A stretch of DNA of 61,067 nucleotides from Verrucomicrobiota bacterium JB024. Its GTDB lineage: Bacteria > Verrucomicrobiota > Verrucomicrobiia > Opitutales > Cerasicoccaceae. The stretch spans positions 1-61,067 of the forward strand of contig JAUTCS010000114.1 of assembly GCA_030673825.1 (NCBI GenBank), read 5' to 3'. Both the position numbers and the translations under genes were made by a program. The notes below the pieces were generated by a model. It saw nothing but the letters and a program-made list of their open reading frames with translations, searched no databases and had not been told where the DNA came from. Positions within the stretch are counted from its first letter, which is position 1, and the number at the start of each line of letters is the position of its first letter. Below are positions 1-61,067 of this stretch, piece after piece.

Positions 1-28
1 ATTGGGTGATTCGGAAGGTAATATTTTT

Positions 29-180
29 GGCCACAGAGATCACAGAGAGGGCACGGAGGTATTTGTAGTGGGAAATTGGATACTCCAAAAACTTACACGT
101 GTTTGATTGATGGACATGTAAAAATGCTTCTTTATCTCTGAGTGCTCTGTGTCTCCTCTGTGAGCTCGGTGACCAGCTCT
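29..180. repeat. CACAGAG-family inverted-repeat element, copy 1
   Basis: The left arm (29-60) and the reverse complement of the right arm (134-180) share the same string of degenerate CACAGAG units. The outer end reads GGTCAC/GGCCAC, and the right arm carries the AGCTGGTCAC end seen in other copies. The spacer of about 73 bp has no convincing ORF. The right arm lies 10 bp from the stop codon of the minus-strand SDR gene, so any SDR transcript running on would contain the hairpin. Confidence 0.75.
95..102. promoter_or_regulatory. Candidate LacI-type operator, site 1 (ACACGTGT)
   Basis: This is a perfect 8-bp palindrome with CpG centre. Its flanks (AAAAAC to the left, TTGATTG to the right) resemble those of the site at 6939-6946 read on the opposite strand. 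It lies beyond the 3' end of the SDR gene, so it may serve a gene to the left of the window. Confidence 0.35.
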
Positions 181-190
181 TAATTCTGCT

Positions 191-970
191 TTAAATAGTC
201 ATGGCGGCGTAGCCGCCATCGACGAGGATCTCCGCGCCGGTGATGAAGCTGCCCGCGTCGCTGGCCAGCAGGAGGGTCGCGCCGATCAGCTCGCGGGCCT
301 CGCCGAAGCGCTTCATCGGCGTGTGGCCCATGATCTGGCCGACGCGCTCGGGGGTGAGAACCTTGCGGTTCTGCTCCGCCGGGAAGAAGCCGGGCACGAG
401 GGTGTTGACGCGGATGTTTTGCGGGGCCCACTCGCGGGCGAGGTTTTTCGAGAGGTTGTGAACGGCGGCCTTGGTGGCCGAGTAAGTGAACACACGCGAG
501 AGCGGGATGACGCCGGACATGGAGCCGACGTTGATGATCGAGCCGCCCTGCCCGCGCTCGACGAAGTACTTGCCAAAGAGTTGGCAGGTGCCGAAGAGGG
601 CCTTGAAGTTCACGTCGAGGATGCGCTCAAGCTCCTCCTCGGATATCTCGAAAAACGGGGTCGGGCTGTTCACGCCCGCACCGTTGACGAGGATGTCCAC
701 CTGGCCGGACTTTTCCAAGACGCGTTCGAGGAGGTCCTGACGCTGTTGCGCGTCGCCCACCTCGCAGGACTCGAAGTAGCTCTTGCCGTGGAAGCGGTGG
801 AGCTTCTCCAGGCGGGCGGCGGCTTTTGCCTCGCTGCGACCAACGAGCACGACCTGTGCCCCGGCTCCGGCCAACCCTTCGGCCATCGCGCCACAGAGCT
901 CACCCGTGCCGCCGATGACGACCGCGGTTTTACCTTCGAGGGAGAAAAGTTCGTTCAGGTATTCAGACAT
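191..970 (-). CDS. SDR-family oxidoreductase, probable mannonate/uronate-pathway dehydrogenase
   Basis: This 259-residue protein has the usual length of a classical NAD(P)-dependent short-chain dehydrogenase. The dinucleotide-binding turn is GGTGELCG (residues 20-27), NGAG is near 96-99, and Tyr163/Lys167 form the catalytic YSATK. The C-terminal [11 protein letters not shown] is typical of gluconate 5-dehydrogenase/KduD-like SDRs. It is the last gene of a minus-strand run with a KdgK-like kinase, so reduction of fructuronate to mannonate, or a KduD-type step, is the likely role. That role is inferred from context; the substrate cannot be read from the sequence. A repeat arm begins 15 bp upstream of the ATG. 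Confidence 0.85.
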
Positions 971-985
971 GGTGTTGAAGTTGTT

Positions 986-1471
986 AGCTGGTCACTGAGC
1001 ACACGGAGGAGGCACAGAGGACACAGAGAATATACAGGTTAAACAACGAGGCGTTTGATCCCGTCTTTGAGAAGCTTGGTGCGGAAGTTGATGAGGAGAC
1101 CGACGTGCTTGTCCGCGAAGCGCATGTACGTCAGCAATTGGGCAGTATGGACCGGCAGGAGCGCATCGACGGATTTCAGTTCGACCACAACGGTATCTTC
1201 GACCAGCAGATCGATGCGGTAGCCTTTTTCAAGCTTCAGCCCCTTATAGGCGACCGGCATGTCAAGCTGGCGCTGGTACGGTATGCTGCGCAGGTCGAGT
1301 TCATGGCACAGACAAGCCTCATACGCGGATTCGAGCAGACCGGGCCCCATGGTCCGATGAACCTCAATGGCCGCGCCAACAATCGCTTGGGTCAGGTCAT
1401 CGTTCATCGCAGTAAGCCCGATCGTCTCAATCCTCTGTGCGCTCTGCGCCTCCTCTGTGTGCTCGGTGGCC
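986..1471. mobile_element. Inverted-repeat element enclosing a GxxExxY gene (candidate autonomous element)
   Basis: The left arm (986-1030) and right arm (1431-1471) are imperfect inverted repeats of about 40 bp. Reading inward from each end they give GGTCACTGAGCACACGG and GGCCACCGAGCACACAG, followed by GAGGAGGC and further CAGAG units. Between them lies only the GxxExxY gene (1039-1407). Other copies of the same arms (29-180, 4304-4518, 5585-5782, 48325-48505) have a non-coding spacer of roughly 70-125 bp. The layout resembles a small element with terminal inverted repeats and its own nuclease. No target-site duplication was recognised, so mobility is inference. Confidence 0.5.
1039..1407 (-). 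CDS. GxxExxY protein (PD-(D/E)XK nuclease-like)
   Basis: The family-defining motif is present as Gly23-x-x-Glu26-x-x-Tyr29 (GLLESAY) in a 122-residue protein. Asp66 followed by Glu76-Leu-Lys78 forms the D...ExK signature of PD-(D/E)XK nucleases. The biochemical role of the family is not established to my knowledge. I chose the ATG at 1407 because MNDDLTQAIVGAAIEVHR matches the usual family N-terminus. The longer reading frame to 1512 would translate the repeat arm into TEHTEEAQSAQ, which is repeat-encoded. There is no good Shine-Dalgarno just before 1407; the nearest AGAGGA, about 24 nt upstream, lies in the repeat arm. The gene sits wholly inside the inverted repeat and interrupts the catabolic gene run. 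Confidence 0.85.
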   Translation of the reverse strand: MNDDLTQAIVGAAIEVHRTMGPGLLESAYEACLCHELDLRSIPYQRQLDMPVAYKGLKLEKGYRIDLLVEDTVVVELKSVDALLPVHTAQLLTYMRFADKHVGLLINFRTKLLKDGIKRLVV

Positions 1472-1486
1472 AAAAAATACCGGTCC

Positions 1487-2584
<1,098 letters not shown>

Positions 2585-2627
2585 GGTCGTGTTGTTAAGT
2601 CGGTCTGGGGTTATAAAAAACGCAGCC

Positions 2628-3098
2628 TCACTTGGGCTGGTCCGCGCGGCGCTTCCACACGTAGTAGTTCGGGCGGACCTCGCCGGCGGCGCGGATGTTG
2701 ATCTGGTTGGCGTTGTAAAAGGAAATGGTCAGCGTGGTCTGGTTGGGCGCGGTGCCCATGACCACGGTCAGCTTGTCCTTGCCGGAATCGGCGTAGCGGG
2801 CCGGGATGCGCATTTGGTTTTCCTTGTGGGCGATGATGATCTCCCCATCGGAAAAGTGGTACGCGGTGAAGAGCAGCTTCTCCAACGCTTTGGGCCAGAG
2901 GCTGGCGCGGAAGTCCACCTGCTGCGCGTCGGACATTTGCGCCCACTCGGGCGACTTCGTGAAGTTGGCCCAGCTGGCGTCATCGTCGATGACCCAGGTG
3001 CCGACGATGGCGCTCTGCGGGTCAAAGTCCTCCGCCCGCAGCAGGCCGGGCAGCAGGAAAAATACGGCTAAAAGGAAACTGGAGGTGATGGTTTTCAT
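2628..3098 (-). CDS. Small secreted protein of unknown function
   Basis: The 156-residue product begins with a clear signal peptide (MKTITSSFLLAVFFLLPGLLRA). I therefore chose the ATG at 3098 over an upstream start at 3173, which would add an Arg/Pro-rich leader. The mature part contains a lipocalin-like IVGTWVIDDDASW opening and several alternating beta-strand segments. This resembles small extracellular beta-barrel proteins that start with a GxW motif. I do not recognise the family. It lies between the KdgK-like kinase and the Ldh_2 dehydrogenase and may travel with that operon. Confidence 0.65.
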   Translation of the reverse strand: MKTITSSFLLAVFFLLPGLLRAEDFDPQSAIVGTWVIDDDASWANFTKSPEWAQMSDAQQVDFRASLWPKALEKLLFTAYHFSDGEIIIAHKENQMRIPARYADSGKDKLTVVMGTAPNQTTLTISFYNANQINIRAAGEVRPNYYVWKRRADQPK

Positions 3099-3182
3099 GG
3101 AGCAGGCTCTAACCCACGGCGGCCCGGGCGGCAAGCGCGCAACGCTGCCCTCCGCCCGGCCTCTCGCGGTCACAGCCGTTTT

Positions 3183-4283
3183 TTACGCGTCTTTAGCCAC
3201 CGCGAAAGCATCGAGCCGCCAGGCGGGCTCGCCGCACTCGTGGGCGATTTCGTTAAAGGCGTCAATCTCGGCCTTGGAGAAGAGCAGCCCGCCCGCGGCG
3301 TCAGAGCGCTTGGCCGCGTCGGCCTCGATCTGGCCGGGCAGGATGCAGGACTCGTTACCGTGGCCGAGGACATCGGCGAGGACCGCCTGGACATTCGCAG
3401 CCTGATCGCGGCCAAGGGCGAAGTCCCCGCCGGAAATGGCCTCGGGGTGAATAACCTGGAAGTAGAAAGCGGGCGTGTGCTTTTCCTCGGGCTGCTTCTG
3501 CCAGCGCGAGCGCAGGGTCGGCAGCGAGCCGCCGATGAAGGCGCCGACCAGCTCGTTGATGAGGGAGAGGCCGTAGCCCTTGTGCGCACCGAAGGTCGTG
3601 AGCGCGGCAACCTCGGTCGGGTCGGTGGTGGGCTTGCCGTCCTTGTCCACGGCGGCCCCGGCGGGGAGCTGCTTACCCTCGCGGGCGAACTGCTGCACGC
3701 GGCCCATGGCGACGACGGACGTAGCCCAGTCCACCACGAGGGGGAAGCCGACCGCGTCCGTCGTGGGGAAGCCCCAGGAGTGCGGGTTGGTCCCGAGCGT
3801 GGGGAACTTGCCCATAAAGGGGACGACCTCGGCCAGCGCAGCGGTGCAGTTGGTGTAGGCGATGTAGCCGCGCGAAGCCGCCTCCATCACGTAGCCCCCA
3901 CCCCAGAGGTAGTGGAAAGCGTTGTCCACAGAGACCTGGCCGATGCCGTACTTGTCGGCGAGCTCGATGGCTGTGTCCATGGCTGCATAGGCCGTGGCCT
4001 GGCCGAGCTTGCGGTTGGCATTCCAGGTCTCGCTAGCAGCGAAGCGCGAGGGCTTTTTCTCGATCTCGGCACAGGGCTTGCAACCGCCCGCGGCGGAGCC
4101 GAAAAGGTGGTCCAAGTGCAGGGCCTTGATCGCGTTGTGCGTGCGGATGCCGTGGCGGCTGGCGTGCGCGGAGAAACGCGCGGCGGCCTCGGCCTCCTCC
4201 TGGCTGAAACCGCGGTGGCGGTAGGCGGCGACGACGAGAGCGTTGTGTTGCGCCTCGGGAACGATATAAAAAGTGTCGGACAT
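3183..4283 (-). CDS. Ldh_2 (malate/L-lactate dehydrogenase) family oxidoreductase
   Basis: The 366-residue protein has the YlbC/YiaK/MdhII-type fold markers: HASRHGIRTHNAIK near the N-terminus, VSVDNAFHYLWGGGYVM, and GAHKGYGLSLINELVGAFIGG in the C-terminal half. Family members reduce 2-oxo acids with NAD(P)H. They include 2,3-diketo-L-gulonate reductase, ureidoglycolate dehydrogenase and sulfolactate dehydrogenase. With the uronate genes, a sugar-acid 2-keto reductase is the best guess. An inverted-repeat element starts 20 bp upstream of the ATG, so this gene either has its own promoter or is separated from the upstream gene by a hairpin in the mRNA. Confidence 0.85.
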   Translation of the reverse strand: MSDTFYIVPEAQHNALVVAAYRHRGFSQEEAEAAARFSAHASRHGIRTHNAIKALHLDHLFGSAAGGCKPCAEIEKKPSRFAASETWNANRKLGQATAYAAMDTAIELADKYGIGQVSVDNAFHYLWGGGYVMEAASRGYIAYTNCTAALAEVVPFMGKFPTLGTNPHSWGFPTTDAVGFPLVVDWATSVVAMGRVQQFAREGKQLPAGAAVDKDGKPTTDPTEVAALTTFGAHKGYGLSLINELVGAFIGGSLPTLRSRWQKQPEEKHTPAFYFQVIHPEAISGGDFALGRDQAANVQAVLADVLGHGNESCILPGQIEADAAKRSDAAGGLLFSKAEIDAFNEIAHECGEPAWRLDAFAVAKDA

Positions 4284-4303
4284 GGTCGGGTGGTTTTAAG
4301 ATT

Positions 4304-4518
4304 AGCTGGTCACAGAGCTCACAGAGGAGGCACAGAGCGCACAGGGTTTTGTGCGAGATGCTCTGCTTCTACTCGTGGCCCGGCATCGTTCGAAAAAAAT
4401 ATTCTGTCTATAAATAGTTAATAAAACATACGAGTCGCAGAAAGGAACCCGGATCACGGTAAACTCATTATCCTCTTGTCTCTGTGCTCTCCGTGCCTTC
4501 TCTGTGCGCTCCGTGACC
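4304..4518. repeat. CACAGAG-family inverted-repeat element, copy 3
   Basis: The left arm (4304-4346) starts AGCTGGTCACAGAGCTCACA. The right arm (4471-4518) read in reverse starts GGTCACGGAGCGCACAGAG. The spacer of about 124 bp is AT-rich and non-coding. It fills almost all of the gap between the Ldh_2 and 2-hydroxyacid dehydrogenase genes. Confidence 0.8.
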
Positions 4519-4529
4519 CAAAGGAAAAA

Positions 4530-5507
4530 TCAGCTCAAAGCGGGGACGGGGACGTCGTTGACCTGGGCGAGGGGCTTTTTGCCCTCCAGGCACAAGAGGA
4601 GGTTTTGCGTGGCCATCATGGCCTGACGCTGGACGGACTCGTGCGTGCGCGAACCGATGTGGGGCGTGAGCACGCAGTTCGGGGCAGTGAGCAGCGGGTG
4701 GTCCGGGCTCGGGGGCTCTTCGTCAAGCACGTCCGCGCCGTAGCCGCCGACTTTGCCTGACTTGAGGGCCTCGACCATATCGGCGGTGTTGACCAGCTCG
4801 CCGCGGGCGCAGTTGAGGATGACGACGCCGTCCTTCATCTTCGCCATGGAAGCGGCGCTGATCAGGTTGCGCGTCTCGGCGGTCAGGTTCGTATGCAGGG
4901 AAATGATGTCGGCCTTTTCAAAGATCGCGTCAAAAGTCTCGGCGCGCTCGACCCCGTGCTCGGCGGCGAACTCCGCGGGCCAGTACAGGTCGTTCCCGAT
5001 GACGTTGAGGCCAAAGGCCTTGGCGCGGATGACCATCTCCTTGCCGATGCGGCCCAAGCCGACGATGCCGATGGTCTTGCCCATGATCTCGTGGCCGGTG
5101 AGGCGCTTCCACTTGCCGGCGCGGACGTAGTTGCACTCGTCCACCAGGCTGCGGAAGAGCGCCAGCATGAGCGCGAAGCAATGCTCCGCCACCGTGGTGT
5201 GGTTGACCCCCGGCGTGAAGCACACGGGCATGCCCATTTCGGTCGCGGCGGCCACGTCGATCTTGTCCACGCCGATGCCGTACTTGGCGATGATCTTCAG
5301 CTTCGAGCTGGCCTTTTCCAACACGCGGCGGGTGATGGCGTCGTCGCCGCACAGGAAGGCGTCAAAATCGCCCACCAAGTCGAGCATCTGCTGCTCCGAA
5401 AGCGGGCCGCGCTCGCAGTGAACCTCGTGGCCGGAGCCGTTGAGCAGGTCGTGGTGCGGACCGGGGGTGTCTTGGTAGGAAGTAGTCGTCAGGAGGATTT
5501 TAGCCAT
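4530..5507 (-). CDS. D-isomer-specific 2-hydroxyacid dehydrogenase (phosphoglycerate dehydrogenase-like)
   Basis: This 325-residue protein has the NAD-binding motif VGLGRIG (149-155) and the catalytic triad Arg235 (NCARGEL), Glu264 (DEEPP) and His283 (TPHIGS). It lacks the ACT regulatory domain of full-length SerA, so it belongs with the short dehydrogenases that handle glyoxylate, hydroxypyruvate or sugar-derived 2-keto acids. The ATG at 5507 is preceded by an AGGAGG-like stretch on the plus-strand view and gives the standard MAKILLTTTS start. A start at 5678 would translate a repeat arm. A perfect ACACGTGT palindrome lies about 30 bp upstream, suggesting LacI control. Confidence 0.85.
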   Translation of the reverse strand: MAKILLTTTSYQDTPGPHHDLLNGSGHEVHCERGPLSEQQMLDLVGDFDAFLCGDDAITRRVLEKASSKLKIIAKYGIGVDKIDVAAATEMGMPVCFTPGVNHTTVAEHCFALMLALFRSLVDECNYVRAGKWKRLTGHEIMGKTIGIVGLGRIGKEMVIRAKAFGLNVIGNDLYWPAEFAAEHGVERAETFDAIFEKADIISLHTNLTAETRNLISAASMAKMKDGVVILNCARGELVNTADMVEALKSGKVGGYGADVLDEEPPSPDHPLLTAPNCVLTPHIGSRTHESVQRQAMMATQNLLLCLEGKKPLAQVNDVPVPALS

Positions 5508-5536
5508 GGAAAAACTGAGTGTTTTCTTAAAATCAC

Positions 5537-5544
5537 ACACGTGT
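5537..5544. promoter_or_regulatory. Candidate LacI-type operator, site 2 (ACACGTGT)
   Basis: This perfect 8-bp palindrome lies 30 bp upstream of the 2-hydroxyacid dehydrogenase start codon on the minus strand. It is identical in its core to the sites at 95-102 and 6939-6946. On the coding strand it continues GTGATTTTA, similar to the TTGATTG flank of site 1. Confidence 0.4.
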
Positions 5545-5584
5545 AGGGTCTGCGTCAAGCCAGAAGCAGCGGAAAAATGGGGAG

Positions 5585-5782
5585 AGCTGGTCACTGAGTA
5601 CACCGAGGAGACACAGAGCGCACAGAGGGAAGAGGATAGAAGGACTGCCGATTGCCCGATATCCCCACCAGTAACCATTCAAGCACTGATTGAAGCGAGA
5701 TTTTTTCAGGCCACGACAAGAGGAAGAGCTCCTCACACAAAAAATCCGTGCGCTCGGAGCCTCCTCTGTGTGCTCGGTGACC
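5585..5782. repeat. CACAGAG-family inverted-repeat element, copy 4
   Basis: The left arm (5585-5637) begins AGCTGGTCACTGAGTACACC. The right arm (5745-5782) read in reverse begins GGTCACCGAGCACACAGAGG. The spacer of about 107 bp has no convincing gene. It lies between the LacI gene and the 2-hydroxyacid dehydrogenase gene and ends 10 bp from the LacI stop codon. Confidence 0.8.
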
Positions 5783-5792
5783 TAAACAAAAA

Positions 5793-6836
5793 CTACACGC
5801 GCACGGTGGATTCGCGCTCGATGAGGAGGGGACGGATGGAGGCGGGCTGGATGGCTTCGGCGGTCTCGCCGCCCTCCAGCAGGGTATCGAGCATGTGGAC
5901 GGCGGCGCGCATCATGGACTCGACCCGCTGGTCGATGGTGGTCAGCGGGGGCCAGGCGTAGGCGGCGATGTCGTTGTTGTCGTAGCTGATGATCGACAGG
6001 TCTTGCGGGAAGCTCCAGCCCTCGCGGCGCAGGCGGTGCATCAGGCCGATGGCGACGCGGTCGTTGAGAACGACGGCGGCGGTGGCGGTCGGCTTGTCGC
6101 GCAGGAGGAACTCCGCCAGGTACTCGCCAAAGGCGTAGTCGTGGCGCTGGTGCCCCTCCCGGTGGTAGCGGGTGAAATCGCGTTCCCAGTCGAGGCCCAA
6201 CTCCCCGGCGGTGGCTTCGAGGCCAACGAGTTTGGTGGAGCCGTTGGCGTCGGTCGGGTCGATCCCGAGGATGAGGAATCGCCGGTGCCCGAGTCCGTAG
6301 AGGTGCTCCAGAGTGAGCTTCATGGAAAGGGCGCGGTCAAGCGTCACCCGATGCTCGACGCGGGCTTTTTCCGGGTCGATCCAGACGATGGGGACACCCT
6401 GCCCCCGAGCGCTGACGATAGCGGGATCGTTCTCGCGCAGACGCGAGCCGATGAGGACGATGCCGTCCACGCGCATGGACAGGAAGTGCCCCACGACGCG
6501 CTCCTCCAGGCCGGGGCTGCCGCCGGTCAGCTCGATCAGCGCGTGGCGGCCCTGCTCGCGCAGGAGGTTTTGCAGGATGGTACTCTTGCTGACCAGGATA
6601 GGAGACTCGATCTCCTGAAAGCAGATGCCGACGGTGCCGGTGCGCCCGCCGCGCAGGCCGCGGGCCAGGGCGCTGGGCTGGTAGCCGAGTTCCTCCATCG
6701 CCCGCTGCACGCGCTCGACCGTGGCCGGGAGCACGCCGGGGTGACCGTTGAGGACCCGCGAGACCGTCCAGCGCGACAGGCCCAGGTGACGGGCGAGGGC
6801 GGCGGCGGTAGCGGGCTTGGAGGGACGGGTTGACAT
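5793..6836 (-). CDS. LacI-family transcriptional regulator
   Basis: The 347-residue protein starts with a LacI helix-turn-helix (AAALARHLGLSRWTVSRVLN) and hinge (YQPSALARGLRGGRTGTVG). A periplasmic-binding-protein-like ligand domain follows (LIGSRLREND, LILGIDPTD, ISYDNNDIAAY). I chose the ATG at 6836 because it places the HTH about 10 residues in; the frame opens further upstream to 6938. The gene is divergent from the UxaE-type epimerase gene with a 146-bp gap holding an ACACGTGT palindrome. It is probably the local regulator of uronate catabolism, with a sugar acid as ligand; both points are inferred from position. Confidence 0.9.
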   Translation of the reverse strand: MSTRPSKPATAAALARHLGLSRWTVSRVLNGHPGVLPATVERVQRAMEELGYQPSALARGLRGGRTGTVGICFQEIESPILVSKSTILQNLLREQGRHALIELTGGSPGLEERVVGHFLSMRVDGIVLIGSRLRENDPAIVSARGQGVPIVWIDPEKARVEHRVTLDRALSMKLTLEHLYGLGHRRFLILGIDPTDANGSTKLVGLEATAGELGLDWERDFTRYHREGHQRHDYAFGEYLAEFLLRDKPTATAAVVLNDRVAIGLMHRLRREGWSFPQDLSIISYDNNDIAAYAWPPLTTIDQRVESMMRAAVHMLDTLLEGGETAEAIQPASIRPLLIERESTVRV

Positions 6837-6932
6837 GCCGGGCGGCTTCGGAAAAACTGACGGACTGTGCGGGCGAATCCCCCCGGCCTCGTGCCGGGAA
6901 ACCTCCGCCCCGCAGCCATGAACGGTGCGGAC

Positions 6933-6952
6933 AACCAAACACGTGTCGGTTT
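6933..6952. promoter_or_regulatory. Candidate LacI operator in the divergent lacI/uxaE gap, site 3
   Basis: The core ACACGTGT (6939-6946) is a perfect palindrome. Outward it keeps partial symmetry (AANC on the left, GNTT on the right), giving a roughly 20-bp dyad of the size LacI-family dimers bind. The position between the divergently transcribed regulator and epimerase genes would allow autoregulation and control of the plus-strand arm. Confidence 0.45.
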
Positions 6953-6982
6953 TTCGCCCGTCCTGTCAATGACATACCACGC

Positions 6983-8239
6983 ATGGTTCACGCAAACCCA
7001 CCCGTTATCCTCGGCCTGAAGAAGTCGTTCGGCTTCGGCGACCGGCTCGGCCTGGCCGGTCCCGGCCACCTCGCCGCGCTGGAGAAATCGACCTTCACGG
7101 GCGTGCTCGCCCAACAGTCCATGCGCGAGATGACGCGCACCCGCCGCCGGGCCGACCAGGTCGTGGAGGCAGCGCAGGACGCCGTCAACGCGGCCCATTA
7201 CACCCGCCCCTGGGGCGCGGACGCCGATCACCTCAAGACCGAGGCGGACATCGAGATGATGGCCAAGGCGGGCTTCACGTATTTCACCCTCGATCCGACC
7301 CCGGCGGTGGTCAATGCCGCCGACACGATGAAGGAAGCCGAGCTGCGCGCGGAGGCGGACAAGCTCGTGCGCGAAGGCGTGCTGGGGCCGGACTGGATGG
7401 CCCGCTACCTCGGAGACAAGTGGGAGGTGGACAACGGCCCTCCCCTCGCCTTCGAGGAGGAGCCGCTGCTGCGCGCCGCCGTCAAGTTCGCCCGCGCCAC
7501 CGCCGAGACCGCCCGGCTTCATAACGCCGTCGCCCGGCACTGCCCGGACCGGCCCTTCGAAGTGGAAGTAGCGGTGGACGAGACAGCCAAACCGACCAGC
7601 CACCGCGAGCATCTTTTTCTGGCCCTGGAACTCAAACGTCGGGGCGTGAGCTTCGTCGGGCTGGCCCCGCGCTTCGTGGGCAAGTTCGAAAAGGGTATCG
7701 ACTACGTGGGCGACATATCGGTGTTTACCTCCGAGCTGGAGCGCCACGCGGCCATCGCCCGCCGCCTCGGCCCGTACAAGATCTCCGTCCACAGCGGCTC
7801 GGACAAGTTCTCCCTCTACCCCTTTATCGGACGCATCTGCGGGGAGCTGCTTCACATCAAGACCGCCGGGACCAGCTATCTGGAGGCCCTGCGCGTCATC
7901 TGGCGGACCAATCCCGACCTTTTCAGGGAAATCGCCCGCTACGCCGCCGAACACTTCGCCGAGGAGCGGGACGCCTTTCTCGTCTCCACCACGGAGGAGG
8001 AGGTGGCCACCCTGGCCGCCCAGTGGCCCGTCGATCCGGAACCGGTGTACTTCGAGGAGCGTGTCGGGCGACAACTGCTGCACGTGACCTTCGGCTCCGT
8101 ACTCGTGCTCGGACGCCGTCCCGGCGGCCTGCCCTTCAACGAGGCCATCCGCGAAACCCTCGCCAAGCATGCCGACGACTACCGCGAGGCTCTCGACATT
8201 TGCCTGAGCCGCCACCTGGAGCTGCTGGAGGCGGGCTGA
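6983..8239 (+). CDS. uxaE: UxaE-type tagaturonate epimerase
   Basis: The 418-residue product matches the tagaturonate epimerase family. It carries the signatures EVAVDETAKPTSHREHLFL and YKISVHSGSDKFSLYPFIG, whose Asp, His and Glu residues are plausible metal and substrate ligands. UxaE converts D-tagaturonate to D-fructuronate, linking galacturonate breakdown to the glucuronate branch without an altronate step. I took the ATG at 6983; an upstream start at 6830 would overlap the LacI gene. It is first in the plus-strand arm, followed 120 bp later by a secreted beta-helix protein. Substrate specificity is from family knowledge only. Confidence 0.75.
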   Translation: MVHANPPVILGLKKSFGFGDRLGLAGPGHLAALEKSTFTGVLAQQSMREMTRTRRRADQVVEAAQDAVNAAHYTRPWGADADHLKTEADIEMMAKAGFTYFTLDPTPAVVNAADTMKEAELRAEADKLVREGVLGPDWMARYLGDKWEVDNGPPLAFEEEPLLRAAVKFARATAETARLHNAVARHCPDRPFEVEVAVDETAKPTSHREHLFLALELKRRGVSFVGLAPRFVGKFEKGIDYVGDISVFTSELERHAAIARRLGPYKISVHSGSDKFSLYPFIGRICGELLHIKTAGTSYLEALRVIWRTNPDLFREIARYAAEHFAEERDAFLVSTTEEEVATLAAQWPVDPEPVYFEERVGRQLLHVTFGSVLVLGRRPGGLPFNEAIRETLAKHADDYREALDICLSRHLELLEAG

Positions 8240-8359
8240 TCGCATCGCTCTCCCAGCCTGCACCCTTTCCTCTTCTTCTGATCAACCACACTCTCTCACT
8301 CCGCCGGTGCAACAAAATTGCCGGTTAAGGGTCTCACCCAAACATCCGCTATAACTCAA

Positions 8360-10615
8360 ATGCGCCTCGCGCCTACGCTCTGCCTGCTCGCCGGACTCTC
8401 TCACCTGGCCGCCGCTGACGATTCCGCCAGCACGGTTGCCCCGGCCATGGCCAACCCGGACGCGGTTGCCACCGGCGCGGTCATCGACGAATCGGTCGAG
8501 CAGATTTACCTGCGGGTGGACCCCACCTACATCCCCCCGGAGGACACTGACCTGACCGACGCGCCCTTCAAGACCATCCAGAGCGCCGTCAACGCCGCCC
8601 TCCAGTACCTGGAGCGCGACCTGCCCGTACGCATCGGCCTGACCGACTACGTTTACCGAGAGTCGGTGACGATACCCGGCAATTCGCTGGGGGCGCTGCT
8701 CGTGATCGAGGGCGACACGCGCCTGGGCACTGTCATCACCGGCAGCGTACCGATGCCGGGGGGCTGGGAGCTGGCCGATGCGGAGAAAAACATCTGGCGG
8801 CACCCTTGGGACCACGACTGGGGCGACTTCACGCTCGATCAGAGCTGGTCCTCCAGCCAGAGCAAGAAGGCCCCGCAACGCCTCGTCTCCCAAAGCAAGA
8901 CCAGCAGCATTGCCCTGAGCTGGGAAGCCCCTTCCCCGGAGGATGCCGAGCCGACCGCCTGCTACCGGGTGTACCGCCAGCGCATCGGCACCACCGAGCA
9001 GGATTATCAGCTCGTGGCCGACGAGATCAAGGAGACCGCGTGGGAGGATTTTTCCGTAGAGCCCGCCACCGCCTTTGAGAACAACCAGTACGCCTACTAT
9101 GTCACCGCGGTGGACAAATGGGGCAAGGAGAGCCGCCCGTCGGGCATCGTCAACAGCCGGGCACGCGACCCGGAGGGAGCCGGCTACGCGCCCTACGTCG
9201 TGCGGCGACGGGAGCAGTTCTTCACCATCGGGCAGTCGCCTCTGGCCCTGCGCATGGTGGAGAAGCCCGAGCAGCTCAGCGTCTTTGGCGAGACGGGGAG
9301 CTTCTATGTCAACGACGGCTACCTGCGCGATGCCAGGGACGGCTACGTGCTGGTCCGCCTGCCCGGCGGGATGACCCCCGAAAACACTCCGATCGAAGCG
9401 GCCACCAACCTCAACCTGGGCCGCAAGGACGCCAGCGCCAACCTCTATGTGGTGGACAAGCCCAACCTCGTCCTGCGCAACCTGACCCTGATCAATTCCG
9501 TGCAGGACGGCCTGCGCCTGGACTGCTGCCGCAATGTGCTGATCGAAGACGTGGACGCCGTCGCCAACGGTGGCAGCGGCATCGACATCAACGTGCAGCG
9601 CAAGCTCCAGCCTGTCAGCGAGGCCGTCACCCTGCGCCGTGTCCGTGCCCGGGAAAACGGAGGCAACGGCATCGCCGCCTCCCGGCTGCTCGACTTCCGG
9701 CTCGAAGACTGCCGCGCCACCGGCAACAACGTGCGCTCTTTCTGGAACGCAGAACTCAACGGCAAGATTTTCACCTGGAACCGGGCGGGCCTGCGCCTGA
9801 GCAGTGCCCACCGAGGCGCTCTGCTCAATATGAACGCGACCGGGAACTACACCCACGGCGTCTGGCTCGACTACAACGCCCGTCAGATCCTGATCGACAA
9901 TCTTTTCGCCCTGCGCAACTCGCAGGCCGGGCTCTATCTGCAGGCCAGCCCCGGCCCCTTCGTCGTCCGTCAGAGCGAAATCTCCCAGAACGAAGTCGGC
10001 CTGCTCATCTCTAACGCCCGCTACGGCCTGATCGCGGATAATCTCTTCGTGGACAACCTCGCCGCACAGATCGAAATCCTTAACCGACCTGCCCGCCCGG
10101 TCGTGGACTGGACCAGTCAGGAGGAGGAAACCGTGCGGGCCGAAAACTGGACCTGGCGCGACAACATCCTCGTTGGCCAAAACACGTGGAGCCCACGCTC
10201 CGCCCTGATCCGCGCGCCCTATGACGAGTGGGACCTCTTTTACGCCACGCTCGACTCCAACGGTAACCTGTGGTGGTGTCCCGAGCCGACACGCGCTGTC
10301 CAACTTGATGACCAGCGCGTGGACCTCTCCGGCTGGCAGATGGCCAGCGGACAAGACCTCGGCTCGCTCTTCGCCGACCCGAAGCTCAGGTTCAACGATG
10401 ACACTGGCGAAACCGAAACCGCACCCGACTCGCCGCTCAACAACCGTTCCGCCTGGCCCGTGGCCGAGCTGCCGGAGGACCACCGGCAGTTGTTCGAGGC
10501 CACCCATCCGACACAGGATGGTGTGGCTGCCCCGGCGGATGCAGCCGGGGACTTGATGAAAGTAATCGTCAACCCGGACCAGCCGGAGGTTTTCCAGGTC
10601 AAACAAATGAAATAG
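8360..10615 (+). CDS. Secreted right-handed beta-helix protein with an internal FnIII-like domain
   Basis: The ATG at 8360 opens a signal peptide (MRLAPTLCLLAGLSHLAAA); the frame also allows a TTG at 8318. The 751-residue protein has an N-terminal FKTIQSAVNAAL segment typical of pectate-lyase-like/DUF1565 helices. A fibronectin-III-like segment follows at roughly residues 170-268 (SSIALSWEAP to YYVTAVDKWGKES). Parallel beta-helix rungs rich in Asn occupy about 367-575 (LRNLTLINS, GLRLDCCRN, GIDINVQ). Such proteins often bind or cleave polysaccharides. With UxaE upstream, a pectin- or uronan-active enzyme is plausible, but no catalytic residues could be assigned. Confidence 0.75.
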   Translation: MRLAPTLCLLAGLSHLAAADDSASTVAPAMANPDAVATGAVIDESVEQIYLRVDPTYIPPEDTDLTDAPFKTIQSAVNAALQYLERDLPVRIGLTDYVYRESVTIPGNSLGALLVIEGDTRLGTVITGSVPMPGGWELADAEKNIWRHPWDHDWGDFTLDQSWSSSQSKKAPQRLVSQSKTSSIALSWEAPSPEDAEPTACYRVYRQRIGTTEQDYQLVADEIKETAWEDFSVEPATAFENNQYAYYVTAVDKWGKESRPSGIVNSRARDPEGAGYAPYVVRRREQFFTIGQSPLALRMVEKPEQLSVFGETGSFYVNDGYLRDARDGYVLVRLPGGMTPENTPIEAATNLNLGRKDASANLYVVDKPNLVLRNLTLINSVQDGLRLDCCRNVLIEDVDAVANGGSGIDINVQRKLQPVSEAVTLRRVRARENGGNGIAASRLLDFRLEDCRATGNNVRSFWNAELNGKIFTWNRAGLRLSSAHRGALLNMNATGNYTHGVWLDYNARQILIDNLFALRNSQAGLYLQASPGPFVVRQSEISQNEVGLLISNARYGLIADNLFVDNLAAQIEILNRPARPVVDWTSQEEETVRAENWTWRDNILVGQNTWSPRSALIRAPYDEWDLFYATLDSNGNLWWCPEPTRAVQLDDQRVDLSGWQMASGQDLGSLFADPKLRFNDDTGETETAPDSPLNNRSAWPVAELPEDHRQLFEATHPTQDGVAAPADAAGDLMKVIVNPDQPEVFQVKQMK

Positions 10616-10727
10616 GCAAGCTACGGGCGGCCTTATCAGGGCAAGAAGTCAGCCGACAACCCTTGACCAACGCCCCTAAGCGCTTGTCAGGGAACGCTTC
10701 CTGTGCGAAGCTGGTCCCTTTACTGTG

Positions 10728-11345
10728 ATGCCGAACCTGGACGCCATCGTTCCCCTCCTGTGGATCCCTTTTGTGACCGCCTTCATCGGGTGGCTGACGA
10801 ACTGGGTCGCGATCCGTATGCTCTTCCGCCCCCGGCGGCCCGTGAACCTGCTGGTCTTCAAATGGCAGGGTCTGATCCCCCGGCGGCAGGCCGATGTGGC
10901 CGACACCGTGGCCGAGGTGATCGAGCGTGAGGTGCTCAGCCAGCACACCATCCGCACGGAGCTGGAGCGACTCGACGTGAGCGGACGGCTGGACGCGTTC
11001 GTCCGGCGCGTGGTGCGCGAAAAGGCCGGGCGCAAGCTCCAGTCCATCCCGCTGATCGGTGCCTTTGTCAACGACCGCACCCTCGGCATGATCGAGCAGG
11101 CGGCGGTGGACGCCGTCCACGAGGAAGCGGGCAAGATGCGCGACAACCTGGCCGAGGACCTCGAAAAGCACCTGCAAATCCGCGACATCGTGCGCCAGCG
11201 CGTCGCGGAGTTTGACCTGGACAAGCTGGAGGCGGTGGTCAAGCAGGTCGCCACACGCGAACTGCGGCTGATCGAGTGGCTCGGCGGCATCCTGGGCTTT
11301 ATCATCGGGCTGGCCCAAATCGCGATTCTGTTGGCGATTCGGTAA
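10728..11345 (+). CDS. DUF445 family membrane protein
   Basis: The 205-residue protein has an N-terminal membrane segment running into a conserved GWLTNWVAIRMLFRP motif. A charged helical middle follows (AEVIEREVLSQHTIR), and a C-terminal membrane helix (IEWLGGILGFIIGLAQIAIL) closes it. This is the DUF445/YheB-like layout, shorter than long members of the family. The function is unknown; membrane anchoring with a helical cytoplasmic or periplasmic part is inferred. ATG at 10728 is taken over the GTG immediately before it. A nested inverted repeat begins at the stop codon. Confidence 0.8.
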   Translation: MPNLDAIVPLLWIPFVTAFIGWLTNWVAIRMLFRPRRPVNLLVFKWQGLIPRRQADVADTVAEVIEREVLSQHTIRTELERLDVSGRLDAFVRRVVREKAGRKLQSIPLIGAFVNDRTLGMIEQAAVDAVHEEAGKMRDNLAEDLEKHLQIRDIVRQRVAEFDLDKLEAVVKQVATRELRLIEWLGGILGFIIGLAQIAILLAIR

Positions 11346-11396
11346 GCAAAACTATCCGCAAGGATCAAAAACGTTAATAAATACGTTTTTGCTTAC
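11342..11396. terminator. Nested inverted repeat at the 3' end of the DUF445 gene
   Basis: The outer arms GTAAGCAAAA (11342-11351) and TTTTGCTTAC (11387-11396) are perfect complements. Inside them AAAAACGT (11367-11374) pairs with ACGTTTTT (11383-11390). The left outer arm includes the stop codon. The inner hairpin ends in a T run, so it could act as a weak terminator, but the stem is AT-rich. Confidence 0.4.
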
Positions 11397-11449
11397 TGCA
11401 TATCGACCTTTGATATCATTACACTTGCTATACTTTACAAGCAGCAGCC

Positions 11450-11506
11450 ATGATCGACGACACGCCTCCCGCCGATAAAGATCCTACTGTTGAATATGTA
11501 CGATAG
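11450..11506 (+). other. Short ORF overlapping the start of the next gene
   Basis: ATG at 11450 opens an 18-codon ORF (MIDDTPPADKDPTVEYVR) ending at 11506. It overlaps the membrane-protein start at 11496 in another frame. Neither start has a clear Shine-Dalgarno sequence. It may be a coupling leader, the displaced N-terminus of the next gene, or chance. Confidence 0.25.
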
Positions 11507-11996
11507 CCCGTCCTCCGCCGCCACGGTGAGTACCGAGGAATTCGCTCACCGGCTCTATGCCCGTCAAAATCTGCCGCTAGCCATTCTCGCGGGCGCCATC
11601 GCCTCCGTGGTGAGCGCTGCCGCCTGGGCCGGTGTCACCGTGCTCACGCACTACCAGATCGGTTACCTCGCCGTGGCCATCGGCTTCATCGTCGGCTTTG
11701 CCGTGCGCCTGACAGGCCGGGGGCTGACGCCCGTCTTCGGCGTCGTCGGGGCGGCCTTCGCCCTGTTCGGCTGCGTGCTGGGGAACTTCCTCAGCCAGGT
11801 CGGTTTCTACAGTGTGGAGGAGCATGTCAGCTTTTTCGAGGTCCTGCGTTATCTCGACTACAGCGTGGTCCCGCAGGTGATGATCGAGAGCTTCCACCCG
11901 ATGGACGTCCTGTTCTACGGGCTGGCGCTTTTCGCCGGGTATCGCTACAGCTTTCACCAGATCAGCGACGCCGAGCTCGGCCGGCTGAATGCCTGA
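11496..11996 (+). CDS. Four-helix membrane protein of unknown function
   Basis: The 166-residue product has hydrophobic segments at about residues 27-51 (LPLAILAGAIASVVSAAAWAG), 58-72, 80-100 and near the C-terminus (VLFYGLALFAGYRYSF). The middle helix region has VGFAVRLTGRGLTPVFGVVGAAFALFG, which resembles small integral proteins common in this group of bacteria. I do not recognise a named family. The start is uncertain: TTG at 11490, ATG at 11496, or an upstream frame via the overlapping short ORF. It is convergent with radC, 56 bp away. Confidence 0.7.
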   Translation: MYDSPSSAATVSTEEFAHRLYARQNLPLAILAGAIASVVSAAAWAGVTVLTHYQIGYLAVAIGFIVGFAVRLTGRGLTPVFGVVGAAFALFGCVLGNFLSQVGFYSVEEHVSFFEVLRYLDYSVVPQVMIESFHPMDVLFYGLALFAGYRYSFHQISDAELGRLNA

Positions 11997-12032
11997 GCGG
12001 CAGCGGGATCGGTAATCCGCCGGATCGCAGTT

Positions 12033-12049
12033 GCAGGATGATGTCCTGC
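12033..12049. terminator. Small hairpin between convergent genes
   Basis: GCAGGA and TCCTGC form a perfect 6-bp stem with a 5-nt loop, placed between the stop codons of the membrane-protein gene and radC. No T run follows on either strand, so termination is only a possibility. Confidence 0.25.
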
Positions 12050-12052
12050 GGC

Positions 12053-12745
12053 CTACAGCGTCAGCAGTCCCTCGTCGAGAAAGCTGAGCGCCTCGTCCGG
12101 CGTGACGATGATGTGGTCGAGCAGTTTGAGGCCCACGGCGTTGGCAGCCTCGACCAGCCGCTGTGTCAGGCGCAGATCGTCGGCAGACGCCTTGAGCTGA
12201 CCGCTGGGGTGATTATGAGCGACCACGATGAAGACCGCGTGCCGGGCCAAGGCCGCCTGCATGACCTTGCGCGGGTAAACCGTCGTGCGGTCGGCCACGC
12301 CCTCCTCCAGTCGCTGCACGCCGTCGGGCAGGAGCTGGTAACGCTTGTCCAGGTAGGCGACCTCGAACACCTCATGCCGCAGCCCGCCCAGGCGCGAGCG
12401 CCAGAAATCGATCAACTCGTCCACCCCGTCCAGGAGCGAACGGCTCTCGGCCCGCTGACGCAGGTAAAGCGCCGCCGACTCGCGGATAATGCGCAGGGCC
12501 ACCGGGGCGACCTCGCCGATGCCATCGATCCCGCGCAGCTCCTCCGGTGAGGCATCTAGGATGGCCCGCACCGAGCCGAAACGCTTTAGCAAAGCCTTGG
12601 CGGGTTCCTTCACATCGCGCCGGGGGATGCACAGGGTTAGCAGCACCTCCACGATTTCGTGGTCCGCGAACCCGTCGAAGCCGGATTTGAGGAAACGCTG
12701 GCGCAATCTGGCGCGGTGACCCTCTCCCGGCGATGGCGTTTTCAT
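12053..12745 (-). CDS. radC: RadC/JAMM-domain protein
   Basis: The 230-residue protein has an N-terminal UPF0758 helical part (DHEIVEVLLTLCIPRRD, then an HhH-like DGIGEVAPVALR). The JAMM metalloprotease-like core follows, with HNHPSG (His177, His179) and ADD (about 189-190) as metal ligands. RadC is historically linked to DNA repair, but its biochemical role is unsettled. The ATG at 12745 is preferred to a TTG at 12766. It is monocistronic and convergent with the upstream membrane gene. Confidence 0.9.
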   Translation of the reverse strand: MKTPSPGEGHRARLRQRFLKSGFDGFADHEIVEVLLTLCIPRRDVKEPAKALLKRFGSVRAILDASPEELRGIDGIGEVAPVALRIIRESAALYLRQRAESRSLLDGVDELIDFWRSRLGGLRHEVFEVAYLDKRYQLLPDGVQRLEEGVADRTTVYPRKVMQAALARHAVFIVVAHNHPSGQLKASADDLRLTQRLVEAANAVGLKLLDHIIVTPDEALSFLDEGLLTL

Positions 12746-12841
12746 TAGCGGAAAACTCAATCCCAAGCGCCCTCGGAGGTCAACCGAAACGACGTCCCGG
12801 GACTTGCCTTTTCACCGATTCAGGCCTAGCCTGATACTACC

Positions 12842-13735
12842 ATGAGCGGAAAGCACCTCGCCCCCGCCTGTTTGATGGTTGTGCTGTGTTTTGCACCGGC
12901 GGCGCCGGGCGCTAGCGTTGAACCCGGCGACAGCTACGCCGACATGATCGAGGCCCTCGGCAAACCGCAGGGGTACTTCGAGCTGGAGGACAACAAGACG
13001 CTCTACCTCTACCCGGCGGGGAAAGTCACCGTCGTCGAGGGCGTTGTGACCGTGGCCGAGCTGAAAACGACCGACGAGCTCGCCCGCGAGGATGAGCTCA
13101 AGGCCGAGGCCGCCCGCCAATGGGAAGCCCACAAGGAGATGATGCAGACCCGTCACCTGGAGAAGGGTGAAACGCTCAAGGCCGACAAGCTCTCCGACCC
13201 GACCTTTCTGGCCAAGTCCTCCGGCGAACAGCTGGCCTTCTGGAAACGCTTCCAGCGGGACTATCCCGAGATCGAGGTGAACGAGGTCGTCACCGCGCTG
13301 GCCGAGCGTTACTCCCGCGAGCAGGAGGAGCTGGCCCGAGCCGAAAATCAGCTCAAGGCCCAACAGCAAAAAATCAACTCGCTCGAACAGCGCGTGCAGG
13401 TCGCCGAACAGACCGCTCAGCAGGCCGAGGAGGCCGCCCGGCAACAGCCCACCTACTCCGCTTTTTACGGGACCGAGTACCCGGCCTACTATTACCCCTA
13501 TCCGCAGAACCGCGTCGTCATCGTCAACAGCGACGGCAGTACCACGGTCATCCCGTCCAACTCGCGCCCCGTTTACCAGCGCAGCGGGATTCAGGTTAAC
13601 GGCAGCTTCGGCAACGTCAACGTGCGCTACTCTTCCGGCGGCTCCACCTACAACAACTGGGCCTACCCGAGAAACTCGACCATCATCGTGCGCACGCAGC
13701 AGCCTCAGCCGCCGACGCCACCCCCGGCGCCGTAA
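12842..13735 (+). CDS. Secreted coiled-coil protein with Tyr-rich C-terminus
   Basis: The 297-residue product starts with a signal peptide (to about APGA, residue 24). A small domain with GDSYADMIEALGKPQGYFEL and VTVVEGVVTVAEL follows; this pattern resembles SmpA/BamE-like or lipid-binding folds but is not diagnostic. Residues about 160-200 form a heptad-like coiled coil (ENQLKAQQQKINSLEQRV). The tail is Tyr/Asn/Pro rich (AYYYPYP, ending PPTPPPAP). No named family is recognised; it is probably a periplasmic or surface structural protein. It is flanked by divergent radC and a convergent RluA-type gene. Confidence 0.7.
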   Translation: MSGKHLAPACLMVVLCFAPAAPGASVEPGDSYADMIEALGKPQGYFELEDNKTLYLYPAGKVTVVEGVVTVAELKTTDELAREDELKAEAARQWEAHKEMMQTRHLEKGETLKADKLSDPTFLAKSSGEQLAFWKRFQRDYPEIEVNEVVTALAERYSREQEELARAENQLKAQQQKINSLEQRVQVAEQTAQQAEEAARQQPTYSAFYGTEYPAYYYPYPQNRVVIVNSDGSTTVIPSNSRPVYQRSGIQVNGSFGNVNVRYSSGGSTYNNWAYPRNSTIIVRTQQPQPPTPPPAP

Positions 13736-13802
13736 CGCAAGCTGACAGTTGGCTGGACGGGAAGCAGAAAACGGCTTTAGCCGCCGCACATGAAAACCAC
13801 CC

Positions 13803-14732
13803 TCACCCAAGCGCCCGCAGGCGCTCCATCTGGGCGGTGAATGCCTCCGGCAGCGGGGCCTCAAACAGCAACGGCTCGCCCGTGACCGGGTGCGCGAACC
13901 CGAGGATCTGTGCGTGCAGGAAAAAGTGCGGTGGGGCCTTTTCGCCGGGCTTGGGGCGGTAGCCGTAGGTGACGTCGCCCAGGATGGGACGCCCCATGTG
14001 GCTGAGGTGGACCCGGATCTGGTGCGTGCGCCCGGTGTGCAGGAAGCAACGCACGAGCGTGTGGTGGTGCCCGAAGTGCTCCTCGACCTTCCAGTCGGTG
14101 TGGGCGGGGCGTCCGCCCTCGACCACGGCCATACGGGTGCGATTGCCGGGGTGGCGGTCGATGGGAAGCTGGATCGTGCCGGACTCTTGCGGCGGGTTGC
14201 CGGTGACGATGGCGAGGTACTCCTTCCGAATCTGCCGCCCGGAGAAGCCCTCCACCAGCTTAAAGAAAGCCACATCGGTCTTGGCGAAGACAATCGCGCC
14301 GGAGGTCTCCTTGTCCAGGCGGTGAACGATGCCGGGGCGCAAATCCCCGGAGGCACGGCTGAGGACGCCGCCGCAGGCGTGCATCATCCCGTGGCAGAGT
14401 GTGGGCTCCTCGATGCCGGGGCCGCCGTGCGTGATGACGCCGCAGGGCTTCAAGGCAACGGCGATGTGCTCGTCCTGATAGAGCAGCTTGATGCCGAGGT
14501 CGACCGGCTCGACGCTGCTGGGCGGCGGCTCGGGCAGCACGAGGCTGAGGATGTCGCCCGCCTCCAGCGGATGTTTCTTTTTTATCGGCTCGCCCTTGAA
14601 CAGGACCTCGCCGCGGTCGAACGACTTCTGCAGGCGCGAACGGCTGAAGTTCGGGAAATTCTCCGCCAGGATGCGGTCGGCGCGCTCGCGCTCGACACCC
14701 TCGGGGACCATGAATGCGATGGGCTCAGGCAT
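13803..14732 (-). CDS. RluA-family 23S rRNA/tRNA pseudouridine synthase
   Basis: The 309-residue protein has an N-terminal S4 RNA-binding domain (SRSRLQKSFDRGEVLFKGE, residues about 30-47). The catalytic domain holds HRLDKETSG with Asp140 as nucleophile, and later HTGRTHQIRVHLSHMG and PILGDVTYG. The S4 domain and size suggest an RluD- or RluC-like enzyme. The ATG at 14732 overlaps the adenosine deaminase stop by 8 bp, implying translational coupling; an alternative ATG lies at 14711. Confidence 0.9.
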   Translation of the reverse strand: MPEPIAFMVPEGVERERADRILAENFPNFSRSRLQKSFDRGEVLFKGEPIKKKHPLEAGDILSLVLPEPPPSSVEPVDLGIKLLYQDEHIAVALKPCGVITHGGPGIEEPTLCHGMMHACGGVLSRASGDLRPGIVHRLDKETSGAIVFAKTDVAFFKLVEGFSGRQIRKEYLAIVTGNPPQESGTIQLPIDRHPGNRTRMAVVEGGRPAHTDWKVEEHFGHHHTLVRCFLHTGRTHQIRVHLSHMGRPILGDVTYGYRPKPGEKAPPHFFLHAQILGFAHPVTGEPLLFEAPLPEAFTAQMERLRALG

Positions 14733-15747
14733 CGGCGGGATGAACGTTGAGAGCGGCAGCAGCGGCCCGGTCAAAGTCGTCGAGCAGGGCCTGCCGGTGC
14801 TCCTCGCACAGCAGCGCGGCCTCGAAGCCGTTGCGAGCCAGCCGCACCAGCTCGGCGCGGGTGAAGTCGCGGTGCTCGTGCAGCAGTTCGTACTCGTCGG
14901 CGAGGGTGTTGCCGAAGACGAGCGGGTCATCCGTGCTGACGGTACAGCGCACCCCGGCGTCGAAAAGATCGCGGATGGGGTGATTCTCGCGGGTGACGCC
15001 GGGCATGAGCTTGACGTTGCTGATCGGGCACACGTCGAGCGTGAGGCCACGCTCGCGGATGAGCGCGACGACCGCCGGGTCCTCGATGGCCCGCACGCCA
15101 TGCTCGATGCGCTGGGCGCCGAGCTCCTCGATAACGTATCGCACAAAGTCCGCCCCGCAGAACTCGCCCGCGTGGGCCTTGGTGAACTTCCCCGCCGCGC
15201 GGGCCTCGCGCCAGATGCGCGGCGCGGCCTCATCGACGGGGAGTGTCTCGGTCCCGTGCAGGTCGATCCCGGCCAGCCCGTCCCAAGTCAGCGCCTCCTC
15301 GATCACGGGGAGCATCCGCTCGTTCATGCCTCCATGGTGGATGCCGAGGAAAACCCGCACCTCCAGCCCGGCGGGCGCGGCGGCGAGAATGCCGTCAAGG
15401 ATGCCCTTGCCGTCCACCCCGAGGAACTCGATCACGCCGCTGGCGAAACTCGTCTCGACGTAGCGGACGTTCTGCGCCTGGAGTTCCTTAAACACCTCGA
15501 CCGCCGCCGCGTGGTAACGCTCGGGCGAGACGTACCACTGGAGCGCGTGCCCGAGCAGCGTCTCGTCGAAGTGCGCGAAGTCGCGGAACTTGAAATGCCC
15601 CTCCCAGGACGGCGGCGTGGCCGCGTACTTGATCCCGTCCAGCTCCTGCAGGAGCCGCCACGGCAGCGCCCCCTCGATGTGCAGGTGCGTCTCGGTCTTC
15701 GGGAGGGCTTGGATGAAGGTGTGCAGTGCTGAGCTCGGTTCGATCAT
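14725..15747 (-). CDS. add: Adenosine deaminase
   Basis: The 340-residue metal-dependent hydrolase carries the N-terminal zinc pair His21/His23 (KTETHLHIEGAL) and HAGEFCGAD in the middle. It also has EHGVRAIEDP and the STDDPLVFG ligand Asp near the C-terminus. These are the adenosine/adenine deaminase signatures; adenosine or adenine to the inosine/hypoxanthine form is the expected reaction, in the cytoplasm. ATG at 15747 is chosen over a longer frame to 15801. The gene overlaps the downstream pseudouridine synthase gene by 8 bp. Confidence 0.9.
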   Translation of the reverse strand: MIEPSSALHTFIQALPKTETHLHIEGALPWRLLQELDGIKYAATPPSWEGHFKFRDFAHFDETLLGHALQWYVSPERYHAAAVEVFKELQAQNVRYVETSFASGVIEFLGVDGKGILDGILAAAPAGLEVRVFLGIHHGGMNERMLPVIEEALTWDGLAGIDLHGTETLPVDEAAPRIWREARAAGKFTKAHAGEFCGADFVRYVIEELGAQRIEHGVRAIEDPAVVALIRERGLTLDVCPISNVKLMPGVTRENHPIRDLFDAGVRCTVSTDDPLVFGNTLADEYELLHEHRDFTRAELVRLARNGFEAALLCEEHRQALLDDFDRAAAAALNVHPADA

Positions 15748-15797
15748 AGTTCTGTTCGCAATAAATATACGTAGACAACATGAGTGGTCTATCAGCC

Positions 15798-16058
15798 TCA
15801 ACCAGATGACTCATCAAATGTTGATCCATCCACCTTTCCGAGACAAACCAAGTCCTCATTGGCCTGAAGCCAAACCTGTAAGCCCATTTTCTCAAAACGT
15901 ATCAGAATTCCACCGGTATCCTGACATGCGAAATCACGCGCATCCTCAGTGTTAGCATGAAACAACCGCTCAATACAACCACGCTCTGAGCCTACACGCA
16001 CGAGGTCCCCCGGCTCGACCGGATTTCCTGTCGTGTAAGTAAAATACGGCTCGGACAT
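15798..16058 (-). CDS. Small hypothetical protein, AT-richer than its neighbours
   Basis: The 86-residue product begins MSEPYFTYTTGNPVEPGDLV and contains a G-x-x-G-x-I (GSERGCIERL) and a DTGGILIRFEKMGLQVWL segment. This looks like the small beta-rich proteins of unknown function found singly near mobile or toxin loci, but I cannot assign a family. Its base composition is noticeably more AT-rich than add or the aminopeptidase gene on either side, suggesting recent arrival. Confidence 0.55.
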   Translation of the reverse strand: MSEPYFTYTTGNPVEPGDLVRVGSERGCIERLFHANTEDARDFACQDTGGILIRFEKMGLQVWLQANEDLVCLGKVDGSTFDESSG

Positions 16059-16095
16059 GATCGACAGTTCTATTTTCTAGCAGAGTCTTTTTCGA

Positions 16096-17208
16096 CTACT
16101 TCCCCATCAAATACTCGGGGTTGAGCTTGTGGAGGGCTTTGGGGAGAAAGACGCCGTCCTTGCGGATGACCTTGCCGTCGAAGAGTATTTCGCCACCGCC
16201 CCAGTCCTTGCGCTGGATATTGACCAGGTCCCAGTGGACCTGCGAACGGTTGCCGTTGTCGGCGTGCTCGTAGGCCTGGCCGGGCGTGAAGTGGAAGGAG
16301 CCGGCGATCTTCTCGTCGAAGAGAATGTCACGCATGGGCTCGGTCACGTACGGGTTGAAGCCGATGGCGAACTCGCCAATGTAGCGCGCGCCCTCGTCGG
16401 AGTCGAGGATCTGGTTGAGCTTCTTCGTGTTCGACGAGGTGGCCTCGACGATCTTGCCCGTCTTGAAGACGAGCTTCACGTTGTCAAAGGACACGCCCTG
16501 GTACACGGTCGGGGCGTTGTAGCTGATGACGCCCTCGACGCTGTCGCGCACCGGCGCGGTGAAGACTTCGCCGTCGGGGATGTTGTACTGGCCGCCGCAA
16601 GGGACGGCCGGGATGCCCTTGATGGAAAAGCGCAGGTCCGTGCCGGGGCCCTTGAGCTGCACCTGATCGGTCTTTTCCATGAGCTTTTTCAGGGCGGCCA
16701 TGCCGGGCTTCATGCGGGCGTAGTCGAGCGTGCACACGCGGAAGTAAAAGTCCTCGAAGGCCTCGGTGCTCATCATGGCCTGCTGGGCCATGGAAGGGGT
16801 CGGCCAGCGCAGCACGACCCACTTGGTGTGATTCACGCGGTGGTCGAGCACGGGCTTCATGGCATGCATGTATGCGGCCATCTGCTTCGAGGGCACGTCG
16901 CTGGACTCGAAAATATTGTGCGAGCCGCGCACGGCGATGTAGGCGGCCATGTTTTTCATCCGCGCCAGCTCGATCTTGGCCAACGAGGCGAACTGCTCGG
17001 GCGTGCCCTTGATGATCAGCTCGCGCTGGATGCGGGCATTGTGCTCCAACACGTGCGCAACGGCCCCGCGCTTGCGGGCGGCGCGGATCAACGCCACGAC
17101 CATCTCCGCGGGGATGTCGAAAGCGTCGATAAGGACGTGTTCGCCCTTTTTGAGCGAGCAGGAAAAGCCGGTCAGCACGGAGGCGAGTTCTTCGTAACGG
17201 GAATCCAT
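16096..17208 (-). CDS. M29-family aminopeptidase
   Basis: The 370-residue protein matches the thermophilic metalloaminopeptidase family (AmpS, aminopeptidase T). It has an N-terminal [14 protein letters not shown] region and [16 protein letters not shown] in the middle. The C-terminal metal-binding stretch includes GEFAIGFNP and the HWD triplet. The expected function is cytoplasmic removal of N-terminal amino acids using a divalent metal. It appears monocistronic; no operator or terminator was seen next to it. Confidence 0.9.
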
Positions 17209-17294
17209 ATTCCGCCTAAAATGGGCTGAATACCTACCGGGGTCAAGCTATGCCAAACCCTCCACACGGGCAGGAAAAAGAAGCGAACCGGCCC

Positions 17295-17894
17295 CTACCG
17301 ACGGCGCAATGCGAGCCAGCCCAGCGTGACCAGACCCGCGAAAGCAGCCCACTGTGCGGGCTCCGGCACAGGTGTAACCGCTACCGCCCCCGCCATGGGA
17401 GCATAAGTGTCGTCCTCGAAAATGATCGCCTCATCTGTCAACGTGCGGTTCAGGTTGCCGCTAAAGTTGAAGATCACGTCATACACCCCGCCCTGGACAG
17501 TGACCGTATCCCCGGAGTTAAGGCTGCTGCCCGCGCGGAAAAAGGAGAGGATAAGCATGTTATCCGTCGTCTCGCCCAGTTCTTGCCCAATGAAGAGGCC
17601 GTTGATCGGCATATTCTCAGGGAGGCTGGGTGTCAGCAGCGGAGGCCCGTCCATTGGTTCCGCCCCGTAGCCGTTCAGAGGCAAAGCATCTGCCCCGGCA
17701 TAGATGCCGACCAAGATATAGTCCGTCTCCGAGACATCACTGCTGAGCGTCAAAGTAATACTGTGCGTAAGCGTCACCGTACCATTACCGACCGCATCGG
17801 TCACCAGCGATCCAATGGACATGGCCGCGAAAGCAGATGATACGGACAGGGAAAAGACGGCGCTGGCAGCAAGAAAAATCCGTACGAGTTTCAT
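17295..17894 (-). CDS. PEP-CTERM sorting-domain protein
   Basis: The 199-residue product has an N-terminal signal peptide (MKLVRIFLAASAVFSLSVSSAFA), a beta-rich middle, and a C-terminal VPEPAQWAAFAGLVTLGWLALRRR-type tail. The tail consists of a VPEP motif, a membrane helix and Arg residues, the PEP-CTERM signature recognised by exosortase. ATG at 17894 is chosen over TTG at 17900. The protein is probably surface- or matrix-associated; no exosortase gene is present in this window. Confidence 0.9.
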   Translation of the reverse strand: MKLVRIFLAASAVFSLSVSSAFAAMSIGSLVTDAVGNGTVTLTHSITLTLSSDVSETDYILVGIYAGADALPLNGYGAEPMDGPPLLTPSLPENMPINGLFIGQELGETTDNMLILSFFRAGSSLNSGDTVTVQGGVYDVIFNFSGNLNRTLTDEAIIFEDDTYAPMAGAVAVTPVPEPAQWAAFAGLVTLGWLALRRR

Positions 17895-18027
17895 AGGCAA
17901 AGAGAGTTATTGGGGGATGGATTGACGAATACATCCTACAGCAAAATACGGGCCAGCAAAAGCCCCTATTTGCACATTAAGCGCCGAATATCCTCCGGCA
18001 TGATTTCCCCTCAGCCTCTCCTACGCG

Positions 18028-19248
18028 CTAGCCGCGGCGGATTTCGCTGCCGGCGAAGCGGATGTGCACGCGCACGACGCGCTTGGAGCGGCACTGGATC
18101 TTGAACGTCTTCGGATCGACGGTGTCGGGCACCTCCTCGCGCTGGATGTCCACCGTGGCGTGAAAGCCGCGCTCGGAGAAGATGTCGATCAGCATGGCCG
18201 AGGCCAGCGGGTGATCGAAGGCCTCGTCCTCGCTGTTGACGATGGCGCGACCGGAAATGGCGTGCCGGATGATGATCGGCATGAACTTGTCGCGCACGAG
18301 CTTGACCACGCGCCCGAACAGGTCGGGCTCGTGCTGCTGGTAGCCGTCGAGGCGACTGATCAGCTCCTGGCGGGCGTGCTCGATAATGGAGGAGGCCAGC
18401 GGGATGGTCGAGATACGGTCAAAGGTCGCCTCTTCCAGCTCCAGCGAGCTCTGATACTTGAGCTCGTTGACGATGCGGCGGCTGACCTTCTCGATCGTAT
18501 CGTTGGTGTTGATATAGTGGTAGTAGAAGACATCGCGCAGGGACTGGAGCGCGTCGTAGGTCTTCTCCTTGAAAATGCGGTAACGGTGCCGGGCGGCCTC
18601 CGGGTCGAGGTCGGTCTTGCGGACCTCTTCCTTCGTGCCGACGCCGGAGGCCTCGACTTCGCGGTTGTGGATGATGGCCTGCTCGCCGCGCTGGATCTGG
18701 CGGCGCACGCTCTCCTCCTCCTCAATGAAGAGCACCAGGATGTGGAAATGCGGCTTGGGGAACTTCCGGGAAAGGAGCGTGCCCAGGTGCTTGGCGCGCA
18801 GCTCATTGAGCTTGGTGTAGAGCATCTTCAGGCACTCGACCTGGACCTTGGTCCGGGGGAAGCCGTCCACCACCGCGCCGCTCTGGTAGTTGGGCTGGAG
18901 CAGGGCGCGGAAGACCAGGTCGGTCACCTCGCGGTCGCCCACGAGCAGCCCGGCGTCGATGCGCTTGCGCGCCTCGGGGCTCTTCAAAAGATCGCTGACC
19001 ACGATGGGCGGCTCGGTGAAGTCGCGGTAGCGCATGGCCGTGCGCGTGTGCGTGCCCTTACCCGCACCGGGGGCGCCGTTGAGCCAGAAAATTTCCTTGG
19101 GGAAACACAGGCTGTCCGGGCCGAAGTCCTTTTCCAGGTCATTCCAGACGCTGTTGAAAATGAGCTGGGCGTCCTTGATTTCGAGGTCGCGCACCTGAGG
19201 GGTAGCCTCGGCGGCGGGGGCAGTGGGTTCTTGCGTGTCAGCAGTCAT
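18028..19248 (-). CDS. Adenylate-kinase-like nucleoside monophosphate kinase with a C-terminal extension
   Basis: The P-loop GAPGAGKGT (58-66), the DGFPRTKVQ motif and the RxxIQRGEQ lid-like region identify an adenylate/nucleoside monophosphate kinase. At 406 residues it is nearly twice the usual length. An Asp/Glu-rich N-terminal arm precedes the kinase, and about 150 extra residues ([23 protein letters not shown] to the C-terminus) follow it. The extension ends in a small alpha-beta segment ([21 protein letters not shown]). The kinase core is convincing; whether it phosphorylates AMP or another substrate is not clear. Confidence 0.75.
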
Positions 19249-19450
19249 GATCCAAGTCTAGTAAAGAAGCAGGCGGCCTTATAAAGGCCCTCCCCAGCCC
19301 AGGCGAGCGCAAAGTGTGCGGCGCACAGGGATAGGCAAGAGGACTCGCGACAATCCGCTCGGGGATATCCTCCGACTCGCCGTGCTCGCTCAGGATGACG
19401 GACGGCTTTGGGAGCAATCGACCCTTTCTAAAAAGGAGCCGTCTGAAACC

Positions 19451-20782
19451 TCACCCGGCGCGGGCCTGGATGTCCTCGTCGCCCGCGGAGGTGGCGGGGC
19501 CGGAGGTGGGCACCGCACCGTTCACGGGCGCTTGGGCGTCGTCGCCCCGCCTCTTTTCCCGCGAGAGGAAGGGCGAGCGGGTGGCCTTGAGGTCGGTCTT
19601 GGGGAAGCAGATGCGCCCCACCGCGGCGTCGAAGTCCTCCCCGCCCTTGAGGATGCCGACCTCCAGCCGCAGGTAGTAGAAAGGCACGTCGGCGGGGATG
19701 TCGTCGCGGTTGAGGCGCACGGCGTCCTTTTCGGTGGTGACGACGAGCTCCGCCCCGGCCTCGCGGGCCTGGCGGAAAAAGTGGTCCAGCTCGAAGGGGG
19801 TGAAGCGGTGGTGGTCGAGGAAGCGCTGGTTGTGCACAATGCTCGCGCCCAGCTGACGGATGAACGCCTCGAAGCTCTCCGGCACGGCAATCCCGCTAAA
19901 GGTAGCCACACGCACGCCCTTGAGGGACTTGAGTGAACGGCTCTGCTCGCCAAAGACCTCTTTCAGGTACTGCGGCTGGTGGCTGCACTCGATCAGGTCC
20001 ACGTCCGGCTTGTGCAGGCGGATGAGCTGCTCCAACTCAGGGTCGGGCTCGCCGTCGGACTTGGTCAAAAAGACGTAGCTGGCCCGGCGGATATGCGAGA
20101 CGGGCTCGCGCAGGATGCCGCGCGGGAGCATGCACTGGTTGCCGAAGGGGTTGCTCTTGTCCACCAGCAGGAGGTTGAGCTGGCCGCGCATAGGCAGGTA
20201 CTGGAAGCCGTCGTCGAGGATGAGCGTGTCGCAGCCGAACTTGCGGATCGCGTACTCCCCGGCCTTGACGCGGTTTTTATCCACCAGCACGACCACGCCC
20301 GGCAGGTTGCAGGCGAGCATGTAGGGCTCGTCCCCGGCCGCCCAGGAGTCCAGCAGCACGTCCTTGCCGTCGCTGACGACCTTGGGCGGGGGCGGCTCGT
20401 TATGCGTAAGCCAGCGCCAGAACTTCTGGTACTTGCGCTCGGGCTTGCTGCGGTTGCCGCGCGAGAGGATCGCCACCTTGCGCCCGCGCTCCTGTAACGA
20501 GCGGGCGAACTTCTCCACCACGGGAGTCTTGCCCGTGCCGCCGACGGTGAGATTGCCCACCACCACGACGAGGCAGCCCAACGGCTGGTCCCGGAAAATC
20601 CGCTGCCGGTAGAGCCATCCGCGCGTGTGCACGATCCCGCCGAACACCCACGAGAGCACCCGCAAAAACCCGCCGAACAGGGTTTCCGCCAGCCCGTGGC
20701 GACGGTCGTAGATGACGTCGATCGTGAATTGTTCGAGGTCATCCAAACGCCGCTGGATACGATTGCGAAGGCTCTCCCGCAT
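19451..20782 (-). CDS. lpxK: Tetraacyldisaccharide 4'-kinase
   Basis: LpxK phosphorylates the 4' position of the lipid A disaccharide at the inner membrane. The Walker A motif [11 protein letters not shown] (76-86) and downstream [19 protein letters not shown] are diagnostic. At 443 residues it is about 100 longer than typical; the last 40 or so residues are low-complexity ([19 protein letters not shown]). Its presence supports an LPS-bearing outer membrane. No other lpx gene is nearby. Confidence 0.9.
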
Positions 20783-20847
20783 GTATCTGTCCCATCCAAG
20801 GGGATTCCCCTACGAATAGCAAGCTCCGGCTGGAGCAGCATACATGG

Positions 20848-20940
20848 GACTCCGCCCCCAGGGCATAGCCCTGGACCCTCGATCCTTCGGATCGCAATGG
20901 GGCTCCGCCCCATCGGCGCCAGACAGGAGCCTGCCCCGGA
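20848..20940. repeat. Hairpin-chain repeat, copy A
   Basis: Consecutive perfect hairpins are visible: CAGGGC-ata-GCCCTG, GATCC-ttc-GGATC and TGGGGC-tcc-GCCCCA. They are followed by GGCGCCAGACAGGAGCC and the trailer TGCCCCGG. The same order of a GGGGC hairpin, a GCC-AGA-GGC hairpin and TGCCCCGG recurs at 53701-53789 and 60774-60916. No ORF is seen. Confidence 0.65.
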
Positions 20941-20965
20941 AACGGACAATCGTTCGAGGGTGGTA

Positions 20966-21652
20966 TTAAAAATGACCTTCACGCAAAAAGTGCAGCGTGT
21001 GGCGGATCGTGTCGGGGTGGCCGAGGATAAAGTAGTGGCTGGAAGCGACGGTGGTGAAATCCGCCATGCCTTCGGTCCGGGCGCTTTCGACGGCGACCTT
21101 GCCGTCGTGCGGACGGGAGAAGAGCGGGTTGAACCACGGGTCGTGAGAACGGGTCCCGGCAATCACCCCCACCCCGGCGGGCAAGGGGCCGAGGGCTTTC
21201 GGGACAGAGGCAGCGGAGTCGAGCCCGAGTTCGCCGCCCGCCGGGCCGAACATCCACCGGTACGGCCACCAGCTTTTTAAAAAGTGCGCGACCTCGCTGC
21301 CGTTGTTGGGCGGGGCGACCTGCACCGCGCGGGCGAAGTTCTCCGGCGGGGCGGTGCGCAGCAGCTCGCGCAGGACGATCCCGCCCATTGAGAACGTCAC
21401 GAAGTACAAGGGGCGGGTCGGGTCGGTGTTGACCCGCGCCAGTGCCGGAGCGACGTGCCCGGCCACCAATTCGCGGATCGGGTAGCGCGTCGAGGGATAG
21501 TGAATCGTCTCGACCGCGTAACCGGCGGCGTGCAGGGCACGGCCCATCTTGCCGGGGACGTGGGGGTTTGGGCCAATCCCGCCCAGTAGGACGACCAGCG
21601 GTGCGCCTTCGCGGGGGAGGCTGGCGTGGCGGATTCGTCGGGGGCCGATCAT
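20966..21652 (-). CDS. Alpha/beta-hydrolase, lipase-like
   Basis: The 228-residue protein has a nucleophile elbow at FSMGG (Ser88), preceded by a strand with LLGGIGPNP. A C-terminal SSHYFILGHP supplies a plausible catalytic His. This matches the short alpha/beta hydrolases annotated as lipases or esterases. The start ATG overlaps the stop of the upstream YiiX-type gene by 4 bp (ATGA), so the two are probably translationally coupled. The substrate is unknown; acyl esters are possible given the next gene. Confidence 0.75.
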   Translation of the reverse strand: MIGPRRIRHASLPREGAPLVVLLGGIGPNPHVPGKMGRALHAAGYAVETIHYPSTRYPIRELVAGHVAPALARVNTDPTRPLYFVTFSMGGIVLRELLRTAPPENFARAVQVAPPNNGSEVAHFLKSWWPYRWMFGPAGGELGLDSAASVPKALGPLPAGVGVIAGTRSHDPWFNPLFSRPHDGKVAVESARTEGMADFTTVASSHYFILGHPDTIRHTLHFLREGHF

Positions 21653-22452
21653 GACGCGCGGTTTTTCAGAGCAAAGCTGACCCGCCGCGCCCAGGCAAGG
21701 CTAACGGGCGCGGGACTGGGTGCGAACGGGCGGGAGGCGGAAATACCCGCTACCGACTGCCCCTCGGCGACGAACGCTTCACGTTCCTCCTCCGACACGG
21801 GACTCCAGGGCACGGGCGACGCGCCCAACTCGCCCTCGGCTATGGTGACGAAGCGCGGGTCCACGGCCTGGCTGGCGGGCGTGACCGTGCGTCGCCGCAG
21901 CGGGATGCGTCCGGCGAACCACCAGCGCCAGAAGCCCAGCGCGGGGTCCGGCTGCTCGGAGATGAGTTTCGAGAACCGCTCCACCCGCCCCGGCCCGAAG
22001 CCGAGTGCCTCGGCATAGACCGCGTGGACGAACTTCGAGCAGAACTGGCGGCGCGAGTCGTAGTTGAATCCAAGATCGTACCACGCGCCCAGCCGCCGGT
22101 CCGCCGCCGCCACGAGCTTGCCCTCCTGCTCCGGGGTGAGCCCGCCGCGCAAGCGCCGGATGGCGAACAGCCCCCGCTCGGAGCGGGCCAGGAAGCGGTC
22201 CAGCGGGGTCAGCCGGGCGCGGGGGATCGCACTCTCGGCCACCCACCAGCGCCCATCCTCGCAGTGATGCAACACGCCCACATGCGAAGTCCAGCTCCCC
22301 GTGGCGGCGGCCACCCGCCCGTAGAGAAAGCCGCCCACGCGGATGAAAATCACGTCCCCGGCCCGCAGTTCCAGCGGCCCACCCTTCGGAGCGGCGGGGA
22401 TGAGGTCGGTGGTGGAGTCGAAGATGTTGTCAAAGGTGCCTAGCGTATTCAT
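21649..22452 (-). CDS. YiiX/YebB-like permuted NlpC/P60 cysteine hydrolase
   Basis: The 267-residue product has the permuted papain-like layout: RAGDVIFIRV, then TSHVGVLHH (His57) and FCSKFVHAVYAEALG (Cys138). The His precedes the Cys, as in YiiX/YebB (peptidase C92). These enzymes are thought to act on amide or ester bonds in lipids or peptides. No signal peptide is seen. It is coupled by ATGA to the lipase-like gene. Confidence 0.75.
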   Translation of the reverse strand: MNTLGTFDNIFDSTTDLIPAAPKGGPLELRAGDVIFIRVGGFLYGRVAAATGSWTSHVGVLHHCEDGRWWVAESAIPRARLTPLDRFLARSERGLFAIRRLRGGLTPEQEGKLVAAADRRLGAWYDLGFNYDSRRQFCSKFVHAVYAEALGFGPGRVERFSKLISEQPDPALGFWRWWFAGRIPLRRRTVTPASQAVDPRFVTIAEGELGASPVPWSPVSEEEREAFVAEGQSVAGISASRPFAPSPAPVSLAWARRVSFALKNRAS

Positions 22453-22580
22453 AAGTATTTATATTAGTTTTTAATTTACAAGAAGTTTGATCAGCTCAAG
22501 AAGAGGCGTGAAAAAAAACTCAGCGGTTTCGAAAAAGAGGCCGACAGCCAGCCGCACGGATCGCCCGAGAGCTTACGCCC

Positions 22581-22616
22581 TGGCCATCCTCTGCGCCTTT
22601 GCGCCTCTGCGGTAAA
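22581..22616. repeat. Solo arm of a degenerate repeat element
   Basis: CCTCTGCGCCTTTGCGCCTC is followed by TGCGGTAAA. On the other strand this reads as CGCAGAGGCGCAAAGGCGCA, the same style as the CACAGAG and CACAAAG arms. No partner arm was found within the gap, so it is a decayed or solo copy. Confidence 0.5.
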
Positions 22617-22623
22617 TCCCTAC

Positions 22624-24930
22624 CTAGTCCTTGCTGTTCGCGAGTTCCTTCAGCGCCTTGATGTCGAGCTTGCCCGACCCAAGCGTGGGGATCTCGGGGA
22701 CCACGCGCACTTCGCGGGGGATCCAGAGGTTGGCCAGGCCGGCCTCGGCGAGCTTGCGGGCGAGCAGCTCACGGTCCACCGGCTGAGTGGCCACAAGGAC
22801 GAGCGCCTCGCCCTTGGCCGGGTCCTGCCGGGCGGAAACCGCCACGAGCGGGACTTCGCTCTCGTCCAAGCCGAGGGCCTTGGCCACGGCGGTCTCGACC
22901 GTGCCGTGGGGGACCATCTCGCCCCCGATCTTGGAAAAGCGGGAGATGCGCCCCTCGATGTAGAGGAAGCCGTCCGGGTCGAGCCGCCCGAGGTCGCCGG
23001 TGGTCAGCCAACCCTCACGCAGGACGGCAGCGGTCTTCTCCGGCTCGTCGAGGTAGCCCTCGAAAACATTCGGCCCCTTGAACTCGACGATCCCGGTTTG
23101 CGTCATGGGCTGGATCTCGTTGGTCTCGATGTTACGGACGCGGGCGGCCATGCCGGGGAAGAGTCGACCGATGGAGCCGCTACGCGTGCCGATGACGCAG
23201 TCGTCCGGGTTGTCCGAAAGGATGTCGGGCTCGTTCACGCCGACGACGGGGCTGGTCTCGGTCAGGCCGTAGCCTTCCAGGTAATAGCAGTCCGGGAAGC
23301 GTTCCTCCCAAGCCTGATGGAAGCCCTTGGGGGTCTTTTCGGCCCCGGCGATGGCGACCTTGAGCGAGGCCAGGTCGGCGGCATCCACCCGCCGCAGGTA
23401 GGGGCGGAAGAAGGTCGGCGTGCCCAGCAGGATACCGCACTTCTCCTCCTTGATGGCGCGGGCGGCCAGCTTGAAGTCCAGCGGCGTGGGCGTGTAAACC
23501 GTGCGCAGGCCGAACATGATCGGCGCCCACAGCGTGACCGTGAACCCGAAGCTGTGGAAGATGGGCAGGTTCGCCAGCATCGTCTCCTCCAGCGGGAAGG
23601 CCCGGCAGCGGGCGATCTGGAGGCAGTTGGAAATGATGTTGCGGTGGGACAGGACCACGCCCTTGGGCGCGCCGTCGCTGCCGCTGGTGAACAGGATCGC
23701 CGCCTCGGCACGGCCACCCTCGCGGGGGACGCCGAAGAGCTTGGCCAGCAGGTTCGCGGGCAGGAGTTTGATCGCCGCCAGCCGCAGGGCGATCCCGGCC
23801 TTGGACATGCCGGTGAGGGCGTCTTTGAGGTCGATCAGGCGATCCGTCCACGGAAACTCCGGGCACTTCTCGTCGATCTTTTCCTTGATCGGGCCGACGG
23901 TCAGAATGGTTTTGACGCCCGCCCGCTCGATGCAGGCCGTGACGGCGTCACGCCCGAGGGTAAAGTTCAGGTTGACCGGGGTTTTCCCGGCGAGGACGAC
24001 AGCGAGGTTACCCACCAGCCCGGCGATCCCCGGCGGCACAACGAGGCCGACACGCTTTTCCGGGCACTCCCGGCGCAACCGCTTGGCCAGCCCGAGGGCC
24101 AGCGCGAGCACGACCCCGCCCTTGAGGGCCTTGCGCCCGACGGCGCGGTCCACGACCAGCTCCTTGTCCGCGTGCTCCTTCAGGCCCAGCAGCATGCGCC
24201 AGCCGAGGTGCTCCCGAAGTTCGGGCTTCTGTTCATATGCCTCCACTCCAAGGTCGAGTACGGTCTGTCGGGCCTGGTCTGCTGTCATCGTGCGGGGATC
24301 GGTCGGTGTGCCCACCGTGATGTGGACGGGATAGGGGACTTTTCGGGGGAGTTTCCAGAAAAATCGCCCGCCTGCAAAGCTGAAAATCGACCCCCACAGG
24401 CCATTCAGGCTCACAGGGACAATGGGAGCCCCGCCCCGGCGGGCAATCAGCTCGAATCCGGCCTTGAAAGCGCCGGTGCGCCCGTCGCGGCAGAGTTTGC
24501 CCTCGGGGAAGATGCCCACGATCTCGCCCTGGCGCAGGCACTCGGCGGCGGTACGGATGGCTTCACGGGAGTGCTCGGGCGAGATCGGGATGACCCGCGC
24601 CCACCGCAGAAACGGCCCTACCATCGGCACGCGCTGGAGGTAGTCCGCGCTCAGGAAGCGGATGGGCCGGGGCGAAATCGCCGCCAGCAGCAGTGCGTCC
24701 ATGTAGGAGACGTGGTTGCACACCAGCAGCGCCCCGCCTTCGCGGGGCAGGTTTTCCAGGCCGCGCACGCGCAGCCGATACACCCGGCGCACGCCCCAGA
24801 GCAGCCCACGCCGGAACAGTCCCCCACCCCAGGCGCATGCCATCAGCGGCACCCAGACCAGGGCCAGTACAACGAGGGTCGCGATCAGCAGCCCCTCGGC
24901 CGGACGATTGATAACGGATAAGCATTCCAT
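22624..24930 (-). CDS. Acyltransferase/acyl-ACP synthetase fusion (Aas-like)
   Basis: Two domains are clear in this 768-residue protein. A membrane segment near residues 12-33 leads into a PlsC acyltransferase domain with NHVSYMD (His/Asp) and FPEGK, up to about residue 220. An AMP-binding ligase domain fills the rest, with TSGSDGAPKGV and YGLTETSP for adenylation and YIEGRISRFSK near the C-terminus. This is the acyltransferase-plus-ligase part of E. coli Aas, which re-acylates lysophosphatidylethanolamine, without an LplT-like transporter domain. Fatty-acid activation and phospholipid repair are the likely role. Confidence 0.85.
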   Translation of the reverse strand: MECLSVINRPAEGLLIATLVVLALVWVPLMACAWGGGLFRRGLLWGVRRVYRLRVRGLENLPREGGALLVCNHVSYMDALLLAAISPRPIRFLSADYLQRVPMVGPFLRWARVIPISPEHSREAIRTAAECLRQGEIVGIFPEGKLCRDGRTGAFKAGFELIARRGGAPIVPVSLNGLWGSIFSFAGGRFFWKLPRKVPYPVHITVGTPTDPRTMTADQARQTVLDLGVEAYEQKPELREHLGWRMLLGLKEHADKELVVDRAVGRKALKGGVVLALALGLAKRLRRECPEKRVGLVVPPGIAGLVGNLAVVLAGKTPVNLNFTLGRDAVTACIERAGVKTILTVGPIKEKIDEKCPEFPWTDRLIDLKDALTGMSKAGIALRLAAIKLLPANLLAKLFGVPREGGRAEAAILFTSGSDGAPKGVVLSHRNIISNCLQIARCRAFPLEETMLANLPIFHSFGFTVTLWAPIMFGLRTVYTPTPLDFKLAARAIKEEKCGILLGTPTFFRPYLRRVDAADLASLKVAIAGAEKTPKGFHQAWEERFPDCYYLEGYGLTETSPVVGVNEPDILSDNPDDCVIGTRSGSIGRLFPGMAARVRNIETNEIQPMTQTGIVEFKGPNVFEGYLDEPEKTAAVLREGWLTTGDLGRLDPDGFLYIEGRISRFSKIGGEMVPHGTVETAVAKALGLDESEVPLVAVSARQDPAKGEALVLVATQPVDRELLARKLAEAGLANLWIPREVRVVPEIPTLGSGKLDIKALKELANSKD

Positions 24931-25105
24931 GCCTCCCTACATTGCCCGAGCCATGCCAAGAGTGAAAAAGGCTCCCACGCATAAGCACACAAGACACTAA
25001 CCGACAATAACTTAACTCTTATCCAGCAATCGACGCCAAACAAAGAACCAGTCTCCAGCAAGACATAAAATGTCCTCAACCAGACATTAAACGCACGACC
25101 TTTTA

Positions 25106-25193
25106 TTTTAACCACGGATTTCACGGATGACACAGATATTTTTTAAAAGAGATATTTCCCTATCTGTGTCATCCGTGAAATCCGTGGTTAAAA
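25106..25193. repeat. Perfect 33-bp inverted repeat, CACGGAT variant
   Basis: The left arm (25106-25138) reads TTTTAACCACGGATTTCACG and continues GATGACACAGATA. The right arm (25161-25193) is its exact reverse complement. The 22-bp spacer is AT-rich. The arm is made of CACGGAT/CACAGAT units, like the CACAGAG family but with a different unit. It lies between the Aas-like and TPR genes and can form a long stable hairpin on either strand. Confidence 0.85.
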
Positions 25194-25230
25194 CTCCCCC
25201 CCGCTCCGGCGGGAAAGCCACCCCACAAGA

Positions 25231-25262
25231 CATTTCGCGTCCCTTCGCGTGGCTTCGCGGGA
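25231..25262. repeat. Solo arm, GCGAAG variant
   Basis: Here TTTCGCGTCCCTTCGCGTGG is followed by CTTCGCGGGA. It matches the right arm of the paired element at 50870-50946. No complementary left arm was seen in this gap, so it is a solo copy 37 bp from the perfect inverted repeat at 25106-25193. Confidence 0.55.
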
Positions 25263-25292
25263 AAAGTCTTCCCTTCCCTGCTGCGGTTCCCC

Positions 25293-26978
25293 TCAGGAAG
25301 CGGGCGAAGAGACACGCGCTAGGGCGAGCTCTTCGGGCAGGAGGTCGGCGGGGTTGACGCCGCGCAACAGGCGGACGGCATCGCTGGTGTAGCCGTTGGC
25401 ACGGAGGATGGCGGCATAGATCACGCGCCACTTCGCCGGCATCTCAAGCCAATTCACCTCCAGGGGCCGGAGGGTGTCGAGCGCCTGCTCGAATTCCCCC
25501 ATGCGGAACTCGGCCAAGGCGAGTGTCATATAGCGAGCCAGGTACGGCTTCGGGCTTTCGCGCACGACCTTTTGAGCGGTCTTGAGCGAGAGCTGGACCT
25601 GGTCGTCCAGCAGAAGATTGACGTAAGCCCAGTCGTTGAGGACGGAAAGGTTGTCCGGGTAGCTCTCGGCCATGAAGCGCAGGACCTTCTGCATGCCCGC
25701 CGTGTCGTGCTCGAGCTGGTAGAGTTTGAGCAACTGCTCGCAGGCGCGGCGCTTCTGGGCGGGAAACTCGGTCAGTCGCCAGAGGGCCTTGGCCGCTTCG
25801 GATTTGAAATCGAGCTGGAGGGCGTAATTGACGAGATACCAGAGCTCGTCCTGATCACGGGAAGCCTCCAGCACGGCACGGTCCCAGGTAATCTCGCCCT
25901 CGGCCTGTCGGCCCGTCTCAAAGTACACCCGCGAGAGAAATAGGTATTTTAAAAAATCGTCCACCGGGGCATTCGGACGCTGGATGACCTGCCCGATGAG
26001 GGACCACTGCCCGAGCTGGGCCATGGCGTCGAGCCGAACCAGAAAGAGGTCTTTGCGGGCGAAGGCCTCGTCCGCCGGAATGAGCTCCAGGGTCTGCTGG
26101 TAGCGGCCCTGCTGGTTGAGCCAGCGCCCAAGCCGGGCGAGGTCGAGCGGGTTGGTCAGGTCGAAGTAGCGCTTGGCCTTTTCGAGGTTCGAGGCGGCGT
26201 TGGCGGTGGAAAGTTGATAGCTCAGGCGTAGCGCGAGCAGGCGGTCCTCGCGCGTGGCCAGCGGATGCTCCTCCAGCATCCGGATGATCTGGAGACGGTC
26301 GCCATCGGTGTTTTCGGAAAAGTTGGCCAAGTTGCGCAACGAACGCAAACCGAGCTGGTCACGCTGACGGGCCAGGCGCCAGAGGTAGTCCATCCCCTCC
26401 TCGCGCAGGGCCGGATCGTCCGAGAGCTGAGTGAGCTGGACAAAAAAGAAGTGCGCCCGCTCATCGGCGGGTTCCTGGGCCAGCGCCTTGCGGGCCGAGA
26501 CCAGAGCTCCAGTCAGGTCCTGGTCGTGCAACTGCACCCGCCCGAGGTAATAATAGTACGCTGAGTCGGTCTGGCCGCGGGCCGCCATGGTCTCAAGCTG
26601 CTTGCGGGCGGTGTCGAAGTCCCCGGCCATCAGCGCGGTGGAAACCCAGTTGCCCAGGTCTGAATTGTCGTCGGAGAGCTCGAAAGTCTTTTCCCAGAAG
26701 GACTCGGCCTTGGCCGGGTCAATCTCACGGTATACCTGGGCCACTGTGCGCACCACGTCCGGGCTGAGCGGATCGGCCCCGTAGGCGCGGCGGGCCGCCT
26801 CCAGCGCCCCCTCGTAATCCCTCTGCCCGAGCAGCATGCGCGCCTGGGCCACTTCCTGCCGCGCCGTGTACTGGTGGTAGGCACGTAGCAGGGGACCGAC
26901 CGCCAACCCGGCAGCGACCGCCCCGAGGGCCAGCAGAACCAGGACCCAGGTGAAGCGTTTTTTGGATTCGGGGGTCAT
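25293..26978 (-). CDS. TPR-repeat membrane-anchored protein
   Basis: The 561-residue protein has a single N-terminal membrane helix (RFTWVLVLLALGAVAAGLAV, residues about 8-30). A long helical array of TPR-like units follows (ARMLLGQRDYEGALEAARRAYG, YYYLGRVQLHDQDL, LFLSRVYFETGRQAEG). It resembles the large periplasmic TPR proteins of bacteria with exosortase or exopolysaccharide systems. It probably acts as a protein-interaction scaffold outside the inner membrane. ATG at 26978 is chosen because it gives a short cytoplasmic N-terminus before the helix. Confidence 0.8.
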   Translation of the reverse strand: MTPESKKRFTWVLVLLALGAVAAGLAVGPLLRAYHQYTARQEVAQARMLLGQRDYEGALEAARRAYGADPLSPDVVRTVAQVYREIDPAKAESFWEKTFELSDDNSDLGNWVSTALMAGDFDTARKQLETMAARGQTDSAYYYYLGRVQLHDQDLTGALVSARKALAQEPADERAHFFFVQLTQLSDDPALREEGMDYLWRLARQRDQLGLRSLRNLANFSENTDGDRLQIIRMLEEHPLATREDRLLALRLSYQLSTANAASNLEKAKRYFDLTNPLDLARLGRWLNQQGRYQQTLELIPADEAFARKDLFLVRLDAMAQLGQWSLIGQVIQRPNAPVDDFLKYLFLSRVYFETGRQAEGEITWDRAVLEASRDQDELWYLVNYALQLDFKSEAAKALWRLTEFPAQKRRACEQLLKLYQLEHDTAGMQKVLRFMAESYPDNLSVLNDWAYVNLLLDDQVQLSLKTAQKVVRESPKPYLARYMTLALAEFRMGEFEQALDTLRPLEVNWLEMPAKWRVIYAAILRANGYTSDAVRLLRGVNPADLLPEELALARVSSPAS

Positions 26979-27218
26979 AGAGACGTGACGCCCACTCAAG
27001 GCCCTCCATCCGGCCTTGGCAACCGTCAACTGCGTTGCCTATCGACGGTAAACCTTTGTGATTAAACCGCCTTCGCCTTTCCGGCGGCGGAACCTGCCAC
27101 GAGAAATCCATCCTCACCCCGCAAAATCGTTTGCCATCACGCCCTTCCCCTGTTTCACAAAAATCATCCCGACGAACTCGCCCCTCGCCAAACAGAACAT
27201 AAAACTGCATCCCAACGC

Positions 27219-28223
27219 ATGTCCCGACCCGTCACCCTGTTCACCGGCCAATGGGCCGACCTCCCGCTAACCAAGCTCGCCAAGACCGCCAGCGACATGG
27301 GCTATAACGGCCTGGAGCTGGCCTGCTGGGGCGATCACTTCGACGTCTTCAAGGCGGCGAAGGATAAAAAGTACTGCGCCCAGAAGCGCGCCATGCTCAA
27401 GCGTAACAAGCTGGAGTGCCACGCCATCTCCAACCACCTCGCCGGGCAGCTCGTGTGCGACCTGAACGACGACGCCCGCTCCGACGGTTTCGCCCCGCCC
27501 AAGTGCGCCGGCAATGCCGAGAAAAAGCGCGAGTGGGCCGTCACCGCGATGAAAGCCACCGCCAAGGCCGCCAAAAACATGGGCGTGTCCGTGGTCAACG
27601 GCTTCGTCGGCTCGTCCATCTGGCACCTGCTGTACTCTTTTCCGCCCGTCACCCCGAGCATGATCGAGGAGGGCTACAAGTACTTCGCGCACATGTGGAA
27701 CCCGATCCTGGACGAGTTCGACAAGTGCAAGGTCAAGTTCGCCCTGGAGGTGCACCCGACCGAAATGGCCTTCGACATCGTCTCGGCCGAGCGCACCCTG
27801 GCCGCCCTCGGTAACCGCGAGACCTTCGGCTTTAACTACGACCCCTCGCACCTGGGCTATCAGGGCGTGGACTACGTGAAGTTCATCCGCCGCTTCTCCG
27901 ACCGCATCTACCACGTCCACATGAAGGATGCCTGGTGGGGCCACGGCGACGGCACCGTCGGCATCTTCGGCGGGCACACCGACTTCGGCGACCCGCGCCG
28001 GTACTGGGACTTCCGCTCCCTCGGCCACGGGGACATCAAGTTCGAGGACATCATCGTCGCGCTCAACGACATCAACTATCAGGGCCCGCTCTCGGTTGAG
28101 TGGGAAGACATCCGCATGGACCGCCTCCACGGCGCCAAGGAGTCCGGCGAGTTCGTCAAGCGCCTCGACTTCAAGCCCTCGGGCGTGGCCTTCGACGCGG
28201 CCTTCGACAGCAAGAACCGCTAA
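27219..28223 (+). CDS. Sugar phosphate isomerase/epimerase (AP-endonuclease-2-like TIM barrel)
   Basis: The 334-residue protein has the xylose-isomerase-like TIM barrel pattern: [12 protein letters not shown] early, [13 protein letters not shown] with the metal-binding Glu and His, [28 protein letters not shown] and [11 protein letters not shown]. These supply the Glu-Asp-His-Glu metal site expected of the family. It is followed, after an inverted-repeat element, by a Gfo/Idh/MocA oxidoreductase, a common pairing in inositol or unusual-sugar catabolism. Substrate unknown. Confidence 0.85.
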
Positions 28224-28244
28224 GGTTCTTTGATGCGATTTGGA

Positions 28245-28349
28245 TTAACCACAGAGGACACAGAGAGCACAGAGATGGATAAAGACGGGAGACGAGAGAT
28301 CGTTCAAATTTCCACCCCCCTCTGTGTCCTCTGTGCTCTCTGTGGTTAA
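28245..28349. repeat. CACAGAG-family inverted-repeat element, copy 5
   Basis: The left arm (28245-28275) reads TTAACCACAGAGGACACAGA and continues GAGCACAGAGA. The right arm (28321-28349) read in reverse is TTAACCACAGAGAGCACAGA plus GGACACAGA. The spacer is about 45 bp. The outer end TTAACCAC differs from the AGCTGGTCAC end of the copies near the uronate genes and matches the end of the CACGGAT element. Confidence 0.8.
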
Positions 28350-28398
28350 AATTCTTCTTTATTTCCCCACCACAAAAACATCCTAATTTACGATAAAA

Positions 28399-29481
28399 AT
28401 GCCTACACAAATTGGAATCATCGGTGCCGGCGGTATGCTGCAATACCATGCCGCGGGCTTTCGCGCCGCGGGCGCGGATATCGTCGCCATCGCCGACCTG
28501 AACGAAGCCGCCGCCAAAGCCGCCGCCGACAAGTGGGGCATCCCCGCCGCCTACGGCTCGCCCGAGGCCATGCTCGAAGCCTGCCCCGAGATCGAAGGCG
28601 TGGCCGTCATCGTGCCCAACAAGTTTCACGCCCCGCTGGCCATCCAACTGCTGGAGGCGGGCAAGCACGTCTTCTGCGAAAAGCCGCCCGCGCTCAATGC
28701 CGGGGAGGTCGAGCAGATGATAGCCGCCGCCGACAAGGCGGGCAAGCGTCTCATGTTCAACTTCAACAACCGCGCCCGGCCCGAGTCCTTCGCGCTGCGC
28801 GGGTACGTCGAGGACGGCACCGTGGGCCGCATCAACTCCGCCCAGGCCAAGTGGGTGCGCCGCACCGGTATCCCGGGCTTCGGCGGGTGGTTCACTCAGC
28901 GCGCCCTCTCCGGCGGCGGCCCGCTGATCGACCTGTTGCACATGATCGACCTGGCGCTGTACTTCATGGACTTCCCCGAGCCCGCCGTCGTGCTCGCCCG
29001 CACCTTTGACGACTTCATCAACGACAAGGGCTTCAAGGGGCCGTGGGGCCTCCCCGACCGCGAAGGCGTAGTCAACGACGTGGAGGCCGCCGCGCACGGC
29101 ATGGTCACCTTCAAGTCCGGCCAGGTGCTCACGCTCCAAGTCTCGTGGGCGGAGATGGTCAAGCGCGAGGAGGTCTCGGTCAATTTCCAGGGCTCCAAGG
29201 CCGGCGGCAAGATCGAGCGGCTCTTCGGCGTAGACGGGGTGGACGAAACCTCCATCGACACCTGCGAACTCTACGTGCAGGAAAACGGCAACAGCGTCAA
29301 CCGCACCATCGTCACCCCGGTGTGCGAAGACATGGGCCGCATCCGCTCGGCGCAGAACTTCGTCCTCGCCATCGAGGGCAAGGAAAAGCCGATCAACACC
29401 CCGGACCAGGCGCTCAAGCTGATGAAGATCATCGACGCCGTTTACGCCTCCGCCCAATCCGGCAAGGCCGTCGAACTGTAA
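28399..29481 (+). CDS. Gfo/Idh/MocA-family oxidoreductase
   Basis: The 360-residue protein opens with the NAD(P) motif GIIGAGGMLQYHAAGF, has the Gfo/Idh/MocA CEKPPAL motif (EKP with its conserved Lys), and a C-terminal alpha/beta domain with GGPLIDLLHMIDLALYF. It is expected to oxidise or reduce a sugar or inositol derivative. It is downstream of the sugar isomerase gene, and a strong rho-independent terminator lies 59 bp after its stop codon. Confidence 0.85.
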   Translation: MPTQIGIIGAGGMLQYHAAGFRAAGADIVAIADLNEAAAKAAADKWGIPAAYGSPEAMLEACPEIEGVAVIVPNKFHAPLAIQLLEAGKHVFCEKPPALNAGEVEQMIAAADKAGKRLMFNFNNRARPESFALRGYVEDGTVGRINSAQAKWVRRTGIPGFGGWFTQRALSGGGPLIDLLHMIDLALYFMDFPEPAVVLARTFDDFINDKGFKGPWGLPDREGVVNDVEAAAHGMVTFKSGQVLTLQVSWAEMVKREEVSVNFQGSKAGGKIERLFGVDGVDETSIDTCELYVQENGNSVNRTIVTPVCEDMGRIRSAQNFVLAIEGKEKPINTPDQALKLMKIIDAVYASAQSGKAVEL

Positions 29482-29540
29482 ACCGGATATCGCGCTCTGG
29501 CGCGACGACCGTTTTTTTTAAAATTATTTAACCTTCCGAG

Positions 29541-29568
29541 ACTCCCGGCCTGCGCCGGGAGTTTTTTT
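29541..29568 (+). terminator. Rho-independent terminator after the Gfo/Idh/MocA gene
   Basis: ACTCCCGGC (29541-29549) and GCCGGGAGT (29554-29562) form a perfect 9-bp GC-rich stem with loop CTGC, followed by a T run. Confidence 0.85.
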
Positions 29569-29684
29569 ATGCCTTATCCGCAGGCGGAGGCATTTTCCCA
29601 CCAAACCGTGACAGGCACGCCGTTTGCGCTGGTTTGTCGTGCGCACGGCATGACGGCACAGCGCAGAGGCTTTTGGGGGTCACC

Positions 29685-29712
29685 TTGACAGCTTCCTAAC
29701 CATGGCTATAAT
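29685..29712 (+). promoter_or_regulatory. Consensus sigma-70 promoter of the YqjD-like operon
   Basis: TTGACA (29685-29690) and TATAAT (29707-29712) are both perfect consensus hexamers with a 16-bp spacer. Expected transcription start is near 29719-29721. This leaves a leader of about 180 nt before the DUF883 gene at 29901. I saw no comparably consensus promoter elsewhere in the window. The rest of the 29482-29900 gap holds the upstream terminator, a short ORF and no other recognisable feature. Confidence 0.75.
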
Positions 29713-29720
29713 AGAGTGCA

Positions 29721-29786
29721 ATGACTGAACGCCAGACGTCAACCGGCTCACTTTATCGCCATCACGCGGGGCTCACGACCCCGTAG
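29721..29786 (+). other. 21-codon ORF at the predicted transcription start
   Basis: ATG at 29721, seven or eight bases after the TATAAT box, opens MTERQTSTGSLYRHHAGLTT plus one Pro before TAG at 29784. It would be nearly leaderless. It could be a leader peptide for the operon or chance; there is no ribosome binding site and no known homology. Confidence 0.2.
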
Positions 29787-29900
29787 CCGGTACGGTTGTC
29801 CTCTGCCTCCGCGGCACACGCCACACCCTCACTATGCTCATGGCGTGCGCCCGCGTCTCACTCTCACGTACGCTAACTCAAACTAGAAACGGACATCACT

Positions 29901-30230
29901 ATGCCGACCAAAACCGCCACCAAAGATTCTGATCTCGCCGCCGACCGCGACAAGCTGGTCGCCGACCTCAAGATACTGATGGAAGACGCCAAGACCCTCA
30001 CCTCCGACGCGGCCGAGACCTCGCACGAGGTTTTTTCCGAAAAGGCCGCGCAGGTCCAGGCCCAGCTCAAGGAAGGGCTCGAAAAGCTGAAAGCCCACGG
30101 CCAGACCGCCTGCGAAAAGGGCAAGGAAACGGCCGAAACCGTGGAAAAGCTGATCAAGGATAACCCGTGGAAATCGCTCGGCATCGCCCTGCTCGCCGGG
30201 GTCATCGTCGACCGGCTGATGCGCGACTAA
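29901..30230 (+). CDS. DUF883/YqjD (ElaB)-like membrane-anchored stress protein
   Basis: The 109-residue protein is a charged helix (DSDLAADRDKLVADLKILME) with a C-terminal membrane anchor (NPWKSLGIALLAGVIVDRLM), the ElaB/YqjD/DUF883 layout. In E. coli YqjD anchors ribosomes to the inner membrane in stationary phase. It is the first of three compact genes (YqjD, YqjE, YqjK-like) and sits behind a consensus promoter with a long leader. Confidence 0.85.
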   Translation: MPTKTATKDSDLAADRDKLVADLKILMEDAKTLTSDAAETSHEVFSEKAAQVQAQLKEGLEKLKAHGQTACEKGKETAETVEKLIKDNPWKSLGIALLAGVIVDRLMRD

Positions 30231-30260
30231 TCGCGTGCGGTTCCCTCCACCCCGCTGCCG

Positions 30261-30638
30261 ATGAAATCGCTACAGGCCGCCGGTGCATTGGCGGAAACGC
30301 TGCTGCACATGCTCGAATCGCGTGTCGAGCTCTTTGCGCTGGAATTCCGGCTGGAGCGCTCGCGCCTGGCCCTCGTGCTCATGCTGGTCGTCATCGGCAG
30401 CGGCAGCCTGCTGCTGTCGGGGGTGGCCTTTACCGCGGGGCTGGTCTGGGCCGTACCGCCGGACTACCGGCTGCTCGCGCTGGGGCTGTGCATGCTCGTT
30501 TACCTGCTGGTAGCGGGCGCATGCGCCTGGGGGCTGACACGGATTTTCCACAAGGCAGAGCTCCCCTTTCACGAGACACGCCAAGAACTCAAGCAGGACG
30601 TGCAATGTTTGGTATCCGCCGCCAGGAGCAAAGAATAA
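30261..30638 (+). CDS. YqjE-like phage-holin-family membrane protein
   Basis: The 125-residue protein has two hydrophobic segments (LALVLMLVVIGSGSLLLSGVAF and LLALGLCMLVYLLVAGACAW) flanked by charged helices. This is the YqjE/putative actinobacterial holin-X layout. It follows the DUF883 gene by 30 bp and overlaps the next gene by 34 bp. A role in envelope stress is inferred from the conserved gene trio. Confidence 0.8.
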   Translation: MKSLQAAGALAETLLHMLESRVELFALEFRLERSRLALVLMLVVIGSGSLLLSGVAFTAGLVWAVPPDYRLLALGLCMLVYLLVAGACAWGLTRIFHKAELPFHETRQELKQDVQCLVSAARSKE

Positions 30639-30904
30639 GTGTGCTAAAAGAACGGCTCCGCGCCGAAAGGCAGGCGGCCGGATACCATCTGCGCACCCTT
30701 TTACCGCAGGCCCGCAAGGCCGCCGTGGCCGGGTCGCTCGCGTGGGGTGCCCGCAAGGCGCTCCCCCTGCTGCGCCCGCTGGCCTTCTCGCTGCTGCCCC
30801 GGCTCTTAAGCGGCCGCAAGGGCAAGCGCCTCCTCAAGATCGCCGGGCTCGCCGCCGCCGGTTTCGGCGCGTGGAAGCTCTTCAGCGGCGGGGATGAGGA
30901 GTAA
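30605..30904 (+). CDS. YqjK-like small envelope protein
   Basis: Its ATG at 30605 lies inside the end of the YqjE-like gene. The 99-residue product has a basic N-terminal half (ISVLKERLRAERQAAG) and a C-terminal hydrophobic stretch (LLKIAGLAAAGFGAWKLF). The third position in a YqjD-YqjE-YqjK order supports the call; sequence alone would leave it unknown. A longer frame opening at 30167 is not used because it would overlap most of the previous gene. Confidence 0.65.
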   Translation: MFGIRRQEQRISVLKERLRAERQAAGYHLRTLLPQARKAAVAGSLAWGARKALPLLRPLAFSLLPRLLSGRKGKRLLKIAGLAAAGFGAWKLFSGGDEE

Positions 30905-30934
30905 GCGGAGAAGGGCTTCAAAATCCGCCCGCGC

Positions 30935-32284
30935 CTACACCGTCTCGACGCGCACGACAATTTCCCCGTCCCTGAAGTCGAGCGCGAGCCGCTGGCCGGG
31001 CTGAAGCCCCGTCTTGGCCGAGACCAGCTCGCCGCGCTCATCCCGCGCCACCGCGAAGCCCCGATCGAGCGCCTTTTGCAGGCTGGCATTTTCCAGGCGG
31101 GTGGTGAGCTGTTTTAAATGCTCACGCTTACGGCGCAATTCGACAGGCACAGTGCGTGCCAAGCGGTCGCGGGAGGACTTGAGCTGCACGCCCGACACGC
31201 GCAGGACGGACTCGGGCGTATGCGCGGTCAATCCGTGTAGTGACTTGGCCAATACGCTCCGATGCTCCGCCAGCGTATGGCGCAGGCTGGAGCGGAGACG
31301 GTTATTTAAATCGTCCAGACGCAGACTGGCCTGCTCCAGGCGCGGCTGCGGGTGGCGGCGCTCCAGCCCGGCACGGGCACCATCGAGGCGATAGCCGAGG
31401 CGCTCCAGCGCGCGCTCGATGAGGTCGTGCAAACTGTCGCGGGCGATCTCCATCCGGTCCACCATCTCGATGTAGCCGCTGCTGATGAGCTCGGCGGCGG
31501 CGGACGGCGTCTCGGCCCGGCGATCGGCGGCGAAGTCGCTCAGCGTGAAATCGATCTCGTGCCCCACGGCGGAAATCACCGGTAGCGTGCAGGCGGCGAT
31601 GGCCCGGGCCACGCTCTCCTCGTTAAAGCACCACAGGTCCTCCAAGCTGCCGCCACCACGGCCCACGACCAGCAAATCGAGACCGTCGAGCTTTTGCGCG
31701 GCCTCGATCCCGACCACGATCTGCGCGGCAGCCCCCGCCCCCTGCACCTGCGCGGGGATGACGACGACACGCCCACGCCACTCACGGCGGGCAAGGATAC
31801 TCAGGAAGTCGCGGATGGCTGCACCGGTGGGCGAAGTGACGAAGCCGACCGCACGCGGCAACGGCGGCAGCGAGCGCTTGCGCTCCGCATCGAACAGCCC
31901 TTCGGCGGCGAGCTTGGCCTTGAGTCGCTCAAACTCCTGCTGGAGCCGCCCGGCCCCATCGTCCATGACCACGCGGCAGATGAGCTGGTGCGTACCGCGC
32001 GGCTCGTACACGCTGACCTGCCCGTATACGATCACCTGAAGCCCGTCTCGCAGGTCCACCTGCTGGCGCATGGCGTCGCCCCGGAAGAGCACGCACGAAA
32101 GCTGGCTCTGAGCGTCTTTCAGCGTGAAGTAAACGTGCCCGCTGGACTGGCGGCGCAGGTTGGAGATCTCGCCGCGCACCCAGCACGGGGGCAGGTTGGA
32201 CTCCAGCAGGTCCTTGACCCGCCGGGTGAACTCGCCCACGGAGAGGACGGAGTCAGCGCTGGGGTTGGTCAGATTCGGCGGCAT
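30935..32284 (-). CDS. xseA: Exodeoxyribonuclease VII large subunit
   Basis: The 449-residue product has an N-terminal OB-fold (VGEFTRRVKDLLESNLP, WVRGEISNLRRQSSGH) and the catalytic core (GFVTSPTGAAIRDF, VGRGGGSLEDLWCFN, SAVGHEIDFTLSDFAAD). A long coiled region and a C-terminal LQKALDRGFAV segment follow. It degrades single-stranded DNA with XseB, which is not in this window. ATG at 32284 is chosen; it overlaps the VTT gene's 3' end by 32 bp, so the two probably form one transcript. Confidence 0.95.
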   Translation of the reverse strand: MPPNLTNPSADSVLSVGEFTRRVKDLLESNLPPCWVRGEISNLRRQSSGHVYFTLKDAQSQLSCVLFRGDAMRQQVDLRDGLQVIVYGQVSVYEPRGTHQLICRVVMDDGAGRLQQEFERLKAKLAAEGLFDAERKRSLPPLPRAVGFVTSPTGAAIRDFLSILARREWRGRVVVIPAQVQGAGAAAQIVVGIEAAQKLDGLDLLVVGRGGGSLEDLWCFNEESVARAIAACTLPVISAVGHEIDFTLSDFAADRRAETPSAAAELISSGYIEMVDRMEIARDSLHDLIERALERLGYRLDGARAGLERRHPQPRLEQASLRLDDLNNRLRSSLRHTLAEHRSVLAKSLHGLTAHTPESVLRVSGVQLKSSRDRLARTVPVELRRKREHLKQLTTRLENASLQKALDRGFAVARDERGELVSAKTGLQPGQRLALDFRDGEIVVRVETV

Positions 32285-32948
32285 GGGTGGCGGATTTATT
32301 CTTACGGTGGCTGTGGATGAGACGTCCGACAATCCCGAAAACCAGCAGCAGGCTGACGCCAAGGATGATCAGCCCCCATTGCCCCTCAAAGAGCGCCCCG
32401 CCGGTCAGCACAAAGCCCGCCACGATGATTAACTGCGGCGGCAGCGAGACCCAGAAAAAGGTCCAGAAGGGAATGCCGGAAAGACCGAGCACGTAATTCT
32501 GCACGGTGGCGGGGAGGCCCGGCGTCACGCGCAACAACAGCACGATCTTGTAGCCGTCTCCCCGGGAGACCTCGGGCACGTTGACCCCGCGCCGCTCCAG
32601 CCAGCCGCGCACGGGCTCCCGCAGCCAGGCGGCGATCCAGTAGCCGAGGACGTTGTTCAGTGCCACGCCGCCCGCGCCCACGAGCATGCCCACTGCTTCG
32701 CCATAGACCACGCCGCCCATGATCAGCAACGCGCTGATGGGGAAGCCCACCAGGGGAAGGACCGCGATGGCCAACAGGAGAAAGACCGGGTTGGCCTCCT
32801 CCAGCCAGGCCAGGGTCACGTCCTTGGCGTGGTCGGCGTCGCGCAGGCTGAACGGCACCCCCCAGTAAATGACGCCCAGCACGCCCGCCACCATCACCAG
32901 CACGGCGAGGGCAATCTTGATGCGGTGGCGCAGCACAAGCTTGAGCAT
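32253..32948 (-). CDS. TVP38/TMEM64 (VTT/DedA-like) membrane protein
   Basis: The 231-residue polytopic protein has the VTT-domain core: VLPLVGFPISALLIMGGVVYGE, then GGVALNNVLGYWIAAWLRE and LLRVTPGLPATVQNYVLGLSGIPFW. Family members are thought to move lipids across the membrane. The gene lies directly upstream of xseA and overlaps it. Confidence 0.85.
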   Translation of the reverse strand: MLKLVLRHRIKIALAVLVMVAGVLGVIYWGVPFSLRDADHAKDVTLAWLEEANPVFLLLAIAVLPLVGFPISALLIMGGVVYGEAVGMLVGAGGVALNNVLGYWIAAWLREPVRGWLERRGVNVPEVSRGDGYKIVLLLRVTPGLPATVQNYVLGLSGIPFWTFFWVSLPPQLIIVAGFVLTGGALFEGQWGLIILGVSLLLVFGIVGRLIHSHRKNKSATHAAESDQPQR

Positions 32949-33003
32949 GGCGGCAGAGCTTAGGCATTGCCCCGGAACGCCGACAACGCTTTATTGCCCG
33001 ACG

Positions 33004-34947
33004 ATGGAAACTTCCGCCCCGCCTCTCTCCACCCGGCGCCTGCTGTGGCTGGTGCTCGGGCTGAGCGGACTGTACCTGGCGGGCTTTTTCCTGTGGTACA
33101 GCGGGACGCCGCTGGGACTACGCCCGGTCCTCGACGGAAAGGAAAACCTCGAACTGGCCGCGCAGATGGCGGACGGCACTCTGGCCGCCGAACCCTTTTA
33201 CCGCGCCCCGCTTTATCCGTTTTTGCTGTCGCTGCCGCTTCGGCTGGGACTGCCTACGGAGATGCTCCCGATGACGGCGCGGCTGTTCAATGCCCTGTGC
33301 CAGCTGCTGAGCGTGGGGCTCGTTACGTTAATCAGCCTGCGGCTGTGGCGCTCGCCGGGCGCGGCCCTGCTGAGCGGGCTGCTCGTCGGCCTGAACCCGG
33401 TGCTGCTGCACTTCGCTGCCGACCCGCTGGACATCACGCTGGCGGTGACCTGGCTGCTGCTGGGCACGCATCAGGCACTCGCCGCGCAGGAGAGCGGACG
33501 CCTGCGTCCGGCGGTGCTGGCGGGAGTCTTTCTGGTGCTGGGCGTTTACACCCGCCCCCACCTGCTACCGGTGGCGCTGGCCTGCCCGCTGGCGCTCCTG
33601 TGGAAGCAGAGCCGACCGACCGCGTGGAAGCGCGCCCTCGCCGCGTTCGCGCCCGTGCTGGCCGGGATGGGGCTGTTCGGCGCGGTTAACCTCGCCCGCA
33701 GCGGGCACTTCGAGGTGCTGCCCACGCAGGGCGGCTACAACCTGTGGGCGGCGAACAAGCCCGGCTCCAACGGCCTCTACTACGTACAGCGCATCGACGT
33801 GAGCATGGTCGGCGATCTTAAGGAAAACCCTGCCCGTCGCGAAGCCGCCCTGCTCTACGCTCGCGAGACCGGCCTGCCCGCCGGGGAAAACCCCGCGGCG
33901 GAGAGTGCCTACTGGCGCACAAAGACTCTCCGCGCCATCGCCGAAAAACCCGGCGCGTGGCTCGACCTGATGGCCCGCAAGGGGCTAGCCCTGATCGGCA
34001 ACCGCGAGCCGTACAACAACAAGACCTACGCCTTTCACAAAGCCCGCTCCCCCTGGTTGCGCTGGAACCCGCTGGGCTGGGCCGTGCTGCTCGCGCTCGG
34101 CATGGCCGGGGCCGTTTGTTTTTCGAAAAAACCCGGTGTGCGCCTGCTCGTATTTACCGGGCTGGCCTATGCCGCCGGGGTGCTGCTGTTTTACGCCAGC
34201 GCACGCTTCCGCATACCGCTCGTGCCGCTACTGGCCATACTGGCCGGGGGCACGGTGGGGGCGTTCGCCACGGGGAGCGTCAGCGTCTGTCGCCGATGGG
34301 TTGCCTTCGGGCTGGGGGCGGCGGTCTTCGCGCTGAGCCTGGTCAACGCCTTTCAGCCTTCGGGACGCGACACCACTTCGGAGGACTGCCTGCTGCTCGC
34401 TCAGGCCGCCAATGAACTCGGCCACGACGCCGAGGCGCTGGCGTGGGCGCGGCGGAGCTACGCCATTTCCCCCACCGCCAGCGGGGCCGAGCTGATCACG
34501 CTGGCGCAGTTCAACCTCTGGCTCACCGGCGCAGTGCCACCCCCGGATCGAGGACAGATGCTGAATCTGTTGCCGATCGCCCAAGTCGCCGCCCAGACCT
34601 CTCGCCAAGCCCGCTGGACGCTCGGCGTCATGCAGATCAAGCTCGGCCAGCGCGAGGCCGCGCTCACCACCTGGCGCAGCCTGCTTCCACCACCCCCACC
34701 CGCCTCTGGCGACGCCACCGCCCATGACGCAGCCATAATGCTGCTGCTCTGCGACCCCGAGGGGACTCGGCCCCTGCGCAGCACCACCAGCATTTCGCCG
34801 CTCTCATTTCTGATTATCCGCCATGACAGGGGAGACATCCTCTCCCCCGAAGAGCAGGCCGCACTGGACTTCCTCACCGCGCCCGTGTCCACCGACATGA
34901 CTCCACCCGGAGATGACTCCACCCCGGCACCTGTGAAGAACCCGTAA
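33004..34947 (+). CDS. GT-C-type membrane glycosyltransferase-like protein with a C-terminal helical tail
   Basis: The 647-residue protein has an ArnT/PMT-like first periplasmic loop (RPVLDGKENLELAAQMADG, then RAPLYPFLLSLPLR). About ten hydrophobic segments follow. A soluble C-terminal part (from about residue 450) contains TPR-like helices (LAQAANELGHDAEALAWARR). Such proteins transfer sugars from polyprenyl-phosphate donors. The GT2/methyltransferase/GtrA genes that follow on the same strand fit the supply of such a donor. ATG at 33004 is chosen because it precedes the first membrane helix by few residues. Confidence 0.7.
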   Translation: METSAPPLSTRRLLWLVLGLSGLYLAGFFLWYSGTPLGLRPVLDGKENLELAAQMADGTLAAEPFYRAPLYPFLLSLPLRLGLPTEMLPMTARLFNALCQLLSVGLVTLISLRLWRSPGAALLSGLLVGLNPVLLHFAADPLDITLAVTWLLLGTHQALAAQESGRLRPAVLAGVFLVLGVYTRPHLLPVALACPLALLWKQSRPTAWKRALAAFAPVLAGMGLFGAVNLARSGHFEVLPTQGGYNLWAANKPGSNGLYYVQRIDVSMVGDLKENPARREAALLYARETGLPAGENPAAESAYWRTKTLRAIAEKPGAWLDLMARKGLALIGNREPYNNKTYAFHKARSPWLRWNPLGWAVLLALGMAGAVCFSKKPGVRLLVFTGLAYAAGVLLFYASARFRIPLVPLLAILAGGTVGAFATGSVSVCRRWVAFGLGAAVFALSLVNAFQPSGRDTTSEDCLLLAQAANELGHDAEALAWARRSYAISPTASGAELITLAQFNLWLTGAVPPPDRGQMLNLLPIAQVAAQTSRQARWTLGVMQIKLGQREAALTTWRSLLPPPPPASGDATAHDAAIMLLLCDPEGTRPLRSTTSISPLSFLIIRHDRGDILSPEEQAALDFLTAPVSTDMTPPGDDSTPAPVKNP

Positions 34948-35019
34948 ACCTCGCCCGCAGCGGCAAGGCCGGTCTTGCCATCCCCGCGCCAGCCGTCAAC
35001 ACTCACGGTTTTGACGACC

Positions 35020-35979
35020 ATGGACGCCGCCGCCGAGCCCACCCCACGCCTTTCCTTTGTCATCCCCGTGCTCAATGAGGGCGAGACCCTCGACACCCTT
35101 TACGCGAAGATCGCCGCCACGATCCAGGCGCACGACCTCGGCCCGTTCGAAGTCATTTTCGTCGATGACGGCAGCACGGACGACTCCTGGGCACGCGTGA
35201 CCACCCTGGCCGCGGCCCCCCCGCCCGTGCGCGGGCTGCGCTTCCGGCGCAACTTCGGCAAGGCCGCCGCGCTCGCCGCCGGGTTCGCCGAGGCGCGGGG
35301 CGAGGTGGTCTTTACCCTCGACGCGGACCTGCAGGACGACCCGGAGGAAATCCCGCGCTTTCTGGAAAAGCTGGACGAGGGCTACGACCTGGTCAGTGGC
35401 TGGAAAAAGGACCGCCACGACCCGCTGGAGAAGCGCCTGCCCTCGAAGCTGTTTAACGCCGTGGCCTGCCGGGCTGGGGGCGTCCGGCTGCACGACATGA
35501 ACTGCGGGTTCAAGGCGTACCGGCGCGAAGTCCCGCCCACGCTCAAGCTCTACGGCGAACTGCACCGCTACATGCCCGTGCTCGCCCACGCCGAGGGCTT
35601 CCGGGTGACGGAGATCCCCGTGCGGCACCACCCGCGCGAGCACGGCGTCTCCAAGTACGGCTGGAAGCGCTACTTCAAGGGCCTGCTGGACCTGCTCACC
35701 GTACTGGCGACCACCCGCTTCCTCGACCGGCCGGGGCACCTTTTCGGCGGGCTGGGTCTGGGCGCGTCCGCCATCGGGTTCCTCATCCTGTTCTACATCT
35801 CGTGCATGAAGCTGATCGCGGGCGTCCCCATCAGCGGACGGCCCCTGTTCTTTCTGGGTATCCTGCTCATGCTGCTGGGTGGCCAGTTGATTTCGCTCGG
35901 AGTCATCGCCGAGCTGATCATCCGCTTCCAGCGCCACGACAACAGCAGCAAGATCGTCGAGCGCATTGGCAAACCCTGA
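35020..35979 (+). CDS. Polyprenyl-phosphate glycosyltransferase, GT2 family (DPM/GtrB-like)
   Basis: The 319-residue protein has LSFVIPVLNEGETL, the DDGSTDDSW nucleotide-binding motif and DADLQDDPEEIP, the signature of DPM1/GtrB-like enzymes. Two C-terminal membrane helices follow (FGGLGLGASAIGFLILFYI and FLGILLMLLGGQLISLGVIA). It is expected to make a polyprenyl-phosphate sugar at the inner membrane. The next gene starts 8 bp after its stop codon. Confidence 0.9.
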   Translation: MDAAAEPTPRLSFVIPVLNEGETLDTLYAKIAATIQAHDLGPFEVIFVDDGSTDDSWARVTTLAAAPPPVRGLRFRRNFGKAAALAAGFAEARGEVVFTLDADLQDDPEEIPRFLEKLDEGYDLVSGWKKDRHDPLEKRLPSKLFNAVACRAGGVRLHDMNCGFKAYRREVPPTLKLYGELHRYMPVLAHAEGFRVTEIPVRHHPREHGVSKYGWKRYFKGLLDLLTVLATTRFLDRPGHLFGGLGLGASAIGFLILFYISCMKLIAGVPISGRPLFFLGILLMLLGGQLISLGVIAELIIRFQRHDNSSKIVERIGKP

Positions 35980-35987
35980 GCCCGGCC

Positions 35988-36578
35988 ATGGACATAGAAA
36001 CGACTAACCACCAGAAATTCCAGACCGGCAACCCCGTCGTTCGCCGCCTGATCGGGAACTTTTTCGGGCGTGTGCGGGCCAGCCTGGCCGCCTGCGAGTA
36101 CGCGAGCCTGCTCGATGCCGGGTGCGGCGAGGGGCATACCCTCGACACCCTCGCCGACCTGCTCCCGGAGCGGGTCGCCGGGTTTGACATCAACACGGAC
36201 TGCGTGGCCTTTGCCCGGCAGCGTCTGCCCCAGCATATAGAACTCCAGGCCGCCTCCATTTACGAGATTCCCTACCCCGACGACCATTTCGATGTCGTGG
36301 TCTGCTGCGAAGTCCTGGAGCACCTCGACCGCCCCCACGAGGCCCTGGCCGAGCTCAAGCGCGTCGCCCGCCAGCACCTGATTCTCAGTGTGCCATACGA
36401 GCCGTGGTTCCAGCTCGGCAGTTTGTTGCGCGGTAAGTACCTGTCCACCTGGGGCAACCACCCCGAGCACGTCAACCACTGGAACCCGCGGAGCCTGCGA
36501 CATTTCCTACGCGAGGGGGGCGTCGAGGCCGAGGTTCAGGTCTCCTTTCCCTGGCTTATCGCCACCACCCATGTCTGA
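35988..36578 (+). CDS. Class I SAM-dependent methyltransferase
   Basis: The 196-residue protein carries the SAM-binding LLDAGCGEGHTLDTL, the acidic GFDINTD, and the VVCCEVLEHLDRPHEAL motif of Methyltransf_11-like enzymes. The substrate is unknown; its position between a GT2 and a GtrA gene suggests methylation of a lipid-linked sugar. Its stop overlaps the GtrA start by 8 bp. Confidence 0.85.
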   Translation: MDIETTNHQKFQTGNPVVRRLIGNFFGRVRASLAACEYASLLDAGCGEGHTLDTLADLLPERVAGFDINTDCVAFARQRLPQHIELQAASIYEIPYPDDHFDVVVCCEVLEHLDRPHEALAELKRVARQHLILSVPYEPWFQLGSLLRGKYLSTWGNHPEHVNHWNPRSLRHFLREGGVEAEVQVSFPWLIATTHV

Positions 36579-37011
36579 GCACGTCACGTGGGCCCACCGA
36601 CTGACCCGGGCCGGGCGACGGCTGGCCCGCTACTCGGCGGCGGCGGGGCTGAGCTTCGGACTCACGCTGGGGCTGACCTACGTGCTCGTGCAGCAGGCGG
36701 GGCTGCGACCGCCTCCGGCCTATGCCATCACCCTGCTCACAGTCTTCACGGTCAACTTCCTCATCATGCGGTACTGGGTGTACCGAGACGTCACGGATAA
36801 GTCCCGCATCACCCGCCAGCTCACCCTGTGCGCGATCGTCAGCTTCACCTCGCGACTGCTGGAGTGGTGCCTGTTCACGGGGCTGGTCGAGGGGCTGGCC
36901 GTCCCCTACCTGGTCGCCGTGGTTATCGTGCAGGTCACACTCTTTGCGGTGAAGTTCGGCGTTTACGACCGCTGGGTCTTCGGCAAACGTGCCGGGACGC
37001 CAGACAGTTGA
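36571..37011 (+). CDS. GtrA-family membrane protein
   Basis: The 146-residue protein has four hydrophobic helices with the GtrA pattern (ARYSAAAGLSFGLTLGLTYVL, TVNFLIMRYWVYRD near the middle, and a C-terminal FGVYDRWVFG). GtrA-like proteins are thought to flip polyprenyl-linked sugars. The start at 36571 gives the overlap with the methyltransferase gene, forming a three-gene unit with the GT2. It is convergent with the next gene, 10 bp away. Confidence 0.85.
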   Translation: MSEHVTWAHRLTRAGRRLARYSAAAGLSFGLTLGLTYVLVQQAGLRPPPAYAITLLTVFTVNFLIMRYWVYRDVTDKSRITRQLTLCAIVSFTSRLLEWCLFTGLVEGLAVPYLVAVVIVQVTLFAVKFGVYDRWVFGKRAGTPDS

Positions 37012-37021
37012 CCGGACCGGC

Positions 37022-38665
37022 CTACTCCCTGTCGGCCGCGGCAGGAAGATGCGGCTCCTCCTTGACCACGGTGAAGGGCAGCCCGAAGCGCTCCACCACG
37101 TAAACCGTGCGCCCCTCCATCAACTGGTCGAAATGCTGGCGCGTCAGGCTGAGGAAAAAATCCGGTTCCTGCCCCATACGGACCCGTTTGAAGCGCTCCG
37201 GCAGATAGATGTCCGTCATCCACGGAGGAGCGGCCACCGCCACCCGGTACTCGCCCTCCGGCACGTACTGGTCCAGCCACAGGCAGGCCTCGCGCATCGA
37301 CGTGCCCCAGTATTCGGTCTCGTAGCGCCCGGCTTTGTCCGCCATGCCTCCGCCGAGCTGGTTGAAATAGACATACTCGTACGGGTGCAGCCGATACAGC
37401 ACCCAGACCTGCATCAGCATGAGCACCGTCAATGCGCCCCCCAGGATCACACGCAGGATTGGCTTTGAACGGGCGGTCAGGTCCAGCAAGGATACCCACG
37501 CCAACGCCCCCATACATGCCAGCGGCGGCAGGATGAACAACAGATGCCGGATCCCGTCGTAGAGCACCGAGTCCCGGGCAATCACGTACGCCAGGGGGAA
37601 AGCGAACGCCGTCGCCACCACGACCCAAGGAAAACCTCGCGGAGAGAACATGGCCCTCAGGCAAAAGCGGAAGTTCACCGCCAGCAGAATCACCCCCGCC
37701 GCCAAGATCACCAGCAGAAAGTCCGGCAGCGTAATCGCCAGCCAGGTCAGCGGATAGTACCATGGCAGCGCGGGCGCATGGATAGATTCACCGGCGAAGA
37801 GGACCAAGCCGTTCCACGGATACTGGGAGACCGTGGAGAGCGCCTCGAACGGCTTGACCAACGGGTTGCTGTGAATGGCGGGCCACCAGGGCACCAGCAC
37901 GATAAAGGCGACAACCAGCACCAGCAGCGCATGCCCCCCCACCCGCAGGAAACTTCCCCACCAAGTGCGCGTCAGCCCTCGCCCCACGATCAGCTCGCGC
38001 ACAAGTGCGTAGCCAACGTATCCAGCTACATACCCGAAAAAGACCATGCCGCCGATACGCAGGGCCAGCGTCAGGCCGATCACCACGCCCAGGGTGAGCG
38101 TCGCCCCCAACCTGGGCCGCGGCAGCAGCCGCCCCCAGCGCAGGAGAAAGTACAGCGACCAGATCATCCCCGCGGCGAACGGAATGTCCTTCGGGTTAAA
38201 AAACATGTGCCCGAAAAAACGGGGCGTCATGAACAAAAATAACGCGCACCAGAAGGCCAGCCGCTGCCCCCCCAGCAGACGCCCGATAGCCCAGGCCCCG
38301 GCCACCGCGGCCAGCCCGCAGGCCAGGCTTAGCCCGTGCCCGAGCGCCAGCAGCCCGAACGGGAGCACCTCGTTAGCCAGGGCCACCGAGAGGTCGAACA
38401 GGCCGGGATAGGCGTCCTCGGCCGGAAGCACGGCCTGGGCATCACCGCCATCCAGCAACACCTGATAATAAAGCAGTTTTTGCTGTCCACCTTGCCAGCG
38501 GAAATACTCGTCCCAGCTGATCCCGTAGTCCGGCAGCGCCCACAACCCCCAGATCGCCACCAGAACGAACAGCACCAGCGAGGCCAGGCGGTAGCAACGG
38601 GCGTTACAACCCACGATTTCTCTCCCCTTGCCCGAGAGCGCACAGGAGTCGCTTCTATCCGTCAT
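37022..38665 (-). CDS. GT-C-type membrane glycosyltransferase-like protein
   Basis: The 547-residue polytopic protein has a first-loop acidic motif (DYGISWDEYFRWQGGQQ), FMTPRFFGHMFFNPKDIPFA after the next helices, and a soluble C-terminal part (EYRVAVAAPPWMTDIYLPERF). The layout matches PMT/ArnT-like (GT-C) enzymes that use polyprenyl-phosphate sugars. The start ATG overlaps the upstream gene's stop by 4 bp (ATGA), so the two are coupled. The acceptor is unknown; the pilin gene upstream makes pilin a speculative candidate. Confidence 0.75.
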   Translation of the reverse strand: MTDRSDSCALSGKGREIVGCNARCYRLASLVLFVLVAIWGLWALPDYGISWDEYFRWQGGQQKLLYYQVLLDGGDAQAVLPAEDAYPGLFDLSVALANEVLPFGLLALGHGLSLACGLAAVAGAWAIGRLLGGQRLAFWCALFLFMTPRFFGHMFFNPKDIPFAAGMIWSLYFLLRWGRLLPRPRLGATLTLGVVIGLTLALRIGGMVFFGYVAGYVGYALVRELIVGRGLTRTWWGSFLRVGGHALLVLVVAFIVLVPWWPAIHSNPLVKPFEALSTVSQYPWNGLVLFAGESIHAPALPWYYPLTWLAITLPDFLLVILAAGVILLAVNFRFCLRAMFSPRGFPWVVVATAFAFPLAYVIARDSVLYDGIRHLLFILPPLACMGALAWVSLLDLTARSKPILRVILGGALTVLMLMQVWVLYRLHPYEYVYFNQLGGGMADKAGRYETEYWGTSMREACLWLDQYVPEGEYRVAVAAPPWMTDIYLPERFKRVRMGQEPDFFLSLTRQHFDQLMEGRTVYVVERFGLPFTVVKEEPHLPAAADRE

Positions 38666-40470
38666 GGGATATGCCTTCCCCAATACTTCAGGTAATCAAA
38701 CATATCTTTATACTCAGGCTCTTCCACTTCGACATTCTGCACATCGACAATGCGCACCACCTGCACTTTCCTGATTTCCGAGTAAGCGTCCTCCCAAACC
38801 GGCTCGGTAACGAAGTCCTCGTCCAGGTCAGTCTTTGTGCTGGGCTTTAAAGTCCGCGACACGGCATCATAGTATAAAAAACGAAAGGCGTACACGGGCG
38901 GCGAAGTAGGTTGTTGAAGAAAATATTTGATCTCCTCCTTGCGTTCATTGGCACCAGGAGTTGTGACCACATAGTCGAGATACAGGGAAAAGAAGGGAGA
39001 ATTTTCGGCGATCATAACCATGGGCTCGCCCTGATGCTCATAAAGAAATTTTTCCGCCAATCGATACTCCGTGGCGGATTGATAAGTCCTCGCGTATATA
39101 CGTTGTGAGGTGGAAGGATAGGCGTAAGCCGCGAAATAGACGGCGATTGCCACCCAGGCGATGCGGTGGAGTGCCCGGCTACGCAGACAACCGAAAACCA
39201 GATACGCCCCCGCCACCGCCAGAGGGATATGTAACGGCAAACTCAATCGCTGGATCACAGGGTTGTCGAATTGCCATCCGTAGCACAACAGTAACAAAAA
39301 AAGGGCTAGAAAGCCGGGGAGAAACAGAATGCCCGCCTGAAGTATCTCGGGCAAGGTACCGAAGCGCCGCCAGCGGCGCCCCCCGGAAACCAGCAACAAC
39401 AGGAGGGCGACACTCCCCAACCCAACCAGCAACCAGGAATTTGGCGTGCGGGTGCTCAGGTCAAAGAAGTAACCAATCGCGCGCCCAAAATTATCATACA
39501 GGTACTGGACCCCGAACGGCTCCATCTGCTCCCCTATATCCGCCATCTGCCAGGCATCACTATCCACGCGGAAAATACGGTTCTGCCACAGCCAGGGAAT
39601 GAGCAGAAGGGGACACAAAATGAGCACCCAGGGGACCAACAGACGCCGCGTCCGCACCCAAGACCAAATAATGACCAACCCCACCGGTAAAACGAACAAG
39701 ACGGACTCATAGCGACACTGTGCCAATAAAATGCCGCTCAAGGCAAACGCGCCCAACCGGGACGCAGTAGGACCCTGTAAATAAAAACCACCCAGTAGGC
39801 AGGTCAACACGATGAGAAACAGATTGACCGGCTCCATCCCTCCTCCGGCACAGATATAACTGAGCAAGGGAGATGAGCAAAAGAGCGCCACCGAGCCCAC
39901 CGCAGTCCCCACTCCTCCCAAACGTTCCGCTAGTATATACAGCAAAAGCAGCAACAAAGGCGTTAAGGCGGCATTCAGGTAAATCCCGTTATACGGGCGA
40001 AAACCGGTCAGATCGTGGACAAGCGAAACCAGAAACGGCTGGAAAAGCGGGCGTTTATCGACAAACCCAAGCTTGCGCATTGGAGTTGAATTTACACTCA
40101 CCGTTCGCATGGGGACATATGCCTCGCGACTGTCATGCAGGAGCATGGCTGTCGAGGCCAGAACGTGGTCATCCATGATGGTCTTGAACCCCAAGGGCTC
40201 AGCCCGGAAGAGAAACACGCTTCCCAGCAAGACAGAGAGCAGGCCGATACGGCCTGCCCGTGATTTCAGGTAGGCCCACATCCGAGGCCAATCCTGATGG
40301 TACCCCCGGTAAAGGAGGTAGAGAAAACTGAAAAAAGTGGCCGCAACGATCCAGTAGCCGCTATATCGAAACCAGTTCAGGACAACAGTGTTCCCAAGGG
40401 CAAAATAGCCCACATAGAAAGAGGCGATTCCAATCAGGGCAAAGAGCAAGAGGCGCTTACGTCCGTCCAT
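38662..40470 (-). CDS. Large polytopic membrane protein, GT-C-like, AT-richer than neighbours
   Basis: This 602-residue protein has about a dozen hydrophobic segments (LLLFALIGIASFYVGYFALG, LLLLLLYILAERLGGVGTAV, LALFLLLLCYGWQF). An acidic pair sits early (FKTIMDDHVLAS), the GT-C pattern of a first extracytoplasmic loop with Asp residues. A C-terminal soluble domain is rich in Tyr/Glu. I do not recognise an exact family. Its codons are visibly more AT-rich than the gene it is coupled to, suggesting a different origin. It lies downstream of the pilin gene but beyond its terminator. Confidence 0.65.
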   Translation of the reverse strand: MDGRKRLLLFALIGIASFYVGYFALGNTVVLNWFRYSGYWIVAATFFSFLYLLYRGYHQDWPRMWAYLKSRAGRIGLLSVLLGSVFLFRAEPLGFKTIMDDHVLASTAMLLHDSREAYVPMRTVSVNSTPMRKLGFVDKRPLFQPFLVSLVHDLTGFRPYNGIYLNAALTPLLLLLLYILAERLGGVGTAVGSVALFCSSPLLSYICAGGGMEPVNLFLIVLTCLLGGFYLQGPTASRLGAFALSGILLAQCRYESVLFVLPVGLVIIWSWVRTRRLLVPWVLILCPLLLIPWLWQNRIFRVDSDAWQMADIGEQMEPFGVQYLYDNFGRAIGYFFDLSTRTPNSWLLVGLGSVALLLLLVSGGRRWRRFGTLPEILQAGILFLPGFLALFLLLLCYGWQFDNPVIQRLSLPLHIPLAVAGAYLVFGCLRSRALHRIAWVAIAVYFAAYAYPSTSQRIYARTYQSATEYRLAEKFLYEHQGEPMVMIAENSPFFSLYLDYVVTTPGANERKEEIKYFLQQPTSPPVYAFRFLYYDAVSRTLKPSTKTDLDEDFVTEPVWEDAYSEIRKVQVVRIVDVQNVEVEEPEYKDMFDYLKYWGRHIP

Positions 40471-40480
40471 AGCGATAACA

Positions 40481-40513
40481 AAAAAAAGCCGCTCATATTT
40501 GACTATGAGCGGC
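40481..40513 (-). terminator. Rho-independent terminator of the pilin gene
   Basis: GCCGCTCATA (40488-40497) and TATGAGCGGC (40504-40513) are perfect complements with a 6-nt loop. On the minus strand the stem is followed by a run of T (the plus-strand A run at 40479-40487). It begins about 21 bp beyond the pilin stop codon. Confidence 0.85.
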
Positions 40514-40534
40514 CGAAAATCGGATCTTCAACAA

Positions 40535-40885
40535 TTAGTACGTGTAGGGAACCGTATCCCCACCGGTCATCGTAACCACAAGCTTGTTCTTAGTAACGTC
40601 TTCGTAGACCGTGACGGCATCGTAATCTTCGCCGTTAACCGTCTTGATCGTGGCGAAGTAGGTCGGGCAAAGATCATCATAAGACACGGAGGCCAAACCG
40701 GTTTCCAGCATGTATTGCTGGCCGGCGGAAGCAACCTGGCGCAGGTTGTTCGTGATGGTCTTCGTGCGGGATTCCTGGCGGACCTTGTTGAAGGCGGGGA
40801 TGGCCATGGCCGCGAGGAGGCCGATGATGACCACGACAATCATAATTTCGACGAGGGTAAAACCCTTCTTGCTTTGCTTAGTCAT
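40535..40885 (-). CDS. Type IV prepilin-like protein (PilA/GspG-type)
   Basis: The 116-residue protein has a short basic leader and the prepilin cleavage site KKG/FTLVEIMIVV with Glu13 (position 5 of the mature protein). The hydrophobic helix LLAAMAIPAFNKVRQES follows, then a small beta-rich C-terminal part ending VTMTGGDTVPYTY. Only one Cys is present, so there is no disulfide loop. It is expected to be a subunit of a type IV pilus or type II secretion pseudopilus; no assembly genes are in the window. A good ribosome binding site (AGGAGAATATC) precedes the ATG. Confidence 0.9.
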   Translation of the reverse strand: MTKQSKKGFTLVEIMIVVVIIGLLAAMAIPAFNKVRQESRTKTITNNLRQVASAGQQYMLETGLASVSYDDLCPTYFATIKTVNGEDYDAVTVYEDVTKNKLVVTMTGGDTVPYTY

Positions 40886-41037
40886 GATATTCTCCTGTTT
40901 TGATGATATTATAATCAGAGTGGGTAGAATCCCATCTTCCCTAAATTTAGCTCCTGATAATCCCTTATTACAAGCACAAAAGCACCCCCAGCGGGATTAG
41001 CATGATTTTTACTTATAAAGGCTTAGGGAGCCTGCGA

Positions 41038-42039
41038 CTAGTGAATCAAACGGGCGAAGATAAGCTTTCCGCCCGCGGAGGGCATCACGCTGATCACCTC
41101 AATGTGGACACTCTTCCCCACCATTTCCGCCGCATCGTTGACCACGACCATGGAGCCGTCACTGAGGTAGCCGACCGCCTGATTGGGCTCTTTACCGGAT
41201 TTCACGAGTTCGACATCGAACGTGTCCCCCACCGCCACCTCGGTGTTCAAGGCGCGTGACAAATCATTAATATTCAACCAACTTACGCCTTGAAACTCGG
41301 CCAGTTTGGCCAGGTTATAGTCGGTGGTCAGAAGCTTGGCCTTGAGGCTTTGGGCGACGAAGATGAGCTTCTCCTCCACCTTCTGGCGGGGATTCAATTC
41401 GCTTTCGTGAATGGAAACCGTCACGAACGGTAACTTGCGCAGCTCGCTCAGCACTTGAAGCCCCTTACGACCCTTGGCCTGGCGCTGCGTGTCGTGAGAA
41501 TCAGCGATGCGCTGGAGCTCGTCCATGACGAAGCGAGGCACGACCAGCTCCGCCGCGAGGAAGCCACTTTTGCAGATCCCAACCACCCGGCCGTCGATGA
41601 GGGCACTGGTATCGAGCACCACGACGGCCACGTCGACCTTCTGCGGGACGAACTTGATGTACGGAATCACGAGATTGAACTCATCGCGGCCGCGCAGAGC
41701 GATGACCGCCCCCAGATACATGCTGATCACATACAGGCTCAGGCGCACCAGAAAGATCGTTTCGGGGTCGCCCTGCTCGAACAGCGGCGAGGTCGAGATC
41801 AGCAGGGCGATCAGCGCCCCCATGCCCAGCCCGAAGGTCAGGGCCGTCAGCCCGCGCAGGGAAAAACCTTTCAGGAAAATATCCACCAGGATGGTCAGTG
41901 CCCCCAGCAGTGCCCCGAAAAACAGGTACAGGCCAAGCTTTTCGGTCCCCTCATAACCGGCTGCGTAACGGATCAGCCAAGCCCCCACCACGCACAGGAC
42001 AAAGAAAAAGATCCGGATGATGAAAATCGTTTTTTTCAT
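41038..42039 (-). CDS. PIN-TRAM domain membrane protein (YacL-like)
   Basis: The 333-residue protein has four N-terminal membrane helices (IIRIFFFVLCVVGAWLIRYA, YLFFGALLGALTILVDIFL and two more). A PIN nuclease-like domain follows (VVVLDTSALIDGRV, LVVPRFVMDELQ, AKLLTTDYNLA) with its acidic residues. A C-terminal TRAM domain completes it (VGDTFDVELVKSGKEPNQAVG). This is the YacL layout of Bacillus. The RNA or DNA target is unknown. ATG at 42039 gives the membrane start; an upstream start at 42075 is possible. Confidence 0.9.
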   Translation of the reverse strand: MKKTIFIIRIFFFVLCVVGAWLIRYAAGYEGTEKLGLYLFFGALLGALTILVDIFLKGFSLRGLTALTFGLGMGALIALLISTSPLFEQGDPETIFLVRLSLYVISMYLGAVIALRGRDEFNLVIPYIKFVPQKVDVAVVVLDTSALIDGRVVGICKSGFLAAELVVPRFVMDELQRIADSHDTQRQAKGRKGLQVLSELRKLPFVTVSIHESELNPRQKVEEKLIFVAQSLKAKLLTTDYNLAKLAEFQGVSWLNINDLSRALNTEVAVGDTFDVELVKSGKEPNQAVGYLSDGSMVVVNDAAEMVGKSVHIEVISVMPSAGGKLIFARLIH

Positions 42040-42091
42040 AACACACGCACCACCGCCCGAGGCAATGGGCGACAAACAGGGACAGTATGAC

Positions 42092-42232
42092 TTACCTGCC
42101 GAAAATTAGCCAGCCGATAAACGGGGCAATAATAAACAAGCCCATCACCCCGTAAAGGATCCACTGGGCGCGCTCAGCGCGGGCCTGCTCCTCGGGATCA
42201 GGGGGCGGAGTCGGGGGCGTTTGCATCGGCAT
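42092..42232 (-). CDS. Very small single-pass membrane protein
   Basis: The 46-residue ORF (MPMQTPPTPPPDPEEQARAE, then a helix WILYGVMGLFIIAPFIGWLI) overlaps the 3' end of the FGE-like gene by 35 bp. It also lies just upstream of the PIN-TRAM gene. The Pro-rich N-terminus and C-terminal helix look like a real small membrane protein; starts at 42232 or 42226 are both possible. Function unknown. Confidence 0.5.
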   Translation of the reverse strand: MPMQTPPTPPPDPEEQARAERAQWILYGVMGLFIIAPFIGWLIFGR

Positions 42233-43979
42233 CTTGAGAGGGGGGATTGAGGTTGGCGACCAGACGGAAACCGCCCATGCGGTCACGGCGGCGCGGGTTG
42301 GTCAAGTCGACGGGGACGTCGGCCAGGTGGTCGATGGAGTCCTCAGCGGTGCCACCGGCCACATAGACTTGGCCGTCAGCGAGAATTTCGACCGAGGCCA
42401 GCCATTCGTCCACGTTCCCCAGCAGATCGTAGTAACCGGCCGCGTTAGGCTCCTTGGTCCCTACGTCGTGGGTTTCGTTCCCGGAATTTTCCGCGTTCCA
42501 GGAGATATCGTTCAGATTGACATAGCGGAGGCTTCCCACGGCGGCGTCGAACTCATCTTTGTACGGCAGGCGGGCCGGCAGCCCCAGGATCCAGGACACC
42601 TTCTGACAAAACTCGCTAGCCTCGCCCCAGTTAACCGAGTCAACGGGCAGGGTCTCTCCGACGTGGCGGCTGGGATTGTTTAGCATGATACTGTTGTAAA
42701 GGGCCTGAGTGACCTCGTAGCGGGTCATGTGCCAGCCCTCGGTGCCGGGCACCGGCAGGAGCTGGCCGTAAATGCGGTCCTGGAGCAATGCGATGTCGTT
42801 CTTGATGAACTTGAGAAAGCGCAGCTTGATCACGGTGTCCTCCGTCAGCAGAGTGCTGCGCGGGTAGCTCTCGCGAAAGGCTTCCACCTTCTCGAAAAGC
42901 CCCGGGATGATTTCCCCGGCCTGCCAAACCTGACGCTGGCGCAGGCTCTCGTCGAGCTCGGCCAGCTCAGTGATGATCTCCTCCCCGACTTCGCGGCTGA
43001 GGGCGTCCGTCGCCATTTCCCGCAGCTCGTCGGCCCGCTTGTTCGAAGCGAAACGGCTCTGGGCATGCTCATCATTGAGACGGCGCTGGAGCCGGGCGGC
43101 GGCATTGAGATCCTCAGCGGCGGCCCGGTACTCCTTTTGGGCAAGCGCTTCCTTGCCCTTGGTTTCGAGAGACTGGATATTCTCGTACAGGTCACTCGAC
43201 TCCATCGAGGCGAGGTCCACCTCCAAGCGGCTGAGGCGAGTCACATCCGCGTAGTGCAGGCCCCGGAACTCCAAATTGATCTCCTTCTGCAAATGGATGG
43301 CCTCGGTCAGCTGCTTTTTGGCTTCGGCCCAGTCGCCTTTTTCCGCGGCAGCCTTGGAGAGGCGCTCGGCCTCGTTGGAATCGTTCCACAGGGGGCGGGC
43401 GCGCAGCTCATTGACCTTGCGTTCGAGCTGGGTCAGGCGGCTGACGTCACGTCGGTTGCTCAGGGGGAAGTCCTCGTTGATTTTCTTTTGCAACTCGGTG
43501 GCTTTGCGGTAGTTACGCAGAGCCATCTCGGCGTCGCCCTGAGACTCGTAGTTGGCTCCCTGCCGCTCGGCCATGAGGCTTTCGCGGTACTGCTGGGCGG
43601 CCAGGGTGTCCTGATAAAGTGTTTGCAGACTCAGCAGGCGCTGCCCGGCCTCGCTGTTGTAGCCGCCGAGGGCCTGCTTATAGGCTTCCTGCTTGGCGAT
43701 AGCCTGTTCGAGGATGGCGATGTCCTCGGCGTTGGGCTCGCGCAGGGCGGATATTTCCACGAACTGCGCCTCCAGTTTCTTGCTGGCATCCAACAGCTTG
43801 AGGGCCTCCTCGGAGTTGTTGGTATAGGTGATATCGGCCGGGTTGATGTTTTTGGGGCCCAGCTGGGAAAGCACGTAGGCGACTCCAAGCCCCACGCCGA
43901 TGGCCAGCAGGGTGGCCAGAACCCGAAAAAGGACACGATGGCTGTAAAAGAAGCTCCGTTCTCTGCGGTGACGAGACAT
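42198..43979 (-). CDS. Membrane-anchored coiled-coil protein with an FGE-like (SUMF1-fold) C-terminal domain
   Basis: Near the N-terminus is a membrane helix (LFRVLATLLAIGVGLGVAYV). Residues about 50-400 are long charged helices with coiled-coil/TPR character (REPNAEDIAILEQAIAKQ, ELREMATDALSREV). The C-terminal 160 residues have the SUMF1/formylglycine-generating-enzyme pattern (MTRYEVTQALYNSIM, VDSVNWGEASEFCQKVSW, NVDEWLASVE, DRMGGFRLV). The protein has one Cys in total, so it cannot carry the Cys pair of true FGE. A binding or scaffold role is more likely than enzyme activity. Confidence 0.75.
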   Translation of the reverse strand: MSRHRRERSFFYSHRVLFRVLATLLAIGVGLGVAYVLSQLGPKNINPADITYTNNSEEALKLLDASKKLEAQFVEISALREPNAEDIAILEQAIAKQEAYKQALGGYNSEAGQRLLSLQTLYQDTLAAQQYRESLMAERQGANYESQGDAEMALRNYRKATELQKKINEDFPLSNRRDVSRLTQLERKVNELRARPLWNDSNEAERLSKAAAEKGDWAEAKKQLTEAIHLQKEINLEFRGLHYADVTRLSRLEVDLASMESSDLYENIQSLETKGKEALAQKEYRAAAEDLNAAARLQRRLNDEHAQSRFASNKRADELREMATDALSREVGEEIITELAELDESLRQRQVWQAGEIIPGLFEKVEAFRESYPRSTLLTEDTVIKLRFLKFIKNDIALLQDRIYGQLLPVPGTEGWHMTRYEVTQALYNSIMLNNPSRHVGETLPVDSVNWGEASEFCQKVSWILGLPARLPYKDEFDAAVGSLRYVNLNDISWNAENSGNETHDVGTKEPNAAGYYDLLGNVDEWLASVEILADGQVYVAGGTAEDSIDHLADVPVDLTNPRRRDRMGGFRLVANLNPPSQDADANAPDSAP

Positions 43980-44098
43980 AAAGATAAAGGTTCAGTAAAA
44001 AGGGCTCCCCATGGAAATGCCAGTCAAAAGGCAAAGGCGCAGGCACCCCCCGAAACGCAAAAGAAAACATTTTGGCTCGCCTGTTCCATACCCGGTGC

Positions 44099-44965
44099 AT
44101 GAAAAAGAGCCCGATGTTCGGTAAACTCACGGTACTCGGCACGGGCCTGCTAGGCGCCTCGCTCATGCAGGCGGCCAAGGCGCGCGGACTGTGCCAGCAG
44201 GCGCTGGCCTGGTCGCGGCGACCCGAAACCCGGCTCAAGTGTGAGCAGCAGAGCTGGTGCGACGGTGTTTACCCCACCGCCTCCGAGGCCGTGGCCGACG
44301 CCGACCTGGTCGTATTGGCCGTGCCCGTGATCAACATCGTCCCCCTGCTGGAGGAGATCGCCCCCGCCCTCAAGGCCGGGGCCCTCGTGACCGATGTGGG
44401 CAGCACCAAGAGCCTGATCTGCCGCCACGGTAACGCCGCCATGCCCGAGCGGGCCACCTTCGTCGGCTCGCATCCGATGGCGGGTTCGGAAAAGGCCGGC
44501 CTGGAGTTCGCCAGCGAGACCCTTTTCGAAAAGCGCGCCTGCTTCGTCACCCCGCTGGTGGACACGCCCGCGCCCGCCGTGGAGAAGATCCTGCGCTTCT
44601 GGCGAGAGCTGGGGATGGAGGTCGCCACCACCACCCCGGAGACGCACGACGAGATCGTCGCCCACATCAGCCACCTGCCGCACATCCTCGCCTCCGTCCT
44701 GTGCGAGACCCTCGCGGCCAAGGACCCCGCCTGGCGCAACTACGCCGGAAACGGCCTGCGCGACACCACCCGCATCGCCGCCGGGGACCCGCACCTGTGG
44801 AAGGCCATCCTGCTGGAAAACCGCGAGGAAATCCTCCGCGCCATGGCGGGCTTTGAGGAGCACTGGCAGCAGATGCGCGCCGCCGTCGCCAACAACGACC
44901 CCTTCGCCATCGTCAACCTGCTCGAAAAGGGCAAAGCCTACCGCGACGCCGTCCGCAACGACTAA
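44099..44965 (+). CDS. tyrA: Prephenate dehydrogenase
   Basis: The 288-residue protein has the NAD(P) motif VLGTGLLGASLM, ADADLVVLAVPV and the catalytic-domain motifs VGSHPMAGSEKAGLEFA (with the essential His/Ser region) and ISHLPHILASVL. It converts prephenate to 4-hydroxyphenylpyruvate for tyrosine synthesis. No ACT or chorismate mutase domain is fused. ATG at 44099 is chosen over TTG at 44072; ATG at 44114 is also possible. A repeat element separates it from aroA, a usual partner. Confidence 0.9.
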   Translation: MKKSPMFGKLTVLGTGLLGASLMQAAKARGLCQQALAWSRRPETRLKCEQQSWCDGVYPTASEAVADADLVVLAVPVINIVPLLEEIAPALKAGALVTDVGSTKSLICRHGNAAMPERATFVGSHPMAGSEKAGLEFASETLFEKRACFVTPLVDTPAPAVEKILRFWRELGMEVATTTPETHDEIVAHISHLPHILASVLCETLAAKDPAWRNYAGNGLRDTTRIAAGDPHLWKAILLENREEILRAMAGFEEHWQQMRAAVANNDPFAIVNLLEKGKAYRDAVRND

Positions 44966-44987
44966 CTCCGCTTTGAATAAATTTAAA

Positions 44988-45133
44988 TAACCACAAAGGC
45001 GCAAAGACACAAAGAGGGAATGAGGACGAGCGACTTACCCGCCTGCCTCCGATCGCTTCTTTCACCATGAAAACCACCACAGACACTTCCCGCTCAGAAG
45101 GCCTATCCTTTGTGTCTTTGTGCCTTTGTGGTA
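44988..45133. repeat. CACAAAG-variant inverted-repeat element
   Basis: The left arm (44988-45017) reads TAACCACAAAGGCGCAAAGA and CACAAAGAGG. The right arm (45107-45133) read in reverse is TACCACAAAGGCACAAAGAC plus ACAAAGG. The spacer is about 89 bp. The unit is CACAAAG rather than CACAGAG, but the arm architecture is the same. It lies between tyrA and aroA. Confidence 0.8.
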
Positions 45134-45176
45134 AATATTGAATGGCAGCCGCCTTTTCTTCGCCAGAACCTGTTTC

Positions 45177-46514
45177 ATGGATTCCCTGACCCTCAGCCCC
45201 TTTCGCCAGCCGGTTTCCGGCACCGTGAGCCTGCCCGGCTCCAAGAGCATCACCAACCGGGCCCTCATCCTGGCCGCCCTCTCGCGCGAATCCCTCACCC
45301 TGGAGGGGGCGCTCTTCAGTGAGGACACCGAGATCATGACCGCCGCACTGAAGGCGCTGGGCTTCACTGTCTCGCCCGATCCGGCGGGCAAGTCGATCTT
45401 CATCATCGGTCAGGGCGGAAACATCCCGCAGTCCGAAGCCGACCTCCACGTGGGCAACGCCGGGACCGCCGCGCGTTTCCTCACCGCCCTGCTCGCGCTG
45501 AAAAGCGGGGGCCGCTACCGGCTCGACGGTTCCGAGGCCATGCGCAAGCGCCCCATGCGCGGCCTGCTCGACGCCCTCGCCACCGCCGGGGCCGCTGGGG
45601 CGAGCTTCGCGGGCGAAGCGGGCTTTTTCCCCTTTGAACTGGAAACCAAGGGCTTCGCCGGGGGCACGCTCGCCGTCGATGCCTCGGCCTCCAGCCAGCT
45701 GCTTTCCGCCCTGCTCATGGCCGCGCCGCTGGCCAAGGGGCCGCTCACCGTCGAGCTGGCCGGGGAGACCGTCTCGAAGCCCTTTGTCGAAATGACCCTG
45801 ACCATGATGGCGCAGTTCGGCGTCGAGCCGGAAACCGCCGGGGGCGGGCGCTACGCTTTCGCCGGGGGGCAGAGCTACTACTATAACCGCCCGGCCTACG
45901 TCATCGAGCCCGACGCCACCGCGGCCAGCTATTTCCTCGCGCTGCCCTGGGTCATTGGCGGAAGCCTGCGCCTCCAGCGGATGGGGCGTGTCAGCCTCCA
46001 GGGCGACATCGGCTTCACCGAGGTGATGAACGCCCTCGGCGTGGAAACCGCCACCGAGGGGGACGACCTCGTGGCCGCGCCGGACGGCTCCCCCGCCCTG
46101 CCGGACAGCGTGGACTTTAACGCCATTTCCGACACCTTCCTCACCTTGGCCGCGCTCACCCCGCTGCTGGAGAAGCCGCTGACCATCACCGGCATCGCCC
46201 ACACCCGCCAGCAGGAGACCGACCGCGTGGCCGCCATGGCCACCGAACTGCGCAAGCTCGGCCAGCGCGTCGAGGAGACCGAGGACAGCCTCACCGTCCA
46301 CCCCGACCTGGCCGCGCTCAAGGCCGCCACAGCGGACACCCCGCTGGCCATCGACACCTACCGCGATCACCGCGTAGCCATGAGCTTCGGCATCCTCGGT
46401 TGCCGCGACCTGCACGGCGACGGCCGCCCCTGGCTCACCATCAAGGACCCCGGCTGCTGCGCCAAAACCTTCCCGAACTTTTTCCAGGTCCTCGAAGACC
46501 TGCGCCCGTCATGA
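45177..46514 (+). CDS. aroA: 3-phosphoshikimate 1-carboxyvinyltransferase (EPSP synthase)
   Basis: The 445-residue protein has the N-terminal GTVSLPGSKSITNRALILAA motif, the GNAGTAARFLTALL substrate loop, and DKDHR-type and late motifs (TYRDHRVAMSFGI, VSLQGDIGF). It catalyses the sixth step of the shikimate pathway. ATG at 45177 is chosen; the frame opens 13 codons earlier. Its stop overlaps the next start by 4 bp. Confidence 0.95.
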   Translation: MDSLTLSPFRQPVSGTVSLPGSKSITNRALILAALSRESLTLEGALFSEDTEIMTAALKALGFTVSPDPAGKSIFIIGQGGNIPQSEADLHVGNAGTAARFLTALLALKSGGRYRLDGSEAMRKRPMRGLLDALATAGAAGASFAGEAGFFPFELETKGFAGGTLAVDASASSQLLSALLMAAPLAKGPLTVELAGETVSKPFVEMTLTMMAQFGVEPETAGGGRYAFAGGQSYYYNRPAYVIEPDATAASYFLALPWVIGGSLRLQRMGRVSLQGDIGFTEVMNALGVETATEGDDLVAAPDGSPALPDSVDFNAISDTFLTLAALTPLLEKPLTITGIAHTRQQETDRVAAMATELRKLGQRVEETEDSLTVHPDLAALKAATADTPLAIDTYRDHRVAMSFGILGCRDLHGDGRPWLTIKDPGCCAKTFPNFFQVLEDLRPS

Positions 46515-46972
46515 ACAAGCCCTTCCCCGTCATCGCTTTCAGGTTCGCACTACCGCTGCTGCTGATCCTGTCCTGCCTGAGTGCTTCCGCCGATGACCGA
46601 GCCGCTTATCTGAAAAAAAACAACCTGAAGCTGGAGGATTTCTCCCATTTCAACCTTACCTCCGTTGAAACCGAAATTTACTACTACGATCGCTTAGCGA
46701 CCCAGTTGATGGTTGTTGATACCAATGCGTTCAGAAAGGATAACCCGACCCTTGAAGAACAAGATAAACAGGCAAAAATCGCTGCGATTATCAAAGGGTA
46801 CGAAAATGAGATTATTGAATATAACGACCGGCTGAAGAATTTCGTAAAAGACCTCCCTGAAGGCTATTCGTTGTATTTCGTTTCACTTCGCGCAGGAGAG
46901 GGTAAGCAGCTTGAAGGGTACTATGCTATCAAGGATGGCGTGCTTCTGCGTAAAGATTTAATAGAATATTGA
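46511..46972 (+). CDS. Secreted hypothetical protein inserted between aroA and cmk
   Basis: The 153-residue product has a signal peptide (FALPLLLILSCLSASADDRA) and a mature part rich in Lys, Asp, Tyr and Ile (TEIYYYDRLATQLMVVDTNAF, KIAAIIKGYENEIIEYNDR). No family is recognised. Its codons are strikingly more AT-rich than aroA and cmk on either side. The start overlaps the aroA stop by 4 bp (ATGA), so it is transcribed and coupled with the operon. It is probably a lineage-specific insertion into a conserved gene pair. Confidence 0.65.
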   Translation: MNKPFPVIAFRFALPLLLILSCLSASADDRAAYLKKNNLKLEDFSHFNLTSVETEIYYYDRLATQLMVVDTNAFRKDNPTLEEQDKQAKIAAIIKGYENEIIEYNDRLKNFVKDLPEGYSLYFVSLRAGEGKQLEGYYAIKDGVLLRKDLIEY

Positions 46973-46981
46973 TATAAACCA

Positions 46982-47662
46982 ATGTCCAAGACTCCCGTCA
47001 TCGCCGTGGACGGCGGCGCCGCCAGCGGCAAGTCCTCCACCTCGCGCCGCCTGGCCGCCCGCTTTAACCTGATGCACGTCGATACCGGCTCGCATTACCG
47101 TGCTGTGACCTTCGCGCTGGTGCAGGCCGGAGTCTCCCCGCACGACACCGCCACCATCGAGTCCGCCCTGGCCCACCTGAAGCTGGGCGAGGAAATCGAC
47201 GGCCAGAGCGCACGCATCAGCATCGGGGGGAAAGTCCCGCGCGAGGAAGACATCCGCTCGGACGCGGTCAACGCCGCGGTCTCGCCCTTCGCCGCCGTGC
47301 CCGCCGTACGCCGGTTCCTCTTCGACTATCAGCGTTCGCAGGCCGCCGTGGCCGAGCGGAGTGGGTTCAGCGGCCTCATCATGGAGGGCCGCGACATCGG
47401 GTCGGTCATTTTCCCGGACGCGCCACTGCGGTTCTTTCTGGAGGCGGACGAGGCCACCCGCGCCGCCCGCCGCGCCAAGGAGGGCCAGACGGACTCCATC
47501 GCCGAGCGCGACCGCATCGACTCCTCCCGCAAGACCGCGCCGCTGGTCTGCCCCGAGGGGGCGCGGCGCGTGGACACCTCCCACCTCACCCTCGACCAGG
47601 TCGTGGACCTGCTGGCCGGGGAAATCGAACAGGCCACCGGTCTGGCCCCCGCGCAGGCATGA
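46982..47662 (+). CDS. cmk: Cytidylate kinase
   Basis: The 226-residue protein has the P-loop DGGAASGKSSTSRRL (residues about 7-21), a CMP-binding region and EGRDIGSVIFPDAPLRFFLEA, the CMK signature, followed by AARRAKEGQ and the late TSHLTLDQVV. It phosphorylates CMP/dCMP. Its stop overlaps the plsC start by 4 bp (ATGA). aroA-cmk is a widespread gene order; here plsC follows instead of rpsA. Confidence 0.95.
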   Translation: MSKTPVIAVDGGAASGKSSTSRRLAARFNLMHVDTGSHYRAVTFALVQAGVSPHDTATIESALAHLKLGEEIDGQSARISIGGKVPREEDIRSDAVNAAVSPFAAVPAVRRFLFDYQRSQAAVAERSGFSGLIMEGRDIGSVIFPDAPLRFFLEADEATRAARRAKEGQTDSIAERDRIDSSRKTAPLVCPEGARRVDTSHLTLDQVVDLLAGEIEQATGLAPAQA

Positions 47663-48306
47663 AAAACCCCGGCACCAACCTCGTGTACAAGGCGGGCTGG
47701 GCGCTGTCCCACTTCGTCTTCGACTACTTTACCCGCTGGGAAATCTACGGCACCGAAAATATCCCCAAGGATGGGCCGTTCCTGCTCGCCGGTAACCACG
47801 CCAGCTTTTTCGATCCGCCGGCCTTCGGCGCGGCCTGCCCGCGCGAGCTGCACTACTTCGCCCGCAGCACGCTCTTCGTGGGGCGTTTCGGCAACCTCAT
47901 CCGCCAGTGCCACGCCATCCCCATCGACCGCGACGGGGGCAACGACCTGCAAGCCTTTCGCGAGGTCTTCAAGGTCCTGCGCAGCGGCGGCGGGCTTTTA
48001 GTCTTTCCGGAGGGCACCCGCTCCAATGACGGCAACCTGCGCGAGGCCCGCCCCGGCGTGGGCATGATCGCCGTGCGCGCCAAGGTCCCCATCGTCCCGG
48101 CCCGCATCCACGGCAGCTTCCGCGTGTACAGCCGCCACCAGAAGCTCCCCGACCTGCAAAACCGCATCAGCGTCGTCTATGGCCCGCCCCTCGACGTGGC
48201 CGATCTCGACCCCGGCGACGACGCCCCTCAGCGCTTCCAGCGCATCAGCGCGGGCGTCCTCGACGCCATCGCCCAGCTCAATCCGCCGCCAAGGCAGGAT
48301 GTTTGA
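47659..48306 (+). CDS. plsC: 1-acyl-sn-glycerol-3-phosphate acyltransferase
   Basis: The 215-residue protein carries the acyltransferase motifs AGNHASFFDPP (His47, Asp52), FPEGTRS and a later VPIVPARIHGSF. It acylates lysophosphatidic acid at sn-2 in phospholipid synthesis. It is translationally coupled to cmk. An inverted-repeat element starts 18 bp beyond the stop codon. Confidence 0.9.
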   Translation: MKNPGTNLVYKAGWALSHFVFDYFTRWEIYGTENIPKDGPFLLAGNHASFFDPPAFGAACPRELHYFARSTLFVGRFGNLIRQCHAIPIDRDGGNDLQAFREVFKVLRSGGGLLVFPEGTRSNDGNLREARPGVGMIAVRAKVPIVPARIHGSFRVYSRHQKLPDLQNRISVVYGPPLDVADLDPGDDAPQRFQRISAGVLDAIAQLNPPPRQDV

Positions 48307-48324
48307 GCGTTTGTGGGTTTAAGA

Positions 48325-48505
48325 GCCGGTCACAGAGCACACAGAGGAGGCACAGAGAGCACTGAGAAACATTCATTTATCCAACCGGTGCTGGCCTTCC
48401 TCTGACCATGATCAAAGCGAGCATCTCTCGAGAACTTAAAAACATGTTTTTTCATCAGTTAGGCTCTGTGCTCTCCGTGCCTCCTCTGTGTGCTCTGTGA
48501 CCAGC
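48325..48505. repeat. CACAGAG-family inverted-repeat element, copy 7
   Basis: The left arm (48325-48367) begins AGCCGGTCACAGAGCACACA. The right arm (48461-48505) read in reverse begins GCTGGTCACAGAGCACACAG. Spacer about 93 bp, non-coding. It occupies most of the gap between plsC and the STAS gene. Its arms resemble those of the GxxExxY element more than the CACAAAG or CACGGAT variants do. Confidence 0.8.
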
Positions 48506-48555
48506 CCCCCCGCTTATGGCTTGACTTGGGGCGAGGTTAAACAAGCCTCGGGACC

Positions 48556-48861
48556 ATGCCTTCCGATGTCGTTCAATTCTCCGATGGTGAAAAGCTGCTC
48601 GTGTGCGGCTTTATGGGACCGATGAATGCCGAGCGCTGCCAGCAAGTGCAGGACGACCTGCTCGACAAGATCGGCCAGACCGACGGCATCGTGAACTTCG
48701 ACATGAAGGAAGTTACCTTCGCCTCGTCGTCGTTTCTGCGCATCGTGCTGACCGTGAACAAGCGCGTCGGCAAGGACCGCCTGAAGATCACCAACGTCGA
48801 TCCCCAGGTGAAAAAGGTTTTCAAGATGTCCGGCCTGTGGGACGCCCTCGGCATGGGCTGA
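48556..48861 (+). CDS. STAS-domain protein (anti-sigma-factor antagonist-like)
   Basis: The 101-residue protein has the STAS fold pattern: an early strand with LLVCGFMGPMNAERC, NFDMKEVTFASSSFLRIVLTV around the usual phosphorylatable Ser, and LKITNVDPQVKKVFKMSGL at the C-terminus. The usual DSSG is ASSS here, so Ser phosphorylation is uncertain. No anti-sigma kinase gene is nearby. Confidence 0.85.
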   Translation: MPSDVVQFSDGEKLLVCGFMGPMNAERCQQVQDDLLDKIGQTDGIVNFDMKEVTFASSSFLRIVLTVNKRVGKDRLKITNVDPQVKKVFKMSGLWDALGMG

Positions 48862-49035
48862 GAAGTCTGAGTCTGGACAAGTCCGGTTAATCAAGAGCTT
48901 AGCGTAGTCGCCGTAGTCGCCGCACGAAGACTGTGCGAGTACACCCGTACCCAGCGTGGCAGGCCATCCACACGGAACTCCCCTGCCCCGGCTAAGAGGC
49001 TTGCGGGGGCGGACGCGGGCGGTTTTCATCAGCGC

Positions 49036-49833
49036 ATGTCCAGCGAACTGCCCGTCGCCCTCACCATCGCCACCTCCGACAGCGGCGCGGGGGCCGGTGT
49101 GCAAGCCGACCTGCTGACCTTCGCCGCCCGGGGCGTGTACGGGGTCAGCGCCTTCGCCGCCCTCACCGCGCAAAACCCCGCGGGCGTCAGCGCCATCCAT
49201 GAGCTGCCCGCGGACTTTCTCCAGGCCCAGCTCGACCAGCTCGCCGCGTACTACCGCATCCGCGCCCTCAAGACCGGAATGCTCTTTTCCGCCCCGCTCA
49301 TCCGCGCCACCGCGCACTTCATCGAGCGGGAGAACATCCCCGCCGTGGTGGACCCGGTTATGGTCGCCACCTCCGGCGCCGTGCTGCTCCGGCCCGAGGC
49401 CATCGCCACGCTGGAGGAGGAGCTGCTCCCCCGCGCCATGCTCATCACTCCCAACCTCGACGAGGCCGCCGTCCTGCTGGGGCGCCCGGTGGGCAAGATC
49501 GCCGAACTCGCCGCGACCGCGCAGGAGCTAAGCGCCCGCTACGGCACTGCCGTCCTGCTCAAGGGCGGCCACCTGCCCGGCGGCACCCTGATCGATACCC
49601 TCGCCGTCCCTGGCCAGGAGCCGGTTCGCTTCACCTCGAAACGTATCGAAAATGTCAATACGCACGGCAGCGGCTGCACTCTATCCGCCGCCATCGCAGC
49701 CGGGCTGGCCCAGGGGCTCGGCCTCGCGGACGCCGTGGCCGCCGCGCATGCCTATCTCCAAGCCGCCATGAACGCCCCCCTGCGCGTGGCGGGAGAAAAC
49801 TTCATCAGCCACGGAGTGAGGGAAGATTTGTAG
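49036..49833 (+). CDS. thiD: Hydroxymethylpyrimidine/phosphomethylpyrimidine kinase
   Basis: The 265-residue protein has [56 protein letters not shown] and the late [17 protein letters not shown] motif of ThiD. It phosphorylates HMP and HMP-P in thiamine biosynthesis. No TPP riboswitch or other thiamine gene was recognised in the 174-bp gap upstream. Confidence 0.9.
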
Positions 49834-49911
49834 ATTCGTAAAATTCATGGATGCGCAAACCCGTGTATCGAAAAATAACTACATAGCCGCTCGCCCCAAA
49901 AGAAACACCCA

Positions 49912-50829
49912 ATGCTGATCGCCCGCGCCACCTCGCTTTTTCCCGTCTGGGCGGTGTTGTTCTCCGTTTTTGCCTATGCGGTACCGGGACCCTTCGCCGC
50001 GCTCAAGCCTGCCATCGTCCCGCTACTGGGGCTGGTCATGCTCGGCATGGGGATGACGCTCACGTGGGGCAATTTCTCCAAGGTCCTGCGCCGTCCCGGC
50101 ACGATCCTGCTGGGTACCCTGCTGCAATACGCGATCATGCCGCTGGCAGCCTGGCTCATCGCCCGAGCGCTCGGGCTGCCACCCATGCTGATGGCCGGGC
50201 TGGTGCTGGTGGGCAGCTGCCCGGGCGGCACCGCCTCGAACGTCATCTGCTACCTCGCGCGCGGCGACGTCGCACTCTCCATCACGCTGACGACCATCTC
50301 CACCTTGCTGGCGGTGGTGGCGACGCCGCTGCTGACGCTGCTCTACGCCGGGGCCAAGGTCCCCGTCCCGGCCGAACCCATGCTCCTGAGCATCGCCAAG
50401 ATCGTGCTCGTCCCCGTGCTGGCCGGGATGGCGGCGAATCACTTTTTCGGACGAAAGCTGGGTGCAGTGAAGCACGCCTTTCCGCTCATCTCAGTGGCGG
50501 CCATCGTGCTGATCATCGCCATCATCGTCGCGCTCAACCATGACACGCTGGGGACAATGGGCCCCGCTGTCGCCGCAGCGGTCATCCTGCACAATGCCAC
50601 CGGCCTCGCCCTGGGCTACGGCGTACCGCGCCTGCTGGGGCGGGACGAACGTACCTGTCGCACCTTGGCCATTGAGGTCGGGATGCAAAACTCGGGCCTC
50701 GCGGTCGCCCTGGCGATCAAGTACTTCTCCGCCACCGCGGGGCTGCCCGGAGCGCTTTTTTCCGTCTGGCACAACCTCTCCGGCTCCCTCCTGGCCGGGT
50801 GGTGGCGGCGCAAAGACGCAGCGGACTGA
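49912..50829 (+). CDS. Bile acid:sodium symporter (BASS) family transporter
   Basis: The 305-residue protein has about ten hydrophobic helices with the BASS motifs VLVGSCPGGTASNVICYLARGD and a later AIEVGMQNSGLAVALAIKYF. These mark the sodium-coupled BASS fold. Bacterial members move organic anions, pantoate-like compounds or pyrimidine precursors; thiD just upstream hints at a thiamine precursor, but this is speculative. Confidence 0.9.
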   Translation: MLIARATSLFPVWAVLFSVFAYAVPGPFAALKPAIVPLLGLVMLGMGMTLTWGNFSKVLRRPGTILLGTLLQYAIMPLAAWLIARALGLPPMLMAGLVLVGSCPGGTASNVICYLARGDVALSITLTTISTLLAVVATPLLTLLYAGAKVPVPAEPMLLSIAKIVLVPVLAGMAANHFFGRKLGAVKHAFPLISVAAIVLIIAIIVALNHDTLGTMGPAVAAAVILHNATGLALGYGVPRLLGRDERTCRTLAIEVGMQNSGLAVALAIKYFSATAGLPGALFSVWHNLSGSLLAGWWRRKDAAD

Positions 50830-50869
50830 GACCGTTTTTATTTTCAAATTGCTTCGATGAAGATGACTG

Positions 50870-50946
50870 CCCGCGAAGGAACGCGAAGGGACGCGAAGAA
50901 GAATGCATTCTTTTCAACTTCGCGTTTCTTCGCGTGCCTTCGCGGG
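50870..50946. repeat. GCGAAG-variant inverted-repeat element
   Basis: The left arm (50870-50900) reads CCCGCGAAGGAACGCGAAGG and GACGCGAAGAA. The right arm (50918-50946) read in reverse is CCCGCGAAGGCACGCGAAGA plus AACGCGAAG. The spacer is 17 bp. It is the same short-period design as the CACAGAG elements with a GC-richer unit. A matching solo arm lies at 25231-25262. Confidence 0.8.
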
Positions 50947-51047
50947 AAAGGTATTTTTAATATTCGCCTCCGAGGAGCGCACATCGCCGAGCACCACCCT
51001 GCCCTCCCCGAACTCTCAAACTTTTAAACTCTCGAACGTTTCGCCCG

Positions 51048-52724
51048 ATGGACTCCTCCCGCTCCGATGGACACGCCCCGCTCCTGTGGCTGGCCGCGCC
51101 GCTGGTGTGGGGGTACGTACTTGCACGGGGGTTGGGTAACGAGGTGTCGCCGGCCTTGCTGACCGGGCTCGGGCTGACCGTGGCCGCCGCCGCGGTGGTG
51201 CTGACGCTGCGCGAACGCTGGTTCATGCGGCCCGCGTGGGGGTTTCTCATCGTGCTGGCGGGCACGCTGCTGGCCTGGGCCTACGCCCTCGTGCGCGAGC
51301 CCCCGCCCGCGCCGGGGCAGTTTTTTCTCCCGCGCGAGGCCGAAGTCGTCCTGCGCATCGACCGGCTTTTCCAAACCAACCCGAAGTTCCCGCGCCTGGC
51401 GGGATTCGCCACCGTGACCGAGGCCCCCGAGCGCCAGCCAGAGCTGCTCGGGCAACCGCTGACCTTCTCGCTCTGGGCCGACGAAGTAGATCGGGCCGAG
51501 GTATTGCCCGGTGCTTTCCTGCGGGCACGAGGGAAAATCACCCGACTGGACCCGGCGGCGGACTTGAACGACTTCCAGCGCTACCTCGTGCAAAGCGGCT
51601 ACGCGCTCCAACTGGAGCAGGGGGACGCGCTCGTGCTGGAACGGCCCGCCGGGGCCTTCCGGCGCTGGTGCCACCGGGTCAATACTCGCATCGCGAACCA
51701 CCTGCACTCAGGCGCGGATACGCCCGGCGAAAACGCGCTGGCCGGGGTTGCCACGGCGATGTTCCTCGGGGACAAGGCCGCGCTCGGGCGTCAGCAGAAG
51801 GAGGCCTTTATCGCCAGCGGGACGATGCACCTGTTCGCCGTCAGCGGGCTGCATGTGGGGATCATCGCCGGGGCCTTCGCGCTCGTGCTGCGGCGCGTGG
51901 TGCGTGTGCCGCCCGCCCCCGCCGCCGCTGTCGGACTGGGGCTGCTGTTTCTTTATGTACAGGTCATCGGCGCGCCGCCCTCGGCGCTGCGGGCGTTTCT
52001 GATGGTGGCGTTTTACTGGGGGGCGCAGCTGTTCCGGCGTAAGCCCGCCCCGGTCTCCGCCCTGCTGGCGTCGGCTCTGGCCGTCCTGCTGATCGAGCCG
52101 CGTCAGCTGTTCAGCGCGGGCTTTCAACTCTCGTACCTGGTGGTGGCGGCGCTCCTGCTCTACGCCGCCCCTCTGACCGAGTGGGCCAACGCCCGGCTCG
52201 ATCCGTACCGGCTCATCCCCGCCGACAGCCTCAGCCGCGCCCAGCGTTTTATCCGCAAAAGCCTGACCGTGCTCAGCGGCTCGCTCGTGGTGTCGGTCAC
52301 GGCGTTTATTTTCGCCACGCCGCTGACCATCGCGTACTTCCACGTCTTCGCGCCGGGGGCGATTCTGCTGAACCTGATCCTCATCCCGCTGGCCACGGTC
52401 GTGATCGTGGCGGCGCTGCTGGCGGCCAGCGTCGGCCTGGCCGGACTCGGGGCGGCCTGCGCGGGGATCAACGCCGCAGCCTGGGTCCTGGTCTGGGAAA
52501 TGTGGACCGTGGTCGAGGCCGCCGTGCGCCTGCCGGGCGGGTTCTGGGAAGCGCGGTTCACCGCCGAGTGGCTCCCCCCGGCGGCGGCGCTCATCCTGCT
52601 CGGCAGCCTGCTCGCCGTCGCCCGGTGGGCCCGGACGCGTCCGGCGGTGTTTTGGCTGCCCCCGACGATTCTCGCACCCGTGCTTGTCTTCGGGGTGAAA
52701 TTCGCCACACTCGCAGCCCCATGA
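51048..52724 (+). CDS. comEC: ComEC/Rec2-family DNA-uptake protein lacking the metallo-beta-lactamase domain
   Basis: The 558-residue protein has N-terminal membrane helices, a soluble OB-like DUF4131 region (RIDRLFQTNPKFPRLAGFAT) and the Competence domain (AFIASGTMHLFAVSGLHVGI, then the helical channel with GFQLSYLVVAALLLYAAPLTE). It ends after the last helices without the C-terminal beta-lactamase-like nuclease domain of full-length ComEC. This is a known natural variation. It would form the inner-membrane channel for transforming DNA. Its stop overlaps the next start by 4 bp. Confidence 0.9.
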   Translation: MDSSRSDGHAPLLWLAAPLVWGYVLARGLGNEVSPALLTGLGLTVAAAAVVLTLRERWFMRPAWGFLIVLAGTLLAWAYALVREPPPAPGQFFLPREAEVVLRIDRLFQTNPKFPRLAGFATVTEAPERQPELLGQPLTFSLWADEVDRAEVLPGAFLRARGKITRLDPAADLNDFQRYLVQSGYALQLEQGDALVLERPAGAFRRWCHRVNTRIANHLHSGADTPGENALAGVATAMFLGDKAALGRQQKEAFIASGTMHLFAVSGLHVGIIAGAFALVLRRVVRVPPAPAAAVGLGLLFLYVQVIGAPPSALRAFLMVAFYWGAQLFRRKPAPVSALLASALAVLLIEPRQLFSAGFQLSYLVVAALLLYAAPLTEWANARLDPYRLIPADSLSRAQRFIRKSLTVLSGSLVVSVTAFIFATPLTIAYFHVFAPGAILLNLILIPLATVVIVAALLAASVGLAGLGAACAGINAAAWVLVWEMWTVVEAAVRLPGGFWEARFTAEWLPPAAALILLGSLLAVARWARTRPAVFWLPPTILAPVLVFGVKFATLAAP

Positions 52725-52987
52725 AGAGCGCCTACGAACTCGCCATGGAACGGCTCGAAAAGTCCGAGCCCGCCGTCAAGCTGTCCGCCGAACAAAAGAC
52801 CCGCCTGGCCGACATCGACAAAAAGTACGACGCCAAGATCGCCGAAAAGGAAATCTTCCTGCGCGGCCAGCTCGCCAAGGCCAGCCCCGAGGAACGCGCC
52901 GCTATCGACAAGCAGCTCGTCAACGAACGCGCCCGCCTCGAAGAGGAACGCGAAGCCGCCAAAAACAAAGTCCGCTCCGGCAAATAG
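52721..52987 (+). CDS. Small charged helical protein coupled to comEC
   Basis: The 88-residue product (MKSAYELAMERLEKSEPAVK onward) is almost entirely charged helix with heptad character (LSAEQKTRLADIDKKYDAKI, ERARLEEEREAAKNKVRSGK). It has no signal or membrane segment. ATGA overlap with comEC indicates coupling. Function unknown; it may be a coiled-coil partner of another protein. Confidence 0.7.
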   Translation: MKSAYELAMERLEKSEPAVKLSAEQKTRLADIDKKYDAKIAEKEIFLRGQLAKASPEERAAIDKQLVNERARLEEEREAAKNKVRSGK

Positions 52988-53015
52988 CCGGAGAGGCCGG
53001 GCGAGATTTTGTTTT

Positions 53016-53160
53016 CTGGGCTTATGCAGCCCAGACCGGGTTGCACCCGGTGGCACTGAGGGGAACAACGTTCCCCTACGCGGCCAAAAAGGCCGCTACC
53101 CCTGATTGCTGGTCCAGCCGGACCCCCGAAGGATCGAGGGTGCAGAGCATGCCCTGCCTG
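53016..53160. repeat. Hairpin-chain repeat, copy B
   Basis: Successive perfect hairpins are visible: CTGGGC with GCCCAG, ACCGGGT-tgc-ACCCGGT, AGGGGAAC-aac-GTTCCCCT and GCGGCC-aaaaa-GGCCGC. They are followed by TACCCCTG, a variant of the TACCCCGG/TGCCCCGG trailer. The rest to 53160 has weaker symmetry. No ORF is supported here. Confidence 0.65.
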
Positions 53161-53166
53161 CAAAGA

Positions 53167-53193
53167 AAACGCCGCCCTTGAGGGGCGGCGTTT
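53167..53193 (-). terminator. Rho-independent terminator of the L36-L31 operon
   Basis: AAACGCCGCCC (53167-53177) pairs perfectly with GGGCGGCGTTT (53183-53193) around a 5-nt loop. On the minus strand a T-rich stretch follows, 30 bp beyond the L31 stop codon. Confidence 0.8.
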
Positions 53194-53222
53194 CGGAAAA
53201 AGGGAAGTGAGCCGTGGGTTTA

Positions 53223-53471
53223 TTAACCGCGGCGGCGGCGGAACTTGTTCTGGAACTTTTCCACGCGGCCTGCGGTGTCCACGAAGCGCTTTTCCCCGGT
53301 GAAGGCCGGGTGGGAATGGCTGGTCACGTCGCAAACCACCACGCCGTACTCGACGCCGTCGATGGTCTCCTTCTGGTTCGTGCGGACGGTGGAGCGGGTC
53401 AGGAACTTGCTGCCGGTCTCGACGTCAACGAAGGCGACGGGCTGATACTTGGGATGGATATCTTTTTTCAC
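53223..53471 (-). CDS. rpmE2: 50S ribosomal protein L31 type B
   Basis: The 82-residue protein begins MKKDIHPKYQPVAFVD and has HSHPAFTGEKRFVDTAGRVEKF, the L31 signature. It has a single Cys rather than the CxxC pairs of zinc-binding L31, which identifies the type B (zinc-independent) form. The start codon is GTG at 53471. It follows the L36 gene by 18 bp in the same operon. Confidence 0.95.
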   Translation of the reverse strand: MKKDIHPKYQPVAFVDVETGSKFLTRSTVRTNQKETIDGVEYGVVVCDVTSHSHPAFTGEKRFVDTAGRVEKFQNKFRRRRG

Positions 53472-53489
53472 GGTTACGCCTTAAAAGGT

Positions 53490-53615
53490 TTAGCCCTGCC
53501 GCGCCTTGAAGCGGGGGTTGGTTTTGTTGATCACATAAACGCGGCCACGACGACGAACCACTTGGCAGTTCGGGTGCCGGTTTTTGAGCGACTTGAGTGA
53601 AGATACGACTTTCAT
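53490..53615 (-). CDS. rpmJ: 50S ribosomal protein L36, zinc-ligand-poor (type B) form
   Basis: The 41-residue ORF ([20 protein letters not shown], then [20 protein letters not shown] and Gly) is a typical YkgO-like L36. Only one Cys is present instead of the zinc-binding CxxC...CxxxxH set. It is short and easily missed by gene callers. It is the first gene of the pair with L31 type B; such pairs are often switched on under zinc limitation by Zur, but I saw no convincing Zur box upstream. Confidence 0.9.
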
Positions 53616-53700
53616 GGGTCTTAAATTGATGGAAAGCGGACGAAAAAAGACTTCCCGCCCCGCAATGTCAAGCGACTATTTTCCCCTTTTGCGGGTGGGC

Positions 53701-53789
53701 GCGCCCGGCACCCTAGATGCTCCGCATCTGGATGGGGGTCCGGCTGGACCAGTCATTGCCCCATCAGCGCCAGAAGGCGCCTGCCCCGA
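53701..53789. repeat. Hairpin-chain repeat, copy C
   Basis: AGATGC-tcc-GCATCT is followed by a larger ATGGGG...CCCCAT stem enclosing GGTCC-ggct-GGACC. Next come GCGCC-agaa-GGCGC and the trailer CTGCCCCGA. The order matches copies A and E. The gap 53616-53958 otherwise shows no gene. Confidence 0.65.
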
Positions 53790-53894
53790 TTAGCTGAACC
53801 CCTAATATCGTGCTTTGGTATTTGTTCAAAGCGACCCGACTCTTCAAGACGGAGACTGATAATAATCCCATCGGTCGCGTCAACCGCCGTTGCC

Positions 53895-53958
53895 CATGCC
53901 ACCGCGTTGGCGGTGGCATCACGATCCGCAGGATCGTGGGTCCAGGGCTATGCCCTGG
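53895..53958. repeat. Hairpin-chain repeat, copy D
   Basis: Three consecutive perfect hairpins: ATGCCACCG with CGGTGGCAT, CACGATCC-gca-GGATCGTG, and CCAGGGC-tat-GCCCTGG. The last ends directly at the stop codon of the SMUG1-type gene and may help terminate it. The CAGGGC-NNN-GCCCTG module is shared with copy A. Confidence 0.65.
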
Positions 53959-54693
53959 TCACGCACACCAGATGCCGAGGGCTTCGAGCTGGGCGGTGGC
54001 CTGAGGGGCCCAACCGCGGTTGGCCACGGGGCTGGCGGGGCTGGGGTGCAGGACGGTGCCGATTTTCGGGCCGCTGTCGCCGAGCGCCTCGCGGGCGCGA
54101 TCCTCGGCGAACTTGCCCACGCCGATCACCCACTCCGGCTCAAGCGCGGCGACGAGGGCGCGCAGGTGCTCATCGCAGAGGGCGAGCAGCTCGGCTGAGT
54201 CGGCGGCGGAGAGCTTGTCCGGGGCGATGTTGCGGCAGCCTTTTTCGTCAGCTTGGAGAAAGAGTAGCGGAATGTAGTTGGCGACAAAGTGTTCGCGAAA
54301 AAAGGCCTCGGGGGTGCCAAATTTTTCCTTAAACAGCCCCCACAACCGCCGCCCGCTCACCTCCGAGCGGGTGCAGGCAAAACCGTCCACCGGGCGTTTG
54401 GGGTGCTCGACGGGGGGCTTGCCCACGGGGGCCTCGATCCCGATCCAGTCGCGCACCATCTCGATCTCGCCGAAGGGCACGCCGGTCTGCGCCATGCCGA
54501 AGGGGCCGGGATTCATGCCGAAAAAAACCACGCGCTTGCGGGTCGCGCCCCACTTTTCCAGGTACTGCGCGTGGGGCTCCCAGGCGTAGTCCAGCGGCTG
54601 GTAAACATGCGTCACGGGCGCACCGAAGCGCAGCCCGTCGAGGCGTTCGCGCAGGCGAAGGGCCGCGCTTTTCAGTTGTTCGGAAGGAGACAT
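53959..54693 (-). CDS. SMUG1-type uracil-DNA glycosylase
   Basis: The 244-residue protein has the SMUG1 motifs VFFGMNPGPFGMAQTGVPFG (active-site strand with Asn) and the C-terminal LHPSPASPVANRGW minor-groove loop. It removes uracil and oxidised pyrimidines from DNA. The start ATG at 54693 follows an AAGGAGA ribosome binding site. It appears monocistronic, with a hairpin chain at its 3' end. Confidence 0.9.
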   Translation of the reverse strand: MSPSEQLKSAALRLRERLDGLRFGAPVTHVYQPLDYAWEPHAQYLEKWGATRKRVVFFGMNPGPFGMAQTGVPFGEIEMVRDWIGIEAPVGKPPVEHPKRPVDGFACTRSEVSGRRLWGLFKEKFGTPEAFFREHFVANYIPLLFLQADEKGCRNIAPDKLSAADSAELLALCDEHLRALVAALEPEWVIGVGKFAEDRAREALGDSGPKIGTVLHPSPASPVANRGWAPQATAQLEALGIWCA

Positions 54694-54789
54694 GGGCGTA
54701 GGTTGAAAGGGATTTTGTGGAACAAGTCGGCTCGCTCGGGGCCTGAGTTGATGCTATTGTCTCCGCATTCTAATGCCCGAATCCCACCC

Positions 54790-56019
54790 ATGCGCAAGCC
54801 CGCACGCCTCTTCGCCTCCTTTGCCCTCGCCGCTCTCCTTTCATCCTCCCTGCACGCCGCCCGCATGACCAGCCTCGGCCAGGCTCGCGAGTGGAGCACG
54901 CTGGACAAGTACCAGCGCACCGTGACGCGGGACGAGTTCGTCCGGCGGCTGGATACCCTTTACGCCCCCGGCGGGACCTGGAAGGACACGATCGTGCTGA
55001 CCGACGAGGCGGCGTTCATCCGTACCGGGAACGGCGAATCGGCCTACCGACTGGCCTTCGCCGCCAGCGCCGAGAGCGCCGCGCCCACGCCCCGGCGTTG
55101 GCGCACGCCGCAGGAGATTTTGCCCGCGGCAACGGCAGACCAGCCGCTGGCGGGGTGGTTTATCGCGCTCGACCCCGGTCACCTCGGCGGGGAGTACGGC
55201 CCGCTGGAGGGGCGCTCCTGGCGCCTCGGCGAAGGGCCGGTCATCCAGGAGGGCGACCTCGTCCTGCGCGTGGCCGAGGTGTTAAAGACGAAGCTGGAAA
55301 CGCTCGGGGCGCGCGTCGCTCTCGTGCGTGACCGGCCCGGCCCCGTCACAACGGACACCCCCGAGTCCCTCCGCCCGCAAGCCGAGGCGTGGTACGCCCG
55401 CCAACACCCCGACGGGCCGCCGCCCACCCCGGCAGACATCCAGAAGCTGGCCAATCTGCTCTTTTACCGGGTGAGCGAGATCCGCGCCCGCGCCGATCTG
55501 GTCAACGACACGATCCAGCCCGACCTCGTGCTGTGCCTGCACTTAAACGCGGAGGGTTTCCCCGACCCGGCGAACCCCACCCTGCTGGAGCCCAACCACC
55601 TGCACGCCCTCGTCAATGGGGCTTACAGTGCCGAAGAGCTGACCTACGACGATGTCCGCCTCGAAATGCTCCGCAAGCTCCTCAACGGCTCCGCCGCGGT
55701 CGAGCTGGAGGTTTCCGCCGCCGTCACCGCCAGTCTTGCCAGCGCCACCGGGATGCCGCCCTTTACCTACACCGGACCCACCGCCGTGGCCGTCCCCGGC
55801 CAGCCTTATGTCTGGGGCCGCAACCTCCTCGCCAACCGCCTTTACGCCTGCCCGGTCATCTTCCTCGAGCCCTACGTGGCCAACAGCCAGGCCGTGTACC
55901 CCCGACTGGCCGCCGAAGCCGAATCTTCCGAACCGCTGCCCGACGGACTCGTTGAGGAGTACGCCCAGGCCGTGACGGATGGGCTCCTCGCCCTGCCCTG
56001 CGGGCTGTTCGAGGAGTAG
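54790..56019 (+). CDS. N-acetylmuramoyl-L-alanine amidase family protein
   Basis: The 409-residue protein has a signal peptide (MRKPARLFASFALAALLSSS to HA). Its catalytic domain starts near residue 125 (FIALDPGHLGG with the zinc His). A plausible Glu follows (EGD region), and LVLCLHLNAEG supplies the second His, the Amidase_3 pattern. It would cleave the stem peptide from murein in the periplasm. The N-terminal 100 residues (RTVTRDEFVRRLDTLYAPGG) are a separate domain of unknown role. ATG at 54790 is chosen because only it gives the signal peptide. Confidence 0.8.
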   Translation: MRKPARLFASFALAALLSSSLHAARMTSLGQAREWSTLDKYQRTVTRDEFVRRLDTLYAPGGTWKDTIVLTDEAAFIRTGNGESAYRLAFAASAESAAPTPRRWRTPQEILPAATADQPLAGWFIALDPGHLGGEYGPLEGRSWRLGEGPVIQEGDLVLRVAEVLKTKLETLGARVALVRDRPGPVTTDTPESLRPQAEAWYARQHPDGPPPTPADIQKLANLLFYRVSEIRARADLVNDTIQPDLVLCLHLNAEGFPDPANPTLLEPNHLHALVNGAYSAEELTYDDVRLEMLRKLLNGSAAVELEVSAAVTASLASATGMPPFTYTGPTAVAVPGQPYVWGRNLLANRLYACPVIFLEPYVANSQAVYPRLAAEAESSEPLPDGLVEEYAQAVTDGLLALPCGLFEE

Positions 56020-56146
56020 ATTCGTAAGATTTGTAAATTTATAGATTTGGAGATTTGGAGATAGCTCCGCGCCTGGCGGGTGAGCACGCCAGCCAACCTT
56101 TCATCTGGAAATTTACGAATCCATGAATTTTACAAATTTACACATC
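56018..56146. repeat. AT-rich inverted-repeat element
   Basis: The left arm (56018-56062) has ATTCGTAAGATTTGTAAATT and repeated AGATTTGG. The right arm (56102-56146) read in reverse has AGATGTGTAAATTTGTAAAA and ATTCATGGATTCGTAAATTT. The unit is (A/G)ATTTGTAA-like, but the degenerate short-period arm and the 40-bp spacer resemble the CACAGAG elements. A single half-arm (TAGATTCGTAAAATTCATGG) also follows thiD at 49831. Confidence 0.6.
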
Positions 56147-56147
56147 T

Positions 56148-56170
56148 CCCCGCCCCCGGCAGGGGCGGGG
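56148..56170 (+). terminator. GC hairpin upstream of pstS
   Basis: CCCCGCCCC and GGGGCGGGG form a perfect 9-bp stem around a 5-nt loop, followed by GTGAATTATTTTTAG. It may terminate the amidase transcript, though the T run is interrupted. Confidence 0.5.
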
Positions 56171-56208
56171 GTGAATTATTTTTAGAAAAATGCGCAATCT
56201 TCACACGG

Positions 56209-56231
56209 CTGTAACATTGCTCTGATATAAC
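56209..56231 (+). promoter_or_regulatory. Candidate Pho box upstream of pstS
   Basis: CTGTAACATTGCTCTGATAT contains two CTGTNAY/CTSTGAT-like half-sites spaced about 11 bp, resembling the PhoB consensus CTGTCAT-N4-CTGTCAT. It ends 28 bp before the pstS ATG, and TATAAC overlaps its 3' end as a -10 candidate. The match is partial. Confidence 0.35.
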
Positions 56232-56259
56232 CTTTCGGTTTACAGAGATTGTCCCGACG

Positions 56260-57138
56260 ATGAAACGCCTTTGTCACCTTGCCCGCCTGCGCGCACTGAG
56301 CCTGTTCCTGCTCGGCGGGGCGGCGCTCGCCCTGACGGCGGGAGCCTCGGACAAGATCGTGGTCAAAGGCTCGGACACCCTCGGGGCCAAACTCATGCCG
56401 CGGCTGAAAGAGGAGTTCATCGCGATCAAGAAGGCCAAGGGCGAGACCGTGACCTTTGAAATCGCAGCCGAGGGTTCGCGCACAGGCATCGCCGCCATCA
56501 TCGACGGCAAGGCCGACCTGGCCATGTCCAGCCGCGAGCTCCAGAGCAGCGAGATGAGCGCGGCCCGCGCCCACGGAGTCAACCTCAAGGCCATCCCCGT
56601 CGGCGTGGACGGCATCGCCGTCATTGTGAACAAGGACAATCCGCTCGACGGGCTCAGCCTGCGCGAGGTCGAGATGATCTTCACCGGGGATATCGACGAC
56701 TGGAGCGCGATCAGCCCGGTCAGCGGCAAGATTTCCACCTACACCCGCAACACCTCCTCGGGCACCTACAGCCTCTTCCAGAGCCTGGCGCTACACCGGC
56801 GCGACTACTCGCCCTTCGCCCAGAAGCTCGCCGGCAACGAGCAGATCGCCGCCGAGGTGGCGCACAACCCGCGCGGCATCGGCTATGTCGGCCTCGCCTA
56901 CACGCACAACCCCGGCGTCAAGGTTCTCGCCATCGACGGCATGATGCCCTCCAACGAGAGCTACCCGCTGGCCCGCCCGCTGTATTTTTATGTCAACGTG
57001 AACGAGGAACACCCGCCCGTGGTGCAGGAGTTCATCGACTTCATCCTCAGCCCGGAGGGGCAGGCCGTGGTGGAAAGCGTGGACTTCCTGCCTGCTTCGC
57101 GCCTGAAGGAAATCTATCCCGAGCTGGCTGCGGACTGA
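56260..57138 (+). CDS. pstS: Phosphate ABC transporter substrate-binding protein
   Basis: The 292-residue protein has an N-terminal hydrophobic leader (RALSLFLLGGAALALTAGAS) and the PstS motifs VVKGSDTLGAKLMPRL and AAEGSRTGIAAIIDGKADLAMSSRELQ. GISTYTRNTSSGTY-like residues around TSSGTYSLF for phosphate binding and NPRGIGYVGLAY follow. It binds phosphate in the periplasm. It opens a pstS-C-A-B run behind a candidate Pho box; no phoU is seen in the remaining window. Confidence 0.9.
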   Translation: MKRLCHLARLRALSLFLLGGAALALTAGASDKIVVKGSDTLGAKLMPRLKEEFIAIKKAKGETVTFEIAAEGSRTGIAAIIDGKADLAMSSRELQSSEMSAARAHGVNLKAIPVGVDGIAVIVNKDNPLDGLSLREVEMIFTGDIDDWSAISPVSGKISTYTRNTSSGTYSLFQSLALHRRDYSPFAQKLAGNEQIAAEVAHNPRGIGYVGLAYTHNPGVKVLAIDGMMPSNESYPLARPLYFYVNVNEEHPPVVQEFIDFILSPEGQAVVESVDFLPASRLKEIYPELAAD

Positions 57139-57284
57139 TGAGCCCCCCGCTTTCCGTGAAAACTCCGGCCGACGCACGCTCGTTCCAGCAGACCGACTCG
57201 CGAGCGGCCCGGCCCATGGCGCACATTCGGGTGTTGCTGTCGGCATGCCTTTGCCCACAAGCTGCCCCAGCATAACGCACCCCC

Positions 57285-58853
57285 ATGGACGGCCCGACCG
57301 CACAGTCTCCGCTCAACCTGCGCCGACAGCGTGACCCGCGTGTTTTCGGGGTGGATCGCCAGAGCCTGCTCAAGGCGTTTTTCGGGGGCAACGCTATCGT
57401 CGCGGTCATCGTGCTGCTGTTGATCACGTTCTTTCTGTTCCGCGAAGGGCTGAGCTTTTTCCCGCAGTACCGCGAGGACATGGAGCTGTACCGGCGCAGC
57501 GGGATGGAGTACGCCTCGCTCGTCAAGCAGGAGCACGACCGCTTCAACGAGCTGCTGGGCCAGCTCGTGGACATCCGCAAGCGCCAGATCCGCCAGCTCG
57601 AATCCGAGGGCAAAACCCGCGAGGAGATCGCCGCGCTGACCGCCCCCATGCAGGCGTATTTCTACGATTTCAGTGATCTGGCCATCCCCCTGCGTGACTA
57701 CCAGATCGCCGTGCGCGACTTGGCCGCCGAGACCTACAAGCAGGCCCGAATGGACGCCGAGCAGCACCGCATCGATACGACCCACACCGCCGACCAGCAC
57801 GCCCACGTCATCGACTACGACGGCACGATCACGCAGATCAAGGCCACCTTCCCCCAGCTGACCGCACTGAACAACCAGCTCGAATCCGACATGCTGGTGG
57901 TCCTGCGGAAATTCCCCCCGCTGGAAGACCCCTCGCTCCAGCCGCTGGTGAAAGCCTTTCGCAAAGACGCCATCGCCTTCACCGCCGGGCTGCCTCACTA
58001 CGGGGCCACCCTGGCCGAGTGGGAGCCCGAGCGCAGCGTCGGCCTGTGGGAGGCGCTCAAGACCTTCCTCTTCGGGGAGCAATGGATCGTCAACAACAAC
58101 GGGCACAGCCTGTTCGGACTGCTGCCGCTACTGACCGGCTCGCTGCTGGTCACGGGTATCGCGATCGTGCTCGCCCTGCCCTTCGGGGTGGGCGCGGCCA
58201 TCTACACCAACCAGATGGCCCGGCGCGGCGAGGCCGGATTTATCAAGCCGTGCATCGAGTTCATCACCGCCATCCCCTCGGTGGTGATCGGCTTTTTCGG
58301 AATCGCGGTCTTCGGCACGCTGGTGCGGGAGCTCTCCGGCACACCCTGGCTGGACTGGTTGCCGGGCTTCCCCATCGCCGAGCGGCTGAACGCCTTTACC
58401 GCCGGGTGCCTGCTCGCGCTCATGGCCATCCCCACCATTTTCACCCTCTCGGAGGACGCGCTCAGCCGCGTGCCGCGCGTCTATACCGAGTCCTCGCTCG
58501 CTCTGGGGGCCACACGCTTCCAGACCACAATGCGGATCATCGTCCCCACCGCCGTGAGCGGGATCGTCTCGGCCGTGCTGCTGGGGATCGGCCGAGTGAT
58601 CGGCGAAACCATGGTCGTGCTCCTGTGCGCGGGCAACCGCATCCGCATCCCGGACTTTTCCGAGGGGCTGGCCACACCCTTCCAGCCCGTTCACACCATG
58701 ACCGGCATCATCGCCCAGGAAATGGGCGAGGTGGCCCAGGGCGGCATCCACTACCGGGCACTGTTCTGCGTCGGGGTGGTGCTTTTCCTGCTCACTTTGC
58801 TGATCAATTTCGCCGCCCAGAAAATCTTCCGTCACACCCGCGTGGGCGAGTAA
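57285..58853 (+). CDS. pstC: Phosphate ABC transporter permease PstC with a long N-terminal insertion
   Basis: At 522 residues this is about 200 longer than typical PstC. A first membrane helix (residues about 36-54) is followed by about 210 extra residues. These have charged, coiled-coil-like helices ([38 protein letters not shown] region). The canonical permease core starts near residue 279 ([20 protein letters not shown]) with the EAA-type loop [20 protein letters not shown]. The insertion is predicted extracytoplasmic. The 146-bp gap upstream has no clear signal. Confidence 0.85.
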
Positions 58854-58887
58854 GCCCGCGCCTCACAGACCACCTGACTCTTTCACC

Positions 58888-59943
58888 GTGAATCCCCCCT
58901 CCAACAGCCCAGAAAAAAATCCCTTCCTGCCGCGGCCCTCGGCCACGCGGCGGGCGGAGAAGCTCGTGCGCTGGGGGCTGCGGGGGCTGACGTACTTCAT
59001 CCTGGTGTGCATCTGCGCGATCCTGCTGACCATCGCGGTCAAGGGTGCGCGGGCGGTCTTCGTCCCGCACTGGCCATTCATCAACGTCGAGTTCCTCACG
59101 CAGGCGCCGGAAACTCTGCACGTGTTCGAGGTCAACGGGCAGACCTACGAGCTGAGCGACTCACAGTTCCGCGCCACCTATGAGGAGCAGGGGCTCAAGT
59201 CGCCCCCCGACCGCACCTATGCCCATGCCGGGGGCGGCATTTTCCCCGCCATTATCGGCACGCTGTTACTGGTGGCCGGGGCCATGCTCATCGCCATGCT
59301 TCTGGGCGTAGCCAGCGCGATCTTCCTGAGCGAGTACGGCAAGCGCGGCCCGCTGCTGCGACTGATCCGCCTGTCCATCCTCAACCTGGCGGGTGTCCCC
59401 TCCATCGTGTACGGGCTCTTCGGCTTCGGGCTGTTTGTGATCTTTCTGGACTGGAACATCTCGCTGCTGGCGGGGTGGTTCACCCTGGCCTTCATGGTGC
59501 TGCCGGTCATCATCTCGGCCAGTGAGGAGGCCCTTCGCAGCGTGCCCACGGGCTTCCGGGAGGCCTCGCTCGCGCTCGGCTCCACCCGCTGGACCATGAT
59601 TCGCACCAGCGTACTCCCCTACGCGCTGCCGGGCATCCTCACCTCGTCCATCCTCGGCATCGCCCGCGTGGCCGGAGAGACCGCGCCCATCATGTTCACC
59701 GCGGCGTACTTGCTGCGCGACCAGTTGCCCTGGGAAGGGCTCGACCACTGGTACGACTTTTTCTTCCAGGGCGTGATGGCTCTGCCCTACCACCTCTACG
59801 TCGTCAGCGCCAAGCTCCCGCAAAACGCCTACACCGAGCGCATGCAGTACGGGACGGCCTTCGTCTTTCTGGCCATTGTCGCGGTCATGGCGTTGACCTC
59901 GATCATCCTGCGCATCAAGATCCGCTCCCGCCACAACTGGTAA
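58888..59943 (+). CDS. pstA: Phosphate ABC transporter permease PstA
   Basis: The 351-residue protein starts with GTG at 58888. A first helix (about residues 32-52) precedes an extracytoplasmic segment of about 60 residues ([20 protein letters not shown]). The permease core ([20 protein letters not shown]) and the EAA-type loop [20 protein letters not shown] follow. It pairs with PstC as the membrane channel. The extra segment parallels the larger insertion in PstC. Confidence 0.9.
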
Positions 59944-59956
59944 GCCCTTATCATTT

Positions 59957-60769
<813 letters not shown>

Positions 60770-60771
60770 CG

Positions 60772-60916
60772 GGGTGCAGCCGCTGCACCCTAGGTGCTTC
60801 GCACCTGGATGGGGCTTCGCCCCATCGCGGCCAGACAGGCCGCTGCCCCGGAGTGCGGGTCCGCACAGGACACTGAGGGGCTGCGCCCCTACGGAGCCAG
60901 AAGGCTCCTACCCCGG
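60772..60916. repeat. Hairpin-chain repeat, copy E (longest)
   Basis: At least seven perfect hairpins follow one another: GGGTGCAG-ccg-CTGCACCC, AGGTGC-ttc-GCACCT, GATGGGGC-ttc-GCCCCATC, GCGGCC-agaca-GGCCGC, TGCGG-gt-CCGCA, GGGGC-tgc-GCCCC and GGAGCC-agaa-GGCTCC. The module ending TGCCCCGG occurs once and is followed by a second ending TACCCCGG. The first hairpin begins 3 bp after the pstB stop and could terminate that operon. Confidence 0.7.
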
Positions 60917-61067
60917 GACGTCGCCAGACATTACGGCTACCCCAGGCACCGTCCATTCGTTTCCCAAAGGTGGCGACCCAGTTTTGATGCTCGGGCCTCG
61001 GGGTTGGTTTTTTTAAGATGATGTGCGTTGTAACAAAACCACACCACAGCGCAGGAGGGGAAATGGG
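60917..61067. other. Window end, no gene recognised
   Basis: No credible coding region, RNA gene or palindrome was seen in the last 150 bp after the hairpin chain. A T-rich stretch near 61010 has no convincing stem before it. phoU or phoB would be expected beyond this end if the pst operon is complete. Confidence 0.5.

Follow-up and report, generated by a model that had tools for sequence, protein, structure and literature searches.

A perfect hairpin in Verrucomicrobiota bacterium JB024 carries the arms of a one-gene GxxExxY nuclease element

The hairpin at 25106-25193 and its copies in the genome

The window, i.e. the whole stretch of 61,067 nucleotides analysed here (contig JAUTCS010000114.1 of Verrucomicrobiota bacterium JB024), contains an 88-bp hairpin that is bordered by two minus-strand ORFs (22624-24930 and 25293-27029). 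Its parts, and an unpaired arm of another type that lies 40 bp away, are as follows:

25106-25138, plus strand: left arm of the hairpin (TTTTAAC, then units at 25113-25119, 25122-25128 and 25131-25137)
25139-25160, no strand: AT-rich loop of 22 bp
25161-25193, minus strand: right arm, the exact reverse complement of the left arm (units at 25162-25168, 25171-25177 and 25180-25186)
25233-25263, minus strand: CGCGAAG right arm with 10-bp spacing (TTTCGCG, CTTCGCG, CTTCGCG, then GGGAA); no left partner was seen nearby on reading the sequence

The hairpin arms are 33 nt each, 22 nt apart and 100% complementary, which confirms the perfect 33-bp inverted repeat with a 22-bp spacer reported in the preliminary description. 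Inward from the outer end, TTTTAAC, each arm has three 7-bp units at 9-bp spacing (CACGGAT TT CACGGAT GA CACAGAT); the build from CACGGAT units that had been described holds for the first and second units, the third being CACAGAT. When ≤ 2 mismatches were allowed, the double-unit pattern had four matches in the window (shuffled mean 0.54; four reached in 0 of 100 shuffles). The hairpin RNA is predicted to fold with -54.7 kcal/mol (z -15.1), a value equalled in 0 of 200 shuffles. Reading of the sequence revealed no T-run directly after the stem on either strand: the plus strand goes on CTCCCCCC, and the minus strand has GTTAAAATAAAAGG-type A-rich sequence, i.e. the hairpin lacks the immediate T-run of an intrinsic terminator. 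Likewise, Rfam gave no match at gathering score in window positions 20000-30000.

To find other copies, we searched the whole genome (4.6 Mb, 163 contigs) with CACGGATNNCACGGAT at ≤ 1 mismatch. This yielded 53 + 49 matches, as compared with 0 + 1 for a reversed-pattern control, and many of these 102 half-sites form inverted pairs. Exact CACGGAT half-sites were present in 29 of the 132 relatives covered, own genome counted. A lone terminator-like hairpin, the alternative that the preliminary description had reserved for the case of no other copy, or a chance inverted repeat would agree with the strong stem and its intergenic position; against 102 half-sites and a full-length alignment of 16 short hairpins it is extremely improbable, and the genome-wide copies and the missing T-run led us to reject it.

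Two other units were also abundant, namely CACAGAG with 9-bp spacing (79 + 91 matches; control 1 + 0) and CGCGAAG with 10-bp spacing (109 + 110; control 4 + 1). A script paired 53 elements (17 CACGGAT, 17 CACAGAG, 16 CGCGAAG and 3 CACAAAG) in 60 regions plus the CACGGAT, PF13366 and Y1 loci, which cover part of all half-site matches; the paired elements of both families bear out the earlier view that the hairpin follows the CACAGAG-family design with another unit. Elements can be nested, e.g. a CACGGAT hairpin within a CGCGAAG element (L046). By simple ORF calling, 37 of 48 elements lay between genes, whereas elements placed at random hit an ORF in 84% of cases; the neighbour genes showed every relative orientation. 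Where 40-400 bp separate the arms of gene-less elements, the interiors seem, by eye, to be mutually unrelated. In two CGCGAAG elements (L089 and L094) the interior carries a further repeat-like word, GTCATCCTGAGCGAG-type near GTCGAAGGATC.

The 16 short CACGGAT hairpins align end to end, and their outer stem is near-invariant except for the 2-bp linker that follows the first unit. This outer linker varies among copies, yet pairs inside the individual copy: its position 1 was GC in four, GU in four, UA in four, AU in two, CG in one and unpaired in one, and position 2 was paired in 11 of 16. The linker covariation score (0.085 versus 0.047 shuffled; 0/500) and the number of cells with both sides changed (15 versus 8.3; 1/500) exceeded the shuffles, while pairs with two-sided change (4 versus 4.5) and pair types (13 versus 12.1) showed no excess. 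Within-copy matching was confined to this linker in CACGGAT elements (0.676 within versus 0.322 between, p 0.001); it recurred in the outer linker of CGCGAAG elements (0.771 versus 0.646, p 0.0055) and was not seen in that of CACAGAG elements (p 0.45). Whole-arm identity was 0.840 within and 0.831 between elements (p 0.27), and the general arm-to-arm conversion once suggested for the perfect pairing finds no support here. For the inner unit, likeness within an element (0.765) was even below that between elements (0.820); two of its positions are mismatched in 12 of 16 copies, and the tip of the hairpin is therefore asymmetric. CACAGAT stands opposite CTCGGAT in 7 of the 16 short hairpins and opposite CGCGGAT in one. 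The window copy, with its 22-bp loop and identical arms, is exceptional: arms were identical in 1 of 17 paired CACGGAT elements, this one alone, so a perfect stem is not a family trait.

GxxExxY nuclease genes between inverted unit arrays

The other elements of the window, one of which encloses a gene, and a complete element on contig 132 are listed here:

32-171, no strand: CACAGAG element, gene-less
993-1468, no strand: complete GxxExxY element, inverted CACAGAG-type arrays (spacing 9-11-9) around one gene
1039-1407, minus strand: GxxExxY (PDDEXK_3) nuclease gene within the 993-1468 element (PF13366 match at 1048-1398, 8e-43)
4311-4515, no strand: CACAGAG element, gene-less; CACGAAG-type arms at the same site in congener G002
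28245-28349, no strand: CACAGAG hairpin, gene-less; intergenic space of 172 bp here, 39 bp in congener G001
44990-45132, no strand: CACAAAG element (8-bp spacing), gene-less; 236 bp here, 32 bp in G002
48325-48505, no strand: CACAGAG element, gene-less; 212 bp here, 23 bp in G001
50870-50946, no strand: CGCGAAG hairpin, gene-less
Contig 132, 1653-2105: complete CACGGAT-armed GxxExxY element, spacing 9

The PF13366 profile scored seven genes of the genome over its curated cut-off; one of the seven was scanned further and matched TIGR04256 (1e-42) and PF13366 (1e-41). Inspection by eye found inverted unit arrays around all seven, and the automatic array caller recovered six, missing the CACGGAG case. 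Their arms are CACAGAG 9-11-9, CACAGAG 9, CGCAAAG 8, CGCGAAG 10, CACGGAG 9, CACAAAG 8 and CACGGAT 9. A complete element measures ~450 bp, the nuclease gene takes up nearly its whole interior, and in three elements the start codon comes immediately past the last unit.

With the two arms of the contig-132 element, the window arm reached scores of 25 and 19; no arm of the other six elements gave it more than 15. The inner units of the contig-132 element are CGCGGAT on one side and CACAGAT on the other, which resembles most short hairpins. Gene-less hairpins share their arms with a complete element of this genome, the relationship by which a MITE is recognized; that the hairpin has its arms in common with a GxxExxY nuclease element had been overlooked in the preliminary description. 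A Y1/RAYT transposase was considered as owner and rejected: the genome has four Y1_Tnp genes, and no arrays of the four exact units scanned occurred in their 1.9-3.3 kb loci. In one relative (G005, locus L252), a complete CACGGAT hairpin comes immediately after a nuclease gene with an internal stop; no left array was called there.

All seven proteins have kept D72, (E/D)82-x-K84 and Q96xxxY100, and we take this D, (E/D)xK, QxxxY pattern to represent the motif residues of Cas4/lambda-exonuclease-like nucleases. The model of the contig-92 protein (mean pLDDT 92.5, pTM 0.86) was nearest to Cas4 SSO0001 (4ic1; Z 9.5, rmsd 4.5, 102 residues) among the folds on the VIA list, followed by a Spirosoma nuclease-fold protein (Z 8.1). 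Foldseek gave no match to the model at E 0.001 (best E 3.1e-3), and sequence searches retrieved no solved relative at E 0.1. Predicted fold and motif pattern make it likely that GxxExxY proteins are PD-(D/E)XK nucleases of the Cas4/lambda-exonuclease-like kind; they differ from Cas4-like nucleases in that their gene stands alone between repeat arms.

A scan of genome contigs provided at least 80 named GxxExxY loci, and 54 relatives added 28 loci to our own (family present in 29 of the 54 genomes, own counted). The loci come from Bacteroidota, Acidobacteriota, Chloroflexota, Cyanobacteriota, Planctomycetota, Pseudomonadota and one archaeal record; individual host names may be wrong, because many records are metagenome bins. 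We defined a GxxExxY element as a gene flanked on each side by an inward array that comprises two or more units spaced 8-12 bp. Among the matches listed, 81 of 115 loci had inward arrays on both sides, 104 had such an array on one side or both, and in 54 the arrays of both sides numbered at least three units; 11 had no array. In contrast, outward arrays at the same 115 loci numbered 10, 25 and 6 in these three classes, and 99 control windows further out gave 0, 5 and 0. A unit-independent inverted-flank score was ≥ 16 in 61 of 77 named loci (among the matches listed), as against 1/385 shuffled, 35/385 swapped between loci and 22/77 in direct orientation; the direct and outward matches arise in part because hairpins serve as arms in a few loci, e.g. 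L121. Where both arms had the same number of units (at least three), the spacing vector was identical in the two arms of 45 of 49 elements, as against a mean of 15.2 and a maximum of 24 in shuffles. With a single GxxExxY query, 8 matches were obtained among 72,556 plasmid records and none among 50,697 phage records; one of three plasmid-borne genes had arms and two did not.

The same layout was found for genes of S23 (PF05635) four-helix-bundle proteins, a sequence-unrelated family with three members in this genome (L042, L043 and L044 on contigs 10, 139 and 70). In a set of 32, these three plus the 29 best-scoring genes of relatives (L279-L307), 27 had inverted flanks (swapped 0/160, shuffled 0/160, direct 2/32). 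Their arm units are mostly 7-bp words that differ from the GxxExxY ones, e.g. AGGCTGT and GGCAGAA; L281 is an S23 gene with CACAAAG units. As S23 genes share the layout, it can do without a GxxExxY nuclease. This would agree with another enzyme that moves hairpins and arms while the GxxExxY gene rides along, as would the seven gene-bearing elements versus dozens of gene-less ones. We hold such an arrangement to be rather improbable in view of the four Y1 transposase-like genes without arrays and of the nuclease clades, which arm type tracks as described below.

Unit kind and spacing go with the nuclease kind

We mapped arm types on a protein tree of 115 rows and 123 columns, in which 53 of 112 inner branches are weak and 104 of the 115 loci are labelled. 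Unit position 2 followed the tree (22 changes versus 33.0 shuffled), and so did position 5 (17 versus 30.1), position 7 (4 versus 5.9) and the spacing class (35 versus 61.8), each value being matched in 0 of 300 shuffles; position 4 was without tree signal (33 versus 34.9; 49/300). A clade of 24 rows (support 98) has mainly 8-bp spacing; its hosts comprise Cyanobacteriota, Bacteroidota, Acidobacteriota, Nitrospirota and also relatives of JB024. Among the best 30 relatives of the contig-132 nuclease, 26 had an array, and T-ending units were in the majority in 25 and tied in one; these are not 26 independent cases, because several represent the same site in different species. In the broad set, units end in G in 98 of the 104 labelled loci, and of the six T-ending ones L132 and L179 fall outside the contig-132 nuclease group. 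Unit kind and spacing go with the kind of nuclease. Descent by itself would likewise hold arms and gene together; recognition by the nuclease is supported because the link spans phyla and holds where types at the same site differ.

Across relatives, 62 genomes had a GxxExxY match, and 21 of them contained at least two CACGGAT half-sites, as did 0 of the 70 genomes that had no match (p 1.5e-8); for genomes of at least 3 Mb, the figures were 20/52 versus 0/7 (p 0.08). When the nuclease was required to match, half-sites were present in 12 of 21 genomes with and 17 of 111 without it (p 1.2e-4), the matching sets having been compiled by hand at a 45% identity cut-off of our choice. The dependence of half-sites on a matching nuclease is moderate. 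Two genomes, G016 and G093, contain 118 and 98 exact half-sites respectively and lack a full-length gene closely related to that of the contig-132 nuclease; a fragment of such a gene (residues 1-73, 47%) is kept in G016. These two genomes, the moderate genome-level association and the weak result for large genomes count against a simple mobile story.

Congener sites and possible mobility

The region around 25106-25193 is syntenic in the congeners G001, G002 and G003. Between matched flanks, the hairpin site measures 180 bp in G001 versus 378 bp here and 241 bp in G002 versus 434 bp here, and the corresponding stretch of G003 contains no array. Absence from all three congeners fits the recent origin that had been offered as one explanation of the perfect pairing. 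The element is lacking in congeners here and at four further sites that were compared. The window elements at 28245 and 48325 are absent from G001 and that at 44990 from G002, and one G002 element is absent from this genome. Sites that are empty in congeners thus carry elements.

Other sites are occupied in both species by different types. At 993-1468, between flanks 89 and 91% identical, G002 has CACGAAG/CACAAAG arms and a diverged gene in place of our CACAGAG element, and at 4311-4515 the two elements again differ in type. Two 9-11-9 subfamilies each occur in both genomes, our own and G002. Both flanks are shared by 60 locus pairs, in all of which gene orientation is the same and arm type is mostly kept; many elements are old and have not left their site, an observation that suits a settled gene and a mobile one equally. 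In different genomes, the gatA|gatB gap harbours CACAGAG, CGCAGAG, CACGGAG or CACGAAT elements with proteins down to 30% identity. The five loci in the gap preceding gatB (L032, L185, L186, L197 and L277) belong to different clades in the same orientation; a GatB-like frame is present in four, and the gene on the other side is presumably gatA, judged by its position. Such gaps are either preferred sites or places where element types replace one another.

Several of these results would also be expected if the hairpins were host signals, i.e. transcript ends, RNA stability elements or sites of DNA binding, and the GxxExxY genes host genes so regulated: elements are mostly intergenic, the stem is very stable, the outer linker pairs covary, and certain GxxExxY genes have a conserved place in an operon with the same neighbours, as at gatA|gatB. 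At least five unit families in a single genome that are gained and lost between congeners, neighbour genes in all relative orientations and a stem that has no T-run on either strand render this quite unlikely. We also considered homing, in which a gene-less hairpin is the target, the GxxExxY gene homes into loops of its own type, and hairpins spread by other means. Complete and gene-less forms sharing arms around different interiors, different nuclease clades at one site in the same orientation, and the other arm type at the 993-1468 site in G002, as arm-mediated replacement would give, all speak for it. At several congener sites, however, the arms are missing as well as the gene, so the arms must move too, and we regard homing as unlikely.

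In the reading that we consider probable, the 25106-25193 hairpin is a copy, MITE-like and non-autonomous, of a one-gene GxxExxY element and is acted on by the nuclease of that element. The full element consists of three short degenerate units pointing inward, one GxxExxY gene and the same units inverted. The nuclease would recognize unit arrays of its own type and cut at or near the arms; cutting would copy or move its own element and, in trans, the gene-less hairpins, which may be internal-deletion copies that lost the interior and kept the arms. While the arms belong to the GxxExxY genes, mobilization through the nuclease is what we infer. The MITE-like reading is preferred because arrays flank all seven own genes and 81 of 115 loci versus 0 of 99 controls, the window arm scores highest against the contig-132 arms, units and spacing follow the protein tree with T-ending units in the contig-132 relatives, spacing vectors agree between arms, congener sites are empty, elements are mostly intergenic, nuclease motifs are kept in seven proteins, and the fold is nearest to Cas4.

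Several observations count against it. Global alignments of filled with empty sites gave no base-exact empty site among the congeners, which are too diverged for their alignments to fix the element boundaries. Beyond the stem, nothing resembling a target-site duplication was enriched next to the elements. The one candidate, TTAA, occurs at offset 1 in 20 of 52 own elements (10.5 expected); it lies within the stem and is self-complementary. The half-sites in 17 of 111 genomes without a close nuclease, unit position 4 off the tree, the 11 of 115 loci without an array and the two of three plasmid-borne genes without arms weigh in the same direction.

The elements bear likenesses to known systems. 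In REPIN-RAYT systems, a low-copy Y1 tyrosine transposase gene is flanked by palindromes that are dispersed in intergenic space. Here too, short intergenic palindromes are scattered and a low-copy nuclease-type gene carries the same palindromes, but the gene encodes a PD-(D/E)XK nuclease rather than a Y1 tyrosine transposase, the arms are three 7-bp units at 8-12 bp spacing, and many unit families coexist in one genome. By analogy, GxxExxY elements may work like a REPIN-RAYT or MITE system, although the defining REPIN-RAYT feature, a Y1 gene with palindromes, is absent from the four Y1 loci scanned for the four exact units. MITEs of DDE insertion sequences have inverted ends but no gene, and they accompany complete copies, which are rarer. 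Both forms exist here; in contrast to DDE-derived MITEs, there is no DDE gene, the arms are unit arrays, and no target duplication is seen outside the stem. The intervening sequences of 23S rRNA with S23/IVP (PF05635) similarly hold one small ORF in a fold-back, but have another protein and mostly other units. The consulted part of the Geobacter bemidjiensis study describes multicopy nucleotide sequences, i.e. intergenic palindromic and direct-repeat families (PMC2996986), and, in that part, differs in naming no nuclease or owner; GxxExxY/PF13366 appears in the consulted section of PMC8934634 with no link to repeats. The open-access literature searched contained no description of GxxExxY elements, with repeat words only in unrelated papers, and no function for the nuclease family.

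A broader proposal, which we regard as possible and advance tentatively, is that GxxExxY elements constitute a new superfamily of ~450-bp autonomous elements moved by a lone Cas4-like nuclease that reads 7-bp arrays. Unit and spacing would co-diverge with the nuclease, gene-less hairpins would be widespread unnamed repeats, S23 elements would form a sister class, and types would swap at the same site. Because the arm-and-gene layout recurs in very different bacteria, a common unexplained genome repeat may have an owner; one is proposed here for intergenic repeats of several families, present in dozens of copies in this genome, together with a role for an orphan nuclease family that is common. 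Should the nuclease read the arrays, the paired natural variation of unit, spacing and protein is a data set for a DNA-recognition code.

The arms also leave traces among predicted proteins. In the window ORFs 25108-25431 and 28171-29457, they translate into repeat-like peptides (TDFTDDTD and NHREHRGHRG), which annotators should regard as spurious and which are easily mistaken for proteins.
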